A model generated the notes under the pieces. It was given only the letters and a program-made list of their open reading frames with translations. It did no database searches and was not told the DNA's origin. Positions 1 to 64,000 of a stretch of DNA of 64,000 nt are shown piece by piece; position 1 is the first letter of the stretch, and each line of letters starts with the position of its first letter. A program made the translations under genes and the position numbers. The stretch is from positions 1-64,000 of the forward strand of contig NZ_JJMW01000041.1 in the NCBI RefSeq assembly GCF_000714435.1, in the 5' to 3' direction. Source of the stretch: Exiguobacterium alkaliphilum 12/1 (GTDB lineage Bacteria; Bacillota; Bacilli; Exiguobacteriales; Exiguobacteriaceae).

Positions 1-34
1 TAAATCTACTGAGTTATGTCCCAGCCTCTTCTTT

Positions 35-337
35 TTACGCGGTCGTCATCTCGCGCGCATGGTGTTGATCTTCTTTTCTCCGAAAGTAAAGCGCCACAGA
101 AAGAGAAATCAAAATCAAGATGAAATAGACGGTCCGTTGCCAAAACGTCGCCTCCGTATCCCCTTGGAACAAAGCGATAATATAGTCACTTCCGCTCAAC
201 AGGAACAGCCCTGCTAGCAAGAGGAAGATGCGATAGCCGGCCCGACTACGTTGTTGTTTTACTTTGAAGAAAAGGACACCATAATAGACGATGGCCAGTA
301 TCGCGAAATATCCGATAACCCCTACAACCCAACTCAT
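35..337 (-). CDS. Small hypothetical membrane protein, three predicted TM segments
   Basis: A protein of 100 residues with three hydrophobic stretches (about residues 3-24, 36-55 and 66-84) and a charged, His-containing C-terminus, so probably an integral membrane protein. The ATG at 337 is chosen because a GGAGGAGG Shine-Dalgarno sequence lies just upstream; a longer reading to 400 has no such support. It is divergent from the YwpF-like gene. I do not recognise the family and assign no function. Confidence 0.6.
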   Translation of the reverse strand: MSWVVGVIGYFAILAIVYYGVLFFKVKQQRSRAGYRIFLLLAGLFLLSGSDYIIALFQGDTEATFWQRTVYFILILISLSVALYFRRKEDQHHAREMTTA

Positions 338-451
338 TCTGATGCCTCCTCCTTTACTCACGAACCTTGTTACTCCCACGTTATCATAACACATCTTCAC
401 AGGCGGACTATGTTAAGATGTTCTAAAGAAACCGTGGAAGGGATTGATTCG

Positions 452-925
452 ATGAAAACGTTTCGCCTCGTCCAAGTCCGCCTCGTCCAAGACGAATACG
501 GCAACGAGTTGAACCTCCCGATTGAGCTCGTCGACGGACTGATCATCTCGAAAGAACACGATAACGAATGGTTGCTCGAGATGCTCGTCCCGACCGAGTT
601 CGCCGTGACGCTCCATCACTATTTAAACAAGCGGATGTTGCTCCTCGCCGAGGCAGTCATCACATCCCCTGCGAACCGCCCGGCGGCCATCGCGTTGACG
701 TTCACAAGTGAACGCTCGCTCTCGAACCACCATACGTTCGTCGCGGAAGGCTTGATGTTACTACCGAAACAAGACCCGACGAAGCAAGTGCTCGATTCGC
801 TCATCGCCGACGGGGTGACAGGCAGCGACTTGAAGCCTTCTTTCTTCGAGAAACAAGTCGAGCATCAGCAAACATTCAGCCGCTCCGCCTTCAATCAGCT
901 CGTCAAGACAGGGTCGTTCGAATAA
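452..925 (+). CDS. YwpF-like conserved protein
   Basis: A soluble 157-residue protein opening MKTFRLVQVRLVQDEYG with an acidic, hydrophobic-strand-rich N-terminal half. The length and N-terminal pattern resemble the Bacillus YwpF family, whose function is unknown. Start ATG at 452 follows a GGAAGGGA sequence; in-frame upstream codons lack a ribosome site. The family name is from memory and tentative. Monocistronic, divergent from the small membrane protein gene. Confidence 0.6.
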   Translation: MKTFRLVQVRLVQDEYGNELNLPIELVDGLIISKEHDNEWLLEMLVPTEFAVTLHHYLNKRMLLLAEAVITSPANRPAAIALTFTSERSLSNHHTFVAEGLMLLPKQDPTKQVLDSLIADGVTGSDLKPSFFEKQVEHQQTFSRSAFNQLVKTGSFE

Positions 926-976
926 TCGGACGGTCCTGCTTTTCTTTCCCCGTTTTATTTACATCCTCAACCCAAA

Positions 977-1001
977 AAGACGAAGAAAATCTCTTCGTCT
1001 T
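977..1001 (-). terminator. Intrinsic terminator of the DUF456 gene
   Basis: A 10-bp perfect stem (AAGACGAAGA / TCTTCGTCTT) with a 5-nt loop, followed on the minus strand by a T run. It lies immediately after the minus-strand stop codon. Confidence 0.85.
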
Positions 1002-1477
1002 CAAATGTAGATGAAAAACAAGATGACCATCATCGTCATCCCGACGACTTTCAAAAGCGTACTGCCTAAAAAGGCGAGGACGGTCCCGACGCCGATGCTC
1101 CAAGCTTCCCGCGTCGACTTGCCAAGCGTGAGTTCGGCCAGGAACGCGAAGATGAACGGGAAGATAAGTACACCGACGAGCGGAAAGATGAACGGGCCGG
1201 CAATCAGCCCGATCGTCGCCCCCCATTTCGCCCGCTCGGAACCGCCCCGTTTATCGACTGTCGCTCGCGTGACGATATAATCGACGGCGAACAAGAAGAC
1301 GAGGAAGACGATTTGCCATAGCCAAAACGTCCATGTGAGCGGCTCGAACGAGAACCCGAACCCGTAAATCAAGTATCCGATGAACAAGAACAATACGCTC
1401 GGGATGACCGGATAAATCAGCCCTATGAACGCAACGACGAATGATGCGATGATGAATATCCAGAGCAGTGTCGACAT
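1001..1477 (-). CDS. DUF456 family membrane protein
   Basis: 158 residues, strongly hydrophobic, with about four or five membrane spans and a central charged loop near residues 72-85. The N-terminal pattern and the glycine/proline-rich hydrophobic segment GLIAGPFIFPLVG match the DUF456 family, whose role is unknown. It lies just downstream of the histidine phosphatase gene on the same strand (about 10 nt gap), so the two are probably co-transcribed and end at the hairpin at 977-1001. Confidence 0.75.
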   Translation of the reverse strand: MSTLLWIFIIASFVVAFIGLIYPVIPSVLFLFIGYLIYGFGFSFEPLTWTFWLWQIVFLVFLFAVDYIVTRATVDKRGGSERAKWGATIGLIAGPFIFPLVGVLIFPFIFAFLAELTLGKSTREAWSIGVGTVLAFLGSTLLKVVGMTMMVILFFIYI

Positions 1478-1487
1478 ATGCCTCTCC

Positions 1488-2087
1488 TCACTTCACAGCG
1501 ATTTCGTTGGAAATATGGTCGGCCACGTTCACCGCTTTGACGATGAAGCGTCCGTCCTTGTGTTCGATATAGTTCGAGCAAGCGTTACGCATCGCATGAC
1601 GGAACGTATACGTCTCGTCGATGGCCGACAGCGCCGCCTTGATGGCATGGGAATGACAGACGACGATGACACGTTTCCCTTCATACGTCTTGACGAGATG
1701 TTCCATCCCCTCAAGCACACGGGACCGCATCTCATCTTCTGATTCAAGACCGGGCACACGCGTCTGGTCGTCCGCTTGTACCGCTTCATAGATACCCGGT
1801 ACCGGTTGCCCCGAAGCCGCTCCGAATTCACGTTCGATGAATCGTGCGTCCGTGATGATTTCGGCCGGGTCAAAGCCGCACGCCTCGGCGATATATTGGG
1901 CCGTGTCGACGGCGCGGACTAATGGACTCGCGACGATGACGTCCCATGCTTCTTGACTTAAAAAGGCCGCGCTCTCTTCGGCTTGCCGATGCCCGAGCGC
2001 GTTGAGCGGGATATCTTCCCGTCCTTGAATGATTTCATTAAAATTCCAATCGGTCTGACCATGTCGGACCAAACAAAGCTCTGTCAC
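1488..2087 (-). CDS. Histidine phosphatase family protein (phosphoglycerate mutase-like)
   Basis: 199 residues. The RHGQTDWN motif near residues 9-16 carries the phospho-accepting histidine of the histidine phosphatase superfamily; the second conserved histidine is in VVCHSHAIK. Substrate cannot be predicted, as cobalamin, sugar-phosphate and broad phosphatases share this fold. I choose a GTG start at 2087 because AAAGGAG lies 8 nt upstream; the longer reading from 2126 has no ribosome site and adds residues not typical of the family. Confidence 0.85.
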   Translation of the reverse strand: MTELCLVRHGQTDWNFNEIIQGREDIPLNALGHRQAEESAAFLSQEAWDVIVASPLVRAVDTAQYIAEACGFDPAEIITDARFIEREFGAASGQPVPGIYEAVQADDQTRVPGLESEDEMRSRVLEGMEHLVKTYEGKRVIVVCHSHAIKAALSAIDETYTFRHAMRNACSNYIEHKDGRFIVKAVNVADHISNEIAVK

Positions 2088-2154
2088 GCCAGTCACTCCT
2101 TTTTGTTCTCTAAAACCATGTCCCATCGTACCATCTTTTCAGAAAAGTGCAACG

Positions 2155-3090
2155 TCACGTGAGCGCGTCGTCGATGAAGCGATCGATGCGGTTCATCAGT
2201 TTCTCTTCTTTGATCGGATTGTCGGATTGGAGAAAGCTCGCTAAGGAGTGGGTACCGTTCGGGAATGAGATGAGCTGGACGTTCGCGCCGACTTCGCTCG
2301 CATGTTCGACGAAATGAAGCGCTTGTCCGAACGGGACGATTGGGTCTTTTTTGCCGTGCAACAGTAAAATCGGTGGCGCGTCATCGTAAAGATGTGTCAC
2401 CGGGGAACATTTCACCATCAACTCGCGCCACTCTTCTCGGCTACCTTCATAGAACTTCAGGTGGGCGATCCACGTCTGGATGAACTTGAACAACAGGAAG
2501 TTCGTCGGCGGATAGAGCGCGATCACGCCTTTGACCGGCGGGACGTCGGCGCCGAGGTCCCCGATAAACTGCTTCTCCCGATCGAGTGCCGTCGCAAGCA
2601 TCAATGCGGCCCCGGCCGAGTCGCCCCAGACAATCAATTTGTCGACATCGAGGTTGAGCAGGCTATCGTGTTGCTTCAAATAATTGAGCGCGTCCGACAC
2701 GTCGACGATGTTGTCCGGAAAATACACCCCGTCTTCAAACAGACGATAATCGATACTGACGACAGCGAAGCCTTTCGTTAAAAAATGATCGAGCAACGGA
2801 TGGAACAACGTCACCATCCCACGGTTGCCACGAACGAACGCCCCTCCGTGTGCGTAGACGGCGACAGGGAACGGACCATCCCCCGTCGGATAATATACGT
2901 CAAATTGGAGCGGGCGGTCATCGATGATTTTATACGTGTGTGTTCGCCGCTTGCGGGTCGAGGCCCAAACTGGAAGTTCGGGTTCTTGCCAACGCACGAG
3001 GGAACCGTACTGATTCCACACGGTGGCACCGGCCGCAGTCGCCGCCGCGAGGGCGGCCCCGCCGACGAACCAGGCGGTCTCCTTTCTCAT
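2155..3090 (-). CDS. Alpha/beta hydrolase (esterase/lipase, HSL-type)
   Basis: 311 residues. An N-terminal hydrophobic segment (about residues 5-25) suggests a signal anchor. The oxyanion-hole motif HGGAF, the nucleophile elbow GDSAGA and late Asp and His residues (KDPIVPF, NGTHSL) form the triad expected of hormone-sensitive-lipase-type esterases. The second of two close ATGs is preferred because the GAGGAG site would be only 3 nt from the first. A similar hydrolase lies at 46373-47365. Substrate unknown. Confidence 0.85.
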   Translation of the reverse strand: MRKETAWFVGGAALAAATAAGATVWNQYGSLVRWQEPELPVWASTRKRRTHTYKIIDDRPLQFDVYYPTGDGPFPVAVYAHGGAFVRGNRGMVTLFHPLLDHFLTKGFAVVSIDYRLFEDGVYFPDNIVDVSDALNYLKQHDSLLNLDVDKLIVWGDSAGAALMLATALDREKQFIGDLGADVPPVKGVIALYPPTNFLLFKFIQTWIAHLKFYEGSREEWRELMVKCSPVTHLYDDAPPILLLHGKKDPIVPFGQALHFVEHASEVGANVQLISFPNGTHSLASFLQSDNPIKEEKLMNRIDRFIDDALT

Positions 3091-3162
3091 ATACATCCAC
3101 TCCTCGTTCTTTTTTTAATCATATTCCCTTTTTATCAAAAATCCATCCATCGGAAGTCGGAC

Positions 3163-3191
3163 TTGACGTGCATGAATCTGCCACCTATAAT
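3163..3191 (+). promoter_or_regulatory. SigA-type promoter of the zinc-binding lipoprotein gene
   Basis: TTGACG (3163-3168) and TATAAT (3186-3191) are separated by exactly 17 nt, close to the housekeeping consensus, and lie about 70 nt upstream of the start codon. Confidence 0.85.
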
Positions 3192-3210
3192 ATAAGGCGC
3201 AATCACAGAA

Positions 3211-3223
3211 CGTAACCGTTACG
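3211..3223 (+). promoter_or_regulatory. Zur-type operator
   Basis: The inverted repeat CGTAAC-C-GTTACG has the shape of Bacillus Zur boxes (TCGTAAT-N-ATTACGA type). It lies just downstream of the predicted transcription start, where a bound repressor would block the polymerase. Assignment to Zur is inferred from the sequence and the zinc-binding product. Confidence 0.75.
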
Positions 3224-3261
3224 GTTTAATGGTTCAATAGAGAGGACAGGTGGAGAATCAC

Positions 3262-4308
3262 ATGAATAAAAAGTTACTTAGTGTCGCCGCTGCCGGGACA
3301 CTGTTTTTAGGCGGATGTGCCAATAATGGAGACAGCAACGCAGCGGAGGAAGCGAACAATCAGTTGACCGTTTACGCATCGACGTTCGCCTTGAAGTCGA
3401 TCGCAGAAGAAATCGGTGGCGACCGTGTCCGTGTCGAGATGGTCATCCCGCCTGGCGCAGACCCACACACGTACGAACCGACGTCACGTCAAATGACACA
3501 AATCGCCGAAGCGGACTTGTTCTTGACGGTCGGACACGACCTCGAGCCTTACGTCGAGTCGATGGAGAAGAGCCTCGCGAACGAGAACGTCACGTTCGTC
3601 AAAACAGCCGAAGACGTCTCGTTACTTGATGCTGACAAGACGGTCCACGTTCACGGCGAAGACGAACATGCTCATGAAGAGGATGAGCACGGCCACGAGG
3701 AAGATGAACATGCGCATGAAGAGGACGAGCACGGCCACGAGGAAGATGAGCATGGACATGAAGCAGAAGATGCACACGGGCATAGTTACGGTCAATACGA
3801 CCCACACGTCTGGCTCGACCCGATGAACGCCGTCTCGATGGCAGAAGCGGTCGAGGCTTCATTCGCCGATCAGGCACCAGACTATAAGGACGAGTTCGCC
3901 GACCGGTTGAGCGCCTTCAAAGCAGAAGCAGAGACGCTCGATGCCGAGTTACAAGCAGCCGTCGACGCCGGATCGAAGAAGCAACTTCTCGTCACACATG
4001 CGGCCTACGGCTATCTTGCGGAGCGTTATGGCTTCGAGCAACTCCCGATCGCCGGATTGACCCCGTCTGAAGAGCCGTCTCAACAAGCGTTGAAGCGCGT
4101 CATCGAAGAAGCGCGTGCCCACGACTTGACGCATATCGCCTTCGAAGACACAGTGACGCCGAAAGTCGCGGAAGTCGTGAAAAACGAGATTGGCGCCGAA
4201 GCGGTGACGATTTACAACTTGGAGTCTGTCACGAAAGAACAGATGGAACAAAGCTATTTCGACTTGATGCGTGAAAACGTCAAAGCACTCGAAATCGCGT
4301 TGAAGTAA
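3262..4308 (+). CDS. znuA: Zinc ABC transporter substrate-binding lipoprotein (ZnuA/AdcA type)
   Basis: 348 residues. A lipoprotein signal peptide ends in LGGC with the lipidated Cys19. DPHTYEP (metal ligand His69), PHVWLDP (181-187) and later THAAYGY are cluster A-I metal-binding motifs. Between them is a His/Asp/Glu-rich loop at about 129-175, built from repeated EDEHGHE/EDEHAHE units, characteristic of zinc scavenging proteins. The ATG at 3262 follows AGGTGGAG. No permease or ATPase gene is adjacent, so it must act with partners encoded elsewhere. Zinc control is supported by the Zur-like box. Confidence 0.92.
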   Translation: MNKKLLSVAAAGTLFLGGCANNGDSNAAEEANNQLTVYASTFALKSIAEEIGGDRVRVEMVIPPGADPHTYEPTSRQMTQIAEADLFLTVGHDLEPYVESMEKSLANENVTFVKTAEDVSLLDADKTVHVHGEDEHAHEEDEHGHEEDEHAHEEDEHGHEEDEHGHEAEDAHGHSYGQYDPHVWLDPMNAVSMAEAVEASFADQAPDYKDEFADRLSAFKAEAETLDAELQAAVDAGSKKQLLVTHAAYGYLAERYGFEQLPIAGLTPSEEPSQQALKRVIEEARAHDLTHIAFEDTVTPKVAEVVKNEIGAEAVTIYNLESVTKEQMEQSYFDLMRENVKALEIALK

Positions 4309-4312
4309 CACG

Positions 4313-4350
4313 AAAGAACGCTCGGTGCCTGAGGCTCCGAGCGTTCTTTT
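4313..4350. terminator. Bidirectional intrinsic terminator
   Basis: A 13-bp stem (AAAGAACGCTCGG / CCGAGCGTTCTTT) with a short GC-rich loop lies between two convergent genes. T runs are present on both strands, and the last codon of the minus-strand gene overlaps the stem. Confidence 0.9.
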
Positions 4351-4795
4351 ATGCTTCTGGCTGTTGATCGAGCTGTTTTAGATGAAGCAACAACACCCCG
4401 GTCACGAACAGTGTCACGGTCGGAACGGTTGCTCCGATTATCGTTTCCCACCATTCCCCATGTAAATCGAAATAATAAGCGGTCAATAGGCATCCGAGAA
4501 AGATCAGGCTGACCGTACCGACTACTTTGACGACCGAGGCGCGCGGATGCCGGTCGTGGATAAACATCGAACTGTTGATGATAGCGAATAACAAGTTTAG
4601 AAAGAATAAGCCGAACATGGCCGCGACCAACCACGTATTGTACATAACGAACCCATGCACGGATAAAAAGCTGACCACGAACACTAGCAACGTCAACATG
4701 TTGACGCGACCGAGCCATTTCTGTCCCGTCCGATAGGCAAAAATCGGGCTAATCAATGAAAAAAAGAACGCTGTCGTGATGAAGAAGTCCCCCAC
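4349..4795 (-). CDS. Hypothetical four-TM membrane protein
   Basis: 148 residues with four hydrophobic segments (about 3-20, 30-50, 55-75, 90-135 in two parts). The predicted start is GTG (opening GTG GGG GAC); the upstream ribosome site (GGTGAT) is weak, so the start is uncertain. No family recognised. It converges on the zinc lipoprotein gene and shares its terminator. Confidence 0.6.
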   Translation of the reverse strand: MGDFFITTAFFFSLISPIFAYRTGQKWLGRVNMLTLLVFVVSFLSVHGFVMYNTWLVAAMFGLFFLNLLFAIINSSMFIHDRHPRASVVKVVGTVSLIFLGCLLTAYYFDLHGEWWETIIGATVPTVTLFVTGVLLLHLKQLDQQPEA

Positions 4796-4841
4796 CGTGT
4801 ATCACCATCCATTTTTTCAATATTATACCACCTGATCGACT

Positions 4842-5297
4842 TCATTCATAGTAAATCAAGACGAGTTCGTCCCGCTCGGCTGCGGCCTCACAATACCGTC
4901 GAAGCGACGTCCACTTCAACCAAATCTCGTCGAGTCCGTCATGGTCGACGAACGCCATGTCGGCGACGTCTTCTTTTGTGAACGCACCGAGTGCGTCTCT
5001 GACAATGTGCAGCAATTGCGGCGTCAAGATGCCGACGACGACCGCCTGCTCCTCGTTGACGATCAATTCCTCACCGATGACGGCCATCTCTAAATTGTAC
5101 GTATCGTCTCCATCGAGATACACCTCGATTTGACCGAGCACTTTTTGGAAGCGTCCGATGTTTGGGAGCGTCAACGTGTCATACGTCTCTCGACCTTGCG
5201 CGTGGACGTGAAGAAGCCAATCCATGATCATGTCCGGGTCTTGTGCGAACGAGACCCAGACTTCTGGGGAAATGCGTATATAATGTGTCGTCTCCAT
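4842..5297 (-). CDS. Hypothetical soluble protein, possibly DUF1877-like
   Basis: 151 acidic residues, no signal or membrane segment. The C-terminal region, with an aromatic-rich helix (WLKWTSLRRYCEAAAE) followed by a strand ending in LVLIYYE, is reminiscent of DUF1877/YfbM proteins, but the match is weak. Single gene between a terminator and a four-TM membrane protein. Function unknown. Confidence 0.6.
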   Translation of the reverse strand: METTHYIRISPEVWVSFAQDPDMIMDWLLHVHAQGRETYDTLTLPNIGRFQKVLGQIEVYLDGDDTYNLEMAVIGEELIVNEEQAVVVGILTPQLLHIVRDALGAFTKEDVADMAFVDHDGLDEIWLKWTSLRRYCEAAAERDELVLIYYE

Positions 5298-5348
5298 GAA
5301 TGAACGCCCCCCTTTTCTATCGTTTTCCCCTCTTTCCGGAGCAAAAAA

Positions 5349-5374
5349 ACCGTCTACGCACGTTCGTAGACGGT
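5349..5374 (-). terminator. Intrinsic terminator of the amino acid symporter gene
   Basis: A 10-bp perfect stem ACCGTCTACG / CGTAGACGGT with a 6-nt loop is followed on the minus strand by seven T residues. Confidence 0.9.
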
Positions 5375-5381
5375 TCTTTCG

Positions 5382-6827
5382 TTATGAGCGGATCGTACCG
5401 GTTTTGACTTCTTCCGATTCCGTTTTCCACGCTTCGAGGTACTCACGACCTGGAAGGTCTTCAATCGAATCGGCATAGAATACCGGGTCTTCGCCTTGGC
5501 GGCGTTGCTCCAAATAATCGTCAAGCACGAGGCGCGCCACTTTCGCAAGGCGGAAGATGGCATACAAGTTGACGAGCGCCATGAGACCCATGAACACATC
5601 GGCAATCGACCAGACGAGACCGGCCGAACGGATTGCCCCGAAGAGGACCATACCAACGACACCGATGCGGTAGAGCGTCACATAAATCTTCTTCTCCGAG
5701 ATGAACTGGATGTTCGTCTCTCCGTAGTAGTAGTTTCCGAGAATCGAGCTGAACGCGAACAAGAAGATCGCAACCGTCAAGAACGATGTCGCAATCGGAC
5801 CGACTTCGGCCGTGAGCGCGGCTTGTGTCAACTCGACACCAGCAAACGATTCTGAACCAGCTACGCCAGACAACAAGATAATCATCGCCGTCGACGTACA
5901 GATGATGAGCGTATCGACGAAGACGCTAAACGATTGAATCAAGCCTTGTTTGACCGGGTGCGATACTTCTGCTGTCGCGGCCGCGTTCGGGGCCGAACCC
6001 ATCCCCGCCTCGTTTGAGAAGAGCCCACGACGGATTCCTTGAAGCACCATTGCTCCAATCGCTCCGCCGAACAGTTGCTGAATCCCGAGCACACCTTCTG
6101 AGAAGATGAGGCCAAAGACGCTTGGCAATAATGAAGCGTTCGAAATCATAATCCACATCGCGAGCAAGATGTATCCACCTGCCATGACCGGGACGATGAT
6201 ACTCGATAAGATGGCGATCGATTGAACCCCACCGAAGATGACCGCAGCTGTCACGATTGCCAAGATGACCCCGACCGTCGTCGTGCTGACGCCGAACTGG
6301 TTACTCATCGAGAGCGAGATCGTGTTCGACTGAACCGAGTTAAACGCGAAGCCGAACGAGAACGTGATGAGGATCGCGAACAAAATCCCGAGCCAACGCT
6401 GGCCGAGGGCGCGTTCCATATAGTAAGCCGGTCCCCCGCGCCATGTGCGTCCGTCGCGGATTTTATATACTTGCGCGAGCGTGCTCTCTACGAAAGCCGA
6501 CGCCGAACCGATGAGGGCGATGAGCCACATCCAGAAGACGGCTCCTGGACCACCGAGGGCGATCGCCGTCGCGACACCCGCGATGTTCCCTGTACCGACA
6601 CGTGCTGCCGTACCGATGGCGAATGCCTGGAACGACGAGACTTGGCCTTTCTCACGTTTCATCCCTTCTTTGAACAAGAGACGGAACATCTCCGGAAGCA
6701 TCCGGAACTGGACGAAGCCCATCCGGATCGTAAAGTAAAGGCCTAAGGCGACAAGGACGACGATGAGCACCGACGACCAGAGCAGGTCGTTCGCTTGCCC
6801 AACAAACTTTTCAATCATATTCTCCAT
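5382..6827 (-). CDS. Sodium:alanine/glycine symporter (AGCS family)
   Basis: 481 residues with about ten membrane spans. Family hallmarks include the GTGNIAGVATAIALGGPGAVFWMW segment near residues 76-99, the GPAYYMERALG motif, and RRGLFSNEAGMGSAPNAAA near residue 265. AGCS proteins import alanine or glycine (and in some cases glutamine) with sodium. The start at 6827 has GGAGG 8 nt upstream. The gene is monocistronic, with its own promoter and terminator. Confidence 0.92.
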   Translation of the reverse strand: MENMIEKFVGQANDLLWSSVLIVVLVALGLYFTIRMGFVQFRMLPEMFRLLFKEGMKREKGQVSSFQAFAIGTAARVGTGNIAGVATAIALGGPGAVFWMWLIALIGSASAFVESTLAQVYKIRDGRTWRGGPAYYMERALGQRWLGILFAILITFSFGFAFNSVQSNTISLSMSNQFGVSTTTVGVILAIVTAAVIFGGVQSIAILSSIIVPVMAGGYILLAMWIMISNASLLPSVFGLIFSEGVLGIQQLFGGAIGAMVLQGIRRGLFSNEAGMGSAPNAAATAEVSHPVKQGLIQSFSVFVDTLIICTSTAMIILLSGVAGSESFAGVELTQAALTAEVGPIATSFLTVAIFLFAFSSILGNYYYGETNIQFISEKKIYVTLYRIGVVGMVLFGAIRSAGLVWSIADVFMGLMALVNLYAIFRLAKVARLVLDDYLEQRRQGEDPVFYADSIEDLPGREYLEAWKTESEEVKTGTIRS

Positions 6828-6895
6828 TGCTTAATCCTCCATAAGTATGAATAGTCATAAGTAAAAGTTATGTCAACTTTCTTAACATGTTTAGA

Positions 6896-6924
6896 ATTAT
6901 AGGAAAAATATTTGAAAATTGCAA
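6896..6924 (-). promoter_or_regulatory. SigA-type promoter of the AGCS symporter gene
   Basis: On the minus strand TTGCAA (6919-6924) and TATAAT (6896-6901) are 17 nt apart. The untranslated leader would be about 60 nt. Confidence 0.75.
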
Positions 6925-6963
6925 TCCTTTTCAACAATCTCATCGTTTGACGCGACCGTAAAA

Positions 6964-6995
6964 AAGGACGACCGGTCACATAACCGGTCGTCCTT
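6964..6995 (-). terminator. Intrinsic terminator of the rhodanese/CoA-disulfide reductase operon
   Basis: A 13-bp perfect stem (AAGGACGACCGGT / ACCGGTCGTCCTT) with a 6-nt loop, followed by T residues on the minus strand, just past the operon's last stop codon. Confidence 0.9.
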
Positions 6996-7009
6996 CCGTA
7001 AAGATTTGA

Positions 7010-9481
7010 TTAGATAAAGAGGTTCAAGTTGCCGCCTTCAGCTGCCCCGAGGTATGCTGCCACACCACCGAGGTCGATGCCATCGATCAACTCTTCTTCT
7101 TTGATGCCCATGACGTCCATCGACATCGTGCAAGCGACCATTTTGACGCCTGCCTCTTGGGCTGACTTAATCATTTCGTCGAGTGATGGGACGTTCTTGT
7201 CACTCATGACTTTCTTCATCATCTTCTGTCCGACGCCACCGAAGTTCATGTTCGAGAGCGGGAGTTCGCCTGCGTGTGACGGCATCATCATGCCGAACAT
7301 CTTCTCGAGACCTTGTTTCTTCACTTCCGGTGCGTCCGGTTTACGGATGACGTTGAGACCCCAGAACGTGAAGAACATCGTCACGTCTTTACCCATCGCC
7401 GCCGCACCCTGGGCGATGATGAATGAAGCGAGGGCACGGTCAAGGTCACCGCTGAAGACGACCATCGATGCGCCGTCAGCTGCTGGTGCACCTGCTTGGA
7501 CGGCCGCAGGGCCATTTCCTTTTTGAAGAATCGCTTCAACTCGACCGTTGACGAACTGTTTCGAAACGAGTTTGTTGCCCGTCTTTTTCGCCCACGCCTC
7601 GATGTCAGCGAAGAAGCCTGGATCGCTTGCGAGGACACGAAGTGTCTCGCCTTCGCCTAGTTCAGCGACTTTTTTGTTTACTTCTAAGATCGGTCCCGGG
7701 CATTGCAGACCGCACGTATCTAGGAAAATCGGTTCCCCGATTGGTTGATTCATCATTGCTTGTGGTGCCTCCTTCGTAGCTGTCGCGGCTGTTTCGTCCG
7801 CCGCAGTCTTCGTGCCTTCCTCAATCGCATCGAAATCACGCTTCACTTGTGACCATGTTTTGTAGCCACCGCTCAAGTTCTTCACTTTGAAGCCGTTTTG
7901 ACGCAAGATGCGGGCAGCAAGGTATCCGCGAAGACCGACTTGGCATGTCACGTAAATCGTTTCGTCTTTGCTGTAGTTGTCCAAGTTGTCACGAAGCGAG
8001 TTGACCGGGACGTTAATCGATCCCGGGATTTTCCCAAGTTCGTGTTCCGACTCGTCACGGACGTCGAGCAATGTCGCGCCGTTTTTGACCAAGCCTTCAA
8101 TCTCATCCCAGTGGACGACTTCGTTGTCGCCGAGGACGACGTTCGAGGCGACGTAGCCGATCATGTTGACCGGGTCTTTCGCCGAACTGAACGGCGGTGC
8201 GTAGCTGAGTTCAAGGTCTGGGAGGTCGAGGACCGTCAATCCGCCTTTCATCGCTGTCGCAATCACGTCGATTCGTTTGTCGACACCGTTCATGCCGACA
8301 CCTTGCGCGCCGTAAATCTCACCGGTTGTCGGGTGGAATAAGAGCTTGAGTGACACCGGTGTCGATCCCGGGTAATAACCTGCGTGCGAACCCGGGTGTA
8401 CGTGGACGGCTTCGAACGCTTTACCGGCCGCTTTCAAACGCTTCTCGTTCCAACCTGTCGACGCGACGGTCATATCGAAGACTTTAGCGATCCCCGTTCC
8501 CATCGTCCCGTTGTATTTCACATCGCGACCGTTAATGATATCCGCGACGAGGCGGCCCTGACGGTTGGCCGGCCATGCAAGTGGAACGACCGTCGGCTCT
8601 TTGAAGACATAGTCGAGCACCTCGACGGCGTCCCCGATCGCGTAGATGTTCGAATCTGACGTGAGCATCTTCTCGTTGACGCGGATCGCGCCACGAATGC
8701 CTGTCTCGAGTCCCGCTTCCGTCGCAATCGACGATTCTGGCGCGACACCGATTGACAAGACAACCATGTCCGTCTCGATGACACGACCGCTCTTCAAGTG
8801 GACGCGCTTCCCTTGATTAGAGAACGAGTCGACGCCGTCAGAAAGTTGTAAGTCGACGCCGTGAAGACGCATATGTTCATGCACCGGCGACACCATCTCA
8901 CGGTCAAGCGGCGTCATGACTTGATCGGCCATCTCGACGAGCGTCACGTCGACGCCACGTTCCCGTAAGTTTTCAGCCATCTCGATGCCGATGAACCCGC
9001 CACCGATGACCGTCGCATGTTTCGGCGCTTTCTCATCGACATAGCTGCGGATTTGATCCGTATCTGGGATGTTGCGGAGCGTGAAGATGTCTTCCGCTTC
9101 TTCAATCCCCGGGATGTTCGGGCGAATCGGTTTCGCACCCGGCGACAAGATGAGCACATCGTAAGACTCGTCATACGTCTCGCCCGTTTGAACGTGTTTG
9201 ACCGTGACCGTTTTCTCAGCACGGTTGATTTTCGTCACTTCCGTCAAATTGCGGATATCGAGCTGGAACCGCTTGTTCATTCCCTCGACCGTTTGGACGA
9301 GCAGCTTTTGACGGTCTTGAATGACGTCACCGATATAATATGGAAGACCACAGTTCGCGAATGAGATATACTCCCCCCGGTCGAACATGACGATTTGGTT
9401 CTCTTCATTTAAGCGACGAAGGCGTGCGGCTGCTGAAGCGCCACCGGCGACTCCACCGACGATTACGATTTTTTTACTCAT
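7010..9481 (-). CDS. CoA-disulfide reductase fused to rhodanese, TusA and DsrE-like domains
   Basis: 823 residues carrying four sulfur-handling modules. Residues 1-445 are an FAD/NAD(P)H CoA-disulfide reductase with the GGVAGGASAA dinucleotide motif and active Cys44 in SFANCGLPYY. About 460-555 is a rhodanese (LLDVRDESEH, Cys in VTCQVGLRG). About 590-660 is TusA-like with the CPGP motif. About 675-823 is a DsrE/DsrF-like domain with a Cys in VACTMSMDVMG. Such fusions are known in Firmicutes and are thought to reduce and relay persulfide sulfur between thiols. It overlaps the upstream rhodanese gene by 4 nt and lies in a CstR-type regulated locus. Confidence 0.92.
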   Translation of the reverse strand: MSKKIVIVGGVAGGASAAARLRRLNEENQIVMFDRGEYISFANCGLPYYIGDVIQDRQKLLVQTVEGMNKRFQLDIRNLTEVTKINRAEKTVTVKHVQTGETYDESYDVLILSPGAKPIRPNIPGIEEAEDIFTLRNIPDTDQIRSYVDEKAPKHATVIGGGFIGIEMAENLRERGVDVTLVEMADQVMTPLDREMVSPVHEHMRLHGVDLQLSDGVDSFSNQGKRVHLKSGRVIETDMVVLSIGVAPESSIATEAGLETGIRGAIRVNEKMLTSDSNIYAIGDAVEVLDYVFKEPTVVPLAWPANRQGRLVADIINGRDVKYNGTMGTGIAKVFDMTVASTGWNEKRLKAAGKAFEAVHVHPGSHAGYYPGSTPVSLKLLFHPTTGEIYGAQGVGMNGVDKRIDVIATAMKGGLTVLDLPDLELSYAPPFSSAKDPVNMIGYVASNVVLGDNEVVHWDEIEGLVKNGATLLDVRDESEHELGKIPGSINVPVNSLRDNLDNYSKDETIYVTCQVGLRGYLAARILRQNGFKVKNLSGGYKTWSQVKRDFDAIEEGTKTAADETAATATKEAPQAMMNQPIGEPIFLDTCGLQCPGPILEVNKKVAELGEGETLRVLASDPGFFADIEAWAKKTGNKLVSKQFVNGRVEAILQKGNGPAAVQAGAPAADGASMVVFSGDLDRALASFIIAQGAAAMGKDVTMFFTFWGLNVIRKPDAPEVKKQGLEKMFGMMMPSHAGELPLSNMNFGGVGQKMMKKVMSDKNVPSLDEMIKSAQEAGVKMVACTMSMDVMGIKEEELIDGIDLGGVAAYLGAAEGGNLNLFI

Positions 9482-9783
9482 TGCTCATTTCCTCCTTTGA
9501 CGACTTCACCTGGCCAACTCATCAAGCCATCTTCTATATTGACCACTTTATAGCCTTTCGCCTCCATTTGCCAAGTCGCCTGCGTGCTGCGTGCGCCTGA
9601 ACGACAGAGAACGATATATTCTTGATCCGGGTCGAGCGTGTCAATCCAATCCGCCATCTCTGAAAGCGGATAGTTGTTCGCACCGGCAATATGCGCTTCT
9701 TGAAACTCGTCGCGTTCACGGACGTCAACGATGTTCACAGGTACTTCAAAATCCATTTGTCGTTTCAAAGCTGATGCTTTCAT
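9478..9783 (-). CDS. Single-domain rhodanese-like sulfurtransferase
   Basis: 101 residues forming one rhodanese domain: VDVRERDEF and the loop IVLCRSGARST holding the persulfide-carrying cysteine. The active loop CRSGARS resembles PspE/GlpE-type single-domain sulfurtransferases. First gene of a two-gene operon whose second gene is the multidomain CoA-disulfide reductase (ATGA overlap), so the two probably act together in sulfane-sulfur transfer. Start ATG at 9783 follows GGATGGAG. Confidence 0.9.
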   Translation of the reverse strand: MKASALKRQMDFEVPVNIVDVRERDEFQEAHIAGANNYPLSEMADWIDTLDPDQEYIVLCRSGARSTQATWQMEAKGYKVVNIEDGLMSWPGEVVKGGNEQ

Positions 9784-9894
9784 CGGTTATAACTCCATCC
9801 TTTTCTTGTGTAATGAGGTGTTCTTACTCTTCATTTGGTTGCGGGCGTCCAACTCAAGTTTGTGATTCGTTGCACAATTCGCTTCCACGTCATT

Positions 9895-9923
9895 AATATA
9901 CCCCCTGTGGTATTTGATTGCAA
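9895..9923 (-). promoter_or_regulatory. SigA-type promoter of the rhodanese operon
   Basis: On the minus strand TTGCAA (9918-9923) and TATATT (9895-9900) are 17 nt apart. The CstR-like operator at 9898-9913 occupies the spacer, so bound repressor would exclude polymerase. Confidence 0.8.
9898..9913. promoter_or_regulatory. CsoR/CstR-type operator 1
   Basis: ATACCCCCTGTGGTAT: inverted ATACC/GGTAT arms around a G/C-tract centre, as in operators of the CsoR/CstR/RcnR family. It sits between the -35 and -10 of the rhodanese operon promoter. Confidence 0.75.
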
Positions 9924-9988
9924 GGAATATGTTTGACGAAATGGTAAACGTTCAAAAATTCTTCCCATCAAACGTTGTCACTCGACAC

Positions 9989-10004
9989 ATACTCCCCTAC
10001 GTAT
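9989..10004. promoter_or_regulatory. CsoR/CstR-type operator 2
   Basis: ATACTCCCCTACGTAT shares the ATAC-N8-GTAT layout and C-tract of the operator at 9898-9913. It lies about 65 nt upstream of the repressor gene, where it could mediate autoregulation. The promoter elements here are weak (TTGTCA at 9975-9980 is a possible -35). Confidence 0.6.
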
Positions 10005-10067
10005 TAAGATGAGACTACACAAGAAATAGTTGGGTTACTGAACGATTTTTATATAGAGGTGAATCGA

Positions 10068-10334
10068 ATGGAACAGTATCAATACGATGCGAAAGTGTTG
10101 AATCGGATGAAGCGTGTCGAAGGTCAAATCCGGGCCATTATTCGCATGATGGAAGAAGGGAAAGAGTGTCGCGACGTCGTCACCCAGTTGAGCGCGGCCC
10201 GTTCGGCGCTCGACCGCGCCTCGACGATTATCGTCGCGAAGAATTTAGAGCAATGCATCATCACGGCGCAACAAGATGGCGAAGATACGTCGGAAACGGT
10301 CGAAGAGGCCATCAAAATGTTGATGAAACGCTAG
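10068..10334 (+). CDS. cstR: Persulfide-sensing transcriptional repressor, CstR-like (CsoR family)
   Basis: 88 residues, an all-helical CsoR/RcnR-family protein. It has two cysteines, Cys34 (GKECRD) and Cys63 (NLEQC), 29 residues apart as in Staphylococcus aureus CstR. The position that is the copper-ligand histidine in CsoR is asparagine here (N59), as in CstR, which argues for per/polysulfide rather than copper sensing. The ATG at 10068 is favoured because the alternative GTG overlaps the AGAGGTG ribosome site. It is divergent from the rhodanese/CoA-disulfide reductase operon, its probable target. Confidence 0.85.
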   Translation: MEQYQYDAKVLNRMKRVEGQIRAIIRMMEEGKECRDVVTQLSAARSALDRASTIIVAKNLEQCIITAQQDGEDTSETVEEAIKMLMKR

Positions 10335-10400
10335 TTCCCCTTGCTTTCCCTAGCCAAATGGGCGAAAGTTAGAGTAACGACTTTTAAGGGGGACTTCTTT

Positions 10401-10832
10401 GTGAACTTCGAAGAAAAAGTGGAATCATTCAAAGCGCTCGTCGCTGAACGCAACATGACGTTCAAAGAGAGCGAGACAGATACGCACGTAACGTTTTTGA
10501 CGCGTGAAACGACTAAATCTGGGGCTCAGCCCGTTATGATTATCGCCTTCAACAAAAAGACGACGGACGCCGAGCTCTACGCCGCGACCGTGACGCACGT
10601 ACCGGATTACGTCGAAGACTTGCCGATTTTGAACGCCTTGAACGAGTTCAACCAAGAGTTCAAATACTTCCGTTGCGTCCTCGACAGCGATCGTGACGTC
10701 ACACTCGCATCGACGCTCGACCTCGACCTCGGCTTCTCACCAGAGATCATCTTGCAACACTCGTTCATGATGTTCCAAGCAGCCGATGAAGTGAACGAGT
10801 ATATGCAGAAGCTCTACACACAAGTCCAATGA
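10401..10832 (+). CDS. YbjN domain-containing protein
   Basis: 143 residues, soluble, with alternating helix and strand pattern typical of the YbjN/secretion-chaperone-like fold: N-terminal helix, central strands (PVMIIAFNK, KYFRCVLDSDRDVTLASTLDL) and a long C-terminal helix. Start is GTG at 10401, with AAGGGGG about 9 nt upstream. It follows the cstR-like gene by 66 nt and ends at a strong terminator; co-transcription is possible. Function not known. Confidence 0.7.
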   Translation: MNFEEKVESFKALVAERNMTFKESETDTHVTFLTRETTKSGAQPVMIIAFNKKTTDAELYAATVTHVPDYVEDLPILNALNEFNQEFKYFRCVLDSDRDVTLASTLDLDLGFSPEIILQHSFMMFQAADEVNEYMQKLYTQVQ

Positions 10833-10837
10833 CGACA

Positions 10838-10866
10838 AACCGCCACGGAAAAATCCCGTGGCGGTT
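10838..10866 (+). terminator. Intrinsic terminator after the YbjN gene
   Basis: An 11-bp stem AACCGCCACGG / CCGTGGCGGTT with a 7-nt A-rich loop and a T run. Confidence 0.9.
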
Positions 10867-10920
10867 TTTTGAATCATTTTTCGTGGTGGTCCGTATACGT
10901 ATAAAAAGGGGGAATGTACG

Positions 10921-11868
10921 ATGACGACGCGTTACACCCGTTACGTTGAGACACTCGATGCAATCAAACAAGCCACCAAATGGTCGCTCACCGATGACTT
11001 CCGGAGGTTGATGGCCATCCATTATGCCATTCACGATGCCCCGTTCGACCCATCCAGGTTTGAACAAGCGCAGGCCGCCTTAAAACAAAGGACAGGCATG
11101 TTCTCAAAGTTCCGCGGAACGAACAGTCTCGTCTGGCTCTCATTCCTTGACGCCAAATATGAAGACGTCGCCCCGGCAATCGACGAGGCACTACGCCTCG
11201 ATCAATTACTCGACCGGAAACATTTCCGTTACAGCACGTTGCGTCCGTTCATCGCGAGTCAACTGCTGAACGTCGACGACCCGGAACGCCGACTCGACGA
11301 GGCGACGGCCCTCTATCAAACGTTCAAACAACATCATCCGTGGCTGACGAGCGAAGAAGATTTATTGTCCGCCCTCGTCCTCGTCCAAGCGTTTGACGAC
11401 CATAGCACTTTGAATGAACGCATCGAGGCGTACTACGAGGCACTGAAGGTCCACGTCTCCCGCTCGAACGAACTCCAGCTCGTTTCGCACTTGCTCACCT
11501 TCAGTGAACTCGACCCGACCGATGCCGTCACACGCTTCCTCGATTGGCGGGAGCGGCTCCAACGGCAAAAGATCACCGTCCGAAACGAACATCTGCCACC
11601 GCTCGCCCTGCTCACAATCGTCACCGAACCGACCGACGAAACGGTCCAGACCGTTGTCGACATCGTCGTAGCTGAAACCGAGAAGCAGCGTTGGTTCAAC
11701 ACGCATGCGTTAACCATCGCCTTGCAGCTCATCGCCGCCGACACCATTACCGAAGAGGCGAACGAACTGCTACTTCATGGAACGTTCGCCCATCTGCTCG
11801 CGATGCAACAAGCGGCCACGGCCGCCGCGACAGTGGCCGTCATCTCGAGTACGTCGTCGAGCGACTAA
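10921..11868 (+). CDS. DUF4003 family protein
   Basis: 315 residues, predominantly helical, with a conserved-looking segment GMFSKFRGTNSLVWLSFLDAK near residues 59-79 that I associate with the DUF4003 family of Firmicutes, which has no known function. No signal peptide. A run of Ala/Thr near the C-terminus is probably helical. Start ATG at 10921 follows an AAAAGGGGGAA site. Convergent with the YwiC-like gene. Confidence 0.65.
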   Translation: MTTRYTRYVETLDAIKQATKWSLTDDFRRLMAIHYAIHDAPFDPSRFEQAQAALKQRTGMFSKFRGTNSLVWLSFLDAKYEDVAPAIDEALRLDQLLDRKHFRYSTLRPFIASQLLNVDDPERRLDEATALYQTFKQHHPWLTSEEDLLSALVLVQAFDDHSTLNERIEAYYEALKVHVSRSNELQLVSHLLTFSELDPTDAVTRFLDWRERLQRQKITVRNEHLPPLALLTIVTEPTDETVQTVVDIVVAETEKQRWFNTHALTIALQLIAADTITEEANELLLHGTFAHLLAMQQAATAAATVAVISSTSSSD

Positions 11869-11872
11869 AAAA

Positions 11873-11890
11873 AGAAGGGTCTCCCCTTCT
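11873..11890 (-). terminator. Intrinsic terminator of the YwiC-like gene
   Basis: AGAAGGG / CCCTTCT with a 4-nt loop, followed by seven T on the minus strand; overlaps the gene's stop codon. Confidence 0.75.
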
Positions 11891-12611
11891 ATACATATAA
11901 ATAGGCGCTCAGACAGATTAGGACGAACACAGAATTCGCGATTTCAATGATGCCAATGCGCATAATCGGGACTTGTTTCCCGTAAAAACCAATCGCTCGG
12001 ATGAGACTCGGTGCATAGGCCAACGCAAGTAACGGATTACCGAGCACGATGAAAGCCATGACGAGCAAGACGTGGTAGCCCCACGACACGTTTCGATACG
12101 TTTGGCTCTTTTTCTCTCGAATCATCGTCTTCACGTAAAAGATGCTGCCAAGAAAGTAGAAGTACGGTAAGACGAATAGCCACACCATCGTCCCGTCCAC
12201 GACGCGCGCCCCGAGATAATAGCTGGCCACCCCGCCGATACAAAACGAGGTGACGGCACTGACGTCGTTCCAAACGTTGCGCTCGTCCTTCATTTTAGCG
12301 AAATAAGCGTTGACGAGACCGAACGGGAGCATCGCAAAGACGAACCATATGAGACGCCATTCGGTCAGGAAGACAGGGAGCGCGGCGATGGTTGCAATTA
12401 AGAGATAGAGGGTGACTGTACGAAGCAGTTCTTGCGACTTTTTCCGTTGCTTCACGTATTGGAACAAGAAAAACGTACCCATGTAGACGAACAGCCAGGC
12501 GATGGCGAACGGGATGTGTGCGAGCGTCCAGCCGCCGACGTTGCCACCAAGTAAAAACGGTAAAATCAGCATCGACCAGGCGCCGTGCTGTTTTGGAATC
12601 ATCCATTTCAT
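11889..12611 (-). CDS. YwiC-like family membrane protein
   Basis: 240 residues with about seven or eight hydrophobic spans. The opening MKWMIPKQHGAWSMLILPFLLGG is the signature of YwiC-like proteins (function unknown, possibly distantly related to UbiA-type prenyltransferase folds). Start ATG at 12611 is preceded by AGAAGGAGTGAAGCACA. Single gene with its own terminator. Confidence 0.85.
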   Translation of the reverse strand: MKWMIPKQHGAWSMLILPFLLGGNVGGWTLAHIPFAIAWLFVYMGTFFLFQYVKQRKKSQELLRTVTLYLLIATIAALPVFLTEWRLIWFVFAMLPFGLVNAYFAKMKDERNVWNDVSAVTSFCIGGVASYYLGARVVDGTMVWLFVLPYFYFLGSIFYVKTMIREKKSQTYRNVSWGYHVLLVMAFIVLGNPLLALAYAPSLIRAIGFYGKQVPIMRIGIIEIANSVFVLICLSAYLYV

Positions 12612-12722
12612 TGTGCTTCACTCCTTCTATGTCGAGTGTAAAGCACGTTGCGATGAAAAAGCTGTGACATTTGTTACTGAGGAACGCAGATTCAATCAAT
12701 TGTTCAAAAGGAGTAGCTTTGT

Positions 12723-13178
12723 ATGTTTCCATCAAATGAACGAAGAAAAAATAGACGTGTCTTTCTTTATCTGTTCGGATTCGCCTTCATACTGCTACTC
12801 ATCGGTCGCAGTTCAGTCCCTCTTCCTATCGCTTTCACGACCGCTTTTATTCCGTTTGAAGTTTCGGAGCCGACCTATCTCCCTCTAAAATCGACGGATA
12901 CATACGGCAACGTGATTCAATTAAATCAGGCTCGTCTCGTCTATAAAAACGACACGGAACAGTTGACCGTCTGGGCGACGACAGACCTCGGTTGGAACCA
13001 TGTCGCGACGTGGGACGAACCTGTCACATTAGGGGATGGGTCAAACGCTTATTTCAATGACGTGGACGACACTCAAATGGTGAGCTGGCAAGATGGAGGC
13101 GTCGAATATGCGATTGATTACAAGGGGCATCGCCTGTCTAAAGACGATTTATTACGAATCGCAAGTTCAATTCAATGA
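12723..13178 (+). CDS. Membrane-anchored hypothetical protein with DUF4367-like domain
   Basis: 151 residues. A basic N-terminus (SNERRKNRR) precedes one membrane span (about 14-38), so the rest is predicted to be extracellular. The C-terminal stretch VSWQDGGVEYAIDYKGHRLSKDDLLRIA has the pattern of DUF4367 domains often found in anti-sigma-like or lipoprotein contexts. Start ATG at 12723 is 9 nt after AAAGGAG. Role unknown. Confidence 0.65.
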   Translation: MFPSNERRKNRRVFLYLFGFAFILLLIGRSSVPLPIAFTTAFIPFEVSEPTYLPLKSTDTYGNVIQLNQARLVYKNDTEQLTVWATTDLGWNHVATWDEPVTLGDGSNAYFNDVDDTQMVSWQDGGVEYAIDYKGHRLSKDDLLRIASSIQ

Positions 13179-13187
13179 TTTCAAACA

Positions 13188-13215
13188 AAAAACGATCTCA
13201 CGCGAGATCGTTTTT
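13188..13215. terminator. Bidirectional intrinsic terminator
   Basis: A 12-bp stem AAAAACGATCTC / GAGATCGTTTTT around an ACGC loop. It serves both convergent genes and includes the last codons of the yitT-like gene. Confidence 0.85.
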
Positions 13216-13839
13216 TGGTGCAAGCTTCGGTTTCATGACTGCCGGCGCAGGCTGTTCAATCACATCGTCCGTCATCATCTTCGTGACGACACGTCCCGCG
13301 ATCGAGACGGCGACGAGCGTATACAGTGCATTCGACAGCGGCAAATAGATGAGCGAAATCGCCAAGACGATCACATCGAAGGCGATGAGGATCGTTCCGA
13401 CCGAAATTCCGGTCCACTTCGACAAGCCGAGGGCGAACAAATCGTCCCCTCCCGTCGCTCCGCCTGACTTTAAGACGAGCCCGAGACCGTAACCGGTCAC
13501 GATACCGCTCGCGATGGCGGCAAAGAGCGTTGCCGGCCACACTTGTACGTCAAACGTGAGCAAGTCGAGCCGATCCCACATCGCATAGCTGAGCGAAAGT
13601 GACGCCGCCGCAAGCACGGCTTGCCCGACGAAACGCCAGCCTTTCCACCACAATGCGACTAAAAAGAACGGGATGTCGAGTACGATCATCGAGATTGCCG
13701 GATCGATATCAAATAAATAGCGGCCGAGTAACGATAACCCGACGAAGCCCCCTTCTGCCAAACCAAACTGTTCATTCAAATAATAATAACCGAACGCCAT
13801 AATCAGCGTTCCGAGCACTATGGTAGCAACTCGTTTCAT
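13198..13839 (-). CDS. YitT family (DUF161-type) membrane protein
   Basis: 213 residues with five or six membrane spans. The glycine-rich segment GIVTGYGLGLVLKSGGATGGDDLFA near residues 110-134 is the hallmark of YitT/YqfU/DUF161 proteins; the short length means the C-terminal DUF2179 domain found in many members is absent. The start ATG at 13839 has GGGGAGG 9 nt upstream, and that ribosome site is locked in a strong hairpin (13849-13871). An upstream 15-codon reading frame suggests translation-dependent regulation. Function of the family is not established. Confidence 0.8.
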   Translation of the reverse strand: MKRVATIVLGTLIMAFGYYYLNEQFGLAEGGFVGLSLLGRYLFDIDPAISMIVLDIPFFLVALWWKGWRFVGQAVLAAASLSLSYAMWDRLDLLTFDVQVWPATLFAAIASGIVTGYGLGLVLKSGGATGGDDLFALGLSKWTGISVGTILIAFDVIVLAISLIYLPLSNALYTLVAVSIAGRVVTKMMTDDVIEQPAPAVMKPKLAPKNDLA

Positions 13840-13848
13840 TCCGATTGT

Positions 13849-13871
13849 CCTCCCCGTTTTCAACGGAGAGG
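13849..13871 (-). promoter_or_regulatory. Hairpin sequestering the ribosome binding site of the yitT-like gene
   Basis: On the minus strand CCTCTCCGTT pairs with AACGGGGAGG across a 3-nt loop (10 bp, one G-U pair). The right arm contains the Shine-Dalgarno GGGGAGG. A competing GAGGA/TCCTC pairing at 13880-13868 overlaps the left arm and could free the site. Confidence 0.7.
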
Positions 13872-13963
13872 AGGATCCTCAGTCGTAGCTGCGGTTCCAT
13901 CTGTTCCATCTCCGATCTTCCGTTTGTTGATTTTTACATGAATTCAGCTGTAAAAACTCAACG

Positions 13964-14011
13964 CTAGAAGTCCGGCAGTTGGAACAGAGGCCACGTCCTC
14001 TCGGTATCCAT
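13964..14011 (-). CDS. Putative 15-residue leader peptide upstream of the yitT-like gene
   Basis: Reading frame MDTERTWPLFQLPDF plus stop, with a good ribosome site (AAGGAAGGG, 4-5 nt from the ATG at 14011). Codons 9-11 (CTGTTCCA at 13987-13980) are exactly complementary to 13908-13901 downstream. Between the two arms is another hairpin (GTTGA-TTTTTACA / TGTAAAAA-TCAAC). This is the layout of leader-peptide attenuators such as those of erm or cat genes. No experimental support; the inducing signal is unknown. Confidence 0.55.
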   Translation of the reverse strand: MDTERTWPLFQLPDF

Positions 14012-14091
14012 AAAACCCTTCCTTTCTAAAATTGCGCGTAATAATAGAAACAGTTTACCACAATTTCAGTATTCTTTCATTAACTGTACAT

Positions 14092-16215
14092 TTAGTGTAA
14101 GTTACGTTTCGGTAAATTCTTCTTGCCGAACCACCACCAGTTCCAGTCCCCGAACAGCTTCATCAAGGATGGGACAAGCAATATCCGGATGATTGTCGCA
14201 TCAATAAAGATAGCGAGCGCAATCCCGACCCCGAGTTGCTTGATCGGACTGACACCGGTGAAGGCGAACGCGCCGGTGACGACGATCATGATGATTGCAG
14301 CGGACGTGATGATTTTACTCGTCTTCGCGAGTCCCATCTCCGTCGCGTAATCGTTGTCCCCGGTCTCCCGGTAATATTCTTCAATCCGTGAGACGAGGAA
14401 CACCTCGTAATCCATCGACAGGCCGAACACGAGCGAGAAGATGAACACCGGCGTCAAAATACTGATCGTCTCGGCGTCATAGACGTAACCCGATTCGAAG
14501 ATGATGACGAGGAGTCCAAACGTCGCGCCGAGACCGAGCACGTTCATGATGATCGCTTTAATTGGAATCAAGATGGAACGGAACGCCCACATGAGGATGA
14601 CGAACGTCGCCAAGATGACGGTGATGACGGCATACGGGATGCTGTCATAGATTTCCTCGTAAATCTCTTCGTTGAACGCAGCCGGGCCCCCGACCTCGAA
14701 CCCCTTCTCGCGCCAATCGCGGACGAACGCCTGCGCTTCTTTATCGCTCGGCGGCACGTCGAAGCTGACGTTGACGAGGGCGAGGTCCGTATTGCCGTCA
14801 AGCGTGACGAGCCGGTCGAACGCCTCAAGTTGTTCCGGAGCAACTTCGGCGAGCTGTTGGAACGCTTCCGGTTCGAGCCCGGATGCCGTCAAGAACGTCG
14901 TGACGTTATCGACGATCGGTTCTTCGTTCAATTCGTCGGTCAACGCGACCAGCTCGTCCAAAATCATCGAGTCGGTCAAATCGTTCGTCTCGAACAAGAG
15001 GACTGCATCCGTCGCGGTCGTGCCAAACACATCATCCCAGCGTTCTAAGGCGGCACGTGACTCATACGATGTCGGCAACGCATCGGCGGCCGGAATGTTC
15101 AGCTCTAAATCGCGAACGAACCAAAGGCTTGGCAACAAGAGGAGAAGCGCAACGAGCGTCATCACGACCGGACGTTTCATCACGAAACGGGCGAGCTGTT
15201 GCCAGCGCACTTCAGAACGGACCTCGTTCGTCTTGATGAGACGTCCTTTGTTGATCGCATCGCCGACGATGTAAAGTGCTGACGGCAACAGTGTGAGCGC
15301 CGATAGGACGGCACCGGCGACGGCGATGAGCGCGCCGAGCGCGATGGCTTGGAAGACGTCCACTTGAATGAACAACAACCCGGCCAAACCGACGAACACA
15401 CAAAGCCCTGAGAAAAGAATCGAACGTCCCGCCGTTGCGACCGTCCGAACGATTGCCGCTTCCCGCGACTTCCCTTTTGCCAACTCTTCACGATAACGGT
15501 TGACGAGCAGGAGCGAGAAATCGATACCGAGCGCGATGGCAATCATGGCGACCGCGTTCAATACGAAAATCGAAAGCTCCATCGATTGGGCGAAGAAAAA
15601 GAGCGCCCCGGCGGCCACGATGAACGTGATCACCCCGACAAAGAGTGGCATGAACGCCGCGAGCGGTGTCCCGAAAACGAGCAAGAGAACGACGAGCGCG
15701 ACCGGAATCCCAATCAGCTCGGCCCGAATCAAGTCGTTCTTCGATGCCTCGTTCAAGTCATCGGCAAACACCGGCTCACCGGTCAAGCGTACGTCTGTAT
15801 CCGTATTGGTGATCAACGCGTCCCGGACGGCCTCGATTGACGCCTCGGCCGTCTCGTAGTCGTCAAACTCGAGGAGCAAATACGCGACGTCTCCGGACCG
15901 CGCGTCCGGATTCTCATTCGGTGTGATGACACCTTCGACACCGTTCACCGTTTCGAGTTGATCGCGCTGTGCGTCGAGCACCGCGTCGAGGTCCCCGCCT
16001 TCAAGTAAGACGATCATCGACGCCCCGGCCCGGTCGAACCGGTCATTCAATTGATCTTCCACTTGGGCGAAGCGACCGTCTTGAATCGCAAACCCGTTCC
16101 CCCTCAACTCACCAGGGAGCTGTAGCCCGAAATAAACCGATACCGCCAATAGTACGGTCCAAATCGCGACAACTATGTAGCGCCAGCGGACCAAATGCTG
16201 TCCTAATCGTTCCAT
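14092..16215 (-). CDS. MMPL/RND-superfamily transporter
   Basis: 707 residues in two repeated halves, each with an extracytoplasmic domain followed by a bundle of about five or six TM helices, plus TM1 at residues 12-31: the usual MMPL (RND-type) architecture, 11-12 spans in all. Motifs include GIDFSLLLVNRYREE in the first half and GLSMDYEVFLVSRIEEYYRETGD in the second, the latter holding proton-relay-type residues. Likely exports lipids, peptides or drugs; substrate cannot be inferred. Start ATG at 16215 follows GGAGAGGA. Confidence 0.9.
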   Translation of the reverse strand: MERLGQHLVRWRYIVVAIWTVLLAVSVYFGLQLPGELRGNGFAIQDGRFAQVEDQLNDRFDRAGASMIVLLEGGDLDAVLDAQRDQLETVNGVEGVITPNENPDARSGDVAYLLLEFDDYETAEASIEAVRDALITNTDTDVRLTGEPVFADDLNEASKNDLIRAELIGIPVALVVLLLVFGTPLAAFMPLFVGVITFIVAAGALFFFAQSMELSIFVLNAVAMIAIALGIDFSLLLVNRYREELAKGKSREAAIVRTVATAGRSILFSGLCVFVGLAGLLFIQVDVFQAIALGALIAVAGAVLSALTLLPSALYIVGDAINKGRLIKTNEVRSEVRWQQLARFVMKRPVVMTLVALLLLLPSLWFVRDLELNIPAADALPTSYESRAALERWDDVFGTTATDAVLLFETNDLTDSMILDELVALTDELNEEPIVDNVTTFLTASGLEPEAFQQLAEVAPEQLEAFDRLVTLDGNTDLALVNVSFDVPPSDKEAQAFVRDWREKGFEVGGPAAFNEEIYEEIYDSIPYAVITVILATFVILMWAFRSILIPIKAIIMNVLGLGATFGLLVIIFESGYVYDAETISILTPVFIFSLVFGLSMDYEVFLVSRIEEYYRETGDNDYATEMGLAKTSKIITSAAIIMIVVTGAFAFTGVSPIKQLGVGIALAIFIDATIIRILLVPSLMKLFGDWNWWWFGKKNLPKRNLH

Positions 16216-16288
16216 TCTTGTCCTCTCCTCTCCATCTCACAAGACTCTTCCCGTTTTGACGGTCTTTCATCAGAGTCTTCACAAAAAA

Positions 16289-16316
16289 TTCCTGAACCTT
16301 GAATGAGGTTCAGGAA
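16289..16316 (-). terminator. Intrinsic terminator of the beta-propeller-like gene
   Basis: An 11-bp perfect stem TTCCTGAACCT / AGGTTCAGGAA, loop of 6 nt, followed by TTTTTT on the minus strand. Confidence 0.9.
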
Positions 16317-16318
16317 CG

Positions 16319-17110
16319 TCAACGCTCGAACACTTGAATCCAGCTGTGACAAAACCGGCGTGGCGTTGACAAGACGACGAGCCGGTCACCCAACTCGTCT
16401 AACAACATGACTTTCAATAAGGCGTTCTCGGCACACACGTCAGAAGAGAAGCGTTCGTGCTCGCGGTCAAACAACTGGAACGACGTCGTCGACGTGATGG
16501 CGGTCGTCGTTCCGATTTGGTCGACGATGACCGTATCTCGCTCCCCGCCGTACGGGATGACCCACCGTTCCTTCGCCGCGACATCTTCGACGAGAAAACG
16601 TCGATTCAATTCATCATACAACGTGACAAGCCCCGGTGCCGTGAAACGTTCAAAATCATAGTCCGGTTGATACGCCAAGTCGATGACGGCACCGAACGTA
16701 GGGACTTCCTCGTAACGACTGTAGCGGAACGTCTTGTCGCGCACGTTCAAGGCGACGAGATCGGACTCTGCCGAGTACAAGTATAAATCGTCCCCGTCCC
16801 AATGCGATAAGTTACTGAACCAATCCTCTTGAAACGCGCGTGGTATCGGATGAGACTCCATCGTCCCTGTTTTGAGGTCGAGGACTCCGTATGTTTGCAA
16901 GTCGCGGAACATCGCGACCGCTTTCTTTCCATGTGGCTCTATATAAAGTGCGCACGGCGTCCATTCCCACGCGAGTTTCCATTGGATTTGAAACGTCTCG
17001 TCAAAAAATAGAAAACCGGTTTGCGCCAAATACAACATCCATCCTCCACCGACACGCTCTAACCATTCGACTGTCTGATGAAATTGATAGTCTGCGACTT
17101 GTTTGTACAT
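16319..17110 (-). CDS. Hypothetical protein, beta-strand-rich (propeller-like)
   Basis: 263 residues with no signal peptide or membrane segment. Repeating short strands ending in aromatic residues (GWMLYLAQTGFLFFDET, DDLYLYSAESDLVALN) and repeated Asp-containing turns suggest a WD40/PQQ-type propeller with several blades, but no family was recognised. Start ATG at 17110 follows GGAAGTG. Upstream is a 21-bp perfect inverted repeat (17164-17184). Confidence 0.6.
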   Translation of the reverse strand: MYKQVADYQFHQTVEWLERVGGGWMLYLAQTGFLFFDETFQIQWKLAWEWTPCALYIEPHGKKAVAMFRDLQTYGVLDLKTGTMESHPIPRAFQEDWFSNLSHWDGDDLYLYSAESDLVALNVRDKTFRYSRYEEVPTFGAVIDLAYQPDYDFERFTAPGLVTLYDELNRRFLVEDVAAKERWVIPYGGERDTVIVDQIGTTTAITSTTSFQLFDREHERFSSDVCAENALLKVMLLDELGDRLVVLSTPRRFCHSWIQVFER

Positions 17111-17163
17111 TTGATCACTTCCTAGCTTAAGCTTAGCAACGACCGAACCGTTTGACGATTTTC

Positions 17164-17184
17164 AATGTGTTCCGCGAACACATT
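17164..17184. promoter_or_regulatory. Perfect 9-bp inverted repeat, candidate operator
   Basis: AATGTGTTC-CGC-GAACACATT lies between two divergent genes (16319-17110 and yycC-like 17250-17414), about 23 nt upstream of a possible -10 (TATACT at 17207). No T run follows, so it is not a terminator. It does not match the Firmicute LexA box. The regulator is unknown. Confidence 0.5.
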
Positions 17185-17249
17185 CTCATTCCATCCCGTT
17201 TTACTGTATACTGACGGTAATGAATGAATGGAACGAAAGGAGGGAGCGA

Positions 17250-17414
17250 ATGCGCCCACTTCAACTATCACCCGAGACCGCGGTCGAACTTGCCAAGAAA
17301 TTAAACGTACCACTCGAGGAACTGATGCATATGCCAAGACACATCCTCGTTCAAAAAATGATGCAACTTGAAGCAAGCGAAGCCGAGGCACCAGACGAAA
17401 AGGAGACGGAATGA
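17250..17414 (+). CDS. YycC-like small protein
   Basis: 54 residues opening MRPLQLSPETAVELAKKLN and containing PLEELMHMPRHIL, the conserved block of Bacillus YycC-like proteins (function unknown). Helical, with an acidic tail. ATG at 17250 follows AAAGGAGGG; the earlier in-frame ATG has none. It ends about 19 nt before the convergent pullulanase gene. Confidence 0.85.
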   Translation: MRPLQLSPETAVELAKKLNVPLEELMHMPRHILVQKMMQLEASEAEAPDEKETE

Positions 17415-17432
17415 CGTCTCCTTTTCTTGTGC

Positions 17433-19427
17433 TCACTTTTGCTTGTTCTTGCGTTTTTTCGTGACGTACCAGAGACCGAGGAGCGCGAGCGCGGCCCCAC
17501 CGGCGACAGCGTACTTGCTGTAATCCGGACGACGTTCCGTCACGACGAGCGTCGATAATGGCGCAATCGTCATATGACGGTCTTCGATGAGACGCGGTGC
17601 CGTCAAATTGACCGTATGATCTTCGACGTTCACTTCAAACTTCCCGGACGGCAACTTCACGTCGACCGCCTCTTCAAGGCCGTTATGGTAAACGAGATGA
17701 CGTTCCACGTATCCTTCGACGTGGCGATGTAGCTCATACGCAATCACGCCTTCCTCCTCGTCGAAGAAACGTAAGTGTTTCCGAATCTGCTCCGCATTCT
17801 CGAGACGGAACAACGGATACTGCTTGCGTAAACTAATCAATCCTTTGACATACTCGACGCTCGGCGTCTCAAGCTCGGCCCGGCTCCAGTCCAAGCGGTT
17901 GATCACTTCACCAGAGTTGAAACTGTTCTCGTCTCCGTCTTTTGTCCGGAAGAACTCTTGGCCGCTATGGAGGAACGGAATCCCTTGCCCGAGCAACACG
18001 ATGGACGTCGCGAGTCGATGGCGACGACGGCGCGTCGTCTCGTCATCGTCCGGATTCGTCACGGCGAGCTTGTCCCAAAGCGTCAAGTTGTCATGGCACT
18101 CCACGTAGTTGACGACTTGGTTTGGCTCATCGGCAAAGCTTTGACTCGTGACCGCACCGGCGATGCCGCGTTTCACGTCGGCCGTCATGTCGAGATTGCC
18201 GCTCACCCAGCCCGGCAAGTCTTCGATGAACACGTCACCGCGCACACCGTCGCGGATGGCGTCATTGAATTGGGCGATGCGCGGCATCTTGCGGGCGTTA
18301 TGTTGGTTCGCTTTCTTGCGTACCGATAGCGGCGTATCGAGATCCCAGCCTTCCCCGATGACGAGGATGGACGGGTCGACCCGGTCGAGCGCTTTGCGGA
18401 CTTGGTTCATCGTCTTGACGTCATGCAGCCCCATTAAATCGAAACGGAAGCCGTCAATCATGAACTCTTTCGCCCAGTATGTCACACATTCGACGATCAG
18501 CTTACGCATCATCGCTCGCTCCGACGCCGTATCGTTGCCGCACCTAGACCCGTCAGCGAGCGTACCGTCCTCGTTCAACCGATAATAATAGTCCGGCACG
18601 AACTGACCGAGCGGCGTCGTCAACGCATCATACGTGTGATTGAAGACGACGTCCATGATGACACGGATCCCGCGGTCATGGAGCGCTTGAATCAATGCCT
18701 TCAACTCGATGATACGGGCGGCCGGATCGTCCGCTGACGAGGCGTACGAGCCTTCGACCGCAAAATAGTGGACCGGATCATAACCCCAGTTGTAATTGTC
18801 TTCACTTTCTTTCGCCTCATTGACCGAGCCGTAGTCAAAGAACGGCATGAGTTGCAAATGCGTGATGCCGAGCGAGGTGATGTAGTCGAGTCCGGTCGGA
18901 TAACCGTTCGGCGTCTTCGTGCCGACCTCGGTCATGCCGAGGAATTTACCACGATGCATGACGCCGCTGTCCGGATGGCTCGTCAAGTCGCGGACATGTG
19001 CCTCATAGATGACCGCTTCTTGCGAAGAGTGGAAGAGCGGTCGTTCTTTCACCCAATGGTCCGGTTGTAGCGACGACGGGTCGAGCAGACAGCCTCGTTT
19101 GCCGTTGACACCGACGACTTTCGCATACGGGTCGAGCGATTCGACACGTTTGCCGGCGACGACCGCCTCGAACACGTAAAACTGTCCTTCGAACGTTTCC
19201 CGGTCGAGTTCGATGACCCAAGTCCCTTTCTCGGCGCGCTCAAGCTCCATCCGCTCGAACTTACGGGCTTTTGCCGTCCGGAAAAGCTTGACGGTCATGC
19301 CGTCGGCGACGGGCGACCAAACACGCAACCGGATGATGTCGTCTTTAAACGTCACCCCGAGGTCTTTCCCGTGATATGCCATATGGTCTAAATCTACATT
19401 TGTCTGTTGATCGATAGTACGTTCCAT
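17433..19427 (-). CDS. pulA: Type I pullulanase (GH13) with C-terminal membrane tail
   Basis: 664 residues. Residues 20-105 form an N-terminal carbohydrate-binding-like beta domain, then a GH13 barrel. The type I pullulanase motif YNWGYDP is at 212-218, the nucleophile Asp330 in GFRFD, the acid Glu359 in GEGWD, and Asp446 in CHDNLTLWD. It debranches alpha-1,6 links of glycogen or pullulan. There is no signal peptide, but residues about 638-655 form a hydrophobic span followed by a Lys/Arg tail, unusual for the family; this could tether the enzyme to the cytoplasmic membrane. Start ATG at 19427 follows GAAGGAG. Confidence 0.92.
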   Translation of the reverse strand: MERTIDQQTNVDLDHMAYHGKDLGVTFKDDIIRLRVWSPVADGMTVKLFRTAKARKFERMELERAEKGTWVIELDRETFEGQFYVFEAVVAGKRVESLDPYAKVVGVNGKRGCLLDPSSLQPDHWVKERPLFHSSQEAVIYEAHVRDLTSHPDSGVMHRGKFLGMTEVGTKTPNGYPTGLDYITSLGITHLQLMPFFDYGSVNEAKESEDNYNWGYDPVHYFAVEGSYASSADDPAARIIELKALIQALHDRGIRVIMDVVFNHTYDALTTPLGQFVPDYYYRLNEDGTLADGSRCGNDTASERAMMRKLIVECVTYWAKEFMIDGFRFDLMGLHDVKTMNQVRKALDRVDPSILVIGEGWDLDTPLSVRKKANQHNARKMPRIAQFNDAIRDGVRGDVFIEDLPGWVSGNLDMTADVKRGIAGAVTSQSFADEPNQVVNYVECHDNLTLWDKLAVTNPDDDETTRRRRHRLATSIVLLGQGIPFLHSGQEFFRTKDGDENSFNSGEVINRLDWSRAELETPSVEYVKGLISLRKQYPLFRLENAEQIRKHLRFFDEEEGVIAYELHRHVEGYVERHLVYHNGLEEAVDVKLPSGKFEVNVEDHTVNLTAPRLIEDRHMTIAPLSTLVVTERRPDYSKYAVAGGAALALLGLWYVTKKRKNKQK

Positions 19428-19496
19428 TCTTTCACTCCTTCACTACTTCAAATCTGCTATCATTATAACAAAACCCTCATAAAGGATGGATGAAAC

Positions 19497-19988
19497 ATGG
19501 CAAAAGACAATTCTTTTGATATCGTGTCAGAAATGAACCTCGAAGAAGTGAAAAACGCGATTCAAATTGCGGAGAAAGAAATTTTGAACCGCTACGACTT
19601 CAAAGGGTCAAAGAGTGAGATGTCACTCGAAAACGGTGACCTCGTCCTCGTCTCCGATGATGACTACAAACTCGAGCAATTAAAAGACGTCCTCATCACG
19701 AAGATGATTAAACGTGGCGTCCCGACGAAAAACCTCGACTACCAAAAAGTTGAACGCGCCCTCGGTGGTACGGTCCGTCAACGCGTCAAGTTGAAGAGCG
19801 GCATCGACAAGGATGACGCAAAGAAAATCAACAACGCCATTAAAGAATCGAAACTGAAAGTGAAGTCACAAATTCAAGACGACCAAATCCGCGTCACGGG
19901 CAAGTCGCGCGATGACCTGCAGGCCGTCATGCAACTCGTTCGCGACCTCGAGTTGTCGGTCGACGCCCAATTCACAAACTACCGATGA
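19497..19988 (+). CDS. YajQ family nucleotide-binding protein
   Basis: 163 residues. The sequence [35 protein letters not shown] and the C-terminal [13 protein letters not shown] are typical of YajQ, a two-ferredoxin-fold protein. Some homologues bind cyclic di-GMP or nucleic acids, but the role in Firmicutes is unsettled. Start ATG at 19497 follows AAAGGATGG. It overlaps the next gene by 4 nt (ATGA), so the two are translated together. Confidence 0.92.
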
Positions 19989-20563
19989 AACTCGCCATCA
20001 TCAGTGACCCACACGGTTCGTTCGCTGATTTGAAAGCTGTGCTCGAGTCGGTCCGGCGCGAGACGGAACACATTCTCTGTCTCGGCGACTTATACGAGTG
20101 CCATATCGGCAAAAAGCGGCGCAATGAACGGTTCCATGACGTGACAGACGTCGTCACGTACGACCCGGACTATGAGGCACTCCTCACGTTCCCGAGCCTG
20201 CGCGGCAATCAAGAGGAGCGAATCGACGAGGTGCTTGTCGTGTCTCACCCGATCAAGACGCGCATCGCGCTCTTGCCGGAACAGACGACGCTCGATGAGG
20301 CATTGTTTTTGCATGGCCATCAAGTGAAGTGGAACGAGGACTGGGAACCCATCATCGCCAAAGGCAAGTACCCGCTCGTCTTTATCGGGCACAGTCATAT
20401 CCCCGGCATTTACCGAAAAGGTCGCTCGTTGCCTTGGGAGATTGGGACGCCGTTCAAATTGAAAAAGAAACGCTACGTGATCAACGTCGGCGCAATCATT
20501 TTCGATCGGGAATGGTGTTTGTACGATACCGAAGCACGAACCGTGACACGGATGAAGGCATAA
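19985..20563 (+). CDS. Calcineurin-like metallophosphoesterase
   Basis: 192 residues. Metal-binding motifs in order are SDPHG (residues 7-11, in place of the more usual DxH), GDLYECH, GNQEE, HGH and IGHSHIPG, the signature of small YfcE/MJ0936-type phosphodiesterases. Substrate unknown. Translationally coupled to YajQ by a 4-nt overlap. Confidence 0.8.
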
Positions 20564-20564
20564 G

Positions 20565-20594
20565 AAAAGGGACCTTTAAAAACAGGTCCCTTTT
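20565..20594. terminator. Bidirectional intrinsic terminator
   Basis: An 11-bp perfect stem AAAAGGGACCT / AGGTCCCTTTT between the convergent phosphoesterase and argS genes. Confidence 0.85.
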
Positions 20595-20601
20595 GTCGTG
20601 C

Positions 20602-22284
20602 TTACATTTCTTTTGGTGCTTGAACGCCAATCAAACGGAGTCCTTCTGTCAATACGATTGTCACCGCTTTAACGAGGGCGAGACGCGACTGTTTGCCGGC
20701 GTCTTCTTCCAAGACACGGACGTGGCCGTAGTACTTGTTGAACGCTTGGGCCAAGTCAAGGACGTAACGGCTGATGATTGACGGCTCACGACGCTCGTGG
20801 GCGCGTGTGATCACGTGTGGGAAGGCGTTAAGCATCGTCACGACACCCCATGTGTAATCGTCGTCCGCACCGGTGAAAGCCGATCCGTCGTAATTCCCTT
20901 TACGAAGAAGCGAGTTCGCGCGTGCGTTCGTGTACTGCACGTACGGACCTGTCTCCCCTTCAAACTTGAGCATGCTGTCGAGGTCGAACTCGATGTTGTT
21001 GATGCGCTCGTTCTTCAAGTCATGGAAGATGACCGCGCCGACACCGACCATGCGCGCCACGTCGTCCGCGTTTGCAAGTTCCGGGTTCTTCTGGGCGATG
21101 TTCGCTTGCGCTTTCTCGATCGCTTCTTTCAACACTTCCTCGAGGAGGACGATGCGGCCTTTACGCGTCGACATCTTCTTTCCTTCTTGCAAAATCAAGC
21201 CGAACGGGACGTGGTGCATGCCGTCAACGAAGTCATAACCGAGTTTACGAAGCACAGAGAACAGTTGCTTGAAGTGAAGCGCCTGCTCGCCGCCGACGAC
21301 GTAGTTCGCCTGGACGAAGTTATACGTCTCATGACGATATACTGCTGCCGCCAAGTCACGCGTCGCGTAAAGCGTCGCGCCGTCTTTCTTCTTGATCAAG
21401 CACGGCGGCAAGTTCTCGTCCTCGAGTGAGACGACCATCGCCCCTTCACTCTCGACGAGGAGGTTCTTCTCTTCGAGCATGCCGACGATGCGGTCCATCT
21501 TGTCGTTATAGAACGCCTCGCCGTTGAAGCTGTCGAACTCGACACCAAGAAGGTCGTACACTTTTTGGAACTCTTTGAGCGACTCGTCACGGAACCATTG
21601 CCAAAGCTCGGTCGCTTCTTCGTTTCCGTCCTCGAGCTTCTTGAACCAAGCGCGACCTTCGTCTTCGAGCTCCGGTTGCGTCTTCGCTTCCTCATGGAAG
21701 TGGACGTACAACTTCAAAAGCTCTGCAATCGGGTTGGCGCGCACGGCTGCCTCGTCGCCCCATTTCTTATACGCGACCATGAGCTTTCCGAACTGGGTTC
21801 CCCAGTCGCCGAGGTGGTTGATGCCGACGACGTCGTAGCCGTTCTTACGCGCGATTTGGTTAATCGCATTTCCGATCACGGTCGAGCGCAAGTGGCCCAT
21901 CGAGAACGGTTTGGCGATGTTCGGTGACGAGAAGTCCGTTACGATTGTTTCGTTACGAGTCGCGTGCGTCGCGTAGTCCGTCTTTTCGTCGAGCACCGTG
22001 TTGATGATTTCTTGCGAGACGACGTCACGGCTCAAGAAGACGTTGACGTATGGGCCGGCCGCCTCGACTTTCGTGAACAAGTCGTCGTTCAAGTCGTTCG
22101 CGATATCTGTCGCGATCATGACCGGGGCCTTGCGATACGCTTTCGCGAGTTGGAAACACGGGAAGGCGAGATCCCCGTGTGCTTCATGTTTTGGTTTTTC
22201 GATCAAGTCCTCAATCTGGTCGACCGTCAGTTCGTCGCCGATGACACGGGACAGTGCTTCTGCATACTTGCGTTCATAACTCAT
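20602..22284 (-). CDS. argS: Arginyl-tRNA synthetase
   Basis: 560 residues, a class I synthetase charging tRNA-Arg. The HIGH-type motif is SMGHLRST (near residue 130), and KMSTRKG (about 368-374) is the KMSKS equivalent. The C-terminal helical anticodon-binding domain ends in RLIGVQAPKEM. An N-terminal Add-1-type domain is present. Start ATG at 22284 follows an AGGAGG site. A T-box leader lies upstream, so expression should respond to uncharged tRNA-Arg. Confidence 0.97.
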   Translation of the reverse strand: MSYERKYAEALSRVIGDELTVDQIEDLIEKPKHEAHGDLAFPCFQLAKAYRKAPVMIATDIANDLNDDLFTKVEAAGPYVNVFLSRDVVSQEIINTVLDEKTDYATHATRNETIVTDFSSPNIAKPFSMGHLRSTVIGNAINQIARKNGYDVVGINHLGDWGTQFGKLMVAYKKWGDEAAVRANPIAELLKLYVHFHEEAKTQPELEDEGRAWFKKLEDGNEEATELWQWFRDESLKEFQKVYDLLGVEFDSFNGEAFYNDKMDRIVGMLEEKNLLVESEGAMVVSLEDENLPPCLIKKKDGATLYATRDLAAAVYRHETYNFVQANYVVGGEQALHFKQLFSVLRKLGYDFVDGMHHVPFGLILQEGKKMSTRKGRIVLLEEVLKEAIEKAQANIAQKNPELANADDVARMVGVGAVIFHDLKNERINNIEFDLDSMLKFEGETGPYVQYTNARANSLLRKGNYDGSAFTGADDDYTWGVVTMLNAFPHVITRAHERREPSIISRYVLDLAQAFNKYYGHVRVLEEDAGKQSRLALVKAVTIVLTEGLRLIGVQAPKEM

Positions 22285-22317
22285 TTCATTTCCTCCTTGT
22301 CCTCATTCACAACATAA

Positions 22318-22556
22318 AAAAAACGCCCTTTGCACAGATGCAAAGAGACGGGATGGCCCGCGGTACCACTCTTCTTGCCTGCATGACGCAGACCGCTTTA
22401 TCGGTGATAACGGGGGTCCCCCGGCTACGCCTACTCAAGGTTCGGGTAGCATCTCAAAAGTGCGTTTCGCGACGTCTGTCAGCCTAGGCTCTCACCAATC
22501 CCTAGGTCGCTTTGTTGACTCGACAATCGTTACTCTCTTTTTCATCGACTTTCGTC
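22318..22556 (-). promoter_or_regulatory. T-box leader of argS
   Basis: Minus-strand leader with the AGAGAGTA motif near the base of stem I, GGTGAGAGCC in the upper stem I, and the near-invariant AGTGGTACCGCGG T-box (22357-22372 region). A terminator stem CTTTGCA/TGCAAAG with a T8 run precedes the gene. A plausible specifier is CGC (Arg) in GAAACGCAC. This accounts for most of the roughly 420-nt gene-free stretch between argS and the GGDEF gene. Confidence 0.92.
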
Positions 22557-22578
22557 TATGTGGTTGAAAAGCAATTTC

Positions 22579-22607
22579 ATTATAGAGGATAATTCCTGTA
22601 GACTCAA
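22579..22607 (-). promoter_or_regulatory. SigA-type promoter of the argS T-box transcript
   Basis: On the minus strand TTGAGT (22602-22607) and TATAAT (22579-22584) are 17 nt apart, just upstream of the T-box leader. Confidence 0.8.
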
Positions 22608-22703
22608 TGCTAGAATTCCGCCATCATGAGGATTAGGCAGGACTGTCGCCGCATCATGCCGAATTTTACGATACACCATCGATTTCCCACAGTAGGAGGG
22701 GCC

Positions 22704-24383
22704 ATGAACCATTTCCGCAAGATGTCTGCCCTCGGTTGGGGTGTTTGGAGTTTATTTCTTCTGCTGACCGTCACCTTGTTCGCGACAGGCGTATTGAACG
22801 CACCGGCGATCGAGCCGCTGCCGTTCATCTTGATCGCGTTACTCGTCATCATCTTCCAAATGGACTCAATCGAGCGTAAAGGCGTTTATTTCACGTTTTC
22901 AGAAAGCATCGTCCTCATCATCTTTTTATTCTTCGATTTTGAGACAGCGTTATTCGTCAACCAAATCGGATTGCTCGTCTTCCAATTCGTCAACTTGAAG
23001 CCGCGCGTCGCGCTCAGGCGTTTCCGCTTCACGTACCCGTGGAATGCGATCACGTCTTTCTTAGAACTCGCCATCCCGGCAAGCGTCTATTTGACGCTCG
23101 GCGGACAGACCGGTCTTGGGTTTTATACGCAAGACTCGTTCCTCCCGCTCGCCGGACTGATTCTCGCCATCATCGTGAACACCGTCATTCAAAAGTATCA
23201 AGTCGGTTGGTGGTTCCGTGTCGATGTGCCCGTCCGTGATTTTTTAAGCATCGCGTTTTACACGTATATCGTCAGCCTCGTCTTCATTTTGGCCGCTTCC
23301 TTTTTCCGCGAGACGAACTTGCTCGTCGTCAGCAGCATCGCCGCCGCGCTCACGTTTTTCATCAAGCGGCTGTTGATTCAAAAAGGACGGCAAGACGCGT
23401 TCAAATCGCTCATCGAGCAGTATGACGAGGCAAAAGAGGCCGTCTCCTTGTCGCAAAGCGAGGCCCAAGCGATTGAAGTATTTTTAAGCCAATGTGAACG
23501 GCTGAATCAATATGACGCCGGCTTCGTCGAGTTCGCCTTGTTCGACCGCTCGCTCTACTTCGACTTGAAGACGCGTCAACCAGTCGAAAGACCCCGCGTG
23601 TTCGACTTACTCGAAACGTCGCATCCTCTCGAAACGTCGGTCGAGTATGAGATGCGGTTTGAATGGGACGCTCCATTATCCGAAGAGTTCCATGACGACT
23701 ATCATAGTTTTATCTCGGTCCGGTCCGAGGAGATCGAAGGCATTCGCACATGGCTCATCATGACAGGCGAACACGCTTACGGTTACCCGCTCATCATTCA
23801 GCGCGAAATCGTCAAGCTGCTCAAATCGTTCAATCGGACGATTAGCCGCTGCCATGAGCGAGACCGCTTGTATACCGAGAGCCGGACGGATAGTCTGACG
23901 CTCCTCGCCAACGCGCGGGCGTTTTACGAATATGGAATTCAACAAATTTCAGACGGATCGATGTACCCCATCTCCGTCGCCATGCTCGATATCGATTTCT
24001 TCAAGAAAATCAATGACACGCATGGTCACCAAGTCGGGGATGGCGTTCTCCAAGAGTTCGGCCGACGGATTCGCCAGGCGCTTCGGACCGAGGACTTTGC
24101 GGCGCGCTACGGAGGCGAGGAGTTCATTCTGCTCTTGAACCATTGCGACACCGACCAGGCCGTCGAAATCGCCGAGCGTATCCGGCAAAAAATCGAAGCG
24201 ACGCCGTTCCGTGTCGACGGCATCGACATCCAAGTGACCGCCTCAATCGGGGTCGATACGATTCAAGCGTTCGGTGATCAACGACTCGACGACACGATTC
24301 GAAACGCCGACCGGGCGCTTTACGTCGGCGGCAAATACGCCGGGCGCAACCGGGTCGCCCATTTTCAATATTTGACGACCTGA
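22704..24383 (+). CDS. Membrane-bound diguanylate cyclase (GGDEF)
   Basis: 559 residues. About six hydrophobic segments occupy residues 10-215, followed by a coiled helix and a GAF-like region (about 240-380) and a C-terminal GGDEF domain. The active site is GGEEF (470-474), and an inhibitory-site RTED (461-464) lies five residues upstream, so it should synthesise cyclic di-GMP with product inhibition. The ATG at 22704 follows AGGAGG; earlier in-frame codons lack a ribosome site. Single-gene unit, divergent from argS. Confidence 0.92.
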   Translation: MNHFRKMSALGWGVWSLFLLLTVTLFATGVLNAPAIEPLPFILIALLVIIFQMDSIERKGVYFTFSESIVLIIFLFFDFETALFVNQIGLLVFQFVNLKPRVALRRFRFTYPWNAITSFLELAIPASVYLTLGGQTGLGFYTQDSFLPLAGLILAIIVNTVIQKYQVGWWFRVDVPVRDFLSIAFYTYIVSLVFILAASFFRETNLLVVSSIAAALTFFIKRLLIQKGRQDAFKSLIEQYDEAKEAVSLSQSEAQAIEVFLSQCERLNQYDAGFVEFALFDRSLYFDLKTRQPVERPRVFDLLETSHPLETSVEYEMRFEWDAPLSEEFHDDYHSFISVRSEEIEGIRTWLIMTGEHAYGYPLIIQREIVKLLKSFNRTISRCHERDRLYTESRTDSLTLLANARAFYEYGIQQISDGSMYPISVAMLDIDFFKKINDTHGHQVGDGVLQEFGRRIRQALRTEDFAARYGGEEFILLLNHCDTDQAVEIAERIRQKIEATPFRVDGIDIQVTASIGVDTIQAFGDQRLDDTIRNADRALYVGGKYAGRNRVAHFQYLTT

Positions 24384-24388
24384 CTCAT

Positions 24389-24409
24389 CCCTATGCGAAG
24401 CGCATAGGG
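24389..24409 (+). terminator. Intrinsic terminator of the GGDEF gene
   Basis: A 9-bp perfect stem CCCTATGCG / CGCATAGGG with a 3-nt loop followed by ATTTTC. The T run merges into the next promoter. Confidence 0.75.
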
Positions 24410-24417
24410 ATTTTCTA

Positions 24418-24446
24418 TTGACAAACCGGTTCGAAACAGATAGGTT
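24418..24446 (+). promoter_or_regulatory. Promoter of the S-box transcript
   Basis: TTGACA (24418-24423), a 17-nt spacer and TAGGTT (24441-24446), ending about 20 nt upstream of the riboswitch. Confidence 0.65.
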
Positions 24447-24468
24447 AGGGAACGTGTCTTATAACTAA

Positions 24469-24572
24469 ATCATCCGACTTTTTTATCAAGAGAGACCGAG
24501 GGACTGGCCCTGCGACGTCTCGGCAGCGGGGAACCTGTGCCAAATCCAGCAAGCACGTGCTTGAAAGATGAA
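24469..24572 (+). promoter_or_regulatory. SAM-I (S-box) riboswitch
   Basis: Contains the diagnostic blocks ATCAAGAGAG, GAGGGACTGGCCC, CGGCAGCGGGGAACC and a closing GAAAGATG that pairs with CATC at the 5' end (P1 stem). When SAM binds, P1 forms and the downstream terminator folds. Confidence 0.95.
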
Positions 24573-24591
24573 AAAGGCGCTTCTTACATGG

Positions 24592-24622
24592 AGAGAGCCT
24601 TTTTCGAAGGGCTCTCTTTTTT
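24592..24622 (+). terminator. SAM-riboswitch expression-platform terminator
   Basis: Stem AGAGAGCC / GGCTCTCT with a T7 tail, between the SAM-I aptamer and the transporter gene. Confidence 0.9.
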
Positions 24623-24646
24623 ATTTCTATGAATGAGGTGAAACGA

Positions 24647-25933
24647 TTGGAACAACCAACTGCAAACAAATGGGCACTCTTGCCTTTACTCGTCTTCCTT
24701 GCCTTCTTTATCGGGGCCGGGGTTTACTATGGTGACTTTTATAAATTCCCGGTACTCATCGCGGCACTCATCGCCTTGATCGTCGCGGCTACGATGACGA
24801 AAGGCAGCGTCACCCAAACGGTGGAACGGATTGCCCAAGGTGCCGGCAATCCGGGCATTTTGATTATGATTTTCATCTTTCTCCTCGCCGGTGCGTTCTC
24901 GAACGTCGCGGGCGAGATTGGGGCGATTGACGCGACCGTCAACGCGGCGCTCACATTGCTCCCGCCTTCGCTCCTGTTAAGTGGACTGTTCGTCATCGCC
25001 GCCTTCATCTCGATGGCGATGGGGACATCGACCGGTACGATTGCCGCCCTCGCCCCAATCGCGCTCGGTATCCACGAAGAGAGCGGCGTCAATCTCGCCA
25101 TCGCCGCGGCAGCCGTCGTCGGTGGCGCCATGTTCGGAGACAACTTGTCGTTCATCTCTGACACGACGATTGCCGCCGTGCGAACGCAGCGGACGAACAT
25201 GCGTGACAAATTCCGGACGAACTTTTGGATCGTCTTGCCGGCCGCGATTATCACGACGGTTCTCCTTGCCGTCCTATCGAGCGGCACGGTCTCTTCTGTC
25301 GAGATCGCTTCGTTTGAATGGTACAAGCTCATCCCGTACCTCGCCGTCATCGTCCTCGCCTTGACCGGGTTGAACGTCATCCTCGTTCTGCTCGGTGGCA
25401 TCGTGTTGACCGGAATCATCGGTCTACTTGACGGGACCTTGTCAGTGACCGCGTTCGTTACGGCGGTCGCGGACGGGATGATTGGAATGGCAGAGATTTC
25501 GATTTTGACGCTCTTCATGGGCGGACTCGTCGGACTCATCTCCCATAACGGCGGCCTTACCTACTTGCGTGACGCTCTCACCTCGCGGATTCAGCGACGG
25601 GCCGGCGCCGAGTGGAGCATCGCCGGACTCGTCAGTGCGACGAACGTCGCCACGGCCAACAACACGATTTCCATTCTCGTGGCAGGTCCGCTCGCAGCGA
25701 ACATCGCTGACACGTATGAGATTGAGCGGAAAAAATCAGCCAGCGTGCTCGACATCTTCTCGTGCGGTGTCCAAGGACTATTGCCTTACGGTGCACAGCT
25801 CCTCATCGCTGCCGAATTGACGAACACCGCGTCCCCCGCGCTCGTCCCGTTCATGTTTTATCCGTTCCTCTTGTTCATCTGCGGTGGACTTGCCATTGCA
25901 TTCAACTTCCCGCGCTTCAAGAAAAAAGCCTGA
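24647..25933 (+). CDS. NhaC-family transporter under S-box control (MetT-like, probable methionine uptake)
   Basis: 428 residues with about ten or eleven hydrophobic spans. Family motifs are MGTSTGTIAALAPIALG, GGAMFGDNLSFISDTTIAA and VATANNTISILVAGPLA. It is homologous to Na+/H+ antiporter NhaC, but a SAM riboswitch upstream is the feature used to define MetT methionine transporters in comparative genomics. So methionine import is the more likely role. A TTG start at 24647 is chosen: AGGTG lies 6 nt upstream, whereas the ATG at 24629 has no ribosome site. Confidence 0.85.
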   Translation: MEQPTANKWALLPLLVFLAFFIGAGVYYGDFYKFPVLIAALIALIVAATMTKGSVTQTVERIAQGAGNPGILIMIFIFLLAGAFSNVAGEIGAIDATVNAALTLLPPSLLLSGLFVIAAFISMAMGTSTGTIAALAPIALGIHEESGVNLAIAAAAVVGGAMFGDNLSFISDTTIAAVRTQRTNMRDKFRTNFWIVLPAAIITTVLLAVLSSGTVSSVEIASFEWYKLIPYLAVIVLALTGLNVILVLLGGIVLTGIIGLLDGTLSVTAFVTAVADGMIGMAEISILTLFMGGLVGLISHNGGLTYLRDALTSRIQRRAGAEWSIAGLVSATNVATANNTISILVAGPLAANIADTYEIERKKSASVLDIFSCGVQGLLPYGAQLLIAAELTNTASPALVPFMFYPFLLFICGGLAIAFNFPRFKKKA

Positions 25934-25940
25934 CAAAAAC

Positions 25941-25971
25941 GACCCTTTGAATCTAATCCGTTCAAAGGGTC
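25941..25971. terminator. Bidirectional intrinsic terminator
   Basis: An 11-bp perfect stem GACCCTTTGAA / TTCAAAGGGTC between convergent genes, with the minus gene's stop inside it. Confidence 0.8.
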
Positions 25972-26603
25972 GTTCGTTTTGCGTCGAGCTCACGTTTAAG
26001 TTGTTCGTTCCGTTTTTTGAACGCGCGCCGCTTGAGCAGTTCCTCGAGGCCACGGCTAATCGCCCATAGGACGAACAGTAATAACCCGAGCATCGACAAA
26101 CGGAACGGGCTTTGGATGAACTCTTCCCACTGGTCGCCGATGACCGAGAAAATCAACACGACGAGCAATTTACCAAATCCGGCCGCCATAATGAACGTGC
26201 GGAGCGGCATTTGAATCAGGGCGAGTAAGTACGTGATCAAACTGACGGGGATGAACGGAAGTGAATAGAGAAACCCGAGCGAGATTGGACTCATATGATT
26301 AATCCGTTCAAGCCAATAGACCCCTTGTTTATGTTTCTCGAGCCAACGCGTCATCGGTTTTCGGAAGACGTAGCGGACGGCCGTGAAGACGAGGATTGTG
26401 CCGAGCAAACTGCCGACCCAAGACAGTAACGTCCCGAGTAGGAACCCATATGTTGCCGCGTTCGCCGAAATGATGAGGACGAGCGGGAGAAACGGAAAAA
26501 TCGCTTCTAAGAACGGGGCCCCGAGTCCGGCCCACGGACCGCCCGGAAGCTCTTGTAGCCATTCAATCAATTGGATGATCCACTGTTCAAGTGATGTGAG
26601 CAT
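25962..26603 (-). CDS. TVP38/TMEM64 (DedA/VTT-domain) family membrane protein
   Basis: 213 residues. About five hydrophobic spans and the VTT-domain pattern: a re-entrant-type segment FLLGTLLSWVGSLLGTILVFTAVRYVFRK, then SPISLGFLYSLPFIPVSLITYLLALIQMPLRTFIMAAGFGKLL. Relatives have been linked to lipid scramblase or flippase activity. The ATG at 26603 is used rather than the GTG 12 nt upstream, which lies inside the AAAGGTGG ribosome site. Divergent from trhO. Confidence 0.85.
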   Translation of the reverse strand: MLTSLEQWIIQLIEWLQELPGGPWAGLGAPFLEAIFPFLPLVLIISANAATYGFLLGTLLSWVGSLLGTILVFTAVRYVFRKPMTRWLEKHKQGVYWLERINHMSPISLGFLYSLPFIPVSLITYLLALIQMPLRTFIMAAGFGKLLVVLIFSVIGDQWEEFIQSPFRLSMLGLLLFVLWAISRGLEELLKRRAFKKRNEQLKRELDAKRTTL

Positions 26604-26699
26604 ATCGATTTCCACCTTTGGCTTTCATTACTATTTTGTACCCGAATTCGCGTCTGAGGACACGTCCCCCTGCTCGGCTTAAAAAAAATTAAAAAGTAT

Positions 26700-26728
26700 T
26701 TGCGAAAATTAGCTGTGATATCTATCAT
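26700..26728 (+). promoter_or_regulatory. Candidate promoter of trhO
   Basis: TTGCGA (26700-26705), a 17-nt spacer and TATCAT (26723-26728). An overlapping TATAAT at 26728-26733 is an alternative -10. Confidence 0.5.
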
Positions 26729-26827
26729 ATAATAATGGACTTGTGGTTGCAGGCAAGCCCATTCGTCGAACGACACAACCCAACGTTCGTTTTCCTGCAA
26801 AAAACTGAACACAGGGGAGTAACACAA

Positions 26828-27769
26828 ATGGAAACAAAACCAATGCGCGTGTTGTTGTACTATAAGTACGTCAACATCGAAGACCCAGAAGCGCTCACAC
26901 AAGAGCACTTGAAGTACTGTAAAGACCTCGGCATCAAAGGACGCATCTTGATTTCTTCCGAAGGAATCAACGGGACGTGCTCTGGTACGTGGGAACAGAC
27001 CGAGCAGTACATGAACGACTTGAAAGCGAACCCGTACTTTAGCGACATCGAGTTCAAAATCGATGAAGTCGAGGAGCACGCGTTCTCGAAAATTTTTGTC
27101 CGTCACAAAAAGGAACTCGTGACGTGGCGCTTTGATGGCGAGTTTGACGTGCCGAAACAGCACGGTGCATACCTCGAACCGGCAGAATGGAAAGAGATGA
27201 TGCATCGCGATGATGTCGTCATCCTCGACGTTCGTAACAACTACGAGTACGACCTTGGTCACTTTAAAAATGCGATCAAGATCGACGTAGAGGCTTCTCG
27301 TTACATGCCAGAATGGCTCGAAGAGAACAAGGACCTCTATGAAGGGAAAACGCTTCTCACGTATTGCACCGGCGGCGTCCGTTGCGAGAAATTTACCGCA
27401 TATATGCGTGACCAAGGTCACGACAACATCTTCCACTTAAAAGGTGGGGTCGCCATGTACGGAAAAGACGAGGCGACAAAAGGCGAGGATTGGGAAGGTG
27501 AGCTGTACGTCTTTGACGAGCGCATCAACGTCCCGGTCAACACGGTCAACCCGTCCATCGTCTCCGAGTGCATGCACTGCGGCACGAAGACGGTCCGGTA
27601 CGTTAATTGTGCCAACCCGGTGTGTAATGCCCAGCACTTCTGTTGTGAAGAATGTGAGCCGAAACAGATGCGCTCATGTTCAAAAGAGTGCCAAGAGCAT
27701 CCACGCAACCGCTATATCATCGAGAATATCGCGGACAAACTTCAGGAAACTGAAGGCGTCGTCGGGTAA
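26828..27769 (+). CDS. trhO: tRNA uridine(34) hydroxylase TrhO (YceA/YbfQ)
   Basis: 313 residues: an N-terminal acylphosphatase-like part (RVLLYYKYVNIEDPEALTQEHLKYC, then GRILISSEGINGT), a rhodanese domain (VILDVRNNYEYDLGHF) with the active cysteine in LTYCTGGVRCEKF, and a Cys-rich C-terminal block (CMHCGTKTVRYVNC..C..CCEEC) that may bind zinc. TrhO hydroxylates U34 of tRNAs to 5-hydroxyuridine. ATG at 26828 follows GGGGAG. The 90-nt leader is structured (see findings). Confidence 0.93.
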   Translation: METKPMRVLLYYKYVNIEDPEALTQEHLKYCKDLGIKGRILISSEGINGTCSGTWEQTEQYMNDLKANPYFSDIEFKIDEVEEHAFSKIFVRHKKELVTWRFDGEFDVPKQHGAYLEPAEWKEMMHRDDVVILDVRNNYEYDLGHFKNAIKIDVEASRYMPEWLEENKDLYEGKTLLTYCTGGVRCEKFTAYMRDQGHDNIFHLKGGVAMYGKDEATKGEDWEGELYVFDERINVPVNTVNPSIVSECMHCGTKTVRYVNCANPVCNAQHFCCEECEPKQMRSCSKECQEHPRNRYIIENIADKLQETEGVVG

Positions 27770-27783
27770 CAAAAATCGACCAG

Positions 27784-27821
27784 AAAGCGTCAGCTGGCTT
27801 CCGCCACTGGCGCTTTTTTTG
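27784..27821 (+). terminator. Intrinsic terminator after trhO
   Basis: Imperfect stem AAAGCG-CAG-TGGC / GCCA-CTG-CGCTTT with a seven-T tail. Confidence 0.75.
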
Positions 27822-27896
27822 ACGAAATCTTTACGTCTACGGTGACGTTATATCGGGTATAGTGAAGATACCATTGTCAGACAGGAAGTGAATCGA

Positions 27897-28313
27897 TTGC
27901 TGTTTAACGAACCCTTACTCGCCGCCCTCCTCGCATGGTTTATCGCGCAGGCGGCCAAACTTGTGACAGAACTCATTAAAACGAGAGACTTCGAACTGCA
28001 AATCATGTTCGCCTCAGGCGGCATGCCGAGCTCCCACTCTTCGACCGTCGTCGCCCTCGCGACCGTGATCGGACGGATGGAGGGACTCGACTCTAGCATG
28101 TTTGCCCTCGCCTTGATTTTCGCGACGATCGTCATGTACGATGCGACCGGCGTCCGCCAAGCGGTCGGATTCCAGGCGCGGCTTTTGAACGATTATTTCA
28201 AAGGAATCAAGCACGAGACGCCAATTTTGAACGAACTCGTCGGCCATACACCGTTCCAAGTCATCGTCGGTGCCTTGCTCGGTCTCGTCGTCGGTCTCTT
28301 CTTCCCAATTTAA
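27897..28313 (+). CDS. YuiD-like divergent PAP2 family membrane protein
   Basis: 138 residues with about four membrane spans. The block ASGGMPSSHSSTVVALAT and MYDATGVRQAVGFQA are the diagnostic motifs of divergent PAP2-type proteins (YuiD, DUF212); SSHS holds the phosphatase-type histidine. Activity not known. A TTG start at 27897 (8 nt after AGGAAG) is preferred over the GTG at 27888, which overlaps that site. The start remains uncertain. Confidence 0.85.
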   Translation: MLFNEPLLAALLAWFIAQAAKLVTELIKTRDFELQIMFASGGMPSSHSSTVVALATVIGRMEGLDSSMFALALIFATIVMYDATGVRQAVGFQARLLNDYFKGIKHETPILNELVGHTPFQVIVGALLGLVVGLFFPI

Positions 28314-28350
28314 TCGAATCGGGCATGTCCATTCCCACTCCCCCATCTTT

Positions 28351-28366
28351 TTGTGAAGTTTCACAA
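28351..28366. promoter_or_regulatory. Inverted repeat upstream of the AdeR-like gene, candidate autoregulatory site
   Basis: TTGTGAA-GT-TTCACAA, perfect 7-bp arms. It ends 10 nt upstream of a -10 sequence (TATACT, 28376-28381), so a bound protein would overlap the -35 region. A related TTGTGA-TTTT-TCACAA lies upstream of ald at 29635-29650. Confidence 0.5.
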
Positions 28367-28402
28367 GAGAGACGGTATACTCAAAGGAGAGGAGGAATCG
28401 AC

Positions 28403-29617
28403 ATGCCTTTTTTGCAGAAGTCCTATGAATCACTCGACACGCTCGCCGAAGCGATTGGCCAAGCGATTCGCGCACCGATCACGATCGAGAACCGCCATCA
28501 TCAACTGCTCGCCTACAGCACCCATCCCGACTCGACCGATCCGGCTCGCATCGCCACGATTATCGGTCGTCGTGTCCCGGAGACGGTCATTGAGGACTTA
28601 TGGGAAAGTGGGATGTTACAGTACGTCATCGATAGCGACGATCCCGTCGCCATCCCGGCGCGGCTCGCCGTCGGACTCGGCGAACGGGCGGCCGTCGTCA
28701 TCAAACAGCATGATGATGTGCTCGGGTATATTTGGAGCTTGGCCCGCCCGACCCCTTTCTCGGAACAAGAGCTGACCGTCTTAAAAGAAGGGGCTTCCAT
28801 CGCCAAGAAATTGCTCATGACGATCGCGATGCACGAACGCCGCATCGATGCCGAGCTCGAACGGTTCTTCTTAGATGTGTTAGCGACCCCGGCTCTCAGC
28901 CCGACTAACCAGCAGCGCTTGAACGAACTCGCGCCGATTGCCGTGGCGAGTCGATTGACGGTCATCGACTGTCTGCAACCGATCACCCCGCAGTTCGCCG
29001 AGCGACTCTTTTATGTACTGGCGACCCAACAGTCGATTGAGGTCGTCCTCCAAGCGATTGACGGACAACAATTACTCGTCTGGCATTACATGAAAACGGA
29101 ATTGGCTGAAGAAGAGACGATGCTACTTGACTGGGCTGAGCGGTTCGAGACGCTTCTTCAGGATAAGTTCCCCGAGGCGAATCCGACGCTTGGCATCAGC
29201 CGTCGCTTTTTCGAGAGCGAGACGCTCTATCATGCCGCGGAGGAAGCGCGCCGTGTCACTTCGCTACGACGAAAGTTCCCGCTTGAATTGGTGAACGCCC
29301 GCACGTTCGAACAAATTGGGATCTATCAACTCGTACCCGACCTCGCCCGTCGCATCAACCTCCGCCTCGAGACACACCCGACGCTCGAACGGCTGAAAGC
29401 GTACGACCAGACCCATCAAACCGAACTCGTGACGACGCTCGAGTGGTACTTTTACTTCGATGGCAACGTGAAACAAGTTGCCGCCCATCTCCATATCCAT
29501 CCGAACACGGTATTGTATCGGGTGCGACGGATTGAAGAATTGACCCAAATCACGCGGGCCTCGCTCCCAGAACGGGCCACGATTTACTTGGCGATTAAAG
29601 CCGACCAATACCGTTGA
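28403..29617 (+). CDS. adeR: PucR/CdaR-type transcriptional regulator, probable activator of ald (AdeR-like)
   Basis: 404 residues. The N-terminal half (about 15-170) is GAF-like (IENRHHQLLAYSTH, RAAVVIKQHDDVLGYIW). The C-terminal end carries the PucR-type helix-turn-helix TLEWYFYFDGNVKQVAAHLHIHPNTVLYRVRRIEEL. In Bacillus subtilis AdeR, a PucR-family protein, activates the neighbouring alanine dehydrogenase gene, and the same order occurs here. ATG at 28403 follows GGAGGAAT. The symbol rests on synteny and family only. Confidence 0.8.
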   Translation: MPFLQKSYESLDTLAEAIGQAIRAPITIENRHHQLLAYSTHPDSTDPARIATIIGRRVPETVIEDLWESGMLQYVIDSDDPVAIPARLAVGLGERAAVVIKQHDDVLGYIWSLARPTPFSEQELTVLKEGASIAKKLLMTIAMHERRIDAELERFFLDVLATPALSPTNQQRLNELAPIAVASRLTVIDCLQPITPQFAERLFYVLATQQSIEVVLQAIDGQQLLVWHYMKTELAEEETMLLDWAERFETLLQDKFPEANPTLGISRRFFESETLYHAAEEARRVTSLRRKFPLELVNARTFEQIGIYQLVPDLARRINLRLETHPTLERLKAYDQTHQTELVTTLEWYFYFDGNVKQVAAHLHIHPNTVLYRVRRIEELTQITRASLPERATIYLAIKADQYR

Positions 29618-29623
29618 GACACC

Positions 29624-29661
29624 AGACCTTCACCTTGTGATTTTTCACAAAGTGAGGGTCT
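29624..29661 (+). terminator. Intrinsic terminator of the AdeR-like gene (with embedded palindrome)
   Basis: 17-bp stem with two G-U-type mismatches (AGACCTTCACCTTGTGA / TCACAAAGTGAGGGTCT), a TTTT loop and a following T-rich tract. Its core TTGTGA/TCACAA (29635-29650) resembles the inverted repeat upstream of adeR. Confidence 0.7.
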
Positions 29662-29757
29662 TCATTTTTAGAATGTGGGATAAAGACAGCTTTTTCGGAA
29701 CGGTCTATACTAGAAGTGTGAACAAATTGTGTCAAGGAATTGAAAGGGGAACGGATC

Positions 29758-30888
29758 ATGAAAATCGGGGTATTGAAAGAGATTAAAAACAACGAAAACC
29801 GTGTCGCACTGACGCCGATGGGGGCAGCCGTATTGACAGAGCTCGGGCATGACGTGCTCGTTGAAACGGAAGCAGGCGTAGGGAGCGGCTTCACGAACAT
29901 GGAATATGTTGACGCTGGTGCGACAATCGTCGACACGGCAGCAGACGTATGGAACCACGTCGAGCTCGCGCTCAAAGTAAAAGAGCCACAACCGTCGGAA
30001 TATCGCTACTTCCGTCGCGATTTGACGCTCTTCACGTACCTTCACTTGGCGGCCGAGCCGGAACTGACGAAAGCACTCGTCGATTCGGGCATGACCGCAA
30101 TCGCTTACGAGACTGTGGAAATCGATCGGACGCTCCCGCTCCTCACACCGATGAGTGAAGTCGCAGGACGCATGGCCGCTCAAATCGGGGCACAGATTTT
30201 AGAGAAGCCGCACGGCGGAAAAGGGATCCTCTTATCAGGTCTCCCAGGCGTCCCGCGTGCGAACGTGACCGTCATCGGCGGCGGGGTCGTCGGGACGAAT
30301 GCGGCCCGCATCGCCATCGGCCTCGGTGCGAACGTGACGCTCATGGACATCAGTCCAGCCCGTCTTCGTCAAATCGACGACCAGTTCGGCAACACGATCA
30401 ACACGCTCATCTCAAACAGCTATAACATCGCCAAACAAGTCGCCGAAAGCGACCTCGTCATCGGTGCGGTGTTGATCCCTGGTGCGAAAGCTCCGAAGCT
30501 CGTGACGAAAGATATGGTGCAACAGATGTCACCGGGCTCGGTCATCGTCGACGTCGCCATCGACCAAGGCGGGATTTGTGAGACGATTGATCACATCACG
30601 ACACACGACGCACCGACGTACGAGCGCTTCGGTGTTCAACATTACGCGGTTGCGAACATGCCAGGCGCCGTCCCACGCACGTCGACGCTCGGCCTGACGA
30701 ATGCGACGATGCCGTACATTATCGAGTGCGCGCAAAAAGGCATCTTCACAGCGCTTCGGGAGAATGCCGCCCTCCTCAAAGGATTGAACGTCATCGACGG
30801 TACGGTCACGTATGAGGCTGTCGCCCGTGACCTCGACTATCCGTTCATCCCGGCGTCAGAAGCCATCACGAAACAGCTCCAAGCCTAA
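29758..30888 (+). CDS. ald: Alanine dehydrogenase
   Basis: 376 residues. Opening [20 protein letters not shown], then [13 protein letters not shown] (substrate-binding lysines), the NAD motif [23 protein letters not shown], and [13 protein letters not shown] with the catalytic aspartate. It oxidatively deaminates L-alanine to pyruvate and ammonia, often during growth on alanine. ATG at 29758 follows AAAGGGGAAC. A -10 TATACT (29706-29711) without a good -35 suggests an activator-dependent promoter. Confidence 0.96.
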
Positions 30889-30891
30889 ACG

Positions 30892-30927
30892 AAAGACGCT
30901 TGAACGAATTATCGTTCAAGCGTCTTT
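30892..30927. terminator. Bidirectional intrinsic terminator
   Basis: A 16-bp perfect stem AAAGACGCTTGAACGA / TCGTTCAAGCGTCTTT with an ATTA loop, between convergent ald and murB. Confidence 0.92.
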
Positions 30928-30928
30928 T

Positions 30929-31849
30929 TTATGCGTTTTCGACGGCGATATCTTCACCGATGATTTTCACTTCTGGCTCCAAGTCGATTTCGAACTTCTC
31001 TTTCACCGTCGCTTGGACGTGACGGATGAGCGAGATGTACTCGGTCGCTGTCGCGTCGGCGATGTTGACGATGAAGCCGGCGTGCTTCAGTGACACTTCG
31101 GCGCCGCCGATGCGTTTCCCTTGCAGGCCGCAGTCTTGAATCAACTTGCCGGCGAAGTAGCCCGGTGGTCGTTTGAAGACGCTGCCACATGACGGGTACT
31201 CGAGCGGTTGCTTCGACTCGCGCTTGTACGTCAAGTCATCCATCACTTCTTTGATGGCCTCGTACGCGAGCGGCTCGAGTGCGAACGTCGCTTCAAGCAC
31301 GATGAGCCCCTCTTTGGCGATTCGGCTCGTCCGATAGTCGAGGTCGAGCTCGTCTTTCGTGAGCGTGAGCAGTTCGCCTTCGGGCGTCAAGACGACCGTG
31401 CTGACGATCACATCTTTCGTCTCACCGCCGTAGGCACCGGCGTTCATGTAGACGGCACCGCCGACCGTTCCCGGGATACCGCAGGCAAACTCGAGACCTG
31501 ACAGCTCTTCTGTGAGCGCTTGGCGCGACACGTCGATGATGGCAGCCCCTGCTTGCGCGATGACGTGATTGCCTTCACGACGAATCGTCTTCAGTTCGTT
31601 CAAGTTCAAGACGATGCCGCGGAGTCCTCCGTCCCGGACGATCAAGTTCGAACCGAACCCGAGAATCATGAACGGCATGCTCTCGCGATGTGCGAGTTCA
31701 AGCACGGCCTGAACTTCTTCATACGTATGCGGTGCCACGAAATAGTCCGCGTTCCCGCCAAGCTTTGTATACGTGTGCGCCGACAAAGGCTCGTCTTGTT
31801 TGACGCGATCGGCTGGGAGTATCGTTAATAATTGGTTTAAAAAGCTCAT
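30929..31849 (-). CDS. murB: UDP-N-acetylenolpyruvoylglucosamine reductase
   Basis: 306 residues. FAD-binding PCMH motifs [29 protein letters not shown] and [23 protein letters not shown]; the active-site serine lies in [12 protein letters not shown] type II-like MurB reducing the enolpyruvyl group to UDP-MurNAc in peptidoglycan synthesis. ATG at 31849 is chosen; the TTG 12 nt earlier abuts the AAAGGA site with no spacer. Confidence 0.96.
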
Positions 31850-31941
31850 GCGTTCACTCAATCCTTTACGTTCTATTTTTATCTGATGAATGCATCGAAT
31901 GGCTTCGACGCACGTCGCTGAATGGTTTCAGTACGAATCAC

Positions 31942-31970
31942 AGTATACAAATGTTTGCCGGGAGTGACAA
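31942..31970 (-). promoter_or_regulatory. SigA-type promoter of murB
   Basis: On the minus strand TTGTCA (31965-31970) and TATACT (31942-31947) are 17 nt apart. Confidence 0.75.
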
Positions 31971-32001
31971 GCAACGTTTTCTTTACAATCGAGCAAATGA
32001 T

Positions 32002-32652
32002 TTACAACAATAACGATGTGGCGACAGCCACTACAATCGGAATTGTAAAGTTATCCCAATCTCGATACGAAATTGCTTCTGTCAGCGTCGCGACAACGGA
32101 AATGATGAACCCATATGTTACCACTTGCCAAAGGGGAACATCATCCCACAAAAACAATAAAAAGAGAACGGCATATGAACTGAGGAACATGGCCATACTG
32201 CCTTGGAACGAACGCTTTTGACCGTATAAGTCGTACGTCACCGTGCCATACTTGCGACCGATGAGTGCGGCCAAGCCGTCCCCCCACGCCAACACGAGCG
32301 AACCGGCCAAGAAGGCGAGCGGCTCGGATTCAAAGAAGAAATATAAGATGACGAGCAGTGCGATTGGGTAATAGACGGTGCCGAATGATTTCCGTTCGGT
32401 TTGATGCACCGGCGACGGACTTTTATAAAGAAGGAACGCGTTCGCGAACGTGAAGAACACGAGCGGGATTGCCGCGACGTACCATGTCTCCATGAGCCAG
32501 ACGGCGAGGAGCGACCAATGTCCGACCGCGATATGTACACTTTTACGAATTGTTTCGTCCGTCCAACCTAGACGCTTGCCGACTTGTTCGAGTCCGACGA
32601 GGAATACGAGGACGATGACGATCGATAAGATAGAGCTGACCCATTCATTCAT
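32002..32652 (-). CDS. Phosphatidate cytidylyltransferase/dolichol-kinase-like membrane protein
   Basis: 216 residues, about six or seven membrane spans. Motifs RKSVHIAVGHW, LAWGDGLAALIGRKYG and QKRSFQGSMAMFLSSY have the order and spacing of the SEC59/DGK1/VTE5 family of CTP-dependent lipid kinases (dolichol, phytol, diacylglycerol kinases). Substrate unknown. ATG at 32652 follows GGTGG. It may be co-transcribed with murB downstream, though murB has its own promoter. Confidence 0.8.
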   Translation of the reverse strand: MNEWVSSILSIVIVLVFLVGLEQVGKRLGWTDETIRKSVHIAVGHWSLLAVWLMETWYVAAIPLVFFTFANAFLLYKSPSPVHQTERKSFGTVYYPIALLVILYFFFESEPLAFLAGSLVLAWGDGLAALIGRKYGTVTYDLYGQKRSFQGSMAMFLSSYAVLFLLFLWDDVPLWQVVTYGFIISVVATLTEAISYRDWDNFTIPIVVAVATSLLL

Positions 32653-32800
32653 CGATAGACCACCTTTAGCTACAGTTTTTCTACGTTTACATTATACCTT
32701 AATCGGGTCTGAACCTAGCTTCCTTTTCAAACATTTGGTAGAATGAGGTCAAATGACTGTATAGACGGCGAACGAAGCCGGCTATAGAAAGGGTGGCTTT

Positions 32801-33424
32801 ATGCGCGACGCAACTTCAATTCAAACTTTGGCGGACTGCCTTCACTATATGCAAGTTGGCGACGTCGATCGGGCCATCGCCTTGTTCCCGGAAGAAGTCC
32901 GTGACCACTTTCCGAAAGAGCTCCGTAAAATCCATTTGTTTCATATTGAAAAGAACGGACTGTCCATCAATCAAATCGTCGCTCTCGCCAACACGTTGAC
33001 CGGCGAGCATTTATCGGCGACGACGATTCAAAACTGGACGAAGCGCGAGGTGCGTAAAATTATCGGCGTCCCGCGTGTCGGAAAGAAATATTCCTTGCAA
33101 CAGGCGGCAATCATCTATTTGCTCGACGACTTGAAGCACTTGTTCTCGCTTGAAGAGACGAGCTCGCTGCTTGCGCTCATCTTTAACAACCCGGACCGTG
33201 ATGAGGACGACTTCATCTCGCCGATCGATTTTTATCGGTTATATGCCGAATATGCCAAGTCGACGAGTCCAATCGACTTGCTCGACACCCGGGCAAAACG
33301 CTCGGTCGAGAAAATGGGACACTCCCATCCGAACATCATCCACGTCTTGAAGCTCTGTTTGTACGCCCACCGCGTCACAACACTCGAGCTCGAGGCAAAA
33401 CAATACTTGGGCCGCTTCATGTGA
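32801..33424 (+). CDS. DUF1836 domain-containing protein
   Basis: 207 residues, soluble and helical. The segment LRKIHLFHIEKNGLSINQIVALANTLTGEHLSATTIQNWTKREVRKIIGVPRVGKKYSLQQAAIIYLLDDLK resembles a winged/HTH-type DNA-binding region followed by DUF1836-type helices, as in MerR-like regulators. So a regulatory role is possible but unproven. ATG at 32801 follows AAAGGGTGG. Confidence 0.7.
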   Translation: MRDATSIQTLADCLHYMQVGDVDRAIALFPEEVRDHFPKELRKIHLFHIEKNGLSINQIVALANTLTGEHLSATTIQNWTKREVRKIIGVPRVGKKYSLQQAAIIYLLDDLKHLFSLEETSSLLALIFNNPDRDEDDFISPIDFYRLYAEYAKSTSPIDLLDTRAKRSVEKMGHSHPNIIHVLKLCLYAHRVTTLELEAKQYLGRFM

Positions 33425-33438
33425 TGAAGCGGTTTTTT
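33412..33438 (+). terminator. Intrinsic terminator of the DUF1836 gene
   Basis: A 9-bp perfect stem CCGCTTCAT / ATGAAGCGG, 3-nt loop, then six T. The left arm lies in the last codons. Confidence 0.85.
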
Positions 33439-33448
33439 GCATACAGAA

Positions 33449-33474
33449 AAGCACCAACCCGAAGGCTGGTGCTT
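33449..33474 (-). terminator. Intrinsic terminator of the LURP-one-like gene
   Basis: AAGCACCA / TGGTGCTT with a 10-nt loop; a T-rich tract follows on the minus strand. Confidence 0.7.
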
Positions 33475-33484
33475 GTCGTTACGT

Positions 33485-33964
33485 TCAGACAGAAACCGCA
33501 AGCGGCATCCGTGATTTGACGCTCAGCGTCTTCAAGACCGACAATAGTTCAAACATCGAGAGCTGGTCGGCTTCTTTCGTCAGACAGAAGCTGTCGTCCT
33601 CGTGCTTGCGAAGCTCGGCGACTAACTTGCCCGCCTTGTCGCGTACACTGAACTTGTAGCGCTCGACGTCGTATTGAATCGTATAGAGCCCGCGTTCATA
33701 GACGTTGTACTCACACTTTTTCCCGAATAACGAGAATTTGTCTTTCAATTGACCAATCGCTTGCCCGTCGTGGTTCATCACGACCCATTTCTGACAGTTC
33801 GGGATATATTTCCCGAGAGCGATTTGTCGGCCAGACAAATTGTGCACTTGGACACTGCCTTCCGCGTCGCGGTGAACAGATCCGATCGCATCATTTGTCT
33901 CGTCATAAATGGTTGCCTCGCCTTGCGTAAAGACGCAACCTTTTACATAAATTAATTTGCGCAC
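33485..33964 (-). CDS. Hypothetical protein, tubby-C/LURP-one-like fold
   Basis: 159 residues. Repeating short strands (ATIYDETNDAIGSVHRD, CQKWVVMNHDGQAIGQLKDKFSLFGKKCEYNVYERG, YKFSVRDKAGKLVAEL) resemble the beta-barrel of LURP-one/tubby-C-like proteins such as Bacillus YxjI. Identification is weak. Start is GTG at 33964 following AGGAGG. Single gene. Confidence 0.6.
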   Translation of the reverse strand: MRKLIYVKGCVFTQGEATIYDETNDAIGSVHRDAEGSVQVHNLSGRQIALGKYIPNCQKWVVMNHDGQAIGQLKDKFSLFGKKCEYNVYERGLYTIQYDVERYKFSVRDKAGKLVAELRKHEDDSFCLTKEADQLSMFELLSVLKTLSVKSRMPLAVSV

Positions 33965-34181
33965 CGCTTTTCCTCCTAATACGTTCCAACCACGAATTTT
34001 CTATTTGTCCGGTTGGTCATTCTGTGAAACCCCAATGTTGTTTCGTGTAGCCGAATCTCTCTGTTCAACTACTACATATTTCATATGACGAAGATGATTA
34101 TTGCACCGTTTGAACAAAAAGACAACCCCTTTTTCTTCGACACAATCCGTCATCTTGACAAACATGTGAAAACCGCCTGCC

Positions 34182-34682
34182 CTAGCGCTTAAACCCTGCT
34201 TCTTTCAACAGTTGCTCGAGCTCTGATCTTGCAATCAGACGAACTTGATTTGGTGCCGCCAATTCATAGGCACTTTCCGTATAAGACGAGTTCGTCACGA
34301 CCCATCCCTCATCCACCCCATAGTATGGAACGGCCGCCGCCACTTGTTGGACCGCCTCGAGCCCGACGACTTTCTCGTAGCGCTTTGCCTGGACGGCGAT
34401 TGACCAGCCGTCCGGTGTCTCGAGCAACAAGTCGGCGCCAAAGTCACGAGACGCCGGTGTGACGGTCACCTTGTAGCCGAGCGCGTGGAACACGTCCTCT
34501 AAAAACAACTCGAACTCACGTCCGTCCATGCGGTCGATTCGGTCAATCGTCGATAGGCGCTTCCGCCAGATGAGCCAGACGAGACCAAGTATGATTACCG
34601 TGACGATCGCCCAAACCGGGGCGTCCATCCACCAAAGCACAAGCGCGAGTATGAGACTCAAGCCCATTCCTTTCACGTTCAT
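34182..34682 (-). CDS. Membrane-anchored restriction endonuclease-like (Mrr-cat) protein
   Basis: 166 residues. Two N-terminal hydrophobic segments (about 5-17 and 22-39) precede a Mrr-type PD-(D/E)xK domain: MDGREFELFLEDVFHALGYKV, the catalytic block DFGADLLLETPDGWSIAVQAKRY and EAVQQVAAAVPYYGVDEGWVVTNSSYT. Such proteins are common in Firmicutes but their role is unknown; anchoring the nuclease domain at the membrane is the notable feature. The ATG at 34682 follows GGAGAGG. Confidence 0.8.
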   Translation of the reverse strand: MNVKGMGLSLILALVLWWMDAPVWAIVTVIILGLVWLIWRKRLSTIDRIDRMDGREFELFLEDVFHALGYKVTVTPASRDFGADLLLETPDGWSIAVQAKRYEKVVGLEAVQQVAAAVPYYGVDEGWVVTNSSYTESAYELAAPNQVRLIARSELEQLLKEAGFKR

Positions 34683-34803
34683 CGTCCTCTCCATCGTTCG
34701 TTCACTATTACTTTACCGTCTCTAGGCAGGAAAACAAAGGCACAGGTGTCGAATGGTATGAAGATGTACCCGTTTGATTTATAGAAGGAGGGATTACCCG
34801 TTG

Positions 34804-36978
34804 ATGGAGAAAAGAGTGCATCTCCAGAACGACCTGTTGCATGCTTTGCCTTACGGTGTCGCCTTAATTCAAACAGACGGCACGATCGTGCAAGCGAACC
34901 GACCGTTCTTAAAACAATTTCCTGAAGATTTACAGACGCGTTCAAACATCTTTCATATGGTCAATCAATCCCCGATTACGATGGAGCTGTCGCGCCGGAT
35001 GGAACAAGGACTCCCTTGGATGTACGAGATGCCGACCATCCGCATCCACGCCATCCCGAACGGAGACGTCTATATTCTCTCAATCGAACCGCTCCCGCTC
35101 GATACGCGGGTGACGGTCCAACATAACGCCTTCGAAGCGATGATGCATACGGAGCTCGACATGGCGATGATCATGACCGATGCGAACTTGCTCATCAACC
35201 GATTCAATAAAGGGGCGACCGAGCTGTTCGGCTATGCCCCCCATGAAGTCTTATACGAGATGACCCCATTCGCCCTCTTCGAGTCCCGCGAATTGAGCGA
35301 GAAACGGACGCATTACCAGGACGAGACCGAACGCTTGCTATCGTTCGAACAGATGCTCCGCGTCGCACTCGATCGTGGCGACCGCGAATGGAAGTTTCAA
35401 CGGAAAGACCGGACCCACTTCGTCGGGAAGCTGTTCATGCATCCCGTCTACGAGCAAGCCCGCGTCATCGGCTTCTTCTTCTTCGTCTTCGACGTCAGCC
35501 CGGAGATTGCGTTAAAAGGCGAGTTGCTCCATAAAGAACAGCGCTATCGGATGTTCGCTGAGTCGGTCATCGAAGCCGTTTTGTTCCATGAGGACGGGAC
35601 GATTCTCGACGCCAACAAGGCGGCCGAGACGATTTTCCGCATCCCCGCTGAAGACATGGTCGGTCGCCAGACAATCGAGTTCATCGCCGAAGGCTACCGG
35701 GCCGACGTCTTGCGACGTATCCGCAACCATATCCAGACGCCGTACGAAGTCATCGGTCGACGCGAGGACGGCACGTTCCTCGAGATGGAAGTGTACCCGA
35801 AAGAGGTGACGTATCAAGGCCAGACGCTCCGCGTCGCCGTCATGCGTGACATTAGCGACCGTAAGAAAGTCGAACGGATGCTCGAGCGCGAGAAGAACGC
35901 CATCGCCCGCCAGCGCGATATCATCCAGTCGATTTTACAAGCGTCGAACGAGGCGTTCGTCTTGACCGAATCGAACGGCAGCGTCCTGTTCATGAACGTG
36001 CACGCCCGCCGTCTGCTCGACTTGCCCGGCATCGCCCCGAATAAGATGCAAGAGCGCATCCCGCTCTTGACGACGTTCCGACAACGAGACCGGACGGAGA
36101 TGTTGAAAAAAGTCGACCTCCTGCTCGACGGCTCGGCCCACGAGGTATCGATGCGCTTCTCGATTCCGCAACCGAACGACCGGGATGAACAGTACTACGA
36201 GATGTACGCGACCGGTATGGACGCGAAGCGTCAAGTCGGCGTCGACAGTGGTTTCTTGTTCGTCTTCCGAAATCGAACCGAGGAAGAGCGGATGGACCAA
36301 ATCAAGAACGAGCTCGTCAGCACGGTCTCCCATGAACTGCGGACTCCGCTCTCTTCCTTATCCGGCTATATCGAGCTCATGCAAAGTCGAGAGCTGACGC
36401 CGGAGAAACGAGAGCGTTTCTTGAAGACGATGGCTAAAGAAGCGAAACGGTTGACGGACTTGTTGAACGACTTCCTCGACATTCAGCGCATGGAGGACGG
36501 CAATCAGGAGTATAAAAAGGACCGTTTCATCTTGAACGAGCTCGTTCGTGACGTCGTCGAACGGTTCCGTGAGACGAGCAACCATTCCATCCATTTTGAC
36601 GACGCCGATGAAGCACTGCCTCTCATCGCCGATCAAGCGCGTATCGAGCAAGTGCTCATCAATCTGTTGTCGAACGCAATCAAGTATTCGCCGCAACACC
36701 ACGAAGTTGAGGTCCGAATCCGAGCCGAGCATGGACAAGCGTTCGTCTCGATTCAAGATTTCGGCATCGGCATCCCCGAGCACGCGTTCGAAGAGCTATT
36801 CAAGAAATTCTATCGCGTCGACAACTCCGATACGCGCCAAATCGGGGGGACGGGGCTCGGGTTGTCCATCTGTAAGGAAATCATCGAGTCGCACGGCGGT
36901 AGCATCGAAGTCGAATCGACGGTCGGCGTCGGCTCGACGTTCACGTTCACGCTCGACTTAGCGGAGGAGACACTATGA
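34804..36978 (+). CDS. Cytosolic multi-PAS sensor histidine kinase
   Basis: 724 residues without membrane spans. Four PAS-type regions (about 10-95, 110-230, 245-360 and 385-490) precede HisKA with His510 in VSHELRTPLSS and an HATPase domain (NLLSNAIKYS, DFGIGIP, GTGLGLSI). An ATG at 34804 is used; a TTG at 34801, better spaced from AAGGAGG, is also possible. No response regulator is adjacent, so its partner is elsewhere. It overlaps the SDR gene by 4 nt. Ligand unknown. Confidence 0.9.
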   Translation: MEKRVHLQNDLLHALPYGVALIQTDGTIVQANRPFLKQFPEDLQTRSNIFHMVNQSPITMELSRRMEQGLPWMYEMPTIRIHAIPNGDVYILSIEPLPLDTRVTVQHNAFEAMMHTELDMAMIMTDANLLINRFNKGATELFGYAPHEVLYEMTPFALFESRELSEKRTHYQDETERLLSFEQMLRVALDRGDREWKFQRKDRTHFVGKLFMHPVYEQARVIGFFFFVFDVSPEIALKGELLHKEQRYRMFAESVIEAVLFHEDGTILDANKAAETIFRIPAEDMVGRQTIEFIAEGYRADVLRRIRNHIQTPYEVIGRREDGTFLEMEVYPKEVTYQGQTLRVAVMRDISDRKKVERMLEREKNAIARQRDIIQSILQASNEAFVLTESNGSVLFMNVHARRLLDLPGIAPNKMQERIPLLTTFRQRDRTEMLKKVDLLLDGSAHEVSMRFSIPQPNDRDEQYYEMYATGMDAKRQVGVDSGFLFVFRNRTEEERMDQIKNELVSTVSHELRTPLSSLSGYIELMQSRELTPEKRERFLKTMAKEAKRLTDLLNDFLDIQRMEDGNQEYKKDRFILNELVRDVVERFRETSNHSIHFDDADEALPLIADQARIEQVLINLLSNAIKYSPQHHEVEVRIRAEHGQAFVSIQDFGIGIPEHAFEELFKKFYRVDNSDTRQIGGTGLGLSICKEIIESHGGSIEVESTVGVGSTFTFTLDLAEETL

Positions 36979-38045
36979 ACCATTACGCCTTTACGGGGTT
37001 CCCTGGTTTTTTGGCCGGGAAGCTGATCACCCATCTCGCGTCGGTACCGAACCAAATCGGCACGATTTATGCGCTCCATTTGCCCCATCAAAAAGAAGAA
37101 GCCATCGTCTTGAAAGACGAGCTGCTCGAGGCGACGACGTTAGAGGAAACACAACTCGTTCTCGTCGAAGCCGACATCACGCTCCCCGAAGTGATTCTTG
37201 ACCCAATCACGCGTTCGGTCATCGAACGGGACGTCCATTACGTGTTCCACCTCGCTGCTGCTTACGACTTGAGTATCCCGTATGACGTCGGCTATCGGAT
37301 CAATATGCTCGGGACGAAACATATGACCGCGTTCGCGAAGCGTGCCGCTCATCTCAAACGATACGTCTACTTCAGCACCGCTTACGTCTCCGGTCGGCGC
37401 CAAGGCACCGTATATGAGAATGAATTATGGCACCGCCTGCCGTTCAAAAATCATTATGAGGCGACGAAGTATGAGGCGGAAGCAATCGTCTCGCGCGAGT
37501 TCGGTTCGATGCCGATCACGATTATCCGCCCCGGCATCGTCATCGGCCATAGCGTGACCGGGGAGACGAAGAAGTTCGACGGCGTCTATTTCGTCTTGAA
37601 ACTGATGGACCAGTTGCGCCAGGCGGCCCCGCTTCCTTACATCGGACGTCAAAATGTCGAAGTGAACCTCGTCCCGTACGACTATGTCGTCGAGGCGACA
37701 GCCTATCTCGCGCATGCCCCGGCCGGACTTGGCCGGACGTTCCATTTGACGGACCCGTTCCCGCACGGCGTCCGTGAAGTGTACCGGATGATTCACGAGA
37801 CGATGTTTGCACGTGCCCCGCGCGGCACCATCCCCCATATCGCCGCCGAGGCTGGGTTTTCCGCACTCAAGCTTCAAGAGCGGTACGGCGTCCCGCGCGA
37901 ACTGCTCGACTATTTCAAGCATCAAGTCCGGTTCGATACGACACAGACGATGCGCGCATTGAGCGGGACCGGGATCGTCTGCCCGGACTTGAAAGATTAT
38001 TTGCCGCAAGTCGTCACCTATTACGAGACACACAAAAAGCCCTAA
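36975..38045 (+). CDS. NAD(P)-dependent SDR/epimerase-like reductase (NAD_binding_4 type)
   Basis: 356 residues. N-terminal Rossmann motif FTGFPGFLAG (TGxxGxxG), then FHLAAAYDL, YFSTAYVSG (catalytic Ser/Thr) and YEATKYEAE (the YxxxK pair). This matches extended SDRs of the male-sterility or carboxylic-reductase group. It starts inside the kinase gene (ATGA), so the kinase and this enzyme are translated together. Substrate unknown. An unusual neighbour for a histidine kinase. Confidence 0.85.
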   Translation: MNHYAFTGFPGFLAGKLITHLASVPNQIGTIYALHLPHQKEEAIVLKDELLEATTLEETQLVLVEADITLPEVILDPITRSVIERDVHYVFHLAAAYDLSIPYDVGYRINMLGTKHMTAFAKRAAHLKRYVYFSTAYVSGRRQGTVYENELWHRLPFKNHYEATKYEAEAIVSREFGSMPITIIRPGIVIGHSVTGETKKFDGVYFVLKLMDQLRQAAPLPYIGRQNVEVNLVPYDYVVEATAYLAHAPAGLGRTFHLTDPFPHGVREVYRMIHETMFARAPRGTIPHIAAEAGFSALKLQERYGVPRELLDYFKHQVRFDTTQTMRALSGTGIVCPDLKDYLPQVVTYYETHKKP

Positions 38046-38056
38046 TAGGGCTTTTT
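38034..38056. terminator. Bidirectional intrinsic terminator
   Basis: 9-bp stem AAAAAGCCC / GGGCTTTTT with a TAATA loop between convergent genes. Confidence 0.8.
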
Positions 38057-38057
38057 G

Positions 38058-39437
38058 TCATCCAATCAATAGTTTTTCTTTCGGATAGCGAATCTTACGG
38101 TCGAGCTGCTGTGCCACGGTGAAGAGGATCGTGAGCGAGCCGACGCGACCGAGTAGCATCATGAACATGATGAGTTCTTTCCCGCTGTTGTTTAACTCGG
38201 CCGTGATCCCGAGCGACAAGCCGACCGTCCCGAACGCGGAGACGACTTCAAACAATACGGCCGTCGCTGGCAAGTGACCGTTCGTCAAAACCGTCAAGGT
38301 CGTAATAAATACTATAAAGAAGAAGCTCGTAATCGCGACCATGTACGCTTTTTTGATTTGAAACGTGTCGATTGTCCGTTCCATGATGACCGTCTCCTTC
38401 TTCCCAAGCAGAAACGCCCACATGTCGGCCAAAATGACCACTACAGTCGTCACTTTAATCCCTGATCCTGTCGAGGCGGCCCCTGCCCCGATATACATGA
38501 GGATGAGGATGAGACCGATTGAGACCGGCGCCATCGTCGCGATATCCATCGTATTGAAGCCGGCCGTCCGTGTCGTGATCGCTTGGAAAAACGTCGCGTG
38601 AAGCGCTTCGTCGAGTGGGCGTCCGTAAAGCGCCCCTTCTCTCGACACCCACTCGAACAGCATGAGGCCGAACCAGGCGATTCCATTGATGACGAGTAGT
38701 GAGCCGATCATGATTTTCGAGTGGAGCGCCAAGCGCTTCCAGCCCTTCACTTCGGTCACATCAGCAATCGTCGTGAAGCCGAGGCCGCCAATCATGATAA
38801 GAATGGAAATCGTGATGACGATGGACGTGTTCTGTTCAAACTGCATGAGGCTATCTGGCCATAGGGCAAACCCGGCGTTATTGAACGCCGAGACGGCGTG
38901 GAAGAAGCCGTAGTACAAGGCGTCACCGAACGAGTAGTCGCCTGTGCCGTACAGTTCTGCTGTCAAAAAGCAGAGACCGATCACTTGAACGATGATCGTC
39001 GTGAAGACGATGTTTCGAACGAGCCTTACCGTCCCGCCCGGTCCTGACAAGTTGAGGGACTCTTGGAGTAAGATGCGTTGTTTCAAACCGATTTTACGTC
39101 CGAGCACGCTGAGGAGCATGAGGGCGACGGTCATAAAACCGAGCCCCCCGATTTGAATCAACGCCATGATGACAACCTCACCAAACGTCGTAAACGACGT
39201 CCCGATGTCGACTGTGGAAAGCCCTGTCACCGTAGCGGCCGACGTCGCGATGAAGAGACAGTCAATCCACGCGACGGGTTCACTTTGCGCGAACGGCATA
39301 TAAAGGAGCGTCACCCCGATCAAAATCACGAGCAAAAAGCCACTGGCAATAAAACGGGCCGGTTTCTCGAATACGATTCGGTATAACGCCTCGATTCGCT
39401 TCAGCCGCCGTTCCCGTATCGATAATGGATGTCGCAT
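38058..39437 (-). CDS. ktrB: TrkH/KtrB-family potassium uptake channel subunit
   Basis: 459 residues with about eight or more spans arranged as four M1-P-M2 repeats. Selectivity-filter-type segments include ATSAATVTGLSTVDIGTSFTTFGE, TAGFNTMDIA and GSGIKVTT, typical of KtrB. It needs a cytosolic KtrA-type subunit, not present nearby. ATG at 39437 follows GAAGGGG with an 8-nt gap; a nearer ATG is only 2 nt away. Confidence 0.9.
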   Translation of the reverse strand: MRHPLSIRERRLKRIEALYRIVFEKPARFIASGFLLVILIGVTLLYMPFAQSEPVAWIDCLFIATSAATVTGLSTVDIGTSFTTFGEVVIMALIQIGGLGFMTVALMLLSVLGRKIGLKQRILLQESLNLSGPGGTVRLVRNIVFTTIIVQVIGLCFLTAELYGTGDYSFGDALYYGFFHAVSAFNNAGFALWPDSLMQFEQNTSIVITISILIMIGGLGFTTIADVTEVKGWKRLALHSKIMIGSLLVINGIAWFGLMLFEWVSREGALYGRPLDEALHATFFQAITTRTAGFNTMDIATMAPVSIGLILILMYIGAGAASTGSGIKVTTVVVILADMWAFLLGKKETVIMERTIDTFQIKKAYMVAITSFFFIVFITTLTVLTNGHLPATAVLFEVVSAFGTVGLSLGITAELNNSGKELIMFMMLLGRVGSLTILFTVAQQLDRKIRYPKEKLLIG

Positions 39438-39585
39438 CCGCATATCCCCTTCACTCTTTCTAAGCCACATATTACGCCTTGCCGACAAAATTGCCAACTA
39501 GGAAAATGTCACGCTAACCCTTTCTTCGATTTTTTGGTAATATGAGAGATAGACTTTATAAACGTTGAGGAGGTTGAATGAAACC

Positions 39586-39825
39586 GTGGACCCTAGTACG
39601 GTAGATCATTCGCTAAAGGATGTCTCGCGAAGTTTGGAGCGCCAGTCACAGTACATGCCCGCCCATCTTTATTTCCAGCTTGAAGAATTGTTAAATTGGT
39701 CACTCGATCAAGAAGTTGTGAATCAATTGTACGCATTGTTAAAAAAATACGACGTATTAACCGATATAGAGCGTGAAGAACGAAATGTCAGCATCCAATT
39801 GCTGATTGACGAAAACGGCGCTTAA
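39586..39825 (+). CDS. Hypothetical small protein upstream of motAB
   Basis: 79 residues, helical (LKDVSRSLERQ..., LYFQLEELLNW, EVVNQLYALLKKYDVLTD) with an acidic C-terminus. No family recognised. The in-frame GTG at 39586 lies 12 nt after GGAGG; the nearest ATG (39577) is in another frame and gives only eight codons. The start is therefore uncertain. A terminator separates it from motA. Confidence 0.55.
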   Translation: MDPSTVDHSLKDVSRSLERQSQYMPAHLYFQLEELLNWSLDQEVVNQLYALLKKYDVLTDIEREERNVSIQLLIDENGA

Positions 39826-39843
39826 CCATCGGGAACGCATTAT

Positions 39844-39873
39844 GCGGGAGACGAGTGGCGTCTCTCGCTTTTT
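39844..39873 (+). terminator. Intrinsic terminator between the small gene and motA
   Basis: Stem GCGGGAGACG / CGTCTCTCGC (one mismatch) followed by six T. Confidence 0.8.
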
Positions 39874-39907
39874 TATGTCCTGGATTAGAAAGGTGGAAAA
39901 CATAGAC

Positions 39908-40690
39908 ATGGATGTCGTCACGTTAGTAGGGCTTATACTCGGCTTTTTCACATTGATTGGTGGAATGCTTCTAAAAGGTGCAGGCGTAGCCCCCCTGATT
40001 AACCCGGCCGCATTGGTCATCATTTTTGTCGGGACGGCCGCTGCGGTCAGTATCGCCGTCTCGAAAGAACAGCTGCAAACCGTTCCAAAACTTTTTAAAA
40101 TTCTATTCACGAAACAAACGCTCCCAAGTAAGACCGGCATGTTGACGCAATTCGTCGATTTATCGACACAAGCACGAAAAGAAGGGCTTCTCTCTCTTGA
40201 GACAGCGCTCGAACAAGTCGATGAACCGTTTTTGAAGCAAGGCATGATGATGGTCATCGATGGACAACCGTCCGAATATATCGCCGAAGTCATGTCACGT
40301 GATATCGAAAACATGGAAATCCGCCATAAGGCGAACGCTGACGTCTTCACACAAGCCGGTACATACGCCCCGACACTCGGCGTACTCGGAGCCGTCATCG
40401 GGCTTGTCGCTGCCTTAAAAGACTTATCCGACATCGAAAAACTTGGCTACGCCATCTCAGCCGCTTTCGTTGCGACGCTATTCGGAATTTTCTCAGGGTA
40501 TGTGCTCTGGTTCCCGTTCGCGAATAAACTGAAGCAATACTCGAAGAGCGAAGTGCTCATCAAAGAGATGATGATTGAAGGGATCCTCTCGATTCAAGGC
40601 GGCGAATCGCCGAAGACGTTAGAAGATAAGCTGTCTGTGTATTTGTCTCCAAAGGAGCGAGCCGACTATGAAGCGCAAAAAGAAGCATGA
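39908..40690 (+). CDS. motA: Flagellar motor stator protein MotA
   Basis: 260 residues. Four membrane spans (about 3-24, 31-50, 150-170, 180-200) and a large cytoplasmic loop between the second and third. TLGVLGAVIGLVAALKDL and AISAAFVATLFGIFSGYVLWFPFANKL are MotA hallmarks. With MotB it forms the ion-conducting stator. ATG at 39908 follows AAAGGTGG (about 11 nt). MotB overlaps it by 23 nt. MotA and the sodium-type MotP cannot be separated by eye. Confidence 0.9.
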   Translation: MDVVTLVGLILGFFTLIGGMLLKGAGVAPLINPAALVIIFVGTAAAVSIAVSKEQLQTVPKLFKILFTKQTLPSKTGMLTQFVDLSTQARKEGLLSLETALEQVDEPFLKQGMMMVIDGQPSEYIAEVMSRDIENMEIRHKANADVFTQAGTYAPTLGVLGAVIGLVAALKDLSDIEKLGYAISAAFVATLFGIFSGYVLWFPFANKLKQYSKSEVLIKEMMIEGILSIQGGESPKTLEDKLSVYLSPKERADYEAQKEA

Positions 40691-41447
40691 TCATGAAGAA
40701 CATATTTCAGAAGGCTGGCTCATCCCCTACGCCGACCTATTGACGCTCCTCCTCGCGCTCTTCATCGTCTTGTTCGCGTCGAGTAACGTCGACCAGACAA
40801 AACTCGAGAAGATGTCACGGTCGTTCAACCAAGTCTTCTCTGGCGGGACGAGCGTATTCCAAGCATCGACCGCCTCAAACAGCGACATCAACCGGACGAA
40901 CAACACGGACACGACGGCGAACCCGCGAACGTACGAACTCGCGAAACTCGACGAACTGAAAGAACAAGTGAACGAGTACATCAAACAGAACGGGCTACAA
41001 GACGAGATTGAAGCGACCATCAATTCAAGCGGTCTCGTCTTGACGATTCAAGACCGTGCGCTCTTCAGCATGGGGGAAGCGACGTTAGACGCCGAGGCTC
41101 GAGCCGTCGCCCGCTCCATCAGCGGCATCCTCGAGCAAGCCGGTAACCGGGAAATCGTCGTCTCGGGCCATACGGACAACGTCCCCATCAACACGGCCCG
41201 CTTCCCATCGAACTGGGAACTCAGTTCGGCCCGGGCGACTGCCTTTATGCGTGGCTTATTGACGAACGACACACTGAATCCGAGCCAATTCACACTCGCG
41301 AGCTATGGGGAATATAAGCCGATTGCGACGAACAGCACGCCGGAAGGACGGGCCAAGAATCGTCGCGTCGAAGTGTTGATTAAACCACTCGTCGACCTAT
41401 CCGAAGGTGCACCAAAAATGATTGAGACGATTATTTTGCCACAGTAA
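40668..41447 (+). CDS. motB: Flagellar motor stator protein MotB
   Basis: 259 residues. Basic N-terminus, a single span with the ion-carrying Asp23 in IPYADLLTLLLALFIVLFA, a Ser/Thr/Asn-rich linker and an OmpA-like peptidoglycan-binding domain (VVSGHTDNVPINTARFPSNWELSSARA, RRVEV). Start ATG at 40668 follows AAAGGAG. Overlaps motA. The coupling ion (H+ or Na+) is not decided here. Confidence 0.92.
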   Translation: MKRKKKHDHEEHISEGWLIPYADLLTLLLALFIVLFASSNVDQTKLEKMSRSFNQVFSGGTSVFQASTASNSDINRTNNTDTTANPRTYELAKLDELKEQVNEYIKQNGLQDEIEATINSSGLVLTIQDRALFSMGEATLDAEARAVARSISGILEQAGNREIVVSGHTDNVPINTARFPSNWELSSARATAFMRGLLTNDTLNPSQFTLASYGEYKPIATNSTPEGRAKNRRVEVLIKPLVDLSEGAPKMIETIILPQ

Positions 41448-41471
41448 AAGCCCACTCGCGTGGGCTTTTTG
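41446..41471. terminator. Bidirectional intrinsic terminator
   Basis: 10-bp stem AAAAGCCCAC / GTGGGCTTTT, loop TCGC, between convergent genes. Confidence 0.88.
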
Positions 41472-42896
41472 TCATCTTGTCCATTCAAAATATTTACGAG
41501 CGAGGTCAGTGAGCGGGCTGTTGAAGAGACGTTTGCGCCAGTAGAGGTCGGCCGCCTTCTTCACGGCCTCGCTCCGTGATGGATACGGATAAATCATACG
41601 GGACAGCTTTCCAATCTTATCCCCGCGCTGCATCGCGTAGACGACGATTTGCATCCAATCGCCGGCCGTCATTCCGACCGCGTGACCGCCAATGATTTTA
41701 CCGTTCTTCCGCGTGATGATTTTGACGAAACCGGTCTCTTGACGGTCGGCGACGAAACGGTCGACCTCGGACAGCTTCGCTTCAAAGATGTCGACGTCTT
41801 CCCCGTACTGTTCTCGTGCCTCGGCCTCGGTCAAACCGACGTGGAACACTTCCGGGTCCGTGAACGTGATCCACGGCATCTTCTTATAATCGACTTTGTT
41901 CCATAGACCGAACAAGGCGTTCGCGACGACGGCTTTCCCTTCTTCGCCCGCAGCGTGCGTGAACGGGAGCGTATTGATCGTGTCGCCGATTGCAAAGATG
42001 TGCGGTTGTGACGTCCGATACGTCGATGAGACGTCAACGTATCCGTCTTTGACGTGGACGTGGGCCCGGTCGAGGCGAAGCGCCTCGAGCCGTGGCTTTC
42101 GCCCCGTCGCCATGAGCAGCTTGTCCGCTTCGTAATGCACGGTCTCCCCGTAGATTTCCGCTTCGACACGAATCTTGCCGTCCACTTCTGAGATGTGTTT
42201 GACGTCCACGCCAATCTTCAAACGCATCGCCATCTCAAGTTGAGATTTAAGTAGCGTCCGCACCGACTCATCTTCTTTCGGCAAAAACGTATCGAGCGCC
42301 TCGAGCACCGTCACTTGACTGCCTAGCCGAGCGAATGACTGAGCGAGCTCGAGCCCAATCGTGCCGGCTCCGATGACGATGATGCTCTCTGGTAGCGTCT
42401 CCTCGTGGAAGACGTCTTCGTTCGTTAAGTACGGTACCGTATCAAGTCCGTCAATCGGTGGGACGGTCGGTTGCGATCCGGTTGCGATGACGAATTTCTT
42501 CCCAATCAAAAGATCGTCCCCGACTTTTAACTCGTACGGGCTTTGGAACGACGCTTCGCCGATATAAACGTCAACGCCTAACTTCGTAAAACGTTCCGTC
42601 CCGTCATGCTCTTGAATGATTTCGCGGGCACGATCGACACGGGCTTTCGTTGACTGGTAATGGTCTCGTCCATCGAACTCGGTGCCGAGCACGCGGGCTG
42701 CTTGCATCATCGAACTCGCTTCTTTCGAGGCGGCGATGAGCGCCTTTGACGGGATACATCCGACGTGGAGACAGTCGCCCCCGAGGTGCTTCTTCTTCTC
42801 GACGAGCGCGACTTTCGCGCCTAGGTTGGCCGCACCTGCGGCGACCGTCATCCCGGCGGCGCCACCTCCGATTACAATCAATTGGTAATCCTTCAT
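41472..42896 (-). CDS. Pyridine nucleotide-disulfide oxidoreductase (dihydrolipoamide dehydrogenase/MerA-like)
   Basis: 474 residues. N-terminal FAD motif VIGGGAAGMTVAAGAANLGAKVALVEK, redox-active cysteines in GGDCLHVGCIPSKALI (CxxxxC), NAD motif VIGAGTIGLELAQSFARLGSQVTVLE and a C-terminal dimerisation domain. No lipoyl-complex genes are nearby, so it is probably a stand-alone disulfide or quinone reductase. It overlaps the DUF1499 gene upstream by 4 nt, and start ATG at 42896 follows GGAGG. Confidence 0.88.
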   Translation of the reverse strand: MKDYQLIVIGGGAAGMTVAAGAANLGAKVALVEKKKHLGGDCLHVGCIPSKALIAASKEASSMMQAARVLGTEFDGRDHYQSTKARVDRAREIIQEHDGTERFTKLGVDVYIGEASFQSPYELKVGDDLLIGKKFVIATGSQPTVPPIDGLDTVPYLTNEDVFHEETLPESIIVIGAGTIGLELAQSFARLGSQVTVLEALDTFLPKEDESVRTLLKSQLEMAMRLKIGVDVKHISEVDGKIRVEAEIYGETVHYEADKLLMATGRKPRLEALRLDRAHVHVKDGYVDVSSTYRTSQPHIFAIGDTINTLPFTHAAGEEGKAVVANALFGLWNKVDYKKMPWITFTDPEVFHVGLTEAEAREQYGEDVDIFEAKLSEVDRFVADRQETGFVKIITRKNGKIIGGHAVGMTAGDWMQIVVYAMQRGDKIGKLSRMIYPYPSRSEAVKKAADLYWRKRLFNSPLTDLARKYFEWTR

Positions 42897-43258
42897 TTGA
42901 TCAACCTCCGATATCGTTCACTCACGTCTTCCATCCGTCTCCGGTTGACCCCAAAGTCGTATTGACCGACCCGTGCAGCCGAACGAAATTCAATTTGTCG
43001 TGTCTCGTCGTCGAATAAAAACTCGACGTCATCTTTAAACTTCATCACTTTCGTCGCGACGACGTAATGGAGTGACTCTTCGGTCTCGTCGATGAGCTCG
43101 GTCCGCGGCAATTGCCCCATGACCATCTTAATCGCTCCGACCGTCTCGGCCCGGTCGCGCCCGTACGGAAGCGGCTCCATCTTGAGCGCCTCGTTCGACG
43201 TCTGTGTCGATACGGCGTTCGGTGTCCCTTTAATTGGTTTCAATGATTTCGTGGCCAC
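42893..43258 (-). CDS. DUF1499 family protein
   Basis: 121 residues. The sequence GTPNAVSTQTSNEALKMEPLPY and VATKVMKFKDDVEFLFDDETRQIEFRSAARVGQYDFGVNRRRME match the DUF1499 family, of unknown function. Start GTG at 43258 with GGGAGG 8 nt upstream. That ribosome site is part of a 9-bp hairpin with a sequence after the kinase gene (43264-43315). Translationally coupled to the flavoprotein. Confidence 0.85.
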   Translation of the reverse strand: MATKSLKPIKGTPNAVSTQTSNEALKMEPLPYGRDRAETVGAIKMVMGQLPRTELIDETEESLHYVVATKVMKFKDDVEFLFDDETRQIEFRSAARVGQYDFGVNRRRMEDVSERYRRLIK

Positions 43259-43263
43259 GCGAA

Positions 43264-43315
43264 AAACCTCCCTTATTCTACATACAATTACATGTATCCT
43301 GAATCGGGGAGGTTT
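43264..43315 (-). other. Hairpin joining the end of the kinase operon and the ribosome site of the DUF1499 gene
   Basis: AAACCTCCC (minus strand, 43315-43307) is exactly complementary to GGGAGGTTT (43272-43264), which contains the DUF1499 Shine-Dalgarno sequence. The 34-nt loop holds the probable DUF1499 promoter (-10 TAGAAT). The direction does not place it after the kinase operon, which ends at 43323; see findings. Confidence 0.4.
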
Positions 43316-43322
43316 AACCCTA

Positions 43323-44702
43323 TTAATGTAACTCGCTCGGGTCGAGCGGCAAGAGGACGGTCACGGTCGTACCCTGCCCGACCTCGCTCTCGATGACGAG
43401 TTTTCCTTCATGCGCTTCAATCAACTCTTTGGCGATGGCAAGGCCGAGGCCGCTACTGCCTTCGGTCACTTGCGCCTGATAGAACATCTCGGTGATGCGT
43501 TGTAAATGTTCTTTTGAGATGCCCGGTCCTTCATCGATAATCGAGATGAAGGCGACCCGTTCCGACTGAACGAACCGAACCGTCAACGTCCCGCCTTCCG
43601 GCGAGAATCGAATCGCGTTGTCGAGCAAGTTCAAAAACACTTGCTTCAGTCGATTCTCATCGAATAGACCCGTCGATTTTTGTGGATACCGCTCGATGAG
43701 GGTAATCTGTTTATCCTCAAGCGACTGTTTTAGTTGCACGGACACTTTACGCAACAACGTGACGAGGTCGAGTTCCTGACGATACAAGACGAGGCGGCTC
43801 TCTTCGATCTTCGTGTAATCGAGGAGCTGCTCGACGAGGCCGATCATCCGCTCGGTCTCAGAATGGATGATGCTGAGGCCGAGCTCGGTCTCTTCGGACA
43901 ACTTCTCGTTGCCGCCGCGAATCGTCTCGGTCCATCCTTTGATTGACGTGAGCGGTGTCCGCAGTTCATGGGACACGTTCGATAAAAATTCGTTCCGTGT
44001 CGACTGATGCTGCTGCACTTTCGCCCCTAAGTACGTCAACGTCCGCGCGAGCGCCCCAAGCTCATGTTTCTCATTCGAGTAGACTTCGAGATCGAAATCT
44101 CCTTGTGCCATCTCATCGGCCGTCTCGATGATTTCTCGAATCGGACGGACGAACCGGTCCGCGATGCGAATGACCGCGTAGAGGGCGATGAGCCAGATGA
44201 AGACGCCAATCATGACGACCGCCATCCAAATCTCTCGGATGAGCGTGTCGAGGTCTTCGAGCGGGCGGGTGAAGCTGATGGCGAGTTCGCTCGTTTCCCC
44301 GGTCATAATCGGGCTCGTTACCGATAAGAAGTGTTCGTCCCCGACATCGTAATCTTGAACGACCGATTCCCCTCGGGCCAAGCGGTCGAGTTGCGACTCG
44401 GTGAACAGCGCCTGTTGATCTCGTTGTCCGGTCGTCTTGATGATGTCGCCGCTTCGGTCGACAATCGTCAAATCCGTTCCCGGGTAACCGAACGTCCGTA
44501 CGAGCACCGAGAAGGCACTCGGCGTCTCGAAGCCGACTTGCGCTTGCGGATACAGATAGGCACTCGTCGTGGCGTGACTGAGGAGCGCCTCGGACTCATA
44601 CTCATAGTAATAGCGATACGTACCGTAAGAGAGGACGCTCACGAGCAGGACGAGGACGAGTGTGACGACAATCATAATGCGAAGGACAAGCTGTTGCTTC
44701 AT
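43323..44702 (-). CDS. Two-component sensor histidine kinase (HAMP-HisKA-HATPase)
   Basis: 459 residues. Two membrane spans (about 8-27 and 160-182) flank an extracytoplasmic sensor domain. A HAMP linker (IRPIREIIETADEMAQGDFDLEVYS), HisKA box NVSHELRTPLTSIKGW and an HATPase region (NLLDNAIRFS, DEGPGIS, GSSGLGLAIA) follow. It overlaps the response regulator gene by 4 nt. Signal unknown. Confidence 0.92.
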   Translation of the reverse strand: MKQQLVLRIMIVVTLVLVLLVSVLSYGTYRYYYEYESEALLSHATTSAYLYPQAQVGFETPSAFSVLVRTFGYPGTDLTIVDRSGDIIKTTGQRDQQALFTESQLDRLARGESVVQDYDVGDEHFLSVTSPIMTGETSELAISFTRPLEDLDTLIREIWMAVVMIGVFIWLIALYAVIRIADRFVRPIREIIETADEMAQGDFDLEVYSNEKHELGALARTLTYLGAKVQQHQSTRNEFLSNVSHELRTPLTSIKGWTETIRGGNEKLSEETELGLSIIHSETERMIGLVEQLLDYTKIEESRLVLYRQELDLVTLLRKVSVQLKQSLEDKQITLIERYPQKSTGLFDENRLKQVFLNLLDNAIRFSPEGGTLTVRFVQSERVAFISIIDEGPGISKEHLQRITEMFYQAQVTEGSSGLGLAIAKELIEAHEGKLVIESEVGQGTTVTVLLPLDPSELH

Positions 44703-45391
44703 CCGTCATGTCTCCGCCACTTGTACCCATGCCCCCACAGCGTCTCAATGAACGCCGGATGGCTCGGATCATCTTCAATCTTTTGCCGCAGTCGCCGAAT
44801 GTTCACGTCTACGGTCTTCCGGTCCCCGAAGTAATTGATGCCCCAAACCGCGTCGAGCAAGGCGTCGCGCGACAAGACGACTTCCTCGTTTTGGACGAGA
44901 TGGCAAATCAAGTCGTATTCGGTCGGTGTCAAGTCAATCGGTTGCCCGTACTTCGTCACTTGCTTGGCTGCAAGGTCGATGGCGAACGGTCCCGACTTCA
45001 ACCGTTTCTTCTCTTTACGCTTCACTTTCTCGACCCGGCGAAGGAGCGCCTGAATCCGGGCGACGAGTTCGCCTGGACTGAACGGTTTGGCGATGTAGTC
45101 GTCCGCACCTTTCCCGAGCCCTTCAATCTTATCCTCTTCAAGCGTCCGTGCCGTCAACATGATGATCCCGACGTTCTCGTCTAAGTCGCGAATCGCCGCG
45201 CATGCTTCGAATCCGTCCATTTCTGGCATCATGACATCGAGCAAGACGATATCGAACGGCTGGCGGTCAAACGCCGTTACCGCCTCACGTCCGTTCGTCG
45301 CCTCAAACACATCAAACCCGGCTCGCTTTAAATTTACGATGATGAAGCTGCGAATCGCATGCTCATCCTCGGCTACTAATATCCGATTCAT
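44699..45391 (-). CDS. OmpR/PhoB-family response regulator
   Basis: 230 residues. Receiver domain with phospho-acceptor Asp52 (VLLDVMMPEMDG), Lys near residue 101 in AKPFSPGEL, and a winged-helix DNA-binding domain (LTPTEYDLICHLVQN...VDVNIRRLRQKIEDDPSHPAFIETLWGHGYKW). Cognate partner of the kinase that overlaps it. ATG at 45391 follows AGAGGTGG. Confidence 0.93.
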   Translation of the reverse strand: MNRILVAEDEHAIRSFIIVNLKRAGFDVFEATNGREAVTAFDRQPFDIVLLDVMMPEMDGFEACAAIRDLDENVGIIMLTARTLEEDKIEGLGKGADDYIAKPFSPGELVARIQALLRRVEKVKRKEKKRLKSGPFAIDLAAKQVTKYGQPIDLTPTEYDLICHLVQNEEVVLSRDALLDAVWGINYFGDRKTVDVNIRRLRQKIEDDPSHPAFIETLWGHGYKWRRHDG

Positions 45392-45515
45392 ATATCCACC
45401 TCTTCTGAAGTTCACTTCTCTACATTATAGTTACGTTTTTGCGACAAGGTTGTCAATTGACCTCAAATCGTATTAGGATGGAGTCATTAGATTCCGAAGG
45501 AGGACTCATCCCGAT

Positions 45516-46337
45516 ATGAGTTATAAAATGATTGTGTTAGATATGGACGATACGTTGCTCACGAGTGACCATACGATTTCCCCGAAAACGAAAGCCGCGC
45601 TCCTCGACGCCCAAGAGCGTGGACATAAAGTCGTCCTCGCGAGCGGCCGTCCGACATACGCGATGTGGGATGCCGCCCGTGAGCTCGAGCTCGCGAAATA
45701 CGGCAGCTTCATCTTGTCGTTTAACGGTGCGTCCATCATCAACTGTGCGACGAACGAAGAAATCTTCTCGAGCACGCTCACACCTGAAACGGTCGCATAC
45801 CTCCATGATATCAGTGTACGCGAGGAAATCGCGATTCATACGTACATCGGTAACGAAATCGTAACCGATCAACCAAACCCGTACACCGACATCGAAGGAG
45901 ATTTGACGGGAATGCCCGTCATCCATGTCGACGATTTCAAACAGACAGTGACGACACCGGTCGTCAAATGTCTCATGCTCGCGGACGGGGATACGCTCGC
46001 ACCGATCGAGACGAAGCTCCAAATCGAACTCGAAGGTGAACTCGCCGTCGCCCGTTCGAAGCCGTTCTTCCTCGAATTCACGGAAGCCGGTGTCACAAAA
46101 GGAACGAGCCTTGCCTTCTTGTCCGAGCATGTCGGCATCGAGCAAAGCCATGTCATCGCCTGCGGTGACGGGAATAACGACTTGACGATGATTGAATGGG
46201 CCGGTCTTGGCGTCGCCATGGGCAACGCCAATGCAACGGTCAAAGGCAAAGCCGATTTCATCACGAAATCAAACGACGAAGACGGCATCGCTCACGTCAT
46301 CGAGACGTTCATGAGCAGTGTCCTCGTCGATCAGTAA
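45516..46337 (+). CDS. Cof-type HAD-IIB phosphatase
   Basis: 273 residues. Motif I DMDDTLL (residues 8-14), motif II LASGRP, and motif III/IV VTKGTSLAFLSEHVGI...IACGDGNNDLTM mark the Cof/YidA subfamily of haloacid dehalogenase phosphatases, acting on sugar or cofactor phosphates. Start ATG at 45516 follows AAGGAGG. It may be co-transcribed with the downstream esterase (36 nt gap). Confidence 0.93.
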   Translation: MSYKMIVLDMDDTLLTSDHTISPKTKAALLDAQERGHKVVLASGRPTYAMWDAARELELAKYGSFILSFNGASIINCATNEEIFSSTLTPETVAYLHDISVREEIAIHTYIGNEIVTDQPNPYTDIEGDLTGMPVIHVDDFKQTVTTPVVKCLMLADGDTLAPIETKLQIELEGELAVARSKPFFLEFTEAGVTKGTSLAFLSEHVGIEQSHVIACGDGNNDLTMIEWAGLGVAMGNANATVKGKADFITKSNDEDGIAHVIETFMSSVLVDQ

Positions 46338-46372
46338 ATCGTGAAGCAACGCTTCATAAAGGAGGAAGTATG

Positions 46373-47365
46373 ATGAATAAAGGATTGAAACGAGCAGGAC
46401 TCGGACTAGTCGGGACGGCCGTCGCCGGAGCCGCGTACGTATTCTTGTCCCCGAAACCGACGTCCCGCCTCGTCAAAACCTCATTTTCCGGTGGCAACGA
46501 AGTCGCAATGAAAGGATTTGACGAAGTCGTTCAAAAGACGTCGGTCCGAAAAGATATCGACTATCATTCGTCTTACGAGAACGGGACGTTTGATTTGATT
46601 CGTTATGAAGGCGACAAGCAAGTCCCGACCATCTTTTGGGTGCACGGCGGTTCGTTCGTCGGCGGTGACAAGGCCGACGTCTTCAAATATGCGACGTCCA
46701 TCGCGAGTAACGGCTACAACGTCGTCAGCATCAACTATGCGCTCGCGCCGGACGTAACGTATCCCGTGCCGCTCCAACAAATCGAGGAAGCGTACGCCTA
46801 TATCGTCGAGAACAACGACCGCTTCCGGCTCGACCTCGACCGCGTCTTTTTCGCCGGCGATTCAAACGGCGCGCAACTCGTCGCTCAGTTCGTCGGTATT
46901 CAATTGAACGACGGCTACGCCCCATCAGCCGAAGTGAAGCAAGTCGTACCGAAACAATCGATTCTCGGGACGATTTTGATGTCTGGCCCGTACGACTTGA
47001 AGCGGACGATGCTCGAGTCGTCAAAAGCGGTCAACCGCTTCCTGTTCAAACGGATCGGGTGGGCGTACTTCGGGACGTATAACTGGGAGAACCTCCCCGT
47101 CGTTACGGAAGCGTCCCCGCTCGTCAACATTCCAGCGACGTTCGTCCCGACGTTTATCACGGACGGCAACACGGGCTCGTTCGAGGCGCAGGCAAAAGAG
47201 TTCGCCACCATCCTCGCCGGTCGCACCGATGTGACGAGCGTGTTCTATGACGAAGGAGAACTTGGTCACGCGTATCACTTCGAGATGGACAAACCGGCCG
47301 CGAGTTCGACGTATCGCCGCCTCATCACGTTCTTGCGCGATACGACAACGTCAGTCAATCCGTGA
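46373..47365 (+). CDS. Alpha/beta hydrolase (esterase/lipase)
   Basis: 330 residues. An N-terminal hydrophobic segment (about 9-25) suggests a signal anchor. FWVHGGSFVGGDK is the oxyanion-hole motif and FFAGDSNGAQL the nucleophile elbow; GHAYHFE supplies the histidine. The fold and lengths resemble the hydrolase at 2155-3090. The second of two adjacent ATGs is used (GGAGG 7 nt upstream). Confidence 0.85.
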   Translation: MNKGLKRAGLGLVGTAVAGAAYVFLSPKPTSRLVKTSFSGGNEVAMKGFDEVVQKTSVRKDIDYHSSYENGTFDLIRYEGDKQVPTIFWVHGGSFVGGDKADVFKYATSIASNGYNVVSINYALAPDVTYPVPLQQIEEAYAYIVENNDRFRLDLDRVFFAGDSNGAQLVAQFVGIQLNDGYAPSAEVKQVVPKQSILGTILMSGPYDLKRTMLESSKAVNRFLFKRIGWAYFGTYNWENLPVVTEASPLVNIPATFVPTFITDGNTGSFEAQAKEFATILAGRTDVTSVFYDEGELGHAYHFEMDKPAASSTYRRLITFLRDTTTSVNP

Positions 47366-47380
47366 CCATCGTCGTTCCGC

Positions 47381-47422
47381 AAAAATGACCGCCTACTCTT
47401 GCGAGTGGGCGGTCATTTTTTT
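47381..47422. terminator. Bidirectional intrinsic terminator
   Basis: Stem AAAAATGACCGCC / GGCGGTCATTTTT extended by TACTC/GAGTG, between convergent genes. Confidence 0.9.
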
Positions 47423-47432
47423 CTCGTCTTGT

Positions 47433-48998
47433 TCAAATGTGTAGCAAATCAAACGCCCGGCCAATCAGTTCGTTCCGTGAAGCGGATGTCGCACGTAACT
47501 GTTGGAGCCGTTCAATGAGCGCCTGCTTTAGCGTCTCGGATTCGACGAGTTCGAGACACTCGATTTGAAGCAACCAGGCGTCCGCGTGGTCTTCGAGGAT
47601 CGTCGGGACGATCTCATCGATAGATGCTCCTTGTTCGCGCAAGTTACGGACACGGTTGAACATCGGATCGTCGTTCGTCCAAACGCGCGCATCTCGTTCG
47701 ACGATGACCGGTTTTTCGATGAGGACGAGCTCCTCGACGTCGGTCCCCGGAAAGACCGACGGAATCGAATCTTGGCGAATTTCAAGTGTCGCCAGTTCGA
47801 TTCGGCGCCCTTCCAGCTCAATGACGACATTTTCTAAACGCAACTCGTCTGCCGTCTCGTTGACGACCTGTCCATCGAGTCGAATCGCTGCCGTCGCCAA
47901 CACGTCTTGAATCGGCCCGTCGAGAATGAGCAAACCGTGGTTCTCGAGGTTCGTTAATTGTCCGTTGTCTACTTTCACACAATCGTTCCATTGGATGAGG
48001 ACGTGCCCATCGTGCTTCGTCATGTGGCGGACCACGCCGACTCGGTCCGTCCCGTCTTCGAGGCGGACGGTCGCCTGACTGCCCGAGGCGAGCGCCTTCT
48101 CGATTGAGGCGATGCCGCCCTGATGAACGGCCATTCGGCGCTCGAGCTCGTCAAGCGCATCGGTCAAAGCGTCAAAGTCCCGGATGACGAACAGCTCACG
48201 TTGCATATTCGTCACGTCTTGTTTCGTCTCGAGGGCGTGTTCGAGGTCGAACGGATGCTTCGTGACGGTGTCTGTCAAACAGTGACGACTCTCGCCTACT
48301 GAAGACAAGAGGCCTGCCCCGTAGATAAGCGGGTTGTCAACGTCACCGATTAAGCCGAACTCGACCGTCCACCAAAAGATGCGCGCGACTTGTTGCGCTT
48401 CAGAGAATCCGGTCACTTGCGCTTTCGCCGCATGGACCGCCGCCTCTGCCGCTGCAATCTCTTCATCCGTCGAGTTGGCGTTCTCCTTCACGACAGTCAA
48501 CCGTTTCAAAGCCGCGAACGAGGCATGCTCTTCCCGGTTCATGAACGCCTTGGCACCAAGTTGACCGAACCGTTTAACGATATTTGAAAAATCGGGGTCC
48601 ATCAGCATCGGGGCATGGCCAGCCGCTTCATGAATGATGTCCGGCGCCGGGCTGTATAAGATGTTTTCGACTTTTCGGATATCGGTCGCGACCGGAAGCA
48701 TCCCGTTCCCTTGGAAGTCGAAGAAGGCGACACCAGGGATGAGTCCATCGACGGCGACCGTCGACCATCCGGCCGAACGCATCTCTTCGGTCATCGCCTC
48801 GACGTTTGGCAACCGTTCCGGCCCCATCCCGGTCTTCTTCAATCCCTCGATGTAAAACGGGTGGGCTTTCCCTTCGAGCGTATGCAAGTTGAGCCGTAAG
48901 ACGAACCGCCAAACAGCGTGATCGGTCGGCGTGTACTCATCGTAGAATTGTGGAGAGATATGTGGCGCCAAGTGGCGTGGGATCAGTTGTGTCAACAT
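47433..48998 (-). CDS. Aromatic amino acid hydroxylase (phenylalanine 4-monooxygenase type) with long C-terminal extension
   Basis: 521 residues. The iron ligands are His123 and His128 in IIHEAAGHAPML and Glu213 in WTVEFG, as in biopterin-dependent hydroxylases. There is no N-terminal ACT domain; about 300 further residues of unclear function follow the catalytic core. It probably converts phenylalanine to tyrosine. A T-box leader upstream (49026-49290) appears to have a tyrosine specifier, consistent with that product. Confidence 0.88.
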   Translation of the reverse strand: MLTQLIPRHLAPHISPQFYDEYTPTDHAVWRFVLRLNLHTLEGKAHPFYIEGLKKTGMGPERLPNVEAMTEEMRSAGWSTVAVDGLIPGVAFFDFQGNGMLPVATDIRKVENILYSPAPDIIHEAAGHAPMLMDPDFSNIVKRFGQLGAKAFMNREEHASFAALKRLTVVKENANSTDEEIAAAEAAVHAAKAQVTGFSEAQQVARIFWWTVEFGLIGDVDNPLIYGAGLLSSVGESRHCLTDTVTKHPFDLEHALETKQDVTNMQRELFVIRDFDALTDALDELERRMAVHQGGIASIEKALASGSQATVRLEDGTDRVGVVRHMTKHDGHVLIQWNDCVKVDNGQLTNLENHGLLILDGPIQDVLATAAIRLDGQVVNETADELRLENVVIELEGRRIELATLEIRQDSIPSVFPGTDVEELVLIEKPVIVERDARVWTNDDPMFNRVRNLREQGASIDEIVPTILEDHADAWLLQIECLELVESETLKQALIERLQQLRATSASRNELIGRAFDLLHI

Positions 48999-49025
48999 GT
49001 TGGTTCCTCCTTTTGTGTATGAAAC

Positions 49026-49290
49026 GTCAAAAAGTCCCTATCGAATCACTCGATAGGGACGACGGTTGCCGCGGTACCACCCTGATTACTAGACAGACGT
49101 CTAGTCACTTCATTCCGGTAACGGGGGACCGCTCAATCGTTGAGAGCTCGCAAACTGTAATTCGATTCATCTTTTGGGCGTGTTCGCAGCACCACACGCT
49201 CTCTGGGCCAGGGAAGATGTCTCTACTTCGGTTTGGTCATCACTTTTACTGTTATACAGTTATGCTTTTATGCACATTCGCTTTTAAGCA
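49026..49290 (-). promoter_or_regulatory. T-box leader of the aromatic amino acid hydroxylase gene
   Basis: On the minus strand: the AAGTAGAGACA block near the stem I base, the antiterminator motif AGGGTGGTACCGCGG (about 49069-49084), and a terminator stem GTCCCTATCGA / TCGATAGGGAC (49034-49060) with a T5 tail. A candidate specifier is TAC (Tyr) in GAATTACAG. This occupies most of the roughly 370-nt gap before ung. Confidence 0.9.
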
Positions 49291-49342
49291 CTAAAGCATC
49301 TTGTTGGTAGTAACGATACCAGACCTTTTTTCTGACGTCAAC

Positions 49343-49372
49343 CAAAAAAACAGTCCGCATGCGCGAACTGTC
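49343..49372 (-). terminator. Intrinsic terminator of ung
   Basis: Imperfect stem ACAGT..CGC / GCG..ACTGT with seven T following on the minus strand. Confidence 0.7.
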
Positions 49373-50048
49373 ATAAACACCAATCGATTTCTTCGACGCC
49401 CCATTCACTGAGCTTCGCATTCACTTGCGAGAATGGCTTTGAACCAAAGAAGCCGCGGTGGGCCGAGAGCGGGCTCGGATGGACCGATGTCAAAATTAAG
49501 TGCTGCTCACCGATGAGCGTCTGTTTTTTCTTGGCATCGTTACCCCAAAGAATAAAAACGATTGGTTGCTCTCGATTGCCAAGCTCTCGGATGATCGTGT
49601 CGGTGAACGTTTCCCATCCTTGACCCCGGTGTGAACCGGCTTTGCCCGCCTCGACTGTGAGCGCCGTATTGAGGAGCAATACGCCCTGGCGCGCCCACTT
49701 CTCAAGGTTCCCACTCTTCGGTGGTGTACAACCGATGTCATCGGCCAGCTCTTGGAAGATGTTTCGAAGCGATGGTGGGAAACGAACGCCGTCCTGTACC
49801 GAAAAGCTGAGGCCGTGCGCCTGATTCGGGCCATGATACGGATCTTGTCCGAGAATGACGCACTTGACGTCCTTGAACTTCGTGTAGACGAACGCGTTCC
49901 AAATGTCTTGGCGCGCCGGATAGACCGTCGTCGTGTTATACGCCTCGTCGACGAACGTCTTCAACGCTTGAAAATATGTCTCCTCCATCTCGGATTCAAT
50001 CAAATGTGACCAGTCCCCGAGCAGGCGGTCTGATAATTGTTCTCCCAT
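49371..50048 (-). CDS. ung: Uracil-DNA glycosylase (family 1)
   Basis: 225 residues. VILGQDPYHGPNQAHGLSFSV (catalytic Asp in GQDPYHG), LLLNTALTVEAGKAGSH and the leucine-loop motif LTSVHPSPLSAHRGFFG are complete. It removes uracil from DNA. Start ATG at 50048 follows GGGGAGGA. Confidence 0.97.
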   Translation of the reverse strand: MGEQLSDRLLGDWSHLIESEMEETYFQALKTFVDEAYNTTTVYPARQDIWNAFVYTKFKDVKCVILGQDPYHGPNQAHGLSFSVQDGVRFPPSLRNIFQELADDIGCTPPKSGNLEKWARQGVLLLNTALTVEAGKAGSHRGQGWETFTDTIIRELGNREQPIVFILWGNDAKKKQTLIGEQHLILTSVHPSPLSAHRGFFGSKPFSQVNAKLSEWGVEEIDWCL

Positions 50049-50098
50049 AGGTGTCCTCCCCTTTCCGTTCTATCATACCCAAATGTAGCGCAAGCAAA

Positions 50099-50124
50099 AA
50101 GGCGAGCCCGCATGGACTCGCCTT
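50099..50124 (-). terminator. Intrinsic terminator of the azoreductase gene
   Basis: AAGGCGAG / CTCGCCTT with a 10-nt loop and TTTTT on the minus strand. Confidence 0.85.
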
Positions 50125-50130
50125 CAATCA

Positions 50131-50766
50131 TTATACGGTTACCGCACCAGCAACTTCTTTCGCGAGTGTCTCGGCTTTCGCTTTCGCGTCAGCGACGATT
50201 TCTTCAATCTTGTCTGGGAATTGGTTCATTCCTTCAACCGCAAGCGTCGTCACGTCTGTCACGCCAACGAACGCGAGCGCTTGACGAAGGTATGCGTCAG
50301 CGAAGTTAAGGTCAGTGCCCGTGTAGACGCCGCCTGTCCCTTGAATGTGGATCGCTTGTTTGTTCTCGAGAAGACCGACCGGGCCTTGCTCTGTGTAACG
50401 GAACGTCTTACCAGCCGAAAGAACGCTGTCGAGGAACATTTTCATGCGGGCCGGGAAGAAGAAGTTCCACATTGGTGTCGCGAAGACGTAAACGTCCGCT
50501 TCCATGAACTTCTCGAGCATGCCGTTCATCGTCGCGACTTTCTTCGCTTCTACGTCCGTGAGCGCTTCGCCTGAAGCGAATTTTCCCCATGCGCTGAGGA
50601 CGTCGCCGTCGATTTCTTGAACGTCTACGTCGTAAAGTTCGATCGCCTCGATGTCGAGCGATGCGTTCTCTTCTTTGAGTGTCGTCATGAACGTCTCAGC
50701 GACTTGCTTGCTATATGACAATTCCGTCGGTTTCGGGTTAGCAGATACGTAAAGTACTTTTTTCAT
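50131..50766 (-). CDS. azoR: FMN-dependent NADH-azoreductase
   Basis: 211 residues. N-terminal flavodoxin-like segment VLYVSANPKPTELSYSKQVAETF (phosphate-binding), FATPMWNFFFPARMKMFLDSVLSAGKTFRY and GTGGVYTG match AzoR. It reduces azo dyes and quinones. It lies just downstream of a MarR-family gene on the same strand; such regulators commonly control quinone-responsive azoreductases. ATG at 50766 follows GGAGGAAG. Confidence 0.93.
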   Translation of the reverse strand: MKKVLYVSANPKPTELSYSKQVAETFMTTLKEENASLDIEAIELYDVDVQEIDGDVLSAWGKFASGEALTDVEAKKVATMNGMLEKFMEADVYVFATPMWNFFFPARMKMFLDSVLSAGKTFRYTEQGPVGLLENKQAIHIQGTGGVYTGTDLNFADAYLRQALAFVGVTDVTTLAVEGMNQFPDKIEEIVADAKAKAETLAKEVAGAVTV

Positions 50767-50874
50767 AATGGCTTCCTCCATCTATTCAAATCTCTATTTT
50801 TTATAACAACAGTTAGAACTATACCAGCTGTATATCTCATCGTCAATTATTTTGATTTCAAGATAAAAGTGCAT

Positions 50875-50905
50875 AAAAAACACAGCAGGCTTCATTTGCC
50901 TGCCG
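50875..50905 (-). terminator. Intrinsic terminator overlapping the end of the MarR-type gene
   Basis: GCAGGC / GCCTGC with a 7-nt loop, TTTTTT following on the minus strand; the stop codon is in the loop. It lies between marR and azoR, so azoR probably has its own promoter. Confidence 0.75.
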
Positions 50906-51323
50906 CGTTATAGCCGACGCGCTTCAACAATTCGATGAGCGTCTCGGTCTCCGACTCACTGAGCGGACCGTAAATGTCTTTGAAAATCTCGATATGCTCG
51001 GGGTAGACAACATCCATCAAGTGCTTGCCTGTCTCTGTCAACGAAGCGTATGTCACACGCCGGTCAGACGGGCAGGCGACGCGCTCGATGAGCCCTCGTT
51101 TCTCGAGCTTGTCAATTACATACGTGACGCTTCCGCTCGTAATCAAAATTTGATCACCAATTTGTTGTAACGGAGTGTCTCCTCGTTTATACAGGACCGA
51201 CAGCACACCGAACTCTGTTGAATTCAATTGGTGGCGTCTCAAATCATCTTTCACACGGTCACTGATTGCGTCCATCGTCCGTGCCAAGACGACCCACGCC
51301 TTTAACTCAAGGGATTCAATCAT
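50892..51323 (-). CDS. MarR-family transcriptional regulator
   Basis: 143 residues, helical with a winged helix (LNSTEFGVLSVLYKRGDTPLQQIGDQILITSGSVTYVIDKLEKRGLIERVACPSDRRVTYASLTETG), a typical MarR fold of the MhqR type. Its downstream neighbour on the same strand is the azoreductase, likely its target. ATG at 51323 follows GAGGTG. No cysteine equivalent to a clear redox switch was assigned. Confidence 0.88.
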   Translation of the reverse strand: MIESLELKAWVVLARTMDAISDRVKDDLRRHQLNSTEFGVLSVLYKRGDTPLQQIGDQILITSGSVTYVIDKLEKRGLIERVACPSDRRVTYASLTETGKHLMDVVYPEHIEIFKDIYGPLSESETETLIELLKRVGYNAAGK

Positions 51324-51482
51324 GTCGGTTTCACCTCAATTCGTTCTTCGTTTATCTTTAGTATAGCAGGACATGAGCAGTATACGGGCAGGAAAACGCT
51401 TCGTCAAGAAACTTCTTCATTGTCCCCTTCTGACGAAACGTTTAGAATGGAGGTATTGTGATTTTTAGAAAGGGTGGACGGT

Positions 51483-51857
51483 ATGCGTGAGTATTACGAG
51501 ATTTCATTGACGATCAAACAAGATTACTTGGGTTCGGTCATCGAGTTGTTGAATCGGGAAGGCATCGCCCCGGATTATGCGCTTCGAAAAGAAGGTGCGG
51601 TCTTTTTGCTGTTCAATCACTTGCCTTGGTCGAACGTCACACGTGAACCGCATGCGGTCGAGCGCTTCTTGCTCACGCTCCCGCGCACGGACTACTTGTT
51701 CGTCAAAACGAAACGTAAATCGCCCGTCCCTGACCATGAGCCGGTCGCCTGCATGGGGGCGTTCGATTCTCCGTTTCATGAGCATTTGAAGATTGAGCTC
51801 GCCGTCGATGAGTCGGATGCGAGCCATCTCGATATGTCGGCGTTTCGCCACTACTGA
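51483..51857 (+). CDS. Hypothetical soluble protein
   Basis: 124 residues with mixed helix/strand character, no membrane segment. No family recognised. The ATG at 51483 lies after AAAGGGTGG; an in-frame GTG 9 nt earlier overlaps that site. It ends in a terminator that overlaps its stop codon. Single gene. Confidence 0.6.
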   Translation: MREYYEISLTIKQDYLGSVIELLNREGIAPDYALRKEGAVFLLFNHLPWSNVTREPHAVERFLLTLPRTDYLFVKTKRKSPVPDHEPVACMGAFDSPFHEHLKIELAVDESDASHLDMSAFRHY

Positions 51858-51883
51858 GCAACGGGAAACCGTTGCTTTTTTTA
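51857..51883 (+). terminator. Intrinsic terminator of the hypothetical gene
   Basis: AGCAACGG / CCGTTGCT, loop GAAA, seven T. Confidence 0.88.
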
Positions 51884-51947
51884 TGACTAGCTTTTCCGAC
51901 AGACGGGAATATAGCACAGTATCTAAACGTAAAAGGGGAATGTCTGA

Positions 51948-52835
51948 ATGGAACCTGTCATGTTAATCGTCAATCCGTCATCTGGAAAAGAGTTAGGAAA
52001 AGAACATGCGCCGCATGCCGAGGCAGTGCTGAAAGAGCGATACGGCAACGTCGACGTCCGCTTCACAGAAAAAGCGGATGACGCCACCCACTTCGCACGT
52101 GAAGCGGCACAACGCGGTTATCGCGCCGTCATCGCCATGGGCGGGGACGGGACGCTAAACGAGACGGTCACTGGACTCGCCGAAGCCCCGCACCGGCCGG
52201 ACTTCGGGATTATCCCGCTCGGTACGGTGAACGATTTGGCTCGCGCCCTCGGTGTACCGAGCGATCCGGAAGACGCGATCGAGGCGCTCAAGACGGCTGA
52301 ACCGACCCCGATGGATATCGGAAAATACGAGAACGGTTATTTCATGAACGTCATCGCCATCGGTCTCATCGCCGAAGCGGTCGATGAGGTGAGTGTCGAG
52401 GAGAAGACGAAATGGGGACCGTTCGCCTACCTTATCGAAGGCGTGAAGGCGTTCCGCGAGCACAGCCCGTATTCCCTTTCCGTTCAAGCGGACGAGAAGA
52501 CGTTTGACGGGGACGCGTACCTTGTCGTCGTCGCCCTCACGAACTCGGTCGGCGGGTTTGAGAACTTTGAGCCCGACGCCGAGGTGAATGACGGCTTGTT
52601 GCACGTCTATTTGTTCGAAAGCCTCGGCTTCAAAGATGCGCTCCAACTTGCCCCGGCCCTGTTCACGGGCAAGTTGAAAGAGACGGACAGCGTCACCTCG
52701 TTCAAGACGAAACGAGTCCATGTCGACTCGCCTGAGTCGCTCCCGGTCAACGCGGACGGCGACACGGGTGGAACACTCCCGCTCACGTTCGAAGTGTTAC
52801 CAAGTCATCTAAACGTCTTAAAACCGTTGACGTGA
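51948..52835 (+). CDS. YegS/BmrU-type diacylglycerol or lipid kinase
   Basis: 295 residues. VNPSSGKELG (residues 7-16), the nucleotide-binding motif AMGGDGTLNETVTGL and GIIPLGTVNDLARALG match diacylglycerol-kinase-catalytic family proteins of the YegS/DgkB type. Phosphorylates a lipid, perhaps diacylglycerol or sphingoid-like. ATG at 51948 follows AAAAGGGGAATG. Confidence 0.92.
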   Translation: MEPVMLIVNPSSGKELGKEHAPHAEAVLKERYGNVDVRFTEKADDATHFAREAAQRGYRAVIAMGGDGTLNETVTGLAEAPHRPDFGIIPLGTVNDLARALGVPSDPEDAIEALKTAEPTPMDIGKYENGYFMNVIAIGLIAEAVDEVSVEEKTKWGPFAYLIEGVKAFREHSPYSLSVQADEKTFDGDAYLVVVALTNSVGGFENFEPDAEVNDGLLHVYLFESLGFKDALQLAPALFTGKLKETDSVTSFKTKRVHVDSPESLPVNADGDTGGTLPLTFEVLPSHLNVLKPLT

Positions 52836-52894
52836 TGACAGGAGTTTACCGTTCTATCTAGAAGCAAATGGGGTACGAGAAAGGAGTGGATGGG

Positions 52895-53419
52895 ATGACA
52901 ATCTCGCTCGTTCCTTTGAAAGAATCGTCACAGGACATCGTCAAGACGTTCAACCGCTGGAACAACGATCCCGAAATCGTTCATTTGATTCGACCGGCCC
53001 GCTCGGAAGAAGAACTCACCGTCGAGCACAACTTGACGGTCGAGTCGTTAGCAGAACGACTCCAGACACACGATATCTTTTTGATTTACGCGGACGACCG
53101 CCTCGTCGGTGAAGTGAACGTGATGTATGACGCCGCCCACCTTTACAGCCAAGAGCCTGGAAGCGCCTGGCTCGGACTCGTCATCGGCGAAATGGTCGGC
53201 CGTGGCAAAGGCGTAGGGACATATGCGCTCACCCTCTTAGAAGCACGGCTCAGGTCCCAAGGCACCCCGCGCATCGAGCTCGGTGTATTTGCGTTCAATG
53301 AAGCGGCCCGGCACCTCTATGAAAAGCTCGGCTACGTCGAGATTGCCCGAATCAAAGGATTCACGTATTGGAACGGAACGTTTCACGACGACATCCGAAT
53401 GGAAAAACGACTGACATGA
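52895..53419 (+). CDS. GNAT-family N-acetyltransferase
   Basis: 174 residues. The acetyl-CoA motif MVGRGKGVGTYALTLLEARLRSQG and the following GVFAFNEAARHLYEKLGYVEI identify a GNAT domain, similar to RimJ/SpeG-type enzymes. Substrate unknown. ATG at 52895 follows AAAGGAG. The upstream lipid kinase ends 59 nt earlier. Confidence 0.88.
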   Translation: MTISLVPLKESSQDIVKTFNRWNNDPEIVHLIRPARSEEELTVEHNLTVESLAERLQTHDIFLIYADDRLVGEVNVMYDAAHLYSQEPGSAWLGLVIGEMVGRGKGVGTYALTLLEARLRSQGTPRIELGVFAFNEAARHLYEKLGYVEIARIKGFTYWNGTFHDDIRMEKRLT

Positions 53420-53420
53420 A

Positions 53421-53450
53421 CAAGACCTCCTTCGCGTGAAGGAGGTCTTG
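53421..53450. terminator. Intrinsic hairpin between convergent genes
   Basis: A 13-bp stem CAAGACCTCCTTC / GAAGGAGGTCTTG with a GCGT loop. T runs on either side are weak. Confidence 0.6.
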
Positions 53451-53452
53451 TC

Positions 53453-54088
53453 TCAGTTGTTTAAATTCTCGACTTCGACGACACGGAACCCTTTTTGTTC
53501 GAGTTTCGCGACAATCTTATCTTTCGTCGGCTCCTCGACGTCCGGTGGTAACGTGATCAACACGCGGCGAAGCACTTTGCTCTTCGCGTCGAGTGTCATC
53601 AAGCTCGCAATGGACGAGTACTTGCTGACGATTTTCGTAATCTTCTCAAGCGCTCCGGCTTGTTCGCTGAGTGCGATCGTGACGACGTAACTCCCCGTAT
53701 CACGGCTCCACGCTTCTTCGAGCATCCCGAGCATCTTCCCGTGCGGCAAGATGCCGTAAAACTCGTTGCTCTCGTCTTTCAACACCGCGATGTACGGCAG
53801 TTCTTTGATGGAGAAGAACACCTTGAAGAACCCGTCCGACTCGTGGACATATTTTTGCGTATTTTTGATGAGCGTCAAGACATTATCGTCTAGGCTCCCC
53901 TCGTTCATGCCGTGACGATAAATGTGCATTTTATAAATGTTACCGCGGAAAAACGTTCCCGTCTCATCCAGGACAGGTACGCAGCGATACCCCGTTTTCT
54001 CGAGCGTGTCGAGCGCTTCCCGTAATGTCGCCGTTTCACTGATGGTGACGACATCTTTTTTCGGAATGCATAAGCTGTGCACTAACAT
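53453..54088 (-). CDS. CBS-domain protein with C-terminal ACT-like domain (CbpA-like)
   Basis: 211 residues. Two CBS motifs (about 8-65 and 90-125) precede an ACT-like region (VVTIALSEQAGALEKITKIVSKYSS..., residues 135-205). Listeria CbpA, a cyclic di-AMP-binding protein, has this arrangement, so cyclic di-AMP or adenylate sensing is possible, but the match is by architecture only. Convergent with the GNAT gene and divergent from pdxK. Confidence 0.7.
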   Translation of the reverse strand: MLVHSLCIPKKDVVTISETATLREALDTLEKTGYRCVPVLDETGTFFRGNIYKMHIYRHGMNEGSLDDNVLTLIKNTQKYVHESDGFFKVFFSIKELPYIAVLKDESNEFYGILPHGKMLGMLEEAWSRDTGSYVVTIALSEQAGALEKITKIVSKYSSIASLMTLDAKSKVLRRVLITLPPDVEEPTKDKIVAKLEQKGFRVVEVENLNN

Positions 54089-54210
54089 GCGATTTTCCTC
54101 CTACCCAATTGAAAGTGGTCTACACCCTATTCATTACTATTCCCCAAATATGATTGAAATCCTCCTCTCGTTTTTTGGAAAGTTGGTCCGTCACTTTCTA
54201 AACATGGGAT

Positions 54211-54239
54211 TTGTCGTAACGTCAAAAAGTCGTTATAGT
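54211..54239 (+). promoter_or_regulatory. SigA-type promoter of pdxK
   Basis: TTGTCG (54211-54216) and TATAGT (54234-54239) separated by 17 nt, 36 nt upstream of the start codon. Confidence 0.75.
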
Positions 54240-54275
54240 GAAACTATCCAAACAGACAAAGGGGATTGAACGACT

Positions 54276-55100
54276 ATGACGATGAAAAAAGCTTTAACGA
54301 TCGCCGGTTCGGACACGAGCGGCGGTGCAGGGATTCAAGCGGATTTGAAGACGATGGAAGAGCTCGGTGTGTACGGTATGACGGCGCTCACGGTCATCGT
54401 GGCCCAAGACCCGCATAACGCCTGGCACCACGAGGTGTTCCCAATCGACACGACGTTGATTGAGAAGCAAATCGACACCGTCCTCGCCGGAATCGGGGTC
54501 GATGCGGTCAAGACAGGCATGTTGCCGACGCCTGAGATTATCGAACTCGCGTCACGTAAAATCAAAGAGTACGGCATCGAAAACGCCGTCGTCGACCCGG
54601 TCATGGCATGTAAAGGTGCCGATGAAATCTTGAACCCGGACGTCGCCATCGCTATGCGCGAGCATCTCGTCCCGGTCGCCAAAATCATCACACCGAACTT
54701 GTTTGAGGCACGCATGCTCGCTGGTCTCGACAAGACACCTTCGACGATGGAAGAAATCAAAGAAGCGGCTCGTTTGATTCATGAGCTCGGCGCTGAGATC
54801 GTCATCGTCAAAGTCGGTGGCAAGCTCGGTTTCGATACGGCGTTCGATGTGCTCTATGACGGCAATGAATACCGTCTCCTCGAGAGCGAGAAAATCGAAC
54901 CCGCCTTCACGCACGGCGGCGGTTGCACATTCTCGTCTGCCATCGCGGCGTCACTCGCAAACGGCCATTCGGTCGACGAGGCCATCGAAATCGGCAAAGC
55001 GTTCATCACAGAGGCGGTCCGTCATTCATTCCGACTCAATCAGTACGTCGGACCGACGAACCACACGGGCTACCGTAAAAAACTAGCAACACAATCCTGA
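54276..55100 (+). CDS. pdxK: Pyridoxine/pyridoxal kinase (ThiD-like PdxK)
   Basis: 274 residues. Opening ALTIAGSDTSGGAGIQADLKTMEELGVYGMTALTVIVAQDP, then DAVKTGMLPTPEII, VVDPVMACKGADEI, ITPNLFEA and FTHGGGCTFSSAIAASLANG closely parallel Bacillus subtilis PdxK, a ThiD-family kinase for vitamin B6 vitamers. HMP kinase activity is also possible. Followed by yojF. Confidence 0.88.
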   Translation: MTMKKALTIAGSDTSGGAGIQADLKTMEELGVYGMTALTVIVAQDPHNAWHHEVFPIDTTLIEKQIDTVLAGIGVDAVKTGMLPTPEIIELASRKIKEYGIENAVVDPVMACKGADEILNPDVAIAMREHLVPVAKIITPNLFEARMLAGLDKTPSTMEEIKEAARLIHELGAEIVIVKVGGKLGFDTAFDVLYDGNEYRLLESEKIEPAFTHGGGCTFSSAIAASLANGHSVDEAIEIGKAFITEAVRHSFRLNQYVGPTNHTGYRKKLATQS

Positions 55101-55155
55101 ACGGGTGACCCGGGGCGCATGCTTCGGGTCATCGTTTCCATTGGAGGAGAGAAGT

Positions 55156-55527
55156 GTGAACACGATTCAACCTGAGGTGATTCAAGCTTATTTAAACAAA
55201 CACGTGACGACTCCGCTCTACGCGCACGTCGAGACGACGAACGGCGCTTACGCCACTCATAACGACCCTGATTTCCATAACGCCGGCATGTTCATCCGAA
55301 ATGTCGTCATCGAATATAGCATCGGACAAATCAAAGGCCATGGACCTTACCGCGTCGGATTAAAGCTCGACCACGGCTGGCTCTATGTAGAAGGTCTGAC
55401 CGACTTCGAGTTGCATGGGGATCAACTACTGCTCGCCGGACACGACCGCCTCGGCCGTCTCGCCTGCGCGCTGCATCTCGACCCGAAACCGCTCCCACAA
55501 GGAGCCACGGAGGTGGAAGACCAATGA
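55156..55527 (+). CDS. yojF: YojF family protein
   Basis: 123 residues, strand-rich, resembling Bacillus YojF. In Bacillus yojF pairs with yojG (bshB2), and the same pair occurs here with a 4-nt overlap. GTG at 55156 follows GGAGGAGAG. Function unknown. Confidence 0.85.
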   Translation: MNTIQPEVIQAYLNKHVTTPLYAHVETTNGAYATHNDPDFHNAGMFIRNVVIEYSIGQIKGHGPYRVGLKLDHGWLYVEGLTDFELHGDQLLLAGHDRLGRLACALHLDPKPLPQGATEVEDQ

Positions 55528-56177
55528 CCGGACCGTTACTCGTCATTTTCCCGCATCCCGACGACGAAGCGTTCAGCTCCGCCGGGACGATTATCCAACA
55601 TCAAAAGCAAGGATTTCCTGTCACGTACGTCTGCTTGACGCTCGGTGAGATGGGACGAAACATGGGCTCCCCGATTTTCACGACGCGTGAAGAGCTTCCA
55701 AAAATCCGCAAACACGAACTTGAGGAGGCCTGTGCCGTCATGGGCATCTCGGACCTTCAAATGTGGGGACTCCGGGACAAGACTGTCGAATTCGAGGACG
55801 AGGCCGAGCTCGCCGCCCGGTTCCGCGCCTTGATTGATAACGTGAAGCCGGCACGGGTCATCTCGTTTTATCCGGGATATGCCGTCCATCCGGACCACGA
55901 GGCAACGGCACGCGCCGTCGTGTGTGCCCTCCAAGAGATGGACGCGTCCGTGCGACCTGAATTTTTAGGCGTCGCGTTCGACCATCGTACCGAAGCCGAT
56001 CTCGGAAAGCCACACGTCATCATCGAGGTCGGCGATGAGAGCGCGGCGAAGCGAGAAGCACTCTTCGCCCACCGCTCGCAGACAGAAGGTCTCCTGCGTG
56101 CCATCGATCACGCAGAAAACGCCCACGTCATGGAGTTACTCCAACGTGAGCGCTTTTATCACTATCCGTTCTCATGA
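55524..56177 (+). CDS. bshB2: Bacillithiol biosynthesis deacetylase BshB2
   Basis: 217 residues. The zinc-ligand motif FPHPDDEAFSSAG (residues 9-21) and VHPDHEAT with later histidines are typical of GlcNAc-malate deacetylases. BshB2 removes the acetyl group from GlcNAc-malate in bacillithiol synthesis. Translationally coupled with yojF. Confidence 0.92.
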   Translation: MTGPLLVIFPHPDDEAFSSAGTIIQHQKQGFPVTYVCLTLGEMGRNMGSPIFTTREELPKIRKHELEEACAVMGISDLQMWGLRDKTVEFEDEAELAARFRALIDNVKPARVISFYPGYAVHPDHEATARAVVCALQEMDASVRPEFLGVAFDHRTEADLGKPHVIIEVGDESAAKREALFAHRSQTEGLLRAIDHAENAHVMELLQRERFYHYPFS

Positions 56178-56264
56178 TTCATATGCGAGACGCGTCACGT
56201 ACAGCAATGTACCGACCGTCCCAAGACCAATCAACGTTCCTAATACGACAACGATATGTTCCAT
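56172..56264 (-). CDS. 30-residue single-span membrane peptide
   Basis: Small gene reading MEHIVVVLGTLIGLGTVG then TLLYVTRLAYES: one membrane span of about 18-20 residues and a charged C-terminal tail. An AGAGGTG ribosome site lies 7 nt before the ATG at 56264. Its stop codon overlaps the tail end of bshB2 on the other strand. No family recognised; translation is unproven. Confidence 0.5.
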   Translation of the reverse strand: MEHIVVVLGTLIGLGTVGTLLYVTRLAYES

Positions 56265-56315
56265 GTTCTCACCTCTACTTGGTTTTACGAACTGTCTGAA
56301 CAATAGGTTTCAACG

Positions 56316-56343
56316 ACGCGTGCAGCTTGCACGCGTTTTTTTT
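56316..56343 (+). terminator. Intrinsic terminator downstream of bshB2
   Basis: A 9-bp perfect stem ACGCGTGCA / TGCACGCGT, loop GCT, eight T on the plus strand. Confidence 0.88.
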
Positions 56344-57172
56344 AGAAATACAAGAAATAAATGACAGCCGCCAACACGATCCGATAAATCGCGAACGGTG
56401 TCAGTTTCACTTTATTGATTAACTTCAAGAAAAATTGAATCGACAACAGCGCGAACAAGAAAGCGCTGACGAAGCCGACAAGGAATACCGGTAACGTCTC
56501 CATCGTGAAGTAGTTCCACTTGCTGTAAAGCGATAGCGCACTCGCCCCGAACATGATCGGCACGGCCATGATGAACGTGAAATCCGCTGCTGCGCGGTGA
56601 CTCATCCCGAGGAGGACACCACCTGAAATCGTCGAGCCCGACCGTGAAAAACCTGGCCAAAGTGAAAAGCATTGAATCAATCCGACACCGAGCGCTTGTT
56701 TGTACGAAATTTCATCGAGCGTCGCCGTCGTCTGACGCTTCACGCCCGACAAATCAGCCGCAATCATGAAGAACGCCCCGATGACGAGCCCGATCAATAC
56801 CGTCTTGACCGAAAAGAGATGCGTATCGATATAGTCTTCAAACAGTAGGCCGAGCACCGCTGCCGGCAACAGGCCAATCAAGATATGTAGCAGATTCAAC
56901 TTGTCGGTCTGACCGCGTCGGAACGAGACCAGCTCCTTCGGATTCAATAACTGTTTAAACCGATTCCGAAACACGACGATGACCGCTAAAATCGAGCCAA
57001 GTTGAATCACAATCTTGAACGTGTTCGCGACTTCCTGTCCTAAAAATGCGCTCGAATTGAGCCACAGGTCATCGACGACAATCATATGTCCCGTAGACGA
57101 CACCGGTGCGAACTCGGTCAACCCTTCGACGACACCTAACAAAAAACCGATGAACAACTCATACCATGACAT
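56342..57172 (-). CDS. uppP: Undecaprenyl-diphosphate phosphatase (BacA/UppP)
   Basis: 276 residues with about eight spans. Motifs GVVEGLTEFAPVSSTGHMIVVDDLW (catalytic Glu and His) and FSLWPGFSRSGSTISGG identify UppP, which recycles the undecaprenyl carrier in cell-wall synthesis and can confer bacitracin tolerance. ATG at 57172 follows CAGGAG. Confidence 0.95.
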   Translation of the reverse strand: MSWYELFIGFLLGVVEGLTEFAPVSSTGHMIVVDDLWLNSSAFLGQEVANTFKIVIQLGSILAVIVVFRNRFKQLLNPKELVSFRRGQTDKLNLLHILIGLLPAAVLGLLFEDYIDTHLFSVKTVLIGLVIGAFFMIAADLSGVKRQTTATLDEISYKQALGVGLIQCFSLWPGFSRSGSTISGGVLLGMSHRAAADFTFIMAVPIMFGASALSLYSKWNYFTMETLPVFLVGFVSAFLFALLSIQFFLKLINKVKLTPFAIYRIVLAAVIYFLYF

Positions 57173-57246
57173 AATGTTTCTCCTGCTTCTGTATTGGGTC
57201 TAATCATACATCGGGATGAGTCGTCCCGCCCTCGGTCTTAAGACGT

Positions 57247-57272
57247 AAAAAAGAGGGCGTTACGCCCCCTTT
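57247..57272 (-). terminator. Intrinsic terminator of the MFS transporter gene
   Basis: Stem GAGGGCG / CGCCCTC-type with TTA loop and TTTTTT on the minus strand. Confidence 0.75.
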
Positions 57273-57308
57273 CCCCTTGTTTTAAAAAAACAAGCGGTTC
57301 AATGTGCT

Positions 57309-58421
57309 TCATCGATTTACATTTTTTTTTGCGTGGTAGAGACACACGACAGCACCGATCATCAGAAATGCGCTAAATAAAGTACGTTCAGCTCCCACGA
57401 CAAACAATAGACCGAGTGCAATGATGCTTCCATGCAACAAGACCGAAACCGACGATTCGGTCGTCGCACGGATGGCAGAAGGGACGCGGTGATGTAGCAC
57501 CCCTAAATAAATTGGCTCAATCACGCCTGCGAAGCATGCCATTATGGTCATCCATATGAGACCGAATGGGCTTGGAACACTGCCGAGTAGGAGAAAGCCA
57601 ATCCCGATTCCCCACCCGATGATACGATGCCAACGCTCGGCCGAGGCGACTCGTAGTAGATGCGGGGCGAGCAGTTGTCCCGGGATTTGGATGAGCAACA
57701 AGCCAGTCGAGATGGCCCCGAACCAATAGATTGGGACGCGAACGTCTCGTGCATACAGTTGCCAAAACTCTTCGACAAAGTTGAACGCACCGAGGACGAG
57801 GACAAACGATACGGTCAACGTGAGAAGCAATCGGTCGCTCCATAGAAAATAGAAACCGGCCCGTAGCTGACGCCATGTCATCACCTCGTCGTGTGTGGTC
57901 CGAGTCGGTTCAACGAGCAACAAACTACAGCTCGTGGCAAAGAAAAGGCTACCAATCGACACGATATAATTCAACTCAAACGAGAACATTGCCGCAAGTA
58001 GACTTCCGCTAAAGGCTGCCACGACAGCAGCAACTAGTCCGATTGCGTTTAAGCGGCCAACCCATCGTTCGAACGTGGATTCCATTCCGCCTTGTTCGAG
58101 TGTTTCATACAAAAGTGCATGTTCCGTCCCACTCCGACAGACCGCACCGACCGCGGACAAACTGATGGCAATCGCGAAACCAAGAAATGAAAACGACCAT
58201 AGCAACACGACAAACGAGCACCATTCCAGTGCGATTCCGAGTTGAAGCAGACGACGACGTTCCATATGATCGGCTAACACACCGGCCGGAACTTCAAGCA
58301 ACACCACGATGATGGCGTAAAGGATCTCGATATAGACGACTTCTTGAATCGTAATGCCACGAGATTCCCAAAACAGCCGTTCAATCGTATAGGCCGGAAT
58401 CAACGCTTCAAACCAACGCAT
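57309..58421 (-). CDS. MFS transporter, N-terminus interrupted by an in-frame stop
   Basis: 370 residues from the ATG at 58421, with about eleven hydrophobic spans and an MFS-type loop ADHMERRRLLQLG between TM2 and TM3. Upstream, the same frame continues for 20 more codons to an ATG at 58481 with a good GGAGG site, reading MKRRARSPS, then a stop (TAA at 58452-58454), then VRRNIGLLSG and the gene proper. The internal ATG has no strong ribosome site and lacks part of TM1. So it is either a recent nonsense mutation or reinitiation after a short leader reading frame. Drug efflux or other role cannot be told. Confidence 0.7.
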   Translation of the reverse strand: MRWFEALIPAYTIERLFWESRGITIQEVVYIEILYAIIVVLLEVPAGVLADHMERRRLLQLGIALEWCSFVVLLWSFSFLGFAIAISLSAVGAVCRSGTEHALLYETLEQGGMESTFERWVGRLNAIGLVAAVVAAFSGSLLAAMFSFELNYIVSIGSLFFATSCSLLLVEPTRTTHDEVMTWRQLRAGFYFLWSDRLLLTLTVSFVLVLGAFNFVEEFWQLYARDVRVPIYWFGAISTGLLLIQIPGQLLAPHLLRVASAERWHRIIGWGIGIGFLLLGSVPSPFGLIWMTIMACFAGVIEPIYLGVLHHRVPSAIRATTESSVSVLLHGSIIALGLLFVVGAERTLFSAFLMIGAVVCLYHAKKNVNR

Positions 58422-58451
58422 CCCACTGAGTAACCCGATATTTCGACGAAC

Positions 58452-58481
58452 TTAACTAGGTGATCGTGCTCTTCGCTTCAT
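58452..58481 (-). other. In-frame nonsense-ended nine-codon reading frame (MKRRARSPS) upstream of the MFS gene
   Basis: Starts at an ATG 6 nt after GGAGGAGAT and ends with TAA in the MFS frame. It may be the true N-terminus cut by a point mutation, or a short leader peptide. Confidence 0.55.
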
Positions 58482-58525
58482 ATCTCATCTCCTCCTTAGT
58501 TCTCTATTCCCGATTTCACGAAAAA

Positions 58526-58548
58526 AGCCACGGAACGTGTCCGTGGCT
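58526..58548 (-). terminator. Intrinsic terminator of the DJ-1/PfpI gene
   Basis: A 9-bp perfect stem AGCCACGGA / TCCGTGGCT, 5-nt loop, six T on the minus strand. Confidence 0.9.
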
Positions 58549-58554
58549 GAGCGA

Positions 58555-59067
58555 TTATTTTAACAGATTGAGCATCTCGCGATTGAACGCCGGGATGTCA
58601 TCCGGTTGACGGCTCGTGACGAGCTGTTCTTGGCAAACGACGACTTCCTTGTCGGCGTACTTCGCACCGGCGTACTCCATGTCGACTTTAATCGACTTGT
58701 AGCCCGTTGCGTCGCGTCCTTCTAATGTTTTCGCCGTAATCAACAACTGTGGTCCGTGACAAATCGCGAACACCGGTTTTTTCGCATCCATGAACGCTTT
58801 CGCGAATTGGACGAAACGGTCGTCTTCACGAAGCAAGTCTGGCGAGAAGCCGCCCGGTAAGAGCAGGGCATCGAAATCCTCTGGCGAGACGTCATCGATC
58901 GCTTTATCGATCGTCACTTTTGCTTCGCCTTGCTTCCCTTCAATCGTGTTCCCTGCCGATTTTTCAATCGTGACGACTTCGTGGCCCGCTTCCACCAATG
59001 CGTCGCGTGGCTCTGTAAACTCTACGTCCTCAAACATATCTGTAATTAGCGTTGCTACTTTTGCCAT
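58555..59067 (-). CDS. DJ-1/PfpI-family protein (general stress protein 18 type)
   Basis: 170 residues, glutamine-amidotransferase-like fold. LLLPGG, the nucleophile-elbow Cys in AICHGPQLL and the nearby His mark the PfpI/YfkM/YraA subgroup, which have protease or deglycase-like activities. ATG at 59067 follows AGGGAG. Confidence 0.9.
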   Translation of the reverse strand: MAKVATLITDMFEDVEFTEPRDALVEAGHEVVTIEKSAGNTIEGKQGEAKVTIDKAIDDVSPEDFDALLLPGGFSPDLLREDDRFVQFAKAFMDAKKPVFAICHGPQLLITAKTLEGRDATGYKSIKVDMEYAGAKYADKEVVVCQEQLVTSRQPDDIPAFNREMLNLLK

Positions 59068-59137
59068 GTTGAAACACTCCCTCAATTTGTTTTTTCACAC
59101 ATAGGGAGTGTTCCACTCGACCTTCTCCGTTAAACCT

Positions 59138-59722
59138 TCAGCGATACTTTGAGACGTACGGGTTCGTCCGTTCGAAGAATCGGTACGGGTAGTCTCGCGC
59201 CTCCCCGGTGTTCGGGATACCGACGCGAGGCCCGGCCTCGACATCCGTCACGGCTTCCCCTTCGACAATGAAGAGCGGCTCGTGTTGAAGCGAATGTCCG
59301 TATAAGTCCATCGTGATACCGAGCGCTTTCGTCAACTTACCCGGCCCGTTCGTCTGGTCGACCGGCTTCAAACCGGGACGGTGCTGGTCAATCAACGCCT
59401 GACCTTGTATCGGTTCGACCGCGCGAATCAAGACGGCCTCCGGTGTCCCGACCGGTCCGCTGACGACGTTCAAGAGCGTATGCGTGTGCATCTGATACGT
59501 GTAGACGTGACCCGGCAGGCCGAACATCACCTCGGTTCGATTCGTCCGTCTGCCGCCAAAGCTATGCGCCGCCCGATCGATAGCACCGAGATACGCCTCG
59601 GTCTCGACAATCTTGGCGATGATTTCGCCTGTCGGATGCTGATGGACGAGATAGTGCCCGAGTAGCGAACGGGCGAGTTCGAGTGTCGGTTGTTCGTAAA
59701 AGTCTTTAGGCAGTCGTTTCAT
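59138..59722 (-). CDS. DNA-3-methyladenine glycosylase (AAG/MPG family)
   Basis: 194 residues. LARSLLGHYLVHQ, ETEAYLGAIDRAAHSFGGRRTNRTEVMFGLPGHVYTYQMH and NGPGKLTKALGI are typical. It removes alkylated purines. The second of two near ATGs (59722) is used, as the first directly abuts the GGAGGG site. Confidence 0.93.
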   Translation of the reverse strand: MKRLPKDFYEQPTLELARSLLGHYLVHQHPTGEIIAKIVETEAYLGAIDRAAHSFGGRRTNRTEVMFGLPGHVYTYQMHTHTLLNVVSGPVGTPEAVLIRAVEPIQGQALIDQHRPGLKPVDQTNGPGKLTKALGITMDLYGHSLQHEPLFIVEGEAVTDVEAGPRVGIPNTGEARDYPYRFFERTNPYVSKYR

Positions 59723-59751
59723 CCTCATCCCTCCTCACTTTAGTTTCTCAA

Positions 59752-59925
59752 ATGACGACGGGGCGCACAAAGAAGATGCCCGTTTCACAATCCGGTCGCG
59801 ATGCGCAGGTTTTTCATGAGCAAGCGAGAAACTGTATTGTAGTAGAAGGTGAGGCGAACGCGCTCCTCGAACAGTTCGGAGATACGTTGTGGGAACTTGA
59901 GAGCTCTTATAAGCCGATTACCTAA
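59752..59925 (+). CDS. 57-residue hypothetical protein
   Basis: Open frame from ATG at 59752 to TAA, opening MTTGRTKKMPVSQSGRDAQV and ending SSYKPIT, with an acidic, soluble composition. A strong terminator follows (59943-59980). No good ribosome site is seen upstream, and its start lies only 29 nt from mpg on the other strand, so a promoter would be inside mpg. Coding is suggested by an uninterrupted frame and sensible composition only. Confidence 0.45.
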   Translation: MTTGRTKKMPVSQSGRDAQVFHEQARNCIVVEGEANALLEQFGDTLWELESSYKPIT

Positions 59926-59942
59926 ACGACACGATGAAACGT

Positions 59943-59980
59943 AAAACGATCCAGGACCTCGATTGGTCCTGGATCGTTTT
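59943..59980. terminator. Bidirectional intrinsic terminator
   Basis: Stem AAAACGATCCAGGACC / GGTCCTGGATCGTTTT (16 bp), loop TCGATT. Confidence 0.9.
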
Positions 59981-59986
59981 GTGTAC

Positions 59987-61363
59987 TTACGATGCGAGCT
60001 TCATCGCATCACGTTGCTTTCCCAACTTCACGTAGCCGAGAATGACCGAGAAAATCGGGCTGAGCCAGAGGAAGAACGCGAACGGTGCGTATTCGAGCAC
60101 CGGTACGCCGAGTGTCGCGGCGAAGAACGCACCCGACACGCCCCATGGAATGAGCGGGTTGATGACCGTCCCGCCGTCTTCGAGCGCACGCGACAAGTAA
60201 CGCGGATCGATGCCACGGTCGACGAACCCTTGTTTGAACGCTTGCCCTGGGAGCAAGATCGACAAGTACTGTTCGCCGGCGAGCAAGTTGACGCCAATCG
60301 AGCTCAAGACGACCGACAACACCGAGCTACCCGGTGACTTCAAGCGTCGGAGCAACGCATCGACGATTGCTTGGAACACACCGAGTTCTCGGAGCAAGCC
60401 ACCGAACGCGAGCGCGATCAAGACAAGGCTGACCGACCAGAGCATCGACTCGAGACCGCCGCGGTCGAGCACGGCCGCAATCGTTTCGTTTTCAACACCT
60501 GACTGGAAACCGCCTTGCATGACACCGAACCAGTTCGAGATGTTCCAGTTACCTTGTACGAATCCAGCCGTCAACACACCTGCAAACATCCCGACGAGCA
60601 TCGTCGGCAACACCGGCATGCGGCGGAACGCGAGCACGGCGACGAGAATCGGCGCGAGCAGCGTCAACCAAGACAAGTTGAACCGTCCGGCAAGTGCCGC
60701 CTGCGCTTCCGCGATTTGGGCCGTGTCCGCGGCTTGACCGCTCCGACCGAGAATCGTGAACAAGACGAGTGTAATTAAAAAGGCTGGCACCGTCGTCCCC
60801 ATCATGAAGCGGATGTGGTCGAACAGTTTGACACCAGCGACAGCCGGCGCAAAGTTCGTCGTATCCGACAGCGGGCTCATCTTGTCTCCAAAGAGTGCAC
60901 CCGAGACGATGGCCCCGGCGGCGAGCGCCGGTGAGATGCCAAGCGCCATCCCGATTCCGAACAAGGCGACCCCGACGGTACCGACCGTCGTGAACGCGCT
61001 CCCTGTGAACGTCGAGACGATCATCGTGATGAGCAAGACGCTCGGTAAGAACCATTGTGCTGAAATTGTATCTAAACCGATGGAGAGGATCGTCGCCACC
61101 GTGCCGGACATCTGCCATACGCCAATCAGCATCCCAATCAATAATAAGATCATAACCGGCATGATCGCTTCGCGAATCCCGTTGATCATCGCCGTCTCGA
61201 TTGTCTTGAAGTCACGCGTGCGATAGTACGCGTACACCCCTACTAGTACCATTGTGCCAAAGATCGCCATATGTGGCGTCGCTTTGGCCAAAAACATCAG
61301 TGCGAGCAAGGAAATCCCGCTCAACAGCACGACGAATACAGCCTCTTTTCCTTTCATCTGCAT
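59987..61363 (-). CDS. nhaC: Na+/H+ antiporter NhaC family protein
   Basis: 458 residues with about eleven spans. STFTGSAFTTVGTVGVALFGIGMALGI, GALFGDKMSPLSDTTNFAPAVAG and NPLIPWGVSGAFFAATLG are NhaC motifs. Exchanges sodium (or an organic acid) for protons. Related to the S-box-controlled protein at 24647. ATG at 61363 follows GGAGGGG. Confidence 0.88.
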   Translation of the reverse strand: MQMKGKEAVFVVLLSGISLLALMFLAKATPHMAIFGTMVLVGVYAYYRTRDFKTIETAMINGIREAIMPVMILLLIGMLIGVWQMSGTVATILSIGLDTISAQWFLPSVLLITMIVSTFTGSAFTTVGTVGVALFGIGMALGISPALAAGAIVSGALFGDKMSPLSDTTNFAPAVAGVKLFDHIRFMMGTTVPAFLITLVLFTILGRSGQAADTAQIAEAQAALAGRFNLSWLTLLAPILVAVLAFRRMPVLPTMLVGMFAGVLTAGFVQGNWNISNWFGVMQGGFQSGVENETIAAVLDRGGLESMLWSVSLVLIALAFGGLLRELGVFQAIVDALLRRLKSPGSSVLSVVLSSIGVNLLAGEQYLSILLPGQAFKQGFVDRGIDPRYLSRALEDGGTVINPLIPWGVSGAFFAATLGVPVLEYAPFAFFLWLSPIFSVILGYVKLGKQRDAMKLAS

Positions 61364-61508
61364 CGACGTCCCCTCCTTTCAGTTCCATCTTTTTATTTTG
61401 CCTAACCGCTTAAACGCTTTTATGCACGAAAGCATGTCAGTGATGTTCTTTACTATACCTGCTTCTCTTTACCCTGTCAAACAACTTTTTATGGTAAAGT
61501 AAACGCTC

Positions 61509-61566
61509 GAGGGTGACCTCCGGAGTTCGTAACCTCCTCCGACATCAAAACTAGCGAAAAAGGAAG
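61509..61566 (+). promoter_or_regulatory. preQ1-I riboswitch
   Basis: Stem CGGAG / CTCCG around a TTCGTAACC loop, an A-rich tail (CATCAAAACTA) and an overlap with the AAAAAGGAAG ribosome site of queC match preQ1 class I aptamers. Binding would close the ribosome site. The four downstream queuosine genes make preQ1. Confidence 0.88.
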
Positions 61567-61574
61567 TGTGCATC

Positions 61575-62219
61575 ATGCAACACGAAAAAGCATTGGTCGT
61601 CTTCAGTGGCGGTCAAGATTCAACCACTTGCCTATTTTGGGCAAAACAACAATTCTCTCACGTGGAAGCTGTGACGTTCGCCTATGGGCAACGCCACGAC
61701 GCGGAAATCGAGGTCGCAAAAGAGATCGCGGCCGAACTCGATGTGCCGCACCACATCCTCGACTTGTCCTTACTCGGGCAACTCACATCGAACGCGCTCA
61801 CGCGACACGATCTCGACATCGATAATGCGGACGTCCCAAATACGTTCGTCGATGGACGCAATCATCTCTTCTTGTCGTTTGCAGCCGTCATGGCGAAACA
61901 GCTCGGTATGCACCACATCGTGACCGGTGTGTGCGAAACTGACTTTTCAGGCTATCCGGACTGCCGCGACCAATTCATCAAATCACTCAACGTGACACTC
62001 AACTTAGCGATGGACTATCCGTTCGTCATCGATACGCCACTCATGTGGCTCGATAAGAAACAGACGTGGGAACTTGCCGACCGTCTCGGTGCGTTCGACT
62101 ACGTCAAAGAGCGGACGCTCACGTGCTACAACGGCATCCTTGGCTCAGGCTGCGGCGAGTGCCCAGCGTGTGTGCTTCGTCAAAACGGCCTTGACGCGTA
62201 CGAGGGGGTGCGTGTATGA
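61575..62219 (+). CDS. queC: 7-cyano-7-deazaguanine synthase
   Basis: 214 residues. ATP-pyrophosphatase motif [11 protein letters not shown] (residues 10-20) and a C-terminal zinc cluster [10 protein letters not shown] with a preceding Cys complete the QueC signature. It makes preQ0. ATG at 61575 (8 nt after AAGGAAG). First gene of a preQ1-regulated operon. Confidence 0.96.
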
Positions 62220-62671
62220 AGAACGCCCCGTTCCTCGCCCCGACGAGCGTCGAAGCCAAACAAGACGGCTCGCTCATCTACTGTAAACACCGCGTCCAAA
62301 TCGTCAAAGAAGTGACGTTTGACGCCGCCCACCACTTGTTCGATTACGACGGCAAGTGCCGTGCGCTCCATGGCCATACTTATAAACTGCAAATGGGCAT
62401 CAGCGGCTTTTTAGACAACCGCGGGATGACGCTCGACTTCGGTGACTTGAAAGCCATCTTCAAAGAAGAGCTCGAACCGTATCTCGACCATCGCTATTTG
62501 AACGAATCGTTGCCATATATGAACACGACGGCCGAAAACATGTGCTATTGGATTTTCGAGCAGCTCGCCAAACACTTGCCTGACGAGCGCGACGTCCGTG
62601 TCGAGTTCGTCAAACTGTACGAGACGCCGACGTCATACGCCGAGTTCCGCCGCGAATGGTTGGTGGACTGA
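62216..62671 (+). CDS. queD: 6-carboxy-5,6,7,8-tetrahydropterin synthase QueD
   Basis: 151 residues. [26 protein letters not shown] carries the catalytic Cys and zinc histidines. Converts dihydroneopterin triphosphate to 6-carboxytetrahydropterin. ATG overlaps queC by 4 nt; its stop overlaps queE by 1 nt. Confidence 0.96.
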
Positions 62672-63366
62672 TGAAAATCCCGGTCCTCGAAGTATTCGGC
62701 CCGACGTTCCAAGGGGAAGGCCGCGCCATCGGACAGAAGACGATGTTCGTCCGGACCGCCGGTTGCGATTATCGCTGTTCGTGGTGTGACTCCGCCTTCA
62801 CATGGGACGGCTCGGAAAAACCAGACATGCTGTCGGCCGACGCCATCATCGAACGACTTGACGCACTCGGTATGTACGACTACGTCACCATCTCTGGCGG
62901 CAACCCGCTCCTCATCGCCGGCATGAAAGACTTGGTCGAGAAGTTGAAGGCACGTGGCGTCAAGCTCGCCGTCGAGACGCAAGGGAGCCGCTATCAAGAC
63001 TGGCTCACGCAAATCGACGACGTGACACTCAGCCCAAAACCGCCCTCGTCCGGCATGTCGACCGATTGGGAGAAACTCGACGCCATCGTCGAGCGACTCC
63101 GTCCGGAACAGACGACGTTCAAAGTCGCCGTGTTCGATGAAGTCGATCTCGCCTACGCAAAACAAGTCCAGACGCGCTATACGCCGGACGTCATGTACTT
63201 GTCGGCCGGCAACCCAGAGCCTGGTGCGGACGGTGACATCACCGACGCCCAGCTCCGTCGCCTGAAACAATTATGGGAAGACGTCGCGCGCGACCCGTCG
63301 TGGCAAAGCGTCCGTGTCTTGCCGCAGCTACACACATTACTGTACGCCAACGAACGTGGCGTCTAA
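62671..63366 (+). CDS. queE: 7-carboxy-7-deazaguanine synthase QueE
   Basis: 231 residues, radical SAM enzyme with the cluster motif [12 protein letters not shown] (CxxxCxxC), GPTFQGEG and ISGGNPLL. Makes CDG from QueD product. Starts in the queD stop codon (TGATG). Confidence 0.95.
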
Positions 63367-63377
63367 GGAGAATGAAT

Positions 63378-63866
63378 ATGAGACCAGAAGACTTACAAGA
63401 CTTGTCGCTCCTCGGACAGAAGAGCGTCCCATACATTTTTGAATACGCACCGGACGTCCTCGAGGCGTTCCCGAACCGTCACCCGGAGAACGATTACTTC
63501 GTGAAGTTCAACGCCCCGGAGTTCACGTCGCTCTGCCCGATCACGAACCAACCGGACTTCGCGACGATTTACATCTCGTACATCCCGGACGAGAAGCTCG
63601 TCGAGTCGAAATCGCTCAAACTCTATTTGTTCAGCTTCCGTAACCACGGAGACTTCCACGAGAACTGCATCAACGTCATCGGGAAGGACCTCGTCAAGTT
63701 AATGGAGCCGCGCTACCTCGAAGTGTGGGGCAAGTTCACACCACGCGGCGGCATCTCGATCGACCCGTACTACAACTATGGGAAGCCGGGCACGAAATAC
63801 GAGAAAATGGCGGAACATCGCCTCTTCAACCACGACCTCTATCCAGAGACGGTCGATAACCGCTAA
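63378..63866 (+). CDS. queF: preQ0 reductase QueF
   Basis: 162 residues. [16 protein letters not shown] (catalytic Cys), [22 protein letters not shown] are the unimodular QueF motifs; NADPH-dependent reduction of preQ0 to preQ1. Second of two ATGs is used, being 7 nt after AAGGAG. Operon-closing gene. Confidence 0.96.
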
Positions 63867-63869
63867 ACG

Positions 63870-63903
63870 AAAAGTAGGTGCCCACGGGGCGCCTACTTTT
63901 TTT
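63870..63903. terminator. Intrinsic terminator after queF
   Basis: AGTAGGTGCC / GGCGCCTACT (one G-U) with a T7 tail. It also overlaps the stop of the minus-strand partial gene. Confidence 0.85.
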
Positions 63904-64000
63904 GGTAGCGATGGATTTTTCGTTTAATCGGCTCGCGAAACACGGTCGCGACGAGCGTCAAGACGGCGAAGACGATTAACGCGAGGACAATCATCTTGAA
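63893..64000 (-). CDS. C-terminal end of a membrane protein (partial)
   Basis: The last 35 codons of a gene running off the window edge: a hydrophobic span (MIVLALIVFAVLTLVATVF) followed by a basic tail REPIKRKIHRYQKK. Family unknown. Confidence 0.6.
   Translation of the reverse strand, partial: FKMIVLALIVFAVLTLVATVFREPIKRKIHRYQKK

Follow-up and report, generated by a model that had tools for sequence, protein, structure and literature searches.

The yitT gene of Exiguobacterium alkaliphilum 12/1 is preceded by a short reading frame and nested hairpins that, judging from the sequences compared, very probably constitute a leader-peptide attenuator specific to a single clade of YitT membrane proteins. 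The leader was analyzed in a 64,000-nt stretch of contig NZ_JJMW01000041.1 (the window) and in yitT loci of related genomes. By comparison of these sequences, the leader frame, ORF1, is a conserved peptide-coding frame, and the hairpins are conserved with it. We infer that ribosomes stall on ORF1 and where they do so, that a second frame (ORF2) is translated, and the direction of control.

We consider it likely that yitT is controlled by translational attenuation through this leader, with a relay in Exiguobacterium. With no ribosome on ORF1, hairpins A and B would form in the mRNA and keep the yitT ribosome site closed. Hairpin A would open when a ribosome lingers in the 3′ half of ORF1 or at its UAG-C stop. 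In the wider Bacilli, segment 2 would then capture segment 3 and leave the yitT site free in one step; in Exiguobacterium, mainly the ORF2 ribosome site would be freed, and a ribosome translating ORF2 would melt hairpin B, allowing yitT to start (a two-step relay). That Exiguobacterium uses a relay rather than one step is a tentative proposal based on modeled folding. The literature searched, with most subscription journals outside its coverage, yielded no report of a leader before yitT; what appears to be new here is the leader before yitT relatives in the wider Bacilli.

Organization of the yitT leader in the window

All features of the locus are on the minus strand. A promoter-like sequence, CTGAAA-17-TATTAT (14041 to 14069; a 9/12 match in a consensus scan), is located upstream of the leader. 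ORF1 (13964 to 14011) begins with an ATG at 14011, encodes the 15-codon peptide MDTERTWPLFQLPDF, and ends with a TAG followed by C; the ribosome-site-like sequence AGAAAGGAAGGG (14027 to 14016) was read from the sequence in front of it. A 15-codon frame with a ribosome site had been claimed in a preliminary description of this DNA, and both elements were found, with the TAG ending at 13964. In hairpin A (segments 1 and 2; 13901 to 13987), ORF1 codons 9 to 16 pair with 13901 to 13921, with an apical stem between them. As had also been described, codons 9 to 11 (CTGTTCCA, 13987 to 13980) pair with TGGAACAG (13908 to 13901), and the central GTTGA..ACA/TGTA..TCAAC hairpin is present (GTTGA/TCAAC plus TTTTTACA/TGTAAAAA).

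Within hairpin A, a GGAG (13910 to 13913) resembles the yitT ribosome site and is a candidate ribosome site for ORF2. The predicted ORF2 frame (13772 to 13900; 42 codons and a stop) runs through hairpin B and, in the window sequence, overlaps approximately the first 22 codons of yitT in a different frame. Hairpin B (segments 3 and 4; 13848 to 13872) is predicted to sequester the yitT ribosome site GGAGG (13849 to 13853), whose unpaired probability upon folding was 0.00; its strands are TCCTCTCCGTT (13872 to 13862) and AACGGGGAGGA (13858 to 13848). A hairpin hiding the yitT GGGGAGG had been proposed, and the site is indeed shut, by a hairpin of 11 bp instead of the 10 bp given. The GAGGA/TCCTC competitor proposed for this hairpin can form (13880 to 13876 with 13872 to 13868, with a 3-nt loop) but is absent from both the MFE and the centroid structures.

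Folding of the leader gave an MFE of −69.1 kcal/mol, compared to −48.8 kcal/mol (sd, 4.5) for dinucleotide shuffles (z, −4.49), and none of 200 shuffles was as low. The yitT site was paired in this fold, in agreement with the preliminary description, and GGGGAGG was still paired when 240 nt of yitT was added to the window sequence.

The yitT gene itself (13198 to 13839, ATG at 13839) encodes a 213-residue YitT-family membrane protein that matches PF02588 (E, 4.6e-37). Structure prediction gave 8 predicted helices with a mean pLDDT of 83. The protein had no PDB relative by sequence, and a fold search found no match (best Foldseek E, 0.48). When ten neighboring proteins were scanned in seven relatives, no common theme was found.

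Several other features were observed in the window and its relatives. Two T-box leaders (22341 to 22554 and 49052 to 49249, both on the minus strand) and a SAM riboswitch (24480 to 24574, plus strand) scored above their Rfam gathering scores. A weak DUF4367 match was located at 12726 to 13175 (plus strand). In L005, L009, L011, L018, and L019, the apparent start of a YwiC-like gene takes the place of the DUF4367-match gene past the yitT terminator, so the latter gene seems to come and go. In the strain's own genome (G000), three YitT matches of contig C25 recurred in contig C70 with identical positions or a shift of one base; one contig seems to be present twice in the assembly, fitting its listed contamination of 7.58.

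Conservation of the leader in the family and in the wider Bacilli

Both yitT and the leader were found in all 38 genomes of the Exiguobacteriaceae (two genera). The leader frame and the shut yitT site proposed for the window are present in each of them, with the consensus MDTERxxxLFxLPDF-stop and both hairpins, partly rewritten between the two genera. A lack of conservation in relatives, named in the preliminary description as a refuting outcome, was therefore not observed. A scan of genome contigs with the peptide-end pattern matched 39 stretches; the 23 in Exiguobacterium records all had the leader, and the 16 elsewhere were without it. Among 33 distinct family sequences, ORF1 was 15 codons long in every case. 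Its positions 6 to 8 were variable (T/A/I, W/N/D/M, and P/H), while codons 2, 9, 10, and 12 to 15 showed synonymous differences only, which indicates a selected peptide. Codons 3 to 5 (ACC GAG AGG) were invariant, which suggests an extra constraint on the RNA. These codons (ACCGAGAGG; ORF1 codons 1 to 5 occupy 13997 to 14011, minus strand) are similar to GGGAGAGG, the ribosome site in front of yitT in the second genus; on visual inspection, pairing with segment 3 (CCTCTC) seems possible, which would make them another look-alike. The stop context was TAGC in all 32 aligned family sequences.

The hairpins were examined in six family sequences, with z scores of −4.8 to −7.8 for hairpin A and −3.2 to −5.3 for hairpin B. 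Hairpin A was kept in both genera, with the register of its outer helix stable and its inner helix shifted. RNAalifold analysis of 32 sequences identified four pairs, including three in hairpin A, in which both bases had changed; this was the case in 14 or 15 sequences but reflects, in essence, a single divergence of the two genera and not 15 separate events.

A leader is also present in front of the nearest yitT relatives outside the family, which are 41 to 57% identical. At all 20 loci first examined, the frame ended in (F/Y/C/H)DLS(Y/D)(T/I)-stop, and the wider-Bacilli leader end reads [IV]WK[RQ]xDLS[YD][TI]-UAG-C. A degenerate DNA pattern for W-K-R-x-D-L-S-Y matched 62 of 398 Bacilli genomes, at one place each, and a reversed-pattern control gave 0 matches in these 398 genomes. 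All but one of the 62 matches were located 161 to 227 nt upstream of a yitT match on the same strand; the remaining match encodes WKSYDL-stop. A similar leader preceded 69 of 70 outside-family yitT relatives (61 with the exact pattern, 4 with DLSDT or WKRHDLSYT, and 4 with WKQ for WKR), and the only one without it is that of G056, whose yitT match is the weakest (E, 6e-34). The frame and stop were read directly in 43 of these relatives, the others being pattern matches, and in all 43 (39 + 4) the stop was TAG followed by C. UAG-C is probably a poor termination context. Across 39 loci, K, R, D, L, S, Y, and T were each encoded by at least 2 codons, which again argues for selection on the peptide.

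A whole-phylum pattern scan of 398 genomes gave 7 matches, of which 6 were Bacilli already known and 1, encoding WKSCDLTY, was taken as chance. Neither the leader region searched against plasmids nor the leader pattern searched against viral contigs gave any match. No Rfam family matched the leader at its gathering score, and relaxed limits gave only weak matches at chance level; by that test, it does not belong to the known riboswitches, T-boxes, or r-protein leaders. Scattered Arg residues abound in the leaders of some relatives, and none of the leaders listed (family and relatives) has the amino-acid attenuator feature of one residue three times running. Among the sequences compared, yitT is the only gene seen with a leader of this kind.

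Alternative folds were compared in 18 relatives. The shut state (hairpins A and B) had 97.0% of cells paired and 5 pairs changed on both sides, and the state in which segments 2 and 3 pair (2:3) had 96.8% and 6, respectively; slid-partner controls had 33 to 45% paired and 0 to 2 both-side pairs. Pair types beyond the first were not above shuffles (472 of 500 shuffles were as high for the shut state and 368 for the 2:3 state), and the both-side pair counts were matched by 40 and 39 of 500 shuffles, respectively. Since the 18 sequences are closely related and the alignment analyzed was also the source of the structures, this covariation is support, not proof. The 2:3 duplex had a z of −2 or lower at 16 of 21 relatives' loci; L117 (−1.9) and L136 (−1.7) came close, and L118, L124, and L155 were near zero, with the values for L118 carrying no weight because its boundary was set by hand.

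Folding with a ribosome on ORF1 or ORF2

A ribosome footprint was masked codon by codon along the leader, and the cost of freeing the yitT site was computed; all energies are for equilibrium folding, with pseudoknots and cotranscriptional folding left out. In an ermC control, the cost for the start codon fell from 6.2 to 0.2 kcal/mol with the ribosome from codon 8 on, and that for the ribosome site fell from 3.7 to 0.6 kcal/mol. The mean unpaired probability in this control rose from 0.01 to 0.82 in the start region and only from 0.73 to 0.83 at the ribosome site.

In 39 relatives, the core of the yitT site had an unpaired probability of 0.00 to 0.48 without a leader ribosome. Its partner was segment 3 or the leader end, differing by locus; in L114 and L115, leader codons themselves paired with the yitT site (0.67 to 0.78), a mode that was rejected as a general rule. 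The median cost of freeing the site, for 39 loci of which many are close relatives, was 5.5 kcal/mol without a ribosome, 4.5 to 5.2 kcal/mol with a ribosome at least three codons upstream of the last one, and 2.5, 2.4, and 2.2 kcal/mol with a ribosome on the last three codons. The gain from a last-codon ribosome was at least 2 kcal/mol at 25 of the 39 loci and less at 14; at L121, L123, and L132, this ribosome raised the cost by >0.5 kcal/mol. The last-three-codon effect suggests that ribosomes are held up right where the leader ends, which agrees with its fixed C-terminal residues and UAG-C, and we somewhat favor a ribosome delay near the leader's 3′ end.

In Exiguobacterium, a leader ribosome acted mainly on the candidate ORF2 site, the median cost of which fell from 6.1 kcal/mol to 0.3 to 1.8 kcal/mol with a ribosome on ORF1 codons 8 to 15 (16 sequences), with the lowest value, 0.3 kcal/mol, at codon 8. 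In all 33 family sequences, ORF2 starts 61 or 64 nt upstream of yitT and reaches it without a stop codon; its end was determined in 31 of them and is 68 nt inside yitT. The spacer between the ORF1 stop and ORF2 varies from 54 to 66 nt, with one-base changes, and the frame of ORF2 relative to yitT is constant (33/33). A ribosome on ORF2 codons 6 to 11 lowered the yitT cost from 9.2 to 0.1 to 0.8 kcal/mol in 12 Exiguobacterium sequences. Synonymous differences in the window's genus (17 sequences) were 0.035 in yitT codons 2 to 22, where ORF2 overlaps, versus 0.397 in codons 23 to 190; these 5′ codons hardly pair upstream in the window sequence (mean probability, 0.03). Among 25 frames scanned, yitT had the lowest 5′-to-rest synonymous ratio (0.10; next, 0.19), in a scan where some frames were spurious antisense frames and the first yitT window began upstream of the ATG, covering codons 1 to 14 only. 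The freed ORF2 site, the kept frame, the effect of an ORF2 ribosome, and the synonymous depression together suggest a relay from ORF1 through ORF2 to yitT.

We lowered our rating of the relay, as two lines of support for it lose force in the second genus, where the ORF2 GGAG is about half unpaired (0.51 to 0.52) without a ribosome and the synonymous depression is mild (0.252 versus 0.453). The two genera do not share a conserved ORF2 peptide. Among the relatives, an ATG with a plausible ribosome site follows hairpin A at 21 of 22 loci, and the second frame overlaps yitT in the same +1 frame at 14 of 22, including L111, L121, and L130, for which the second-best ATG was used. The second frame of L125 overlaps yitT in another frame, and those of six loci end 21 to 32 nt before yitT. 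A leader ribosome barely changed the ORF2-site cost in relatives (3.3 to 3.0 kcal/mol, 19 loci), so the relay is not general; in their 2:3 state, the ORF2-like site is paired with segment 3. The relatives also show a milder 5′ synonymous depression (0.159 versus 0.329, 15 sequences), and part of the depression may therefore be ordinary for gene starts.

It is possible, if doubtful, that Exiguobacterium also uses a one-step switch of the ermC type, in which segment 2, freed by stalling, pairs with segment 3 ahead of the synthesis of segment 4 and ORF2 is a by-product; the ORF2 ribosome site could merely reflect the resemblance of segment 2 to the yitT site. The strong 2:3 pairing and its covariation in relatives fit such a switch, as does a 2:3 match that reads CGGAGA/TCTCCG in one genus and GGGAGAG/CTCTCCC in the other, but in 5 of 6 Exiguobacterium sequences the pairing was near chance (z, −0.3 to −1.0). 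Although a ribosome at codon 9 lowered the median yitT cost from 9.1 kcal/mol to, at best, 4.8 kcal/mol (16 sequences), in 12 of 13 sequences the yitT site was ≤0.05 unpaired wherever the ribosome stood on ORF1, the value for L070 rising to 0.37. A kinetic effect would be missed by equilibrium folding, but the switch would still not account for the constant ORF2 frame or for the low synonymous differences in the overlap. Simple one-step opening of yitT in the window organism is thus unsupported by equilibrium folding, and the earlier proposal that a leader ribosome opens the yitT site is likewise not supported in Exiguobacterium by this measure. The likeness to erm/cat attenuation that went with it is well supported as regards a leader-peptide attenuator and unsupported there as regards a plain ermC-style switch.

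Other explanations and comparison with known systems

The leader might instead sense antibiotics or general translation stress, as toiL or erm leaders do, a reading that is conceivable but not favored. It shares its architecture with those leaders, and toiL of E. coli answers at least five antibiotic classes (PMC12121999), but the yitT leader has a single fixed peptide end with UAG-C, is found at one place per genome, and serves one target clade, and no resistance role for YitT was found in the literature searched. The strong conserved structure could also suit a ligand- or protein-binding element with ORF1 incidental; this is improbable in view of the codon-level selection on ORF1, its fixed stop followed by C, and Rfam searches that gave no match above chance. 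That the ORF1 product is an independently acting small protein, with no switch in cis, is more improbable still: its peptide is conserved in two sequence classes, but the frame is tied to yitT at a short distance and its codons pair with a downstream arm.

The attenuator reading can be extended to an arrest-peptide family, [IV]WK[RQ]xDLSY[TI]-UAG-C, that would serve in many Bacilli, with one copy in each genome, as a dedicated weak-stop sensor for what YitT handles and would have been rewired into a relay in Exiguobacterium; we regard this extension as speculative and rather unlikely. YitT proteins are widespread, and we found no established job for them, so finding the stall signal of the leader would reveal the protein's role. 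The leader may add a short arrest-peptide family outside resistance genes, and one-step and relay versions would form a natural pair of designs.

TnaC and SpeFL are termination-arrest leaders with conserved residues running up to the stop codon. The conserved residues of the yitT leader also reach the stop codon; in this case, unlike TnaC and SpeFL, arrest there is suggested by UAG-C and the position effect. The ermC leader (pE194) is alike in having a short leader frame and four segments, with the main start shut until the leader ribosome stalls. In Exiguobacterium, by equilibrium folding, the stall itself does not free yitT; moreover, the yitT leader is chromosomal, no drug is known for it, and its peptide is unlike MGIFSIFVISTVHYQPNKK of ermC. 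We did not class it as a member of the ermC type because stall-dependent freeing was not obtained by folding in Exiguobacterium.

In PMC12121999, toiL is described as a uORF of E. coli topAI, with RNA structure governing access to the main ribosome site. The yitT leader likewise would place a main ribosome site under control of an upstream frame through RNA structure; host, peptide, and target differ, and several drugs are shown there for toiL and none here for the yitT leader. For ermA, which has two leaders, one published model holds that stalling on leader 1 activates leader 2, leading to the main gene; for ermB, erythromycin induction of leader 2 was not observed (both from PMC8274638). 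The ermA and ermB attenuators resemble the yitT leader of Exiguobacterium in having two leader frames, comparable to ORF1 and the predicted ORF2, and differ from it in that ORF2 overlaps the start of the main gene and the target is not a methyltransferase.
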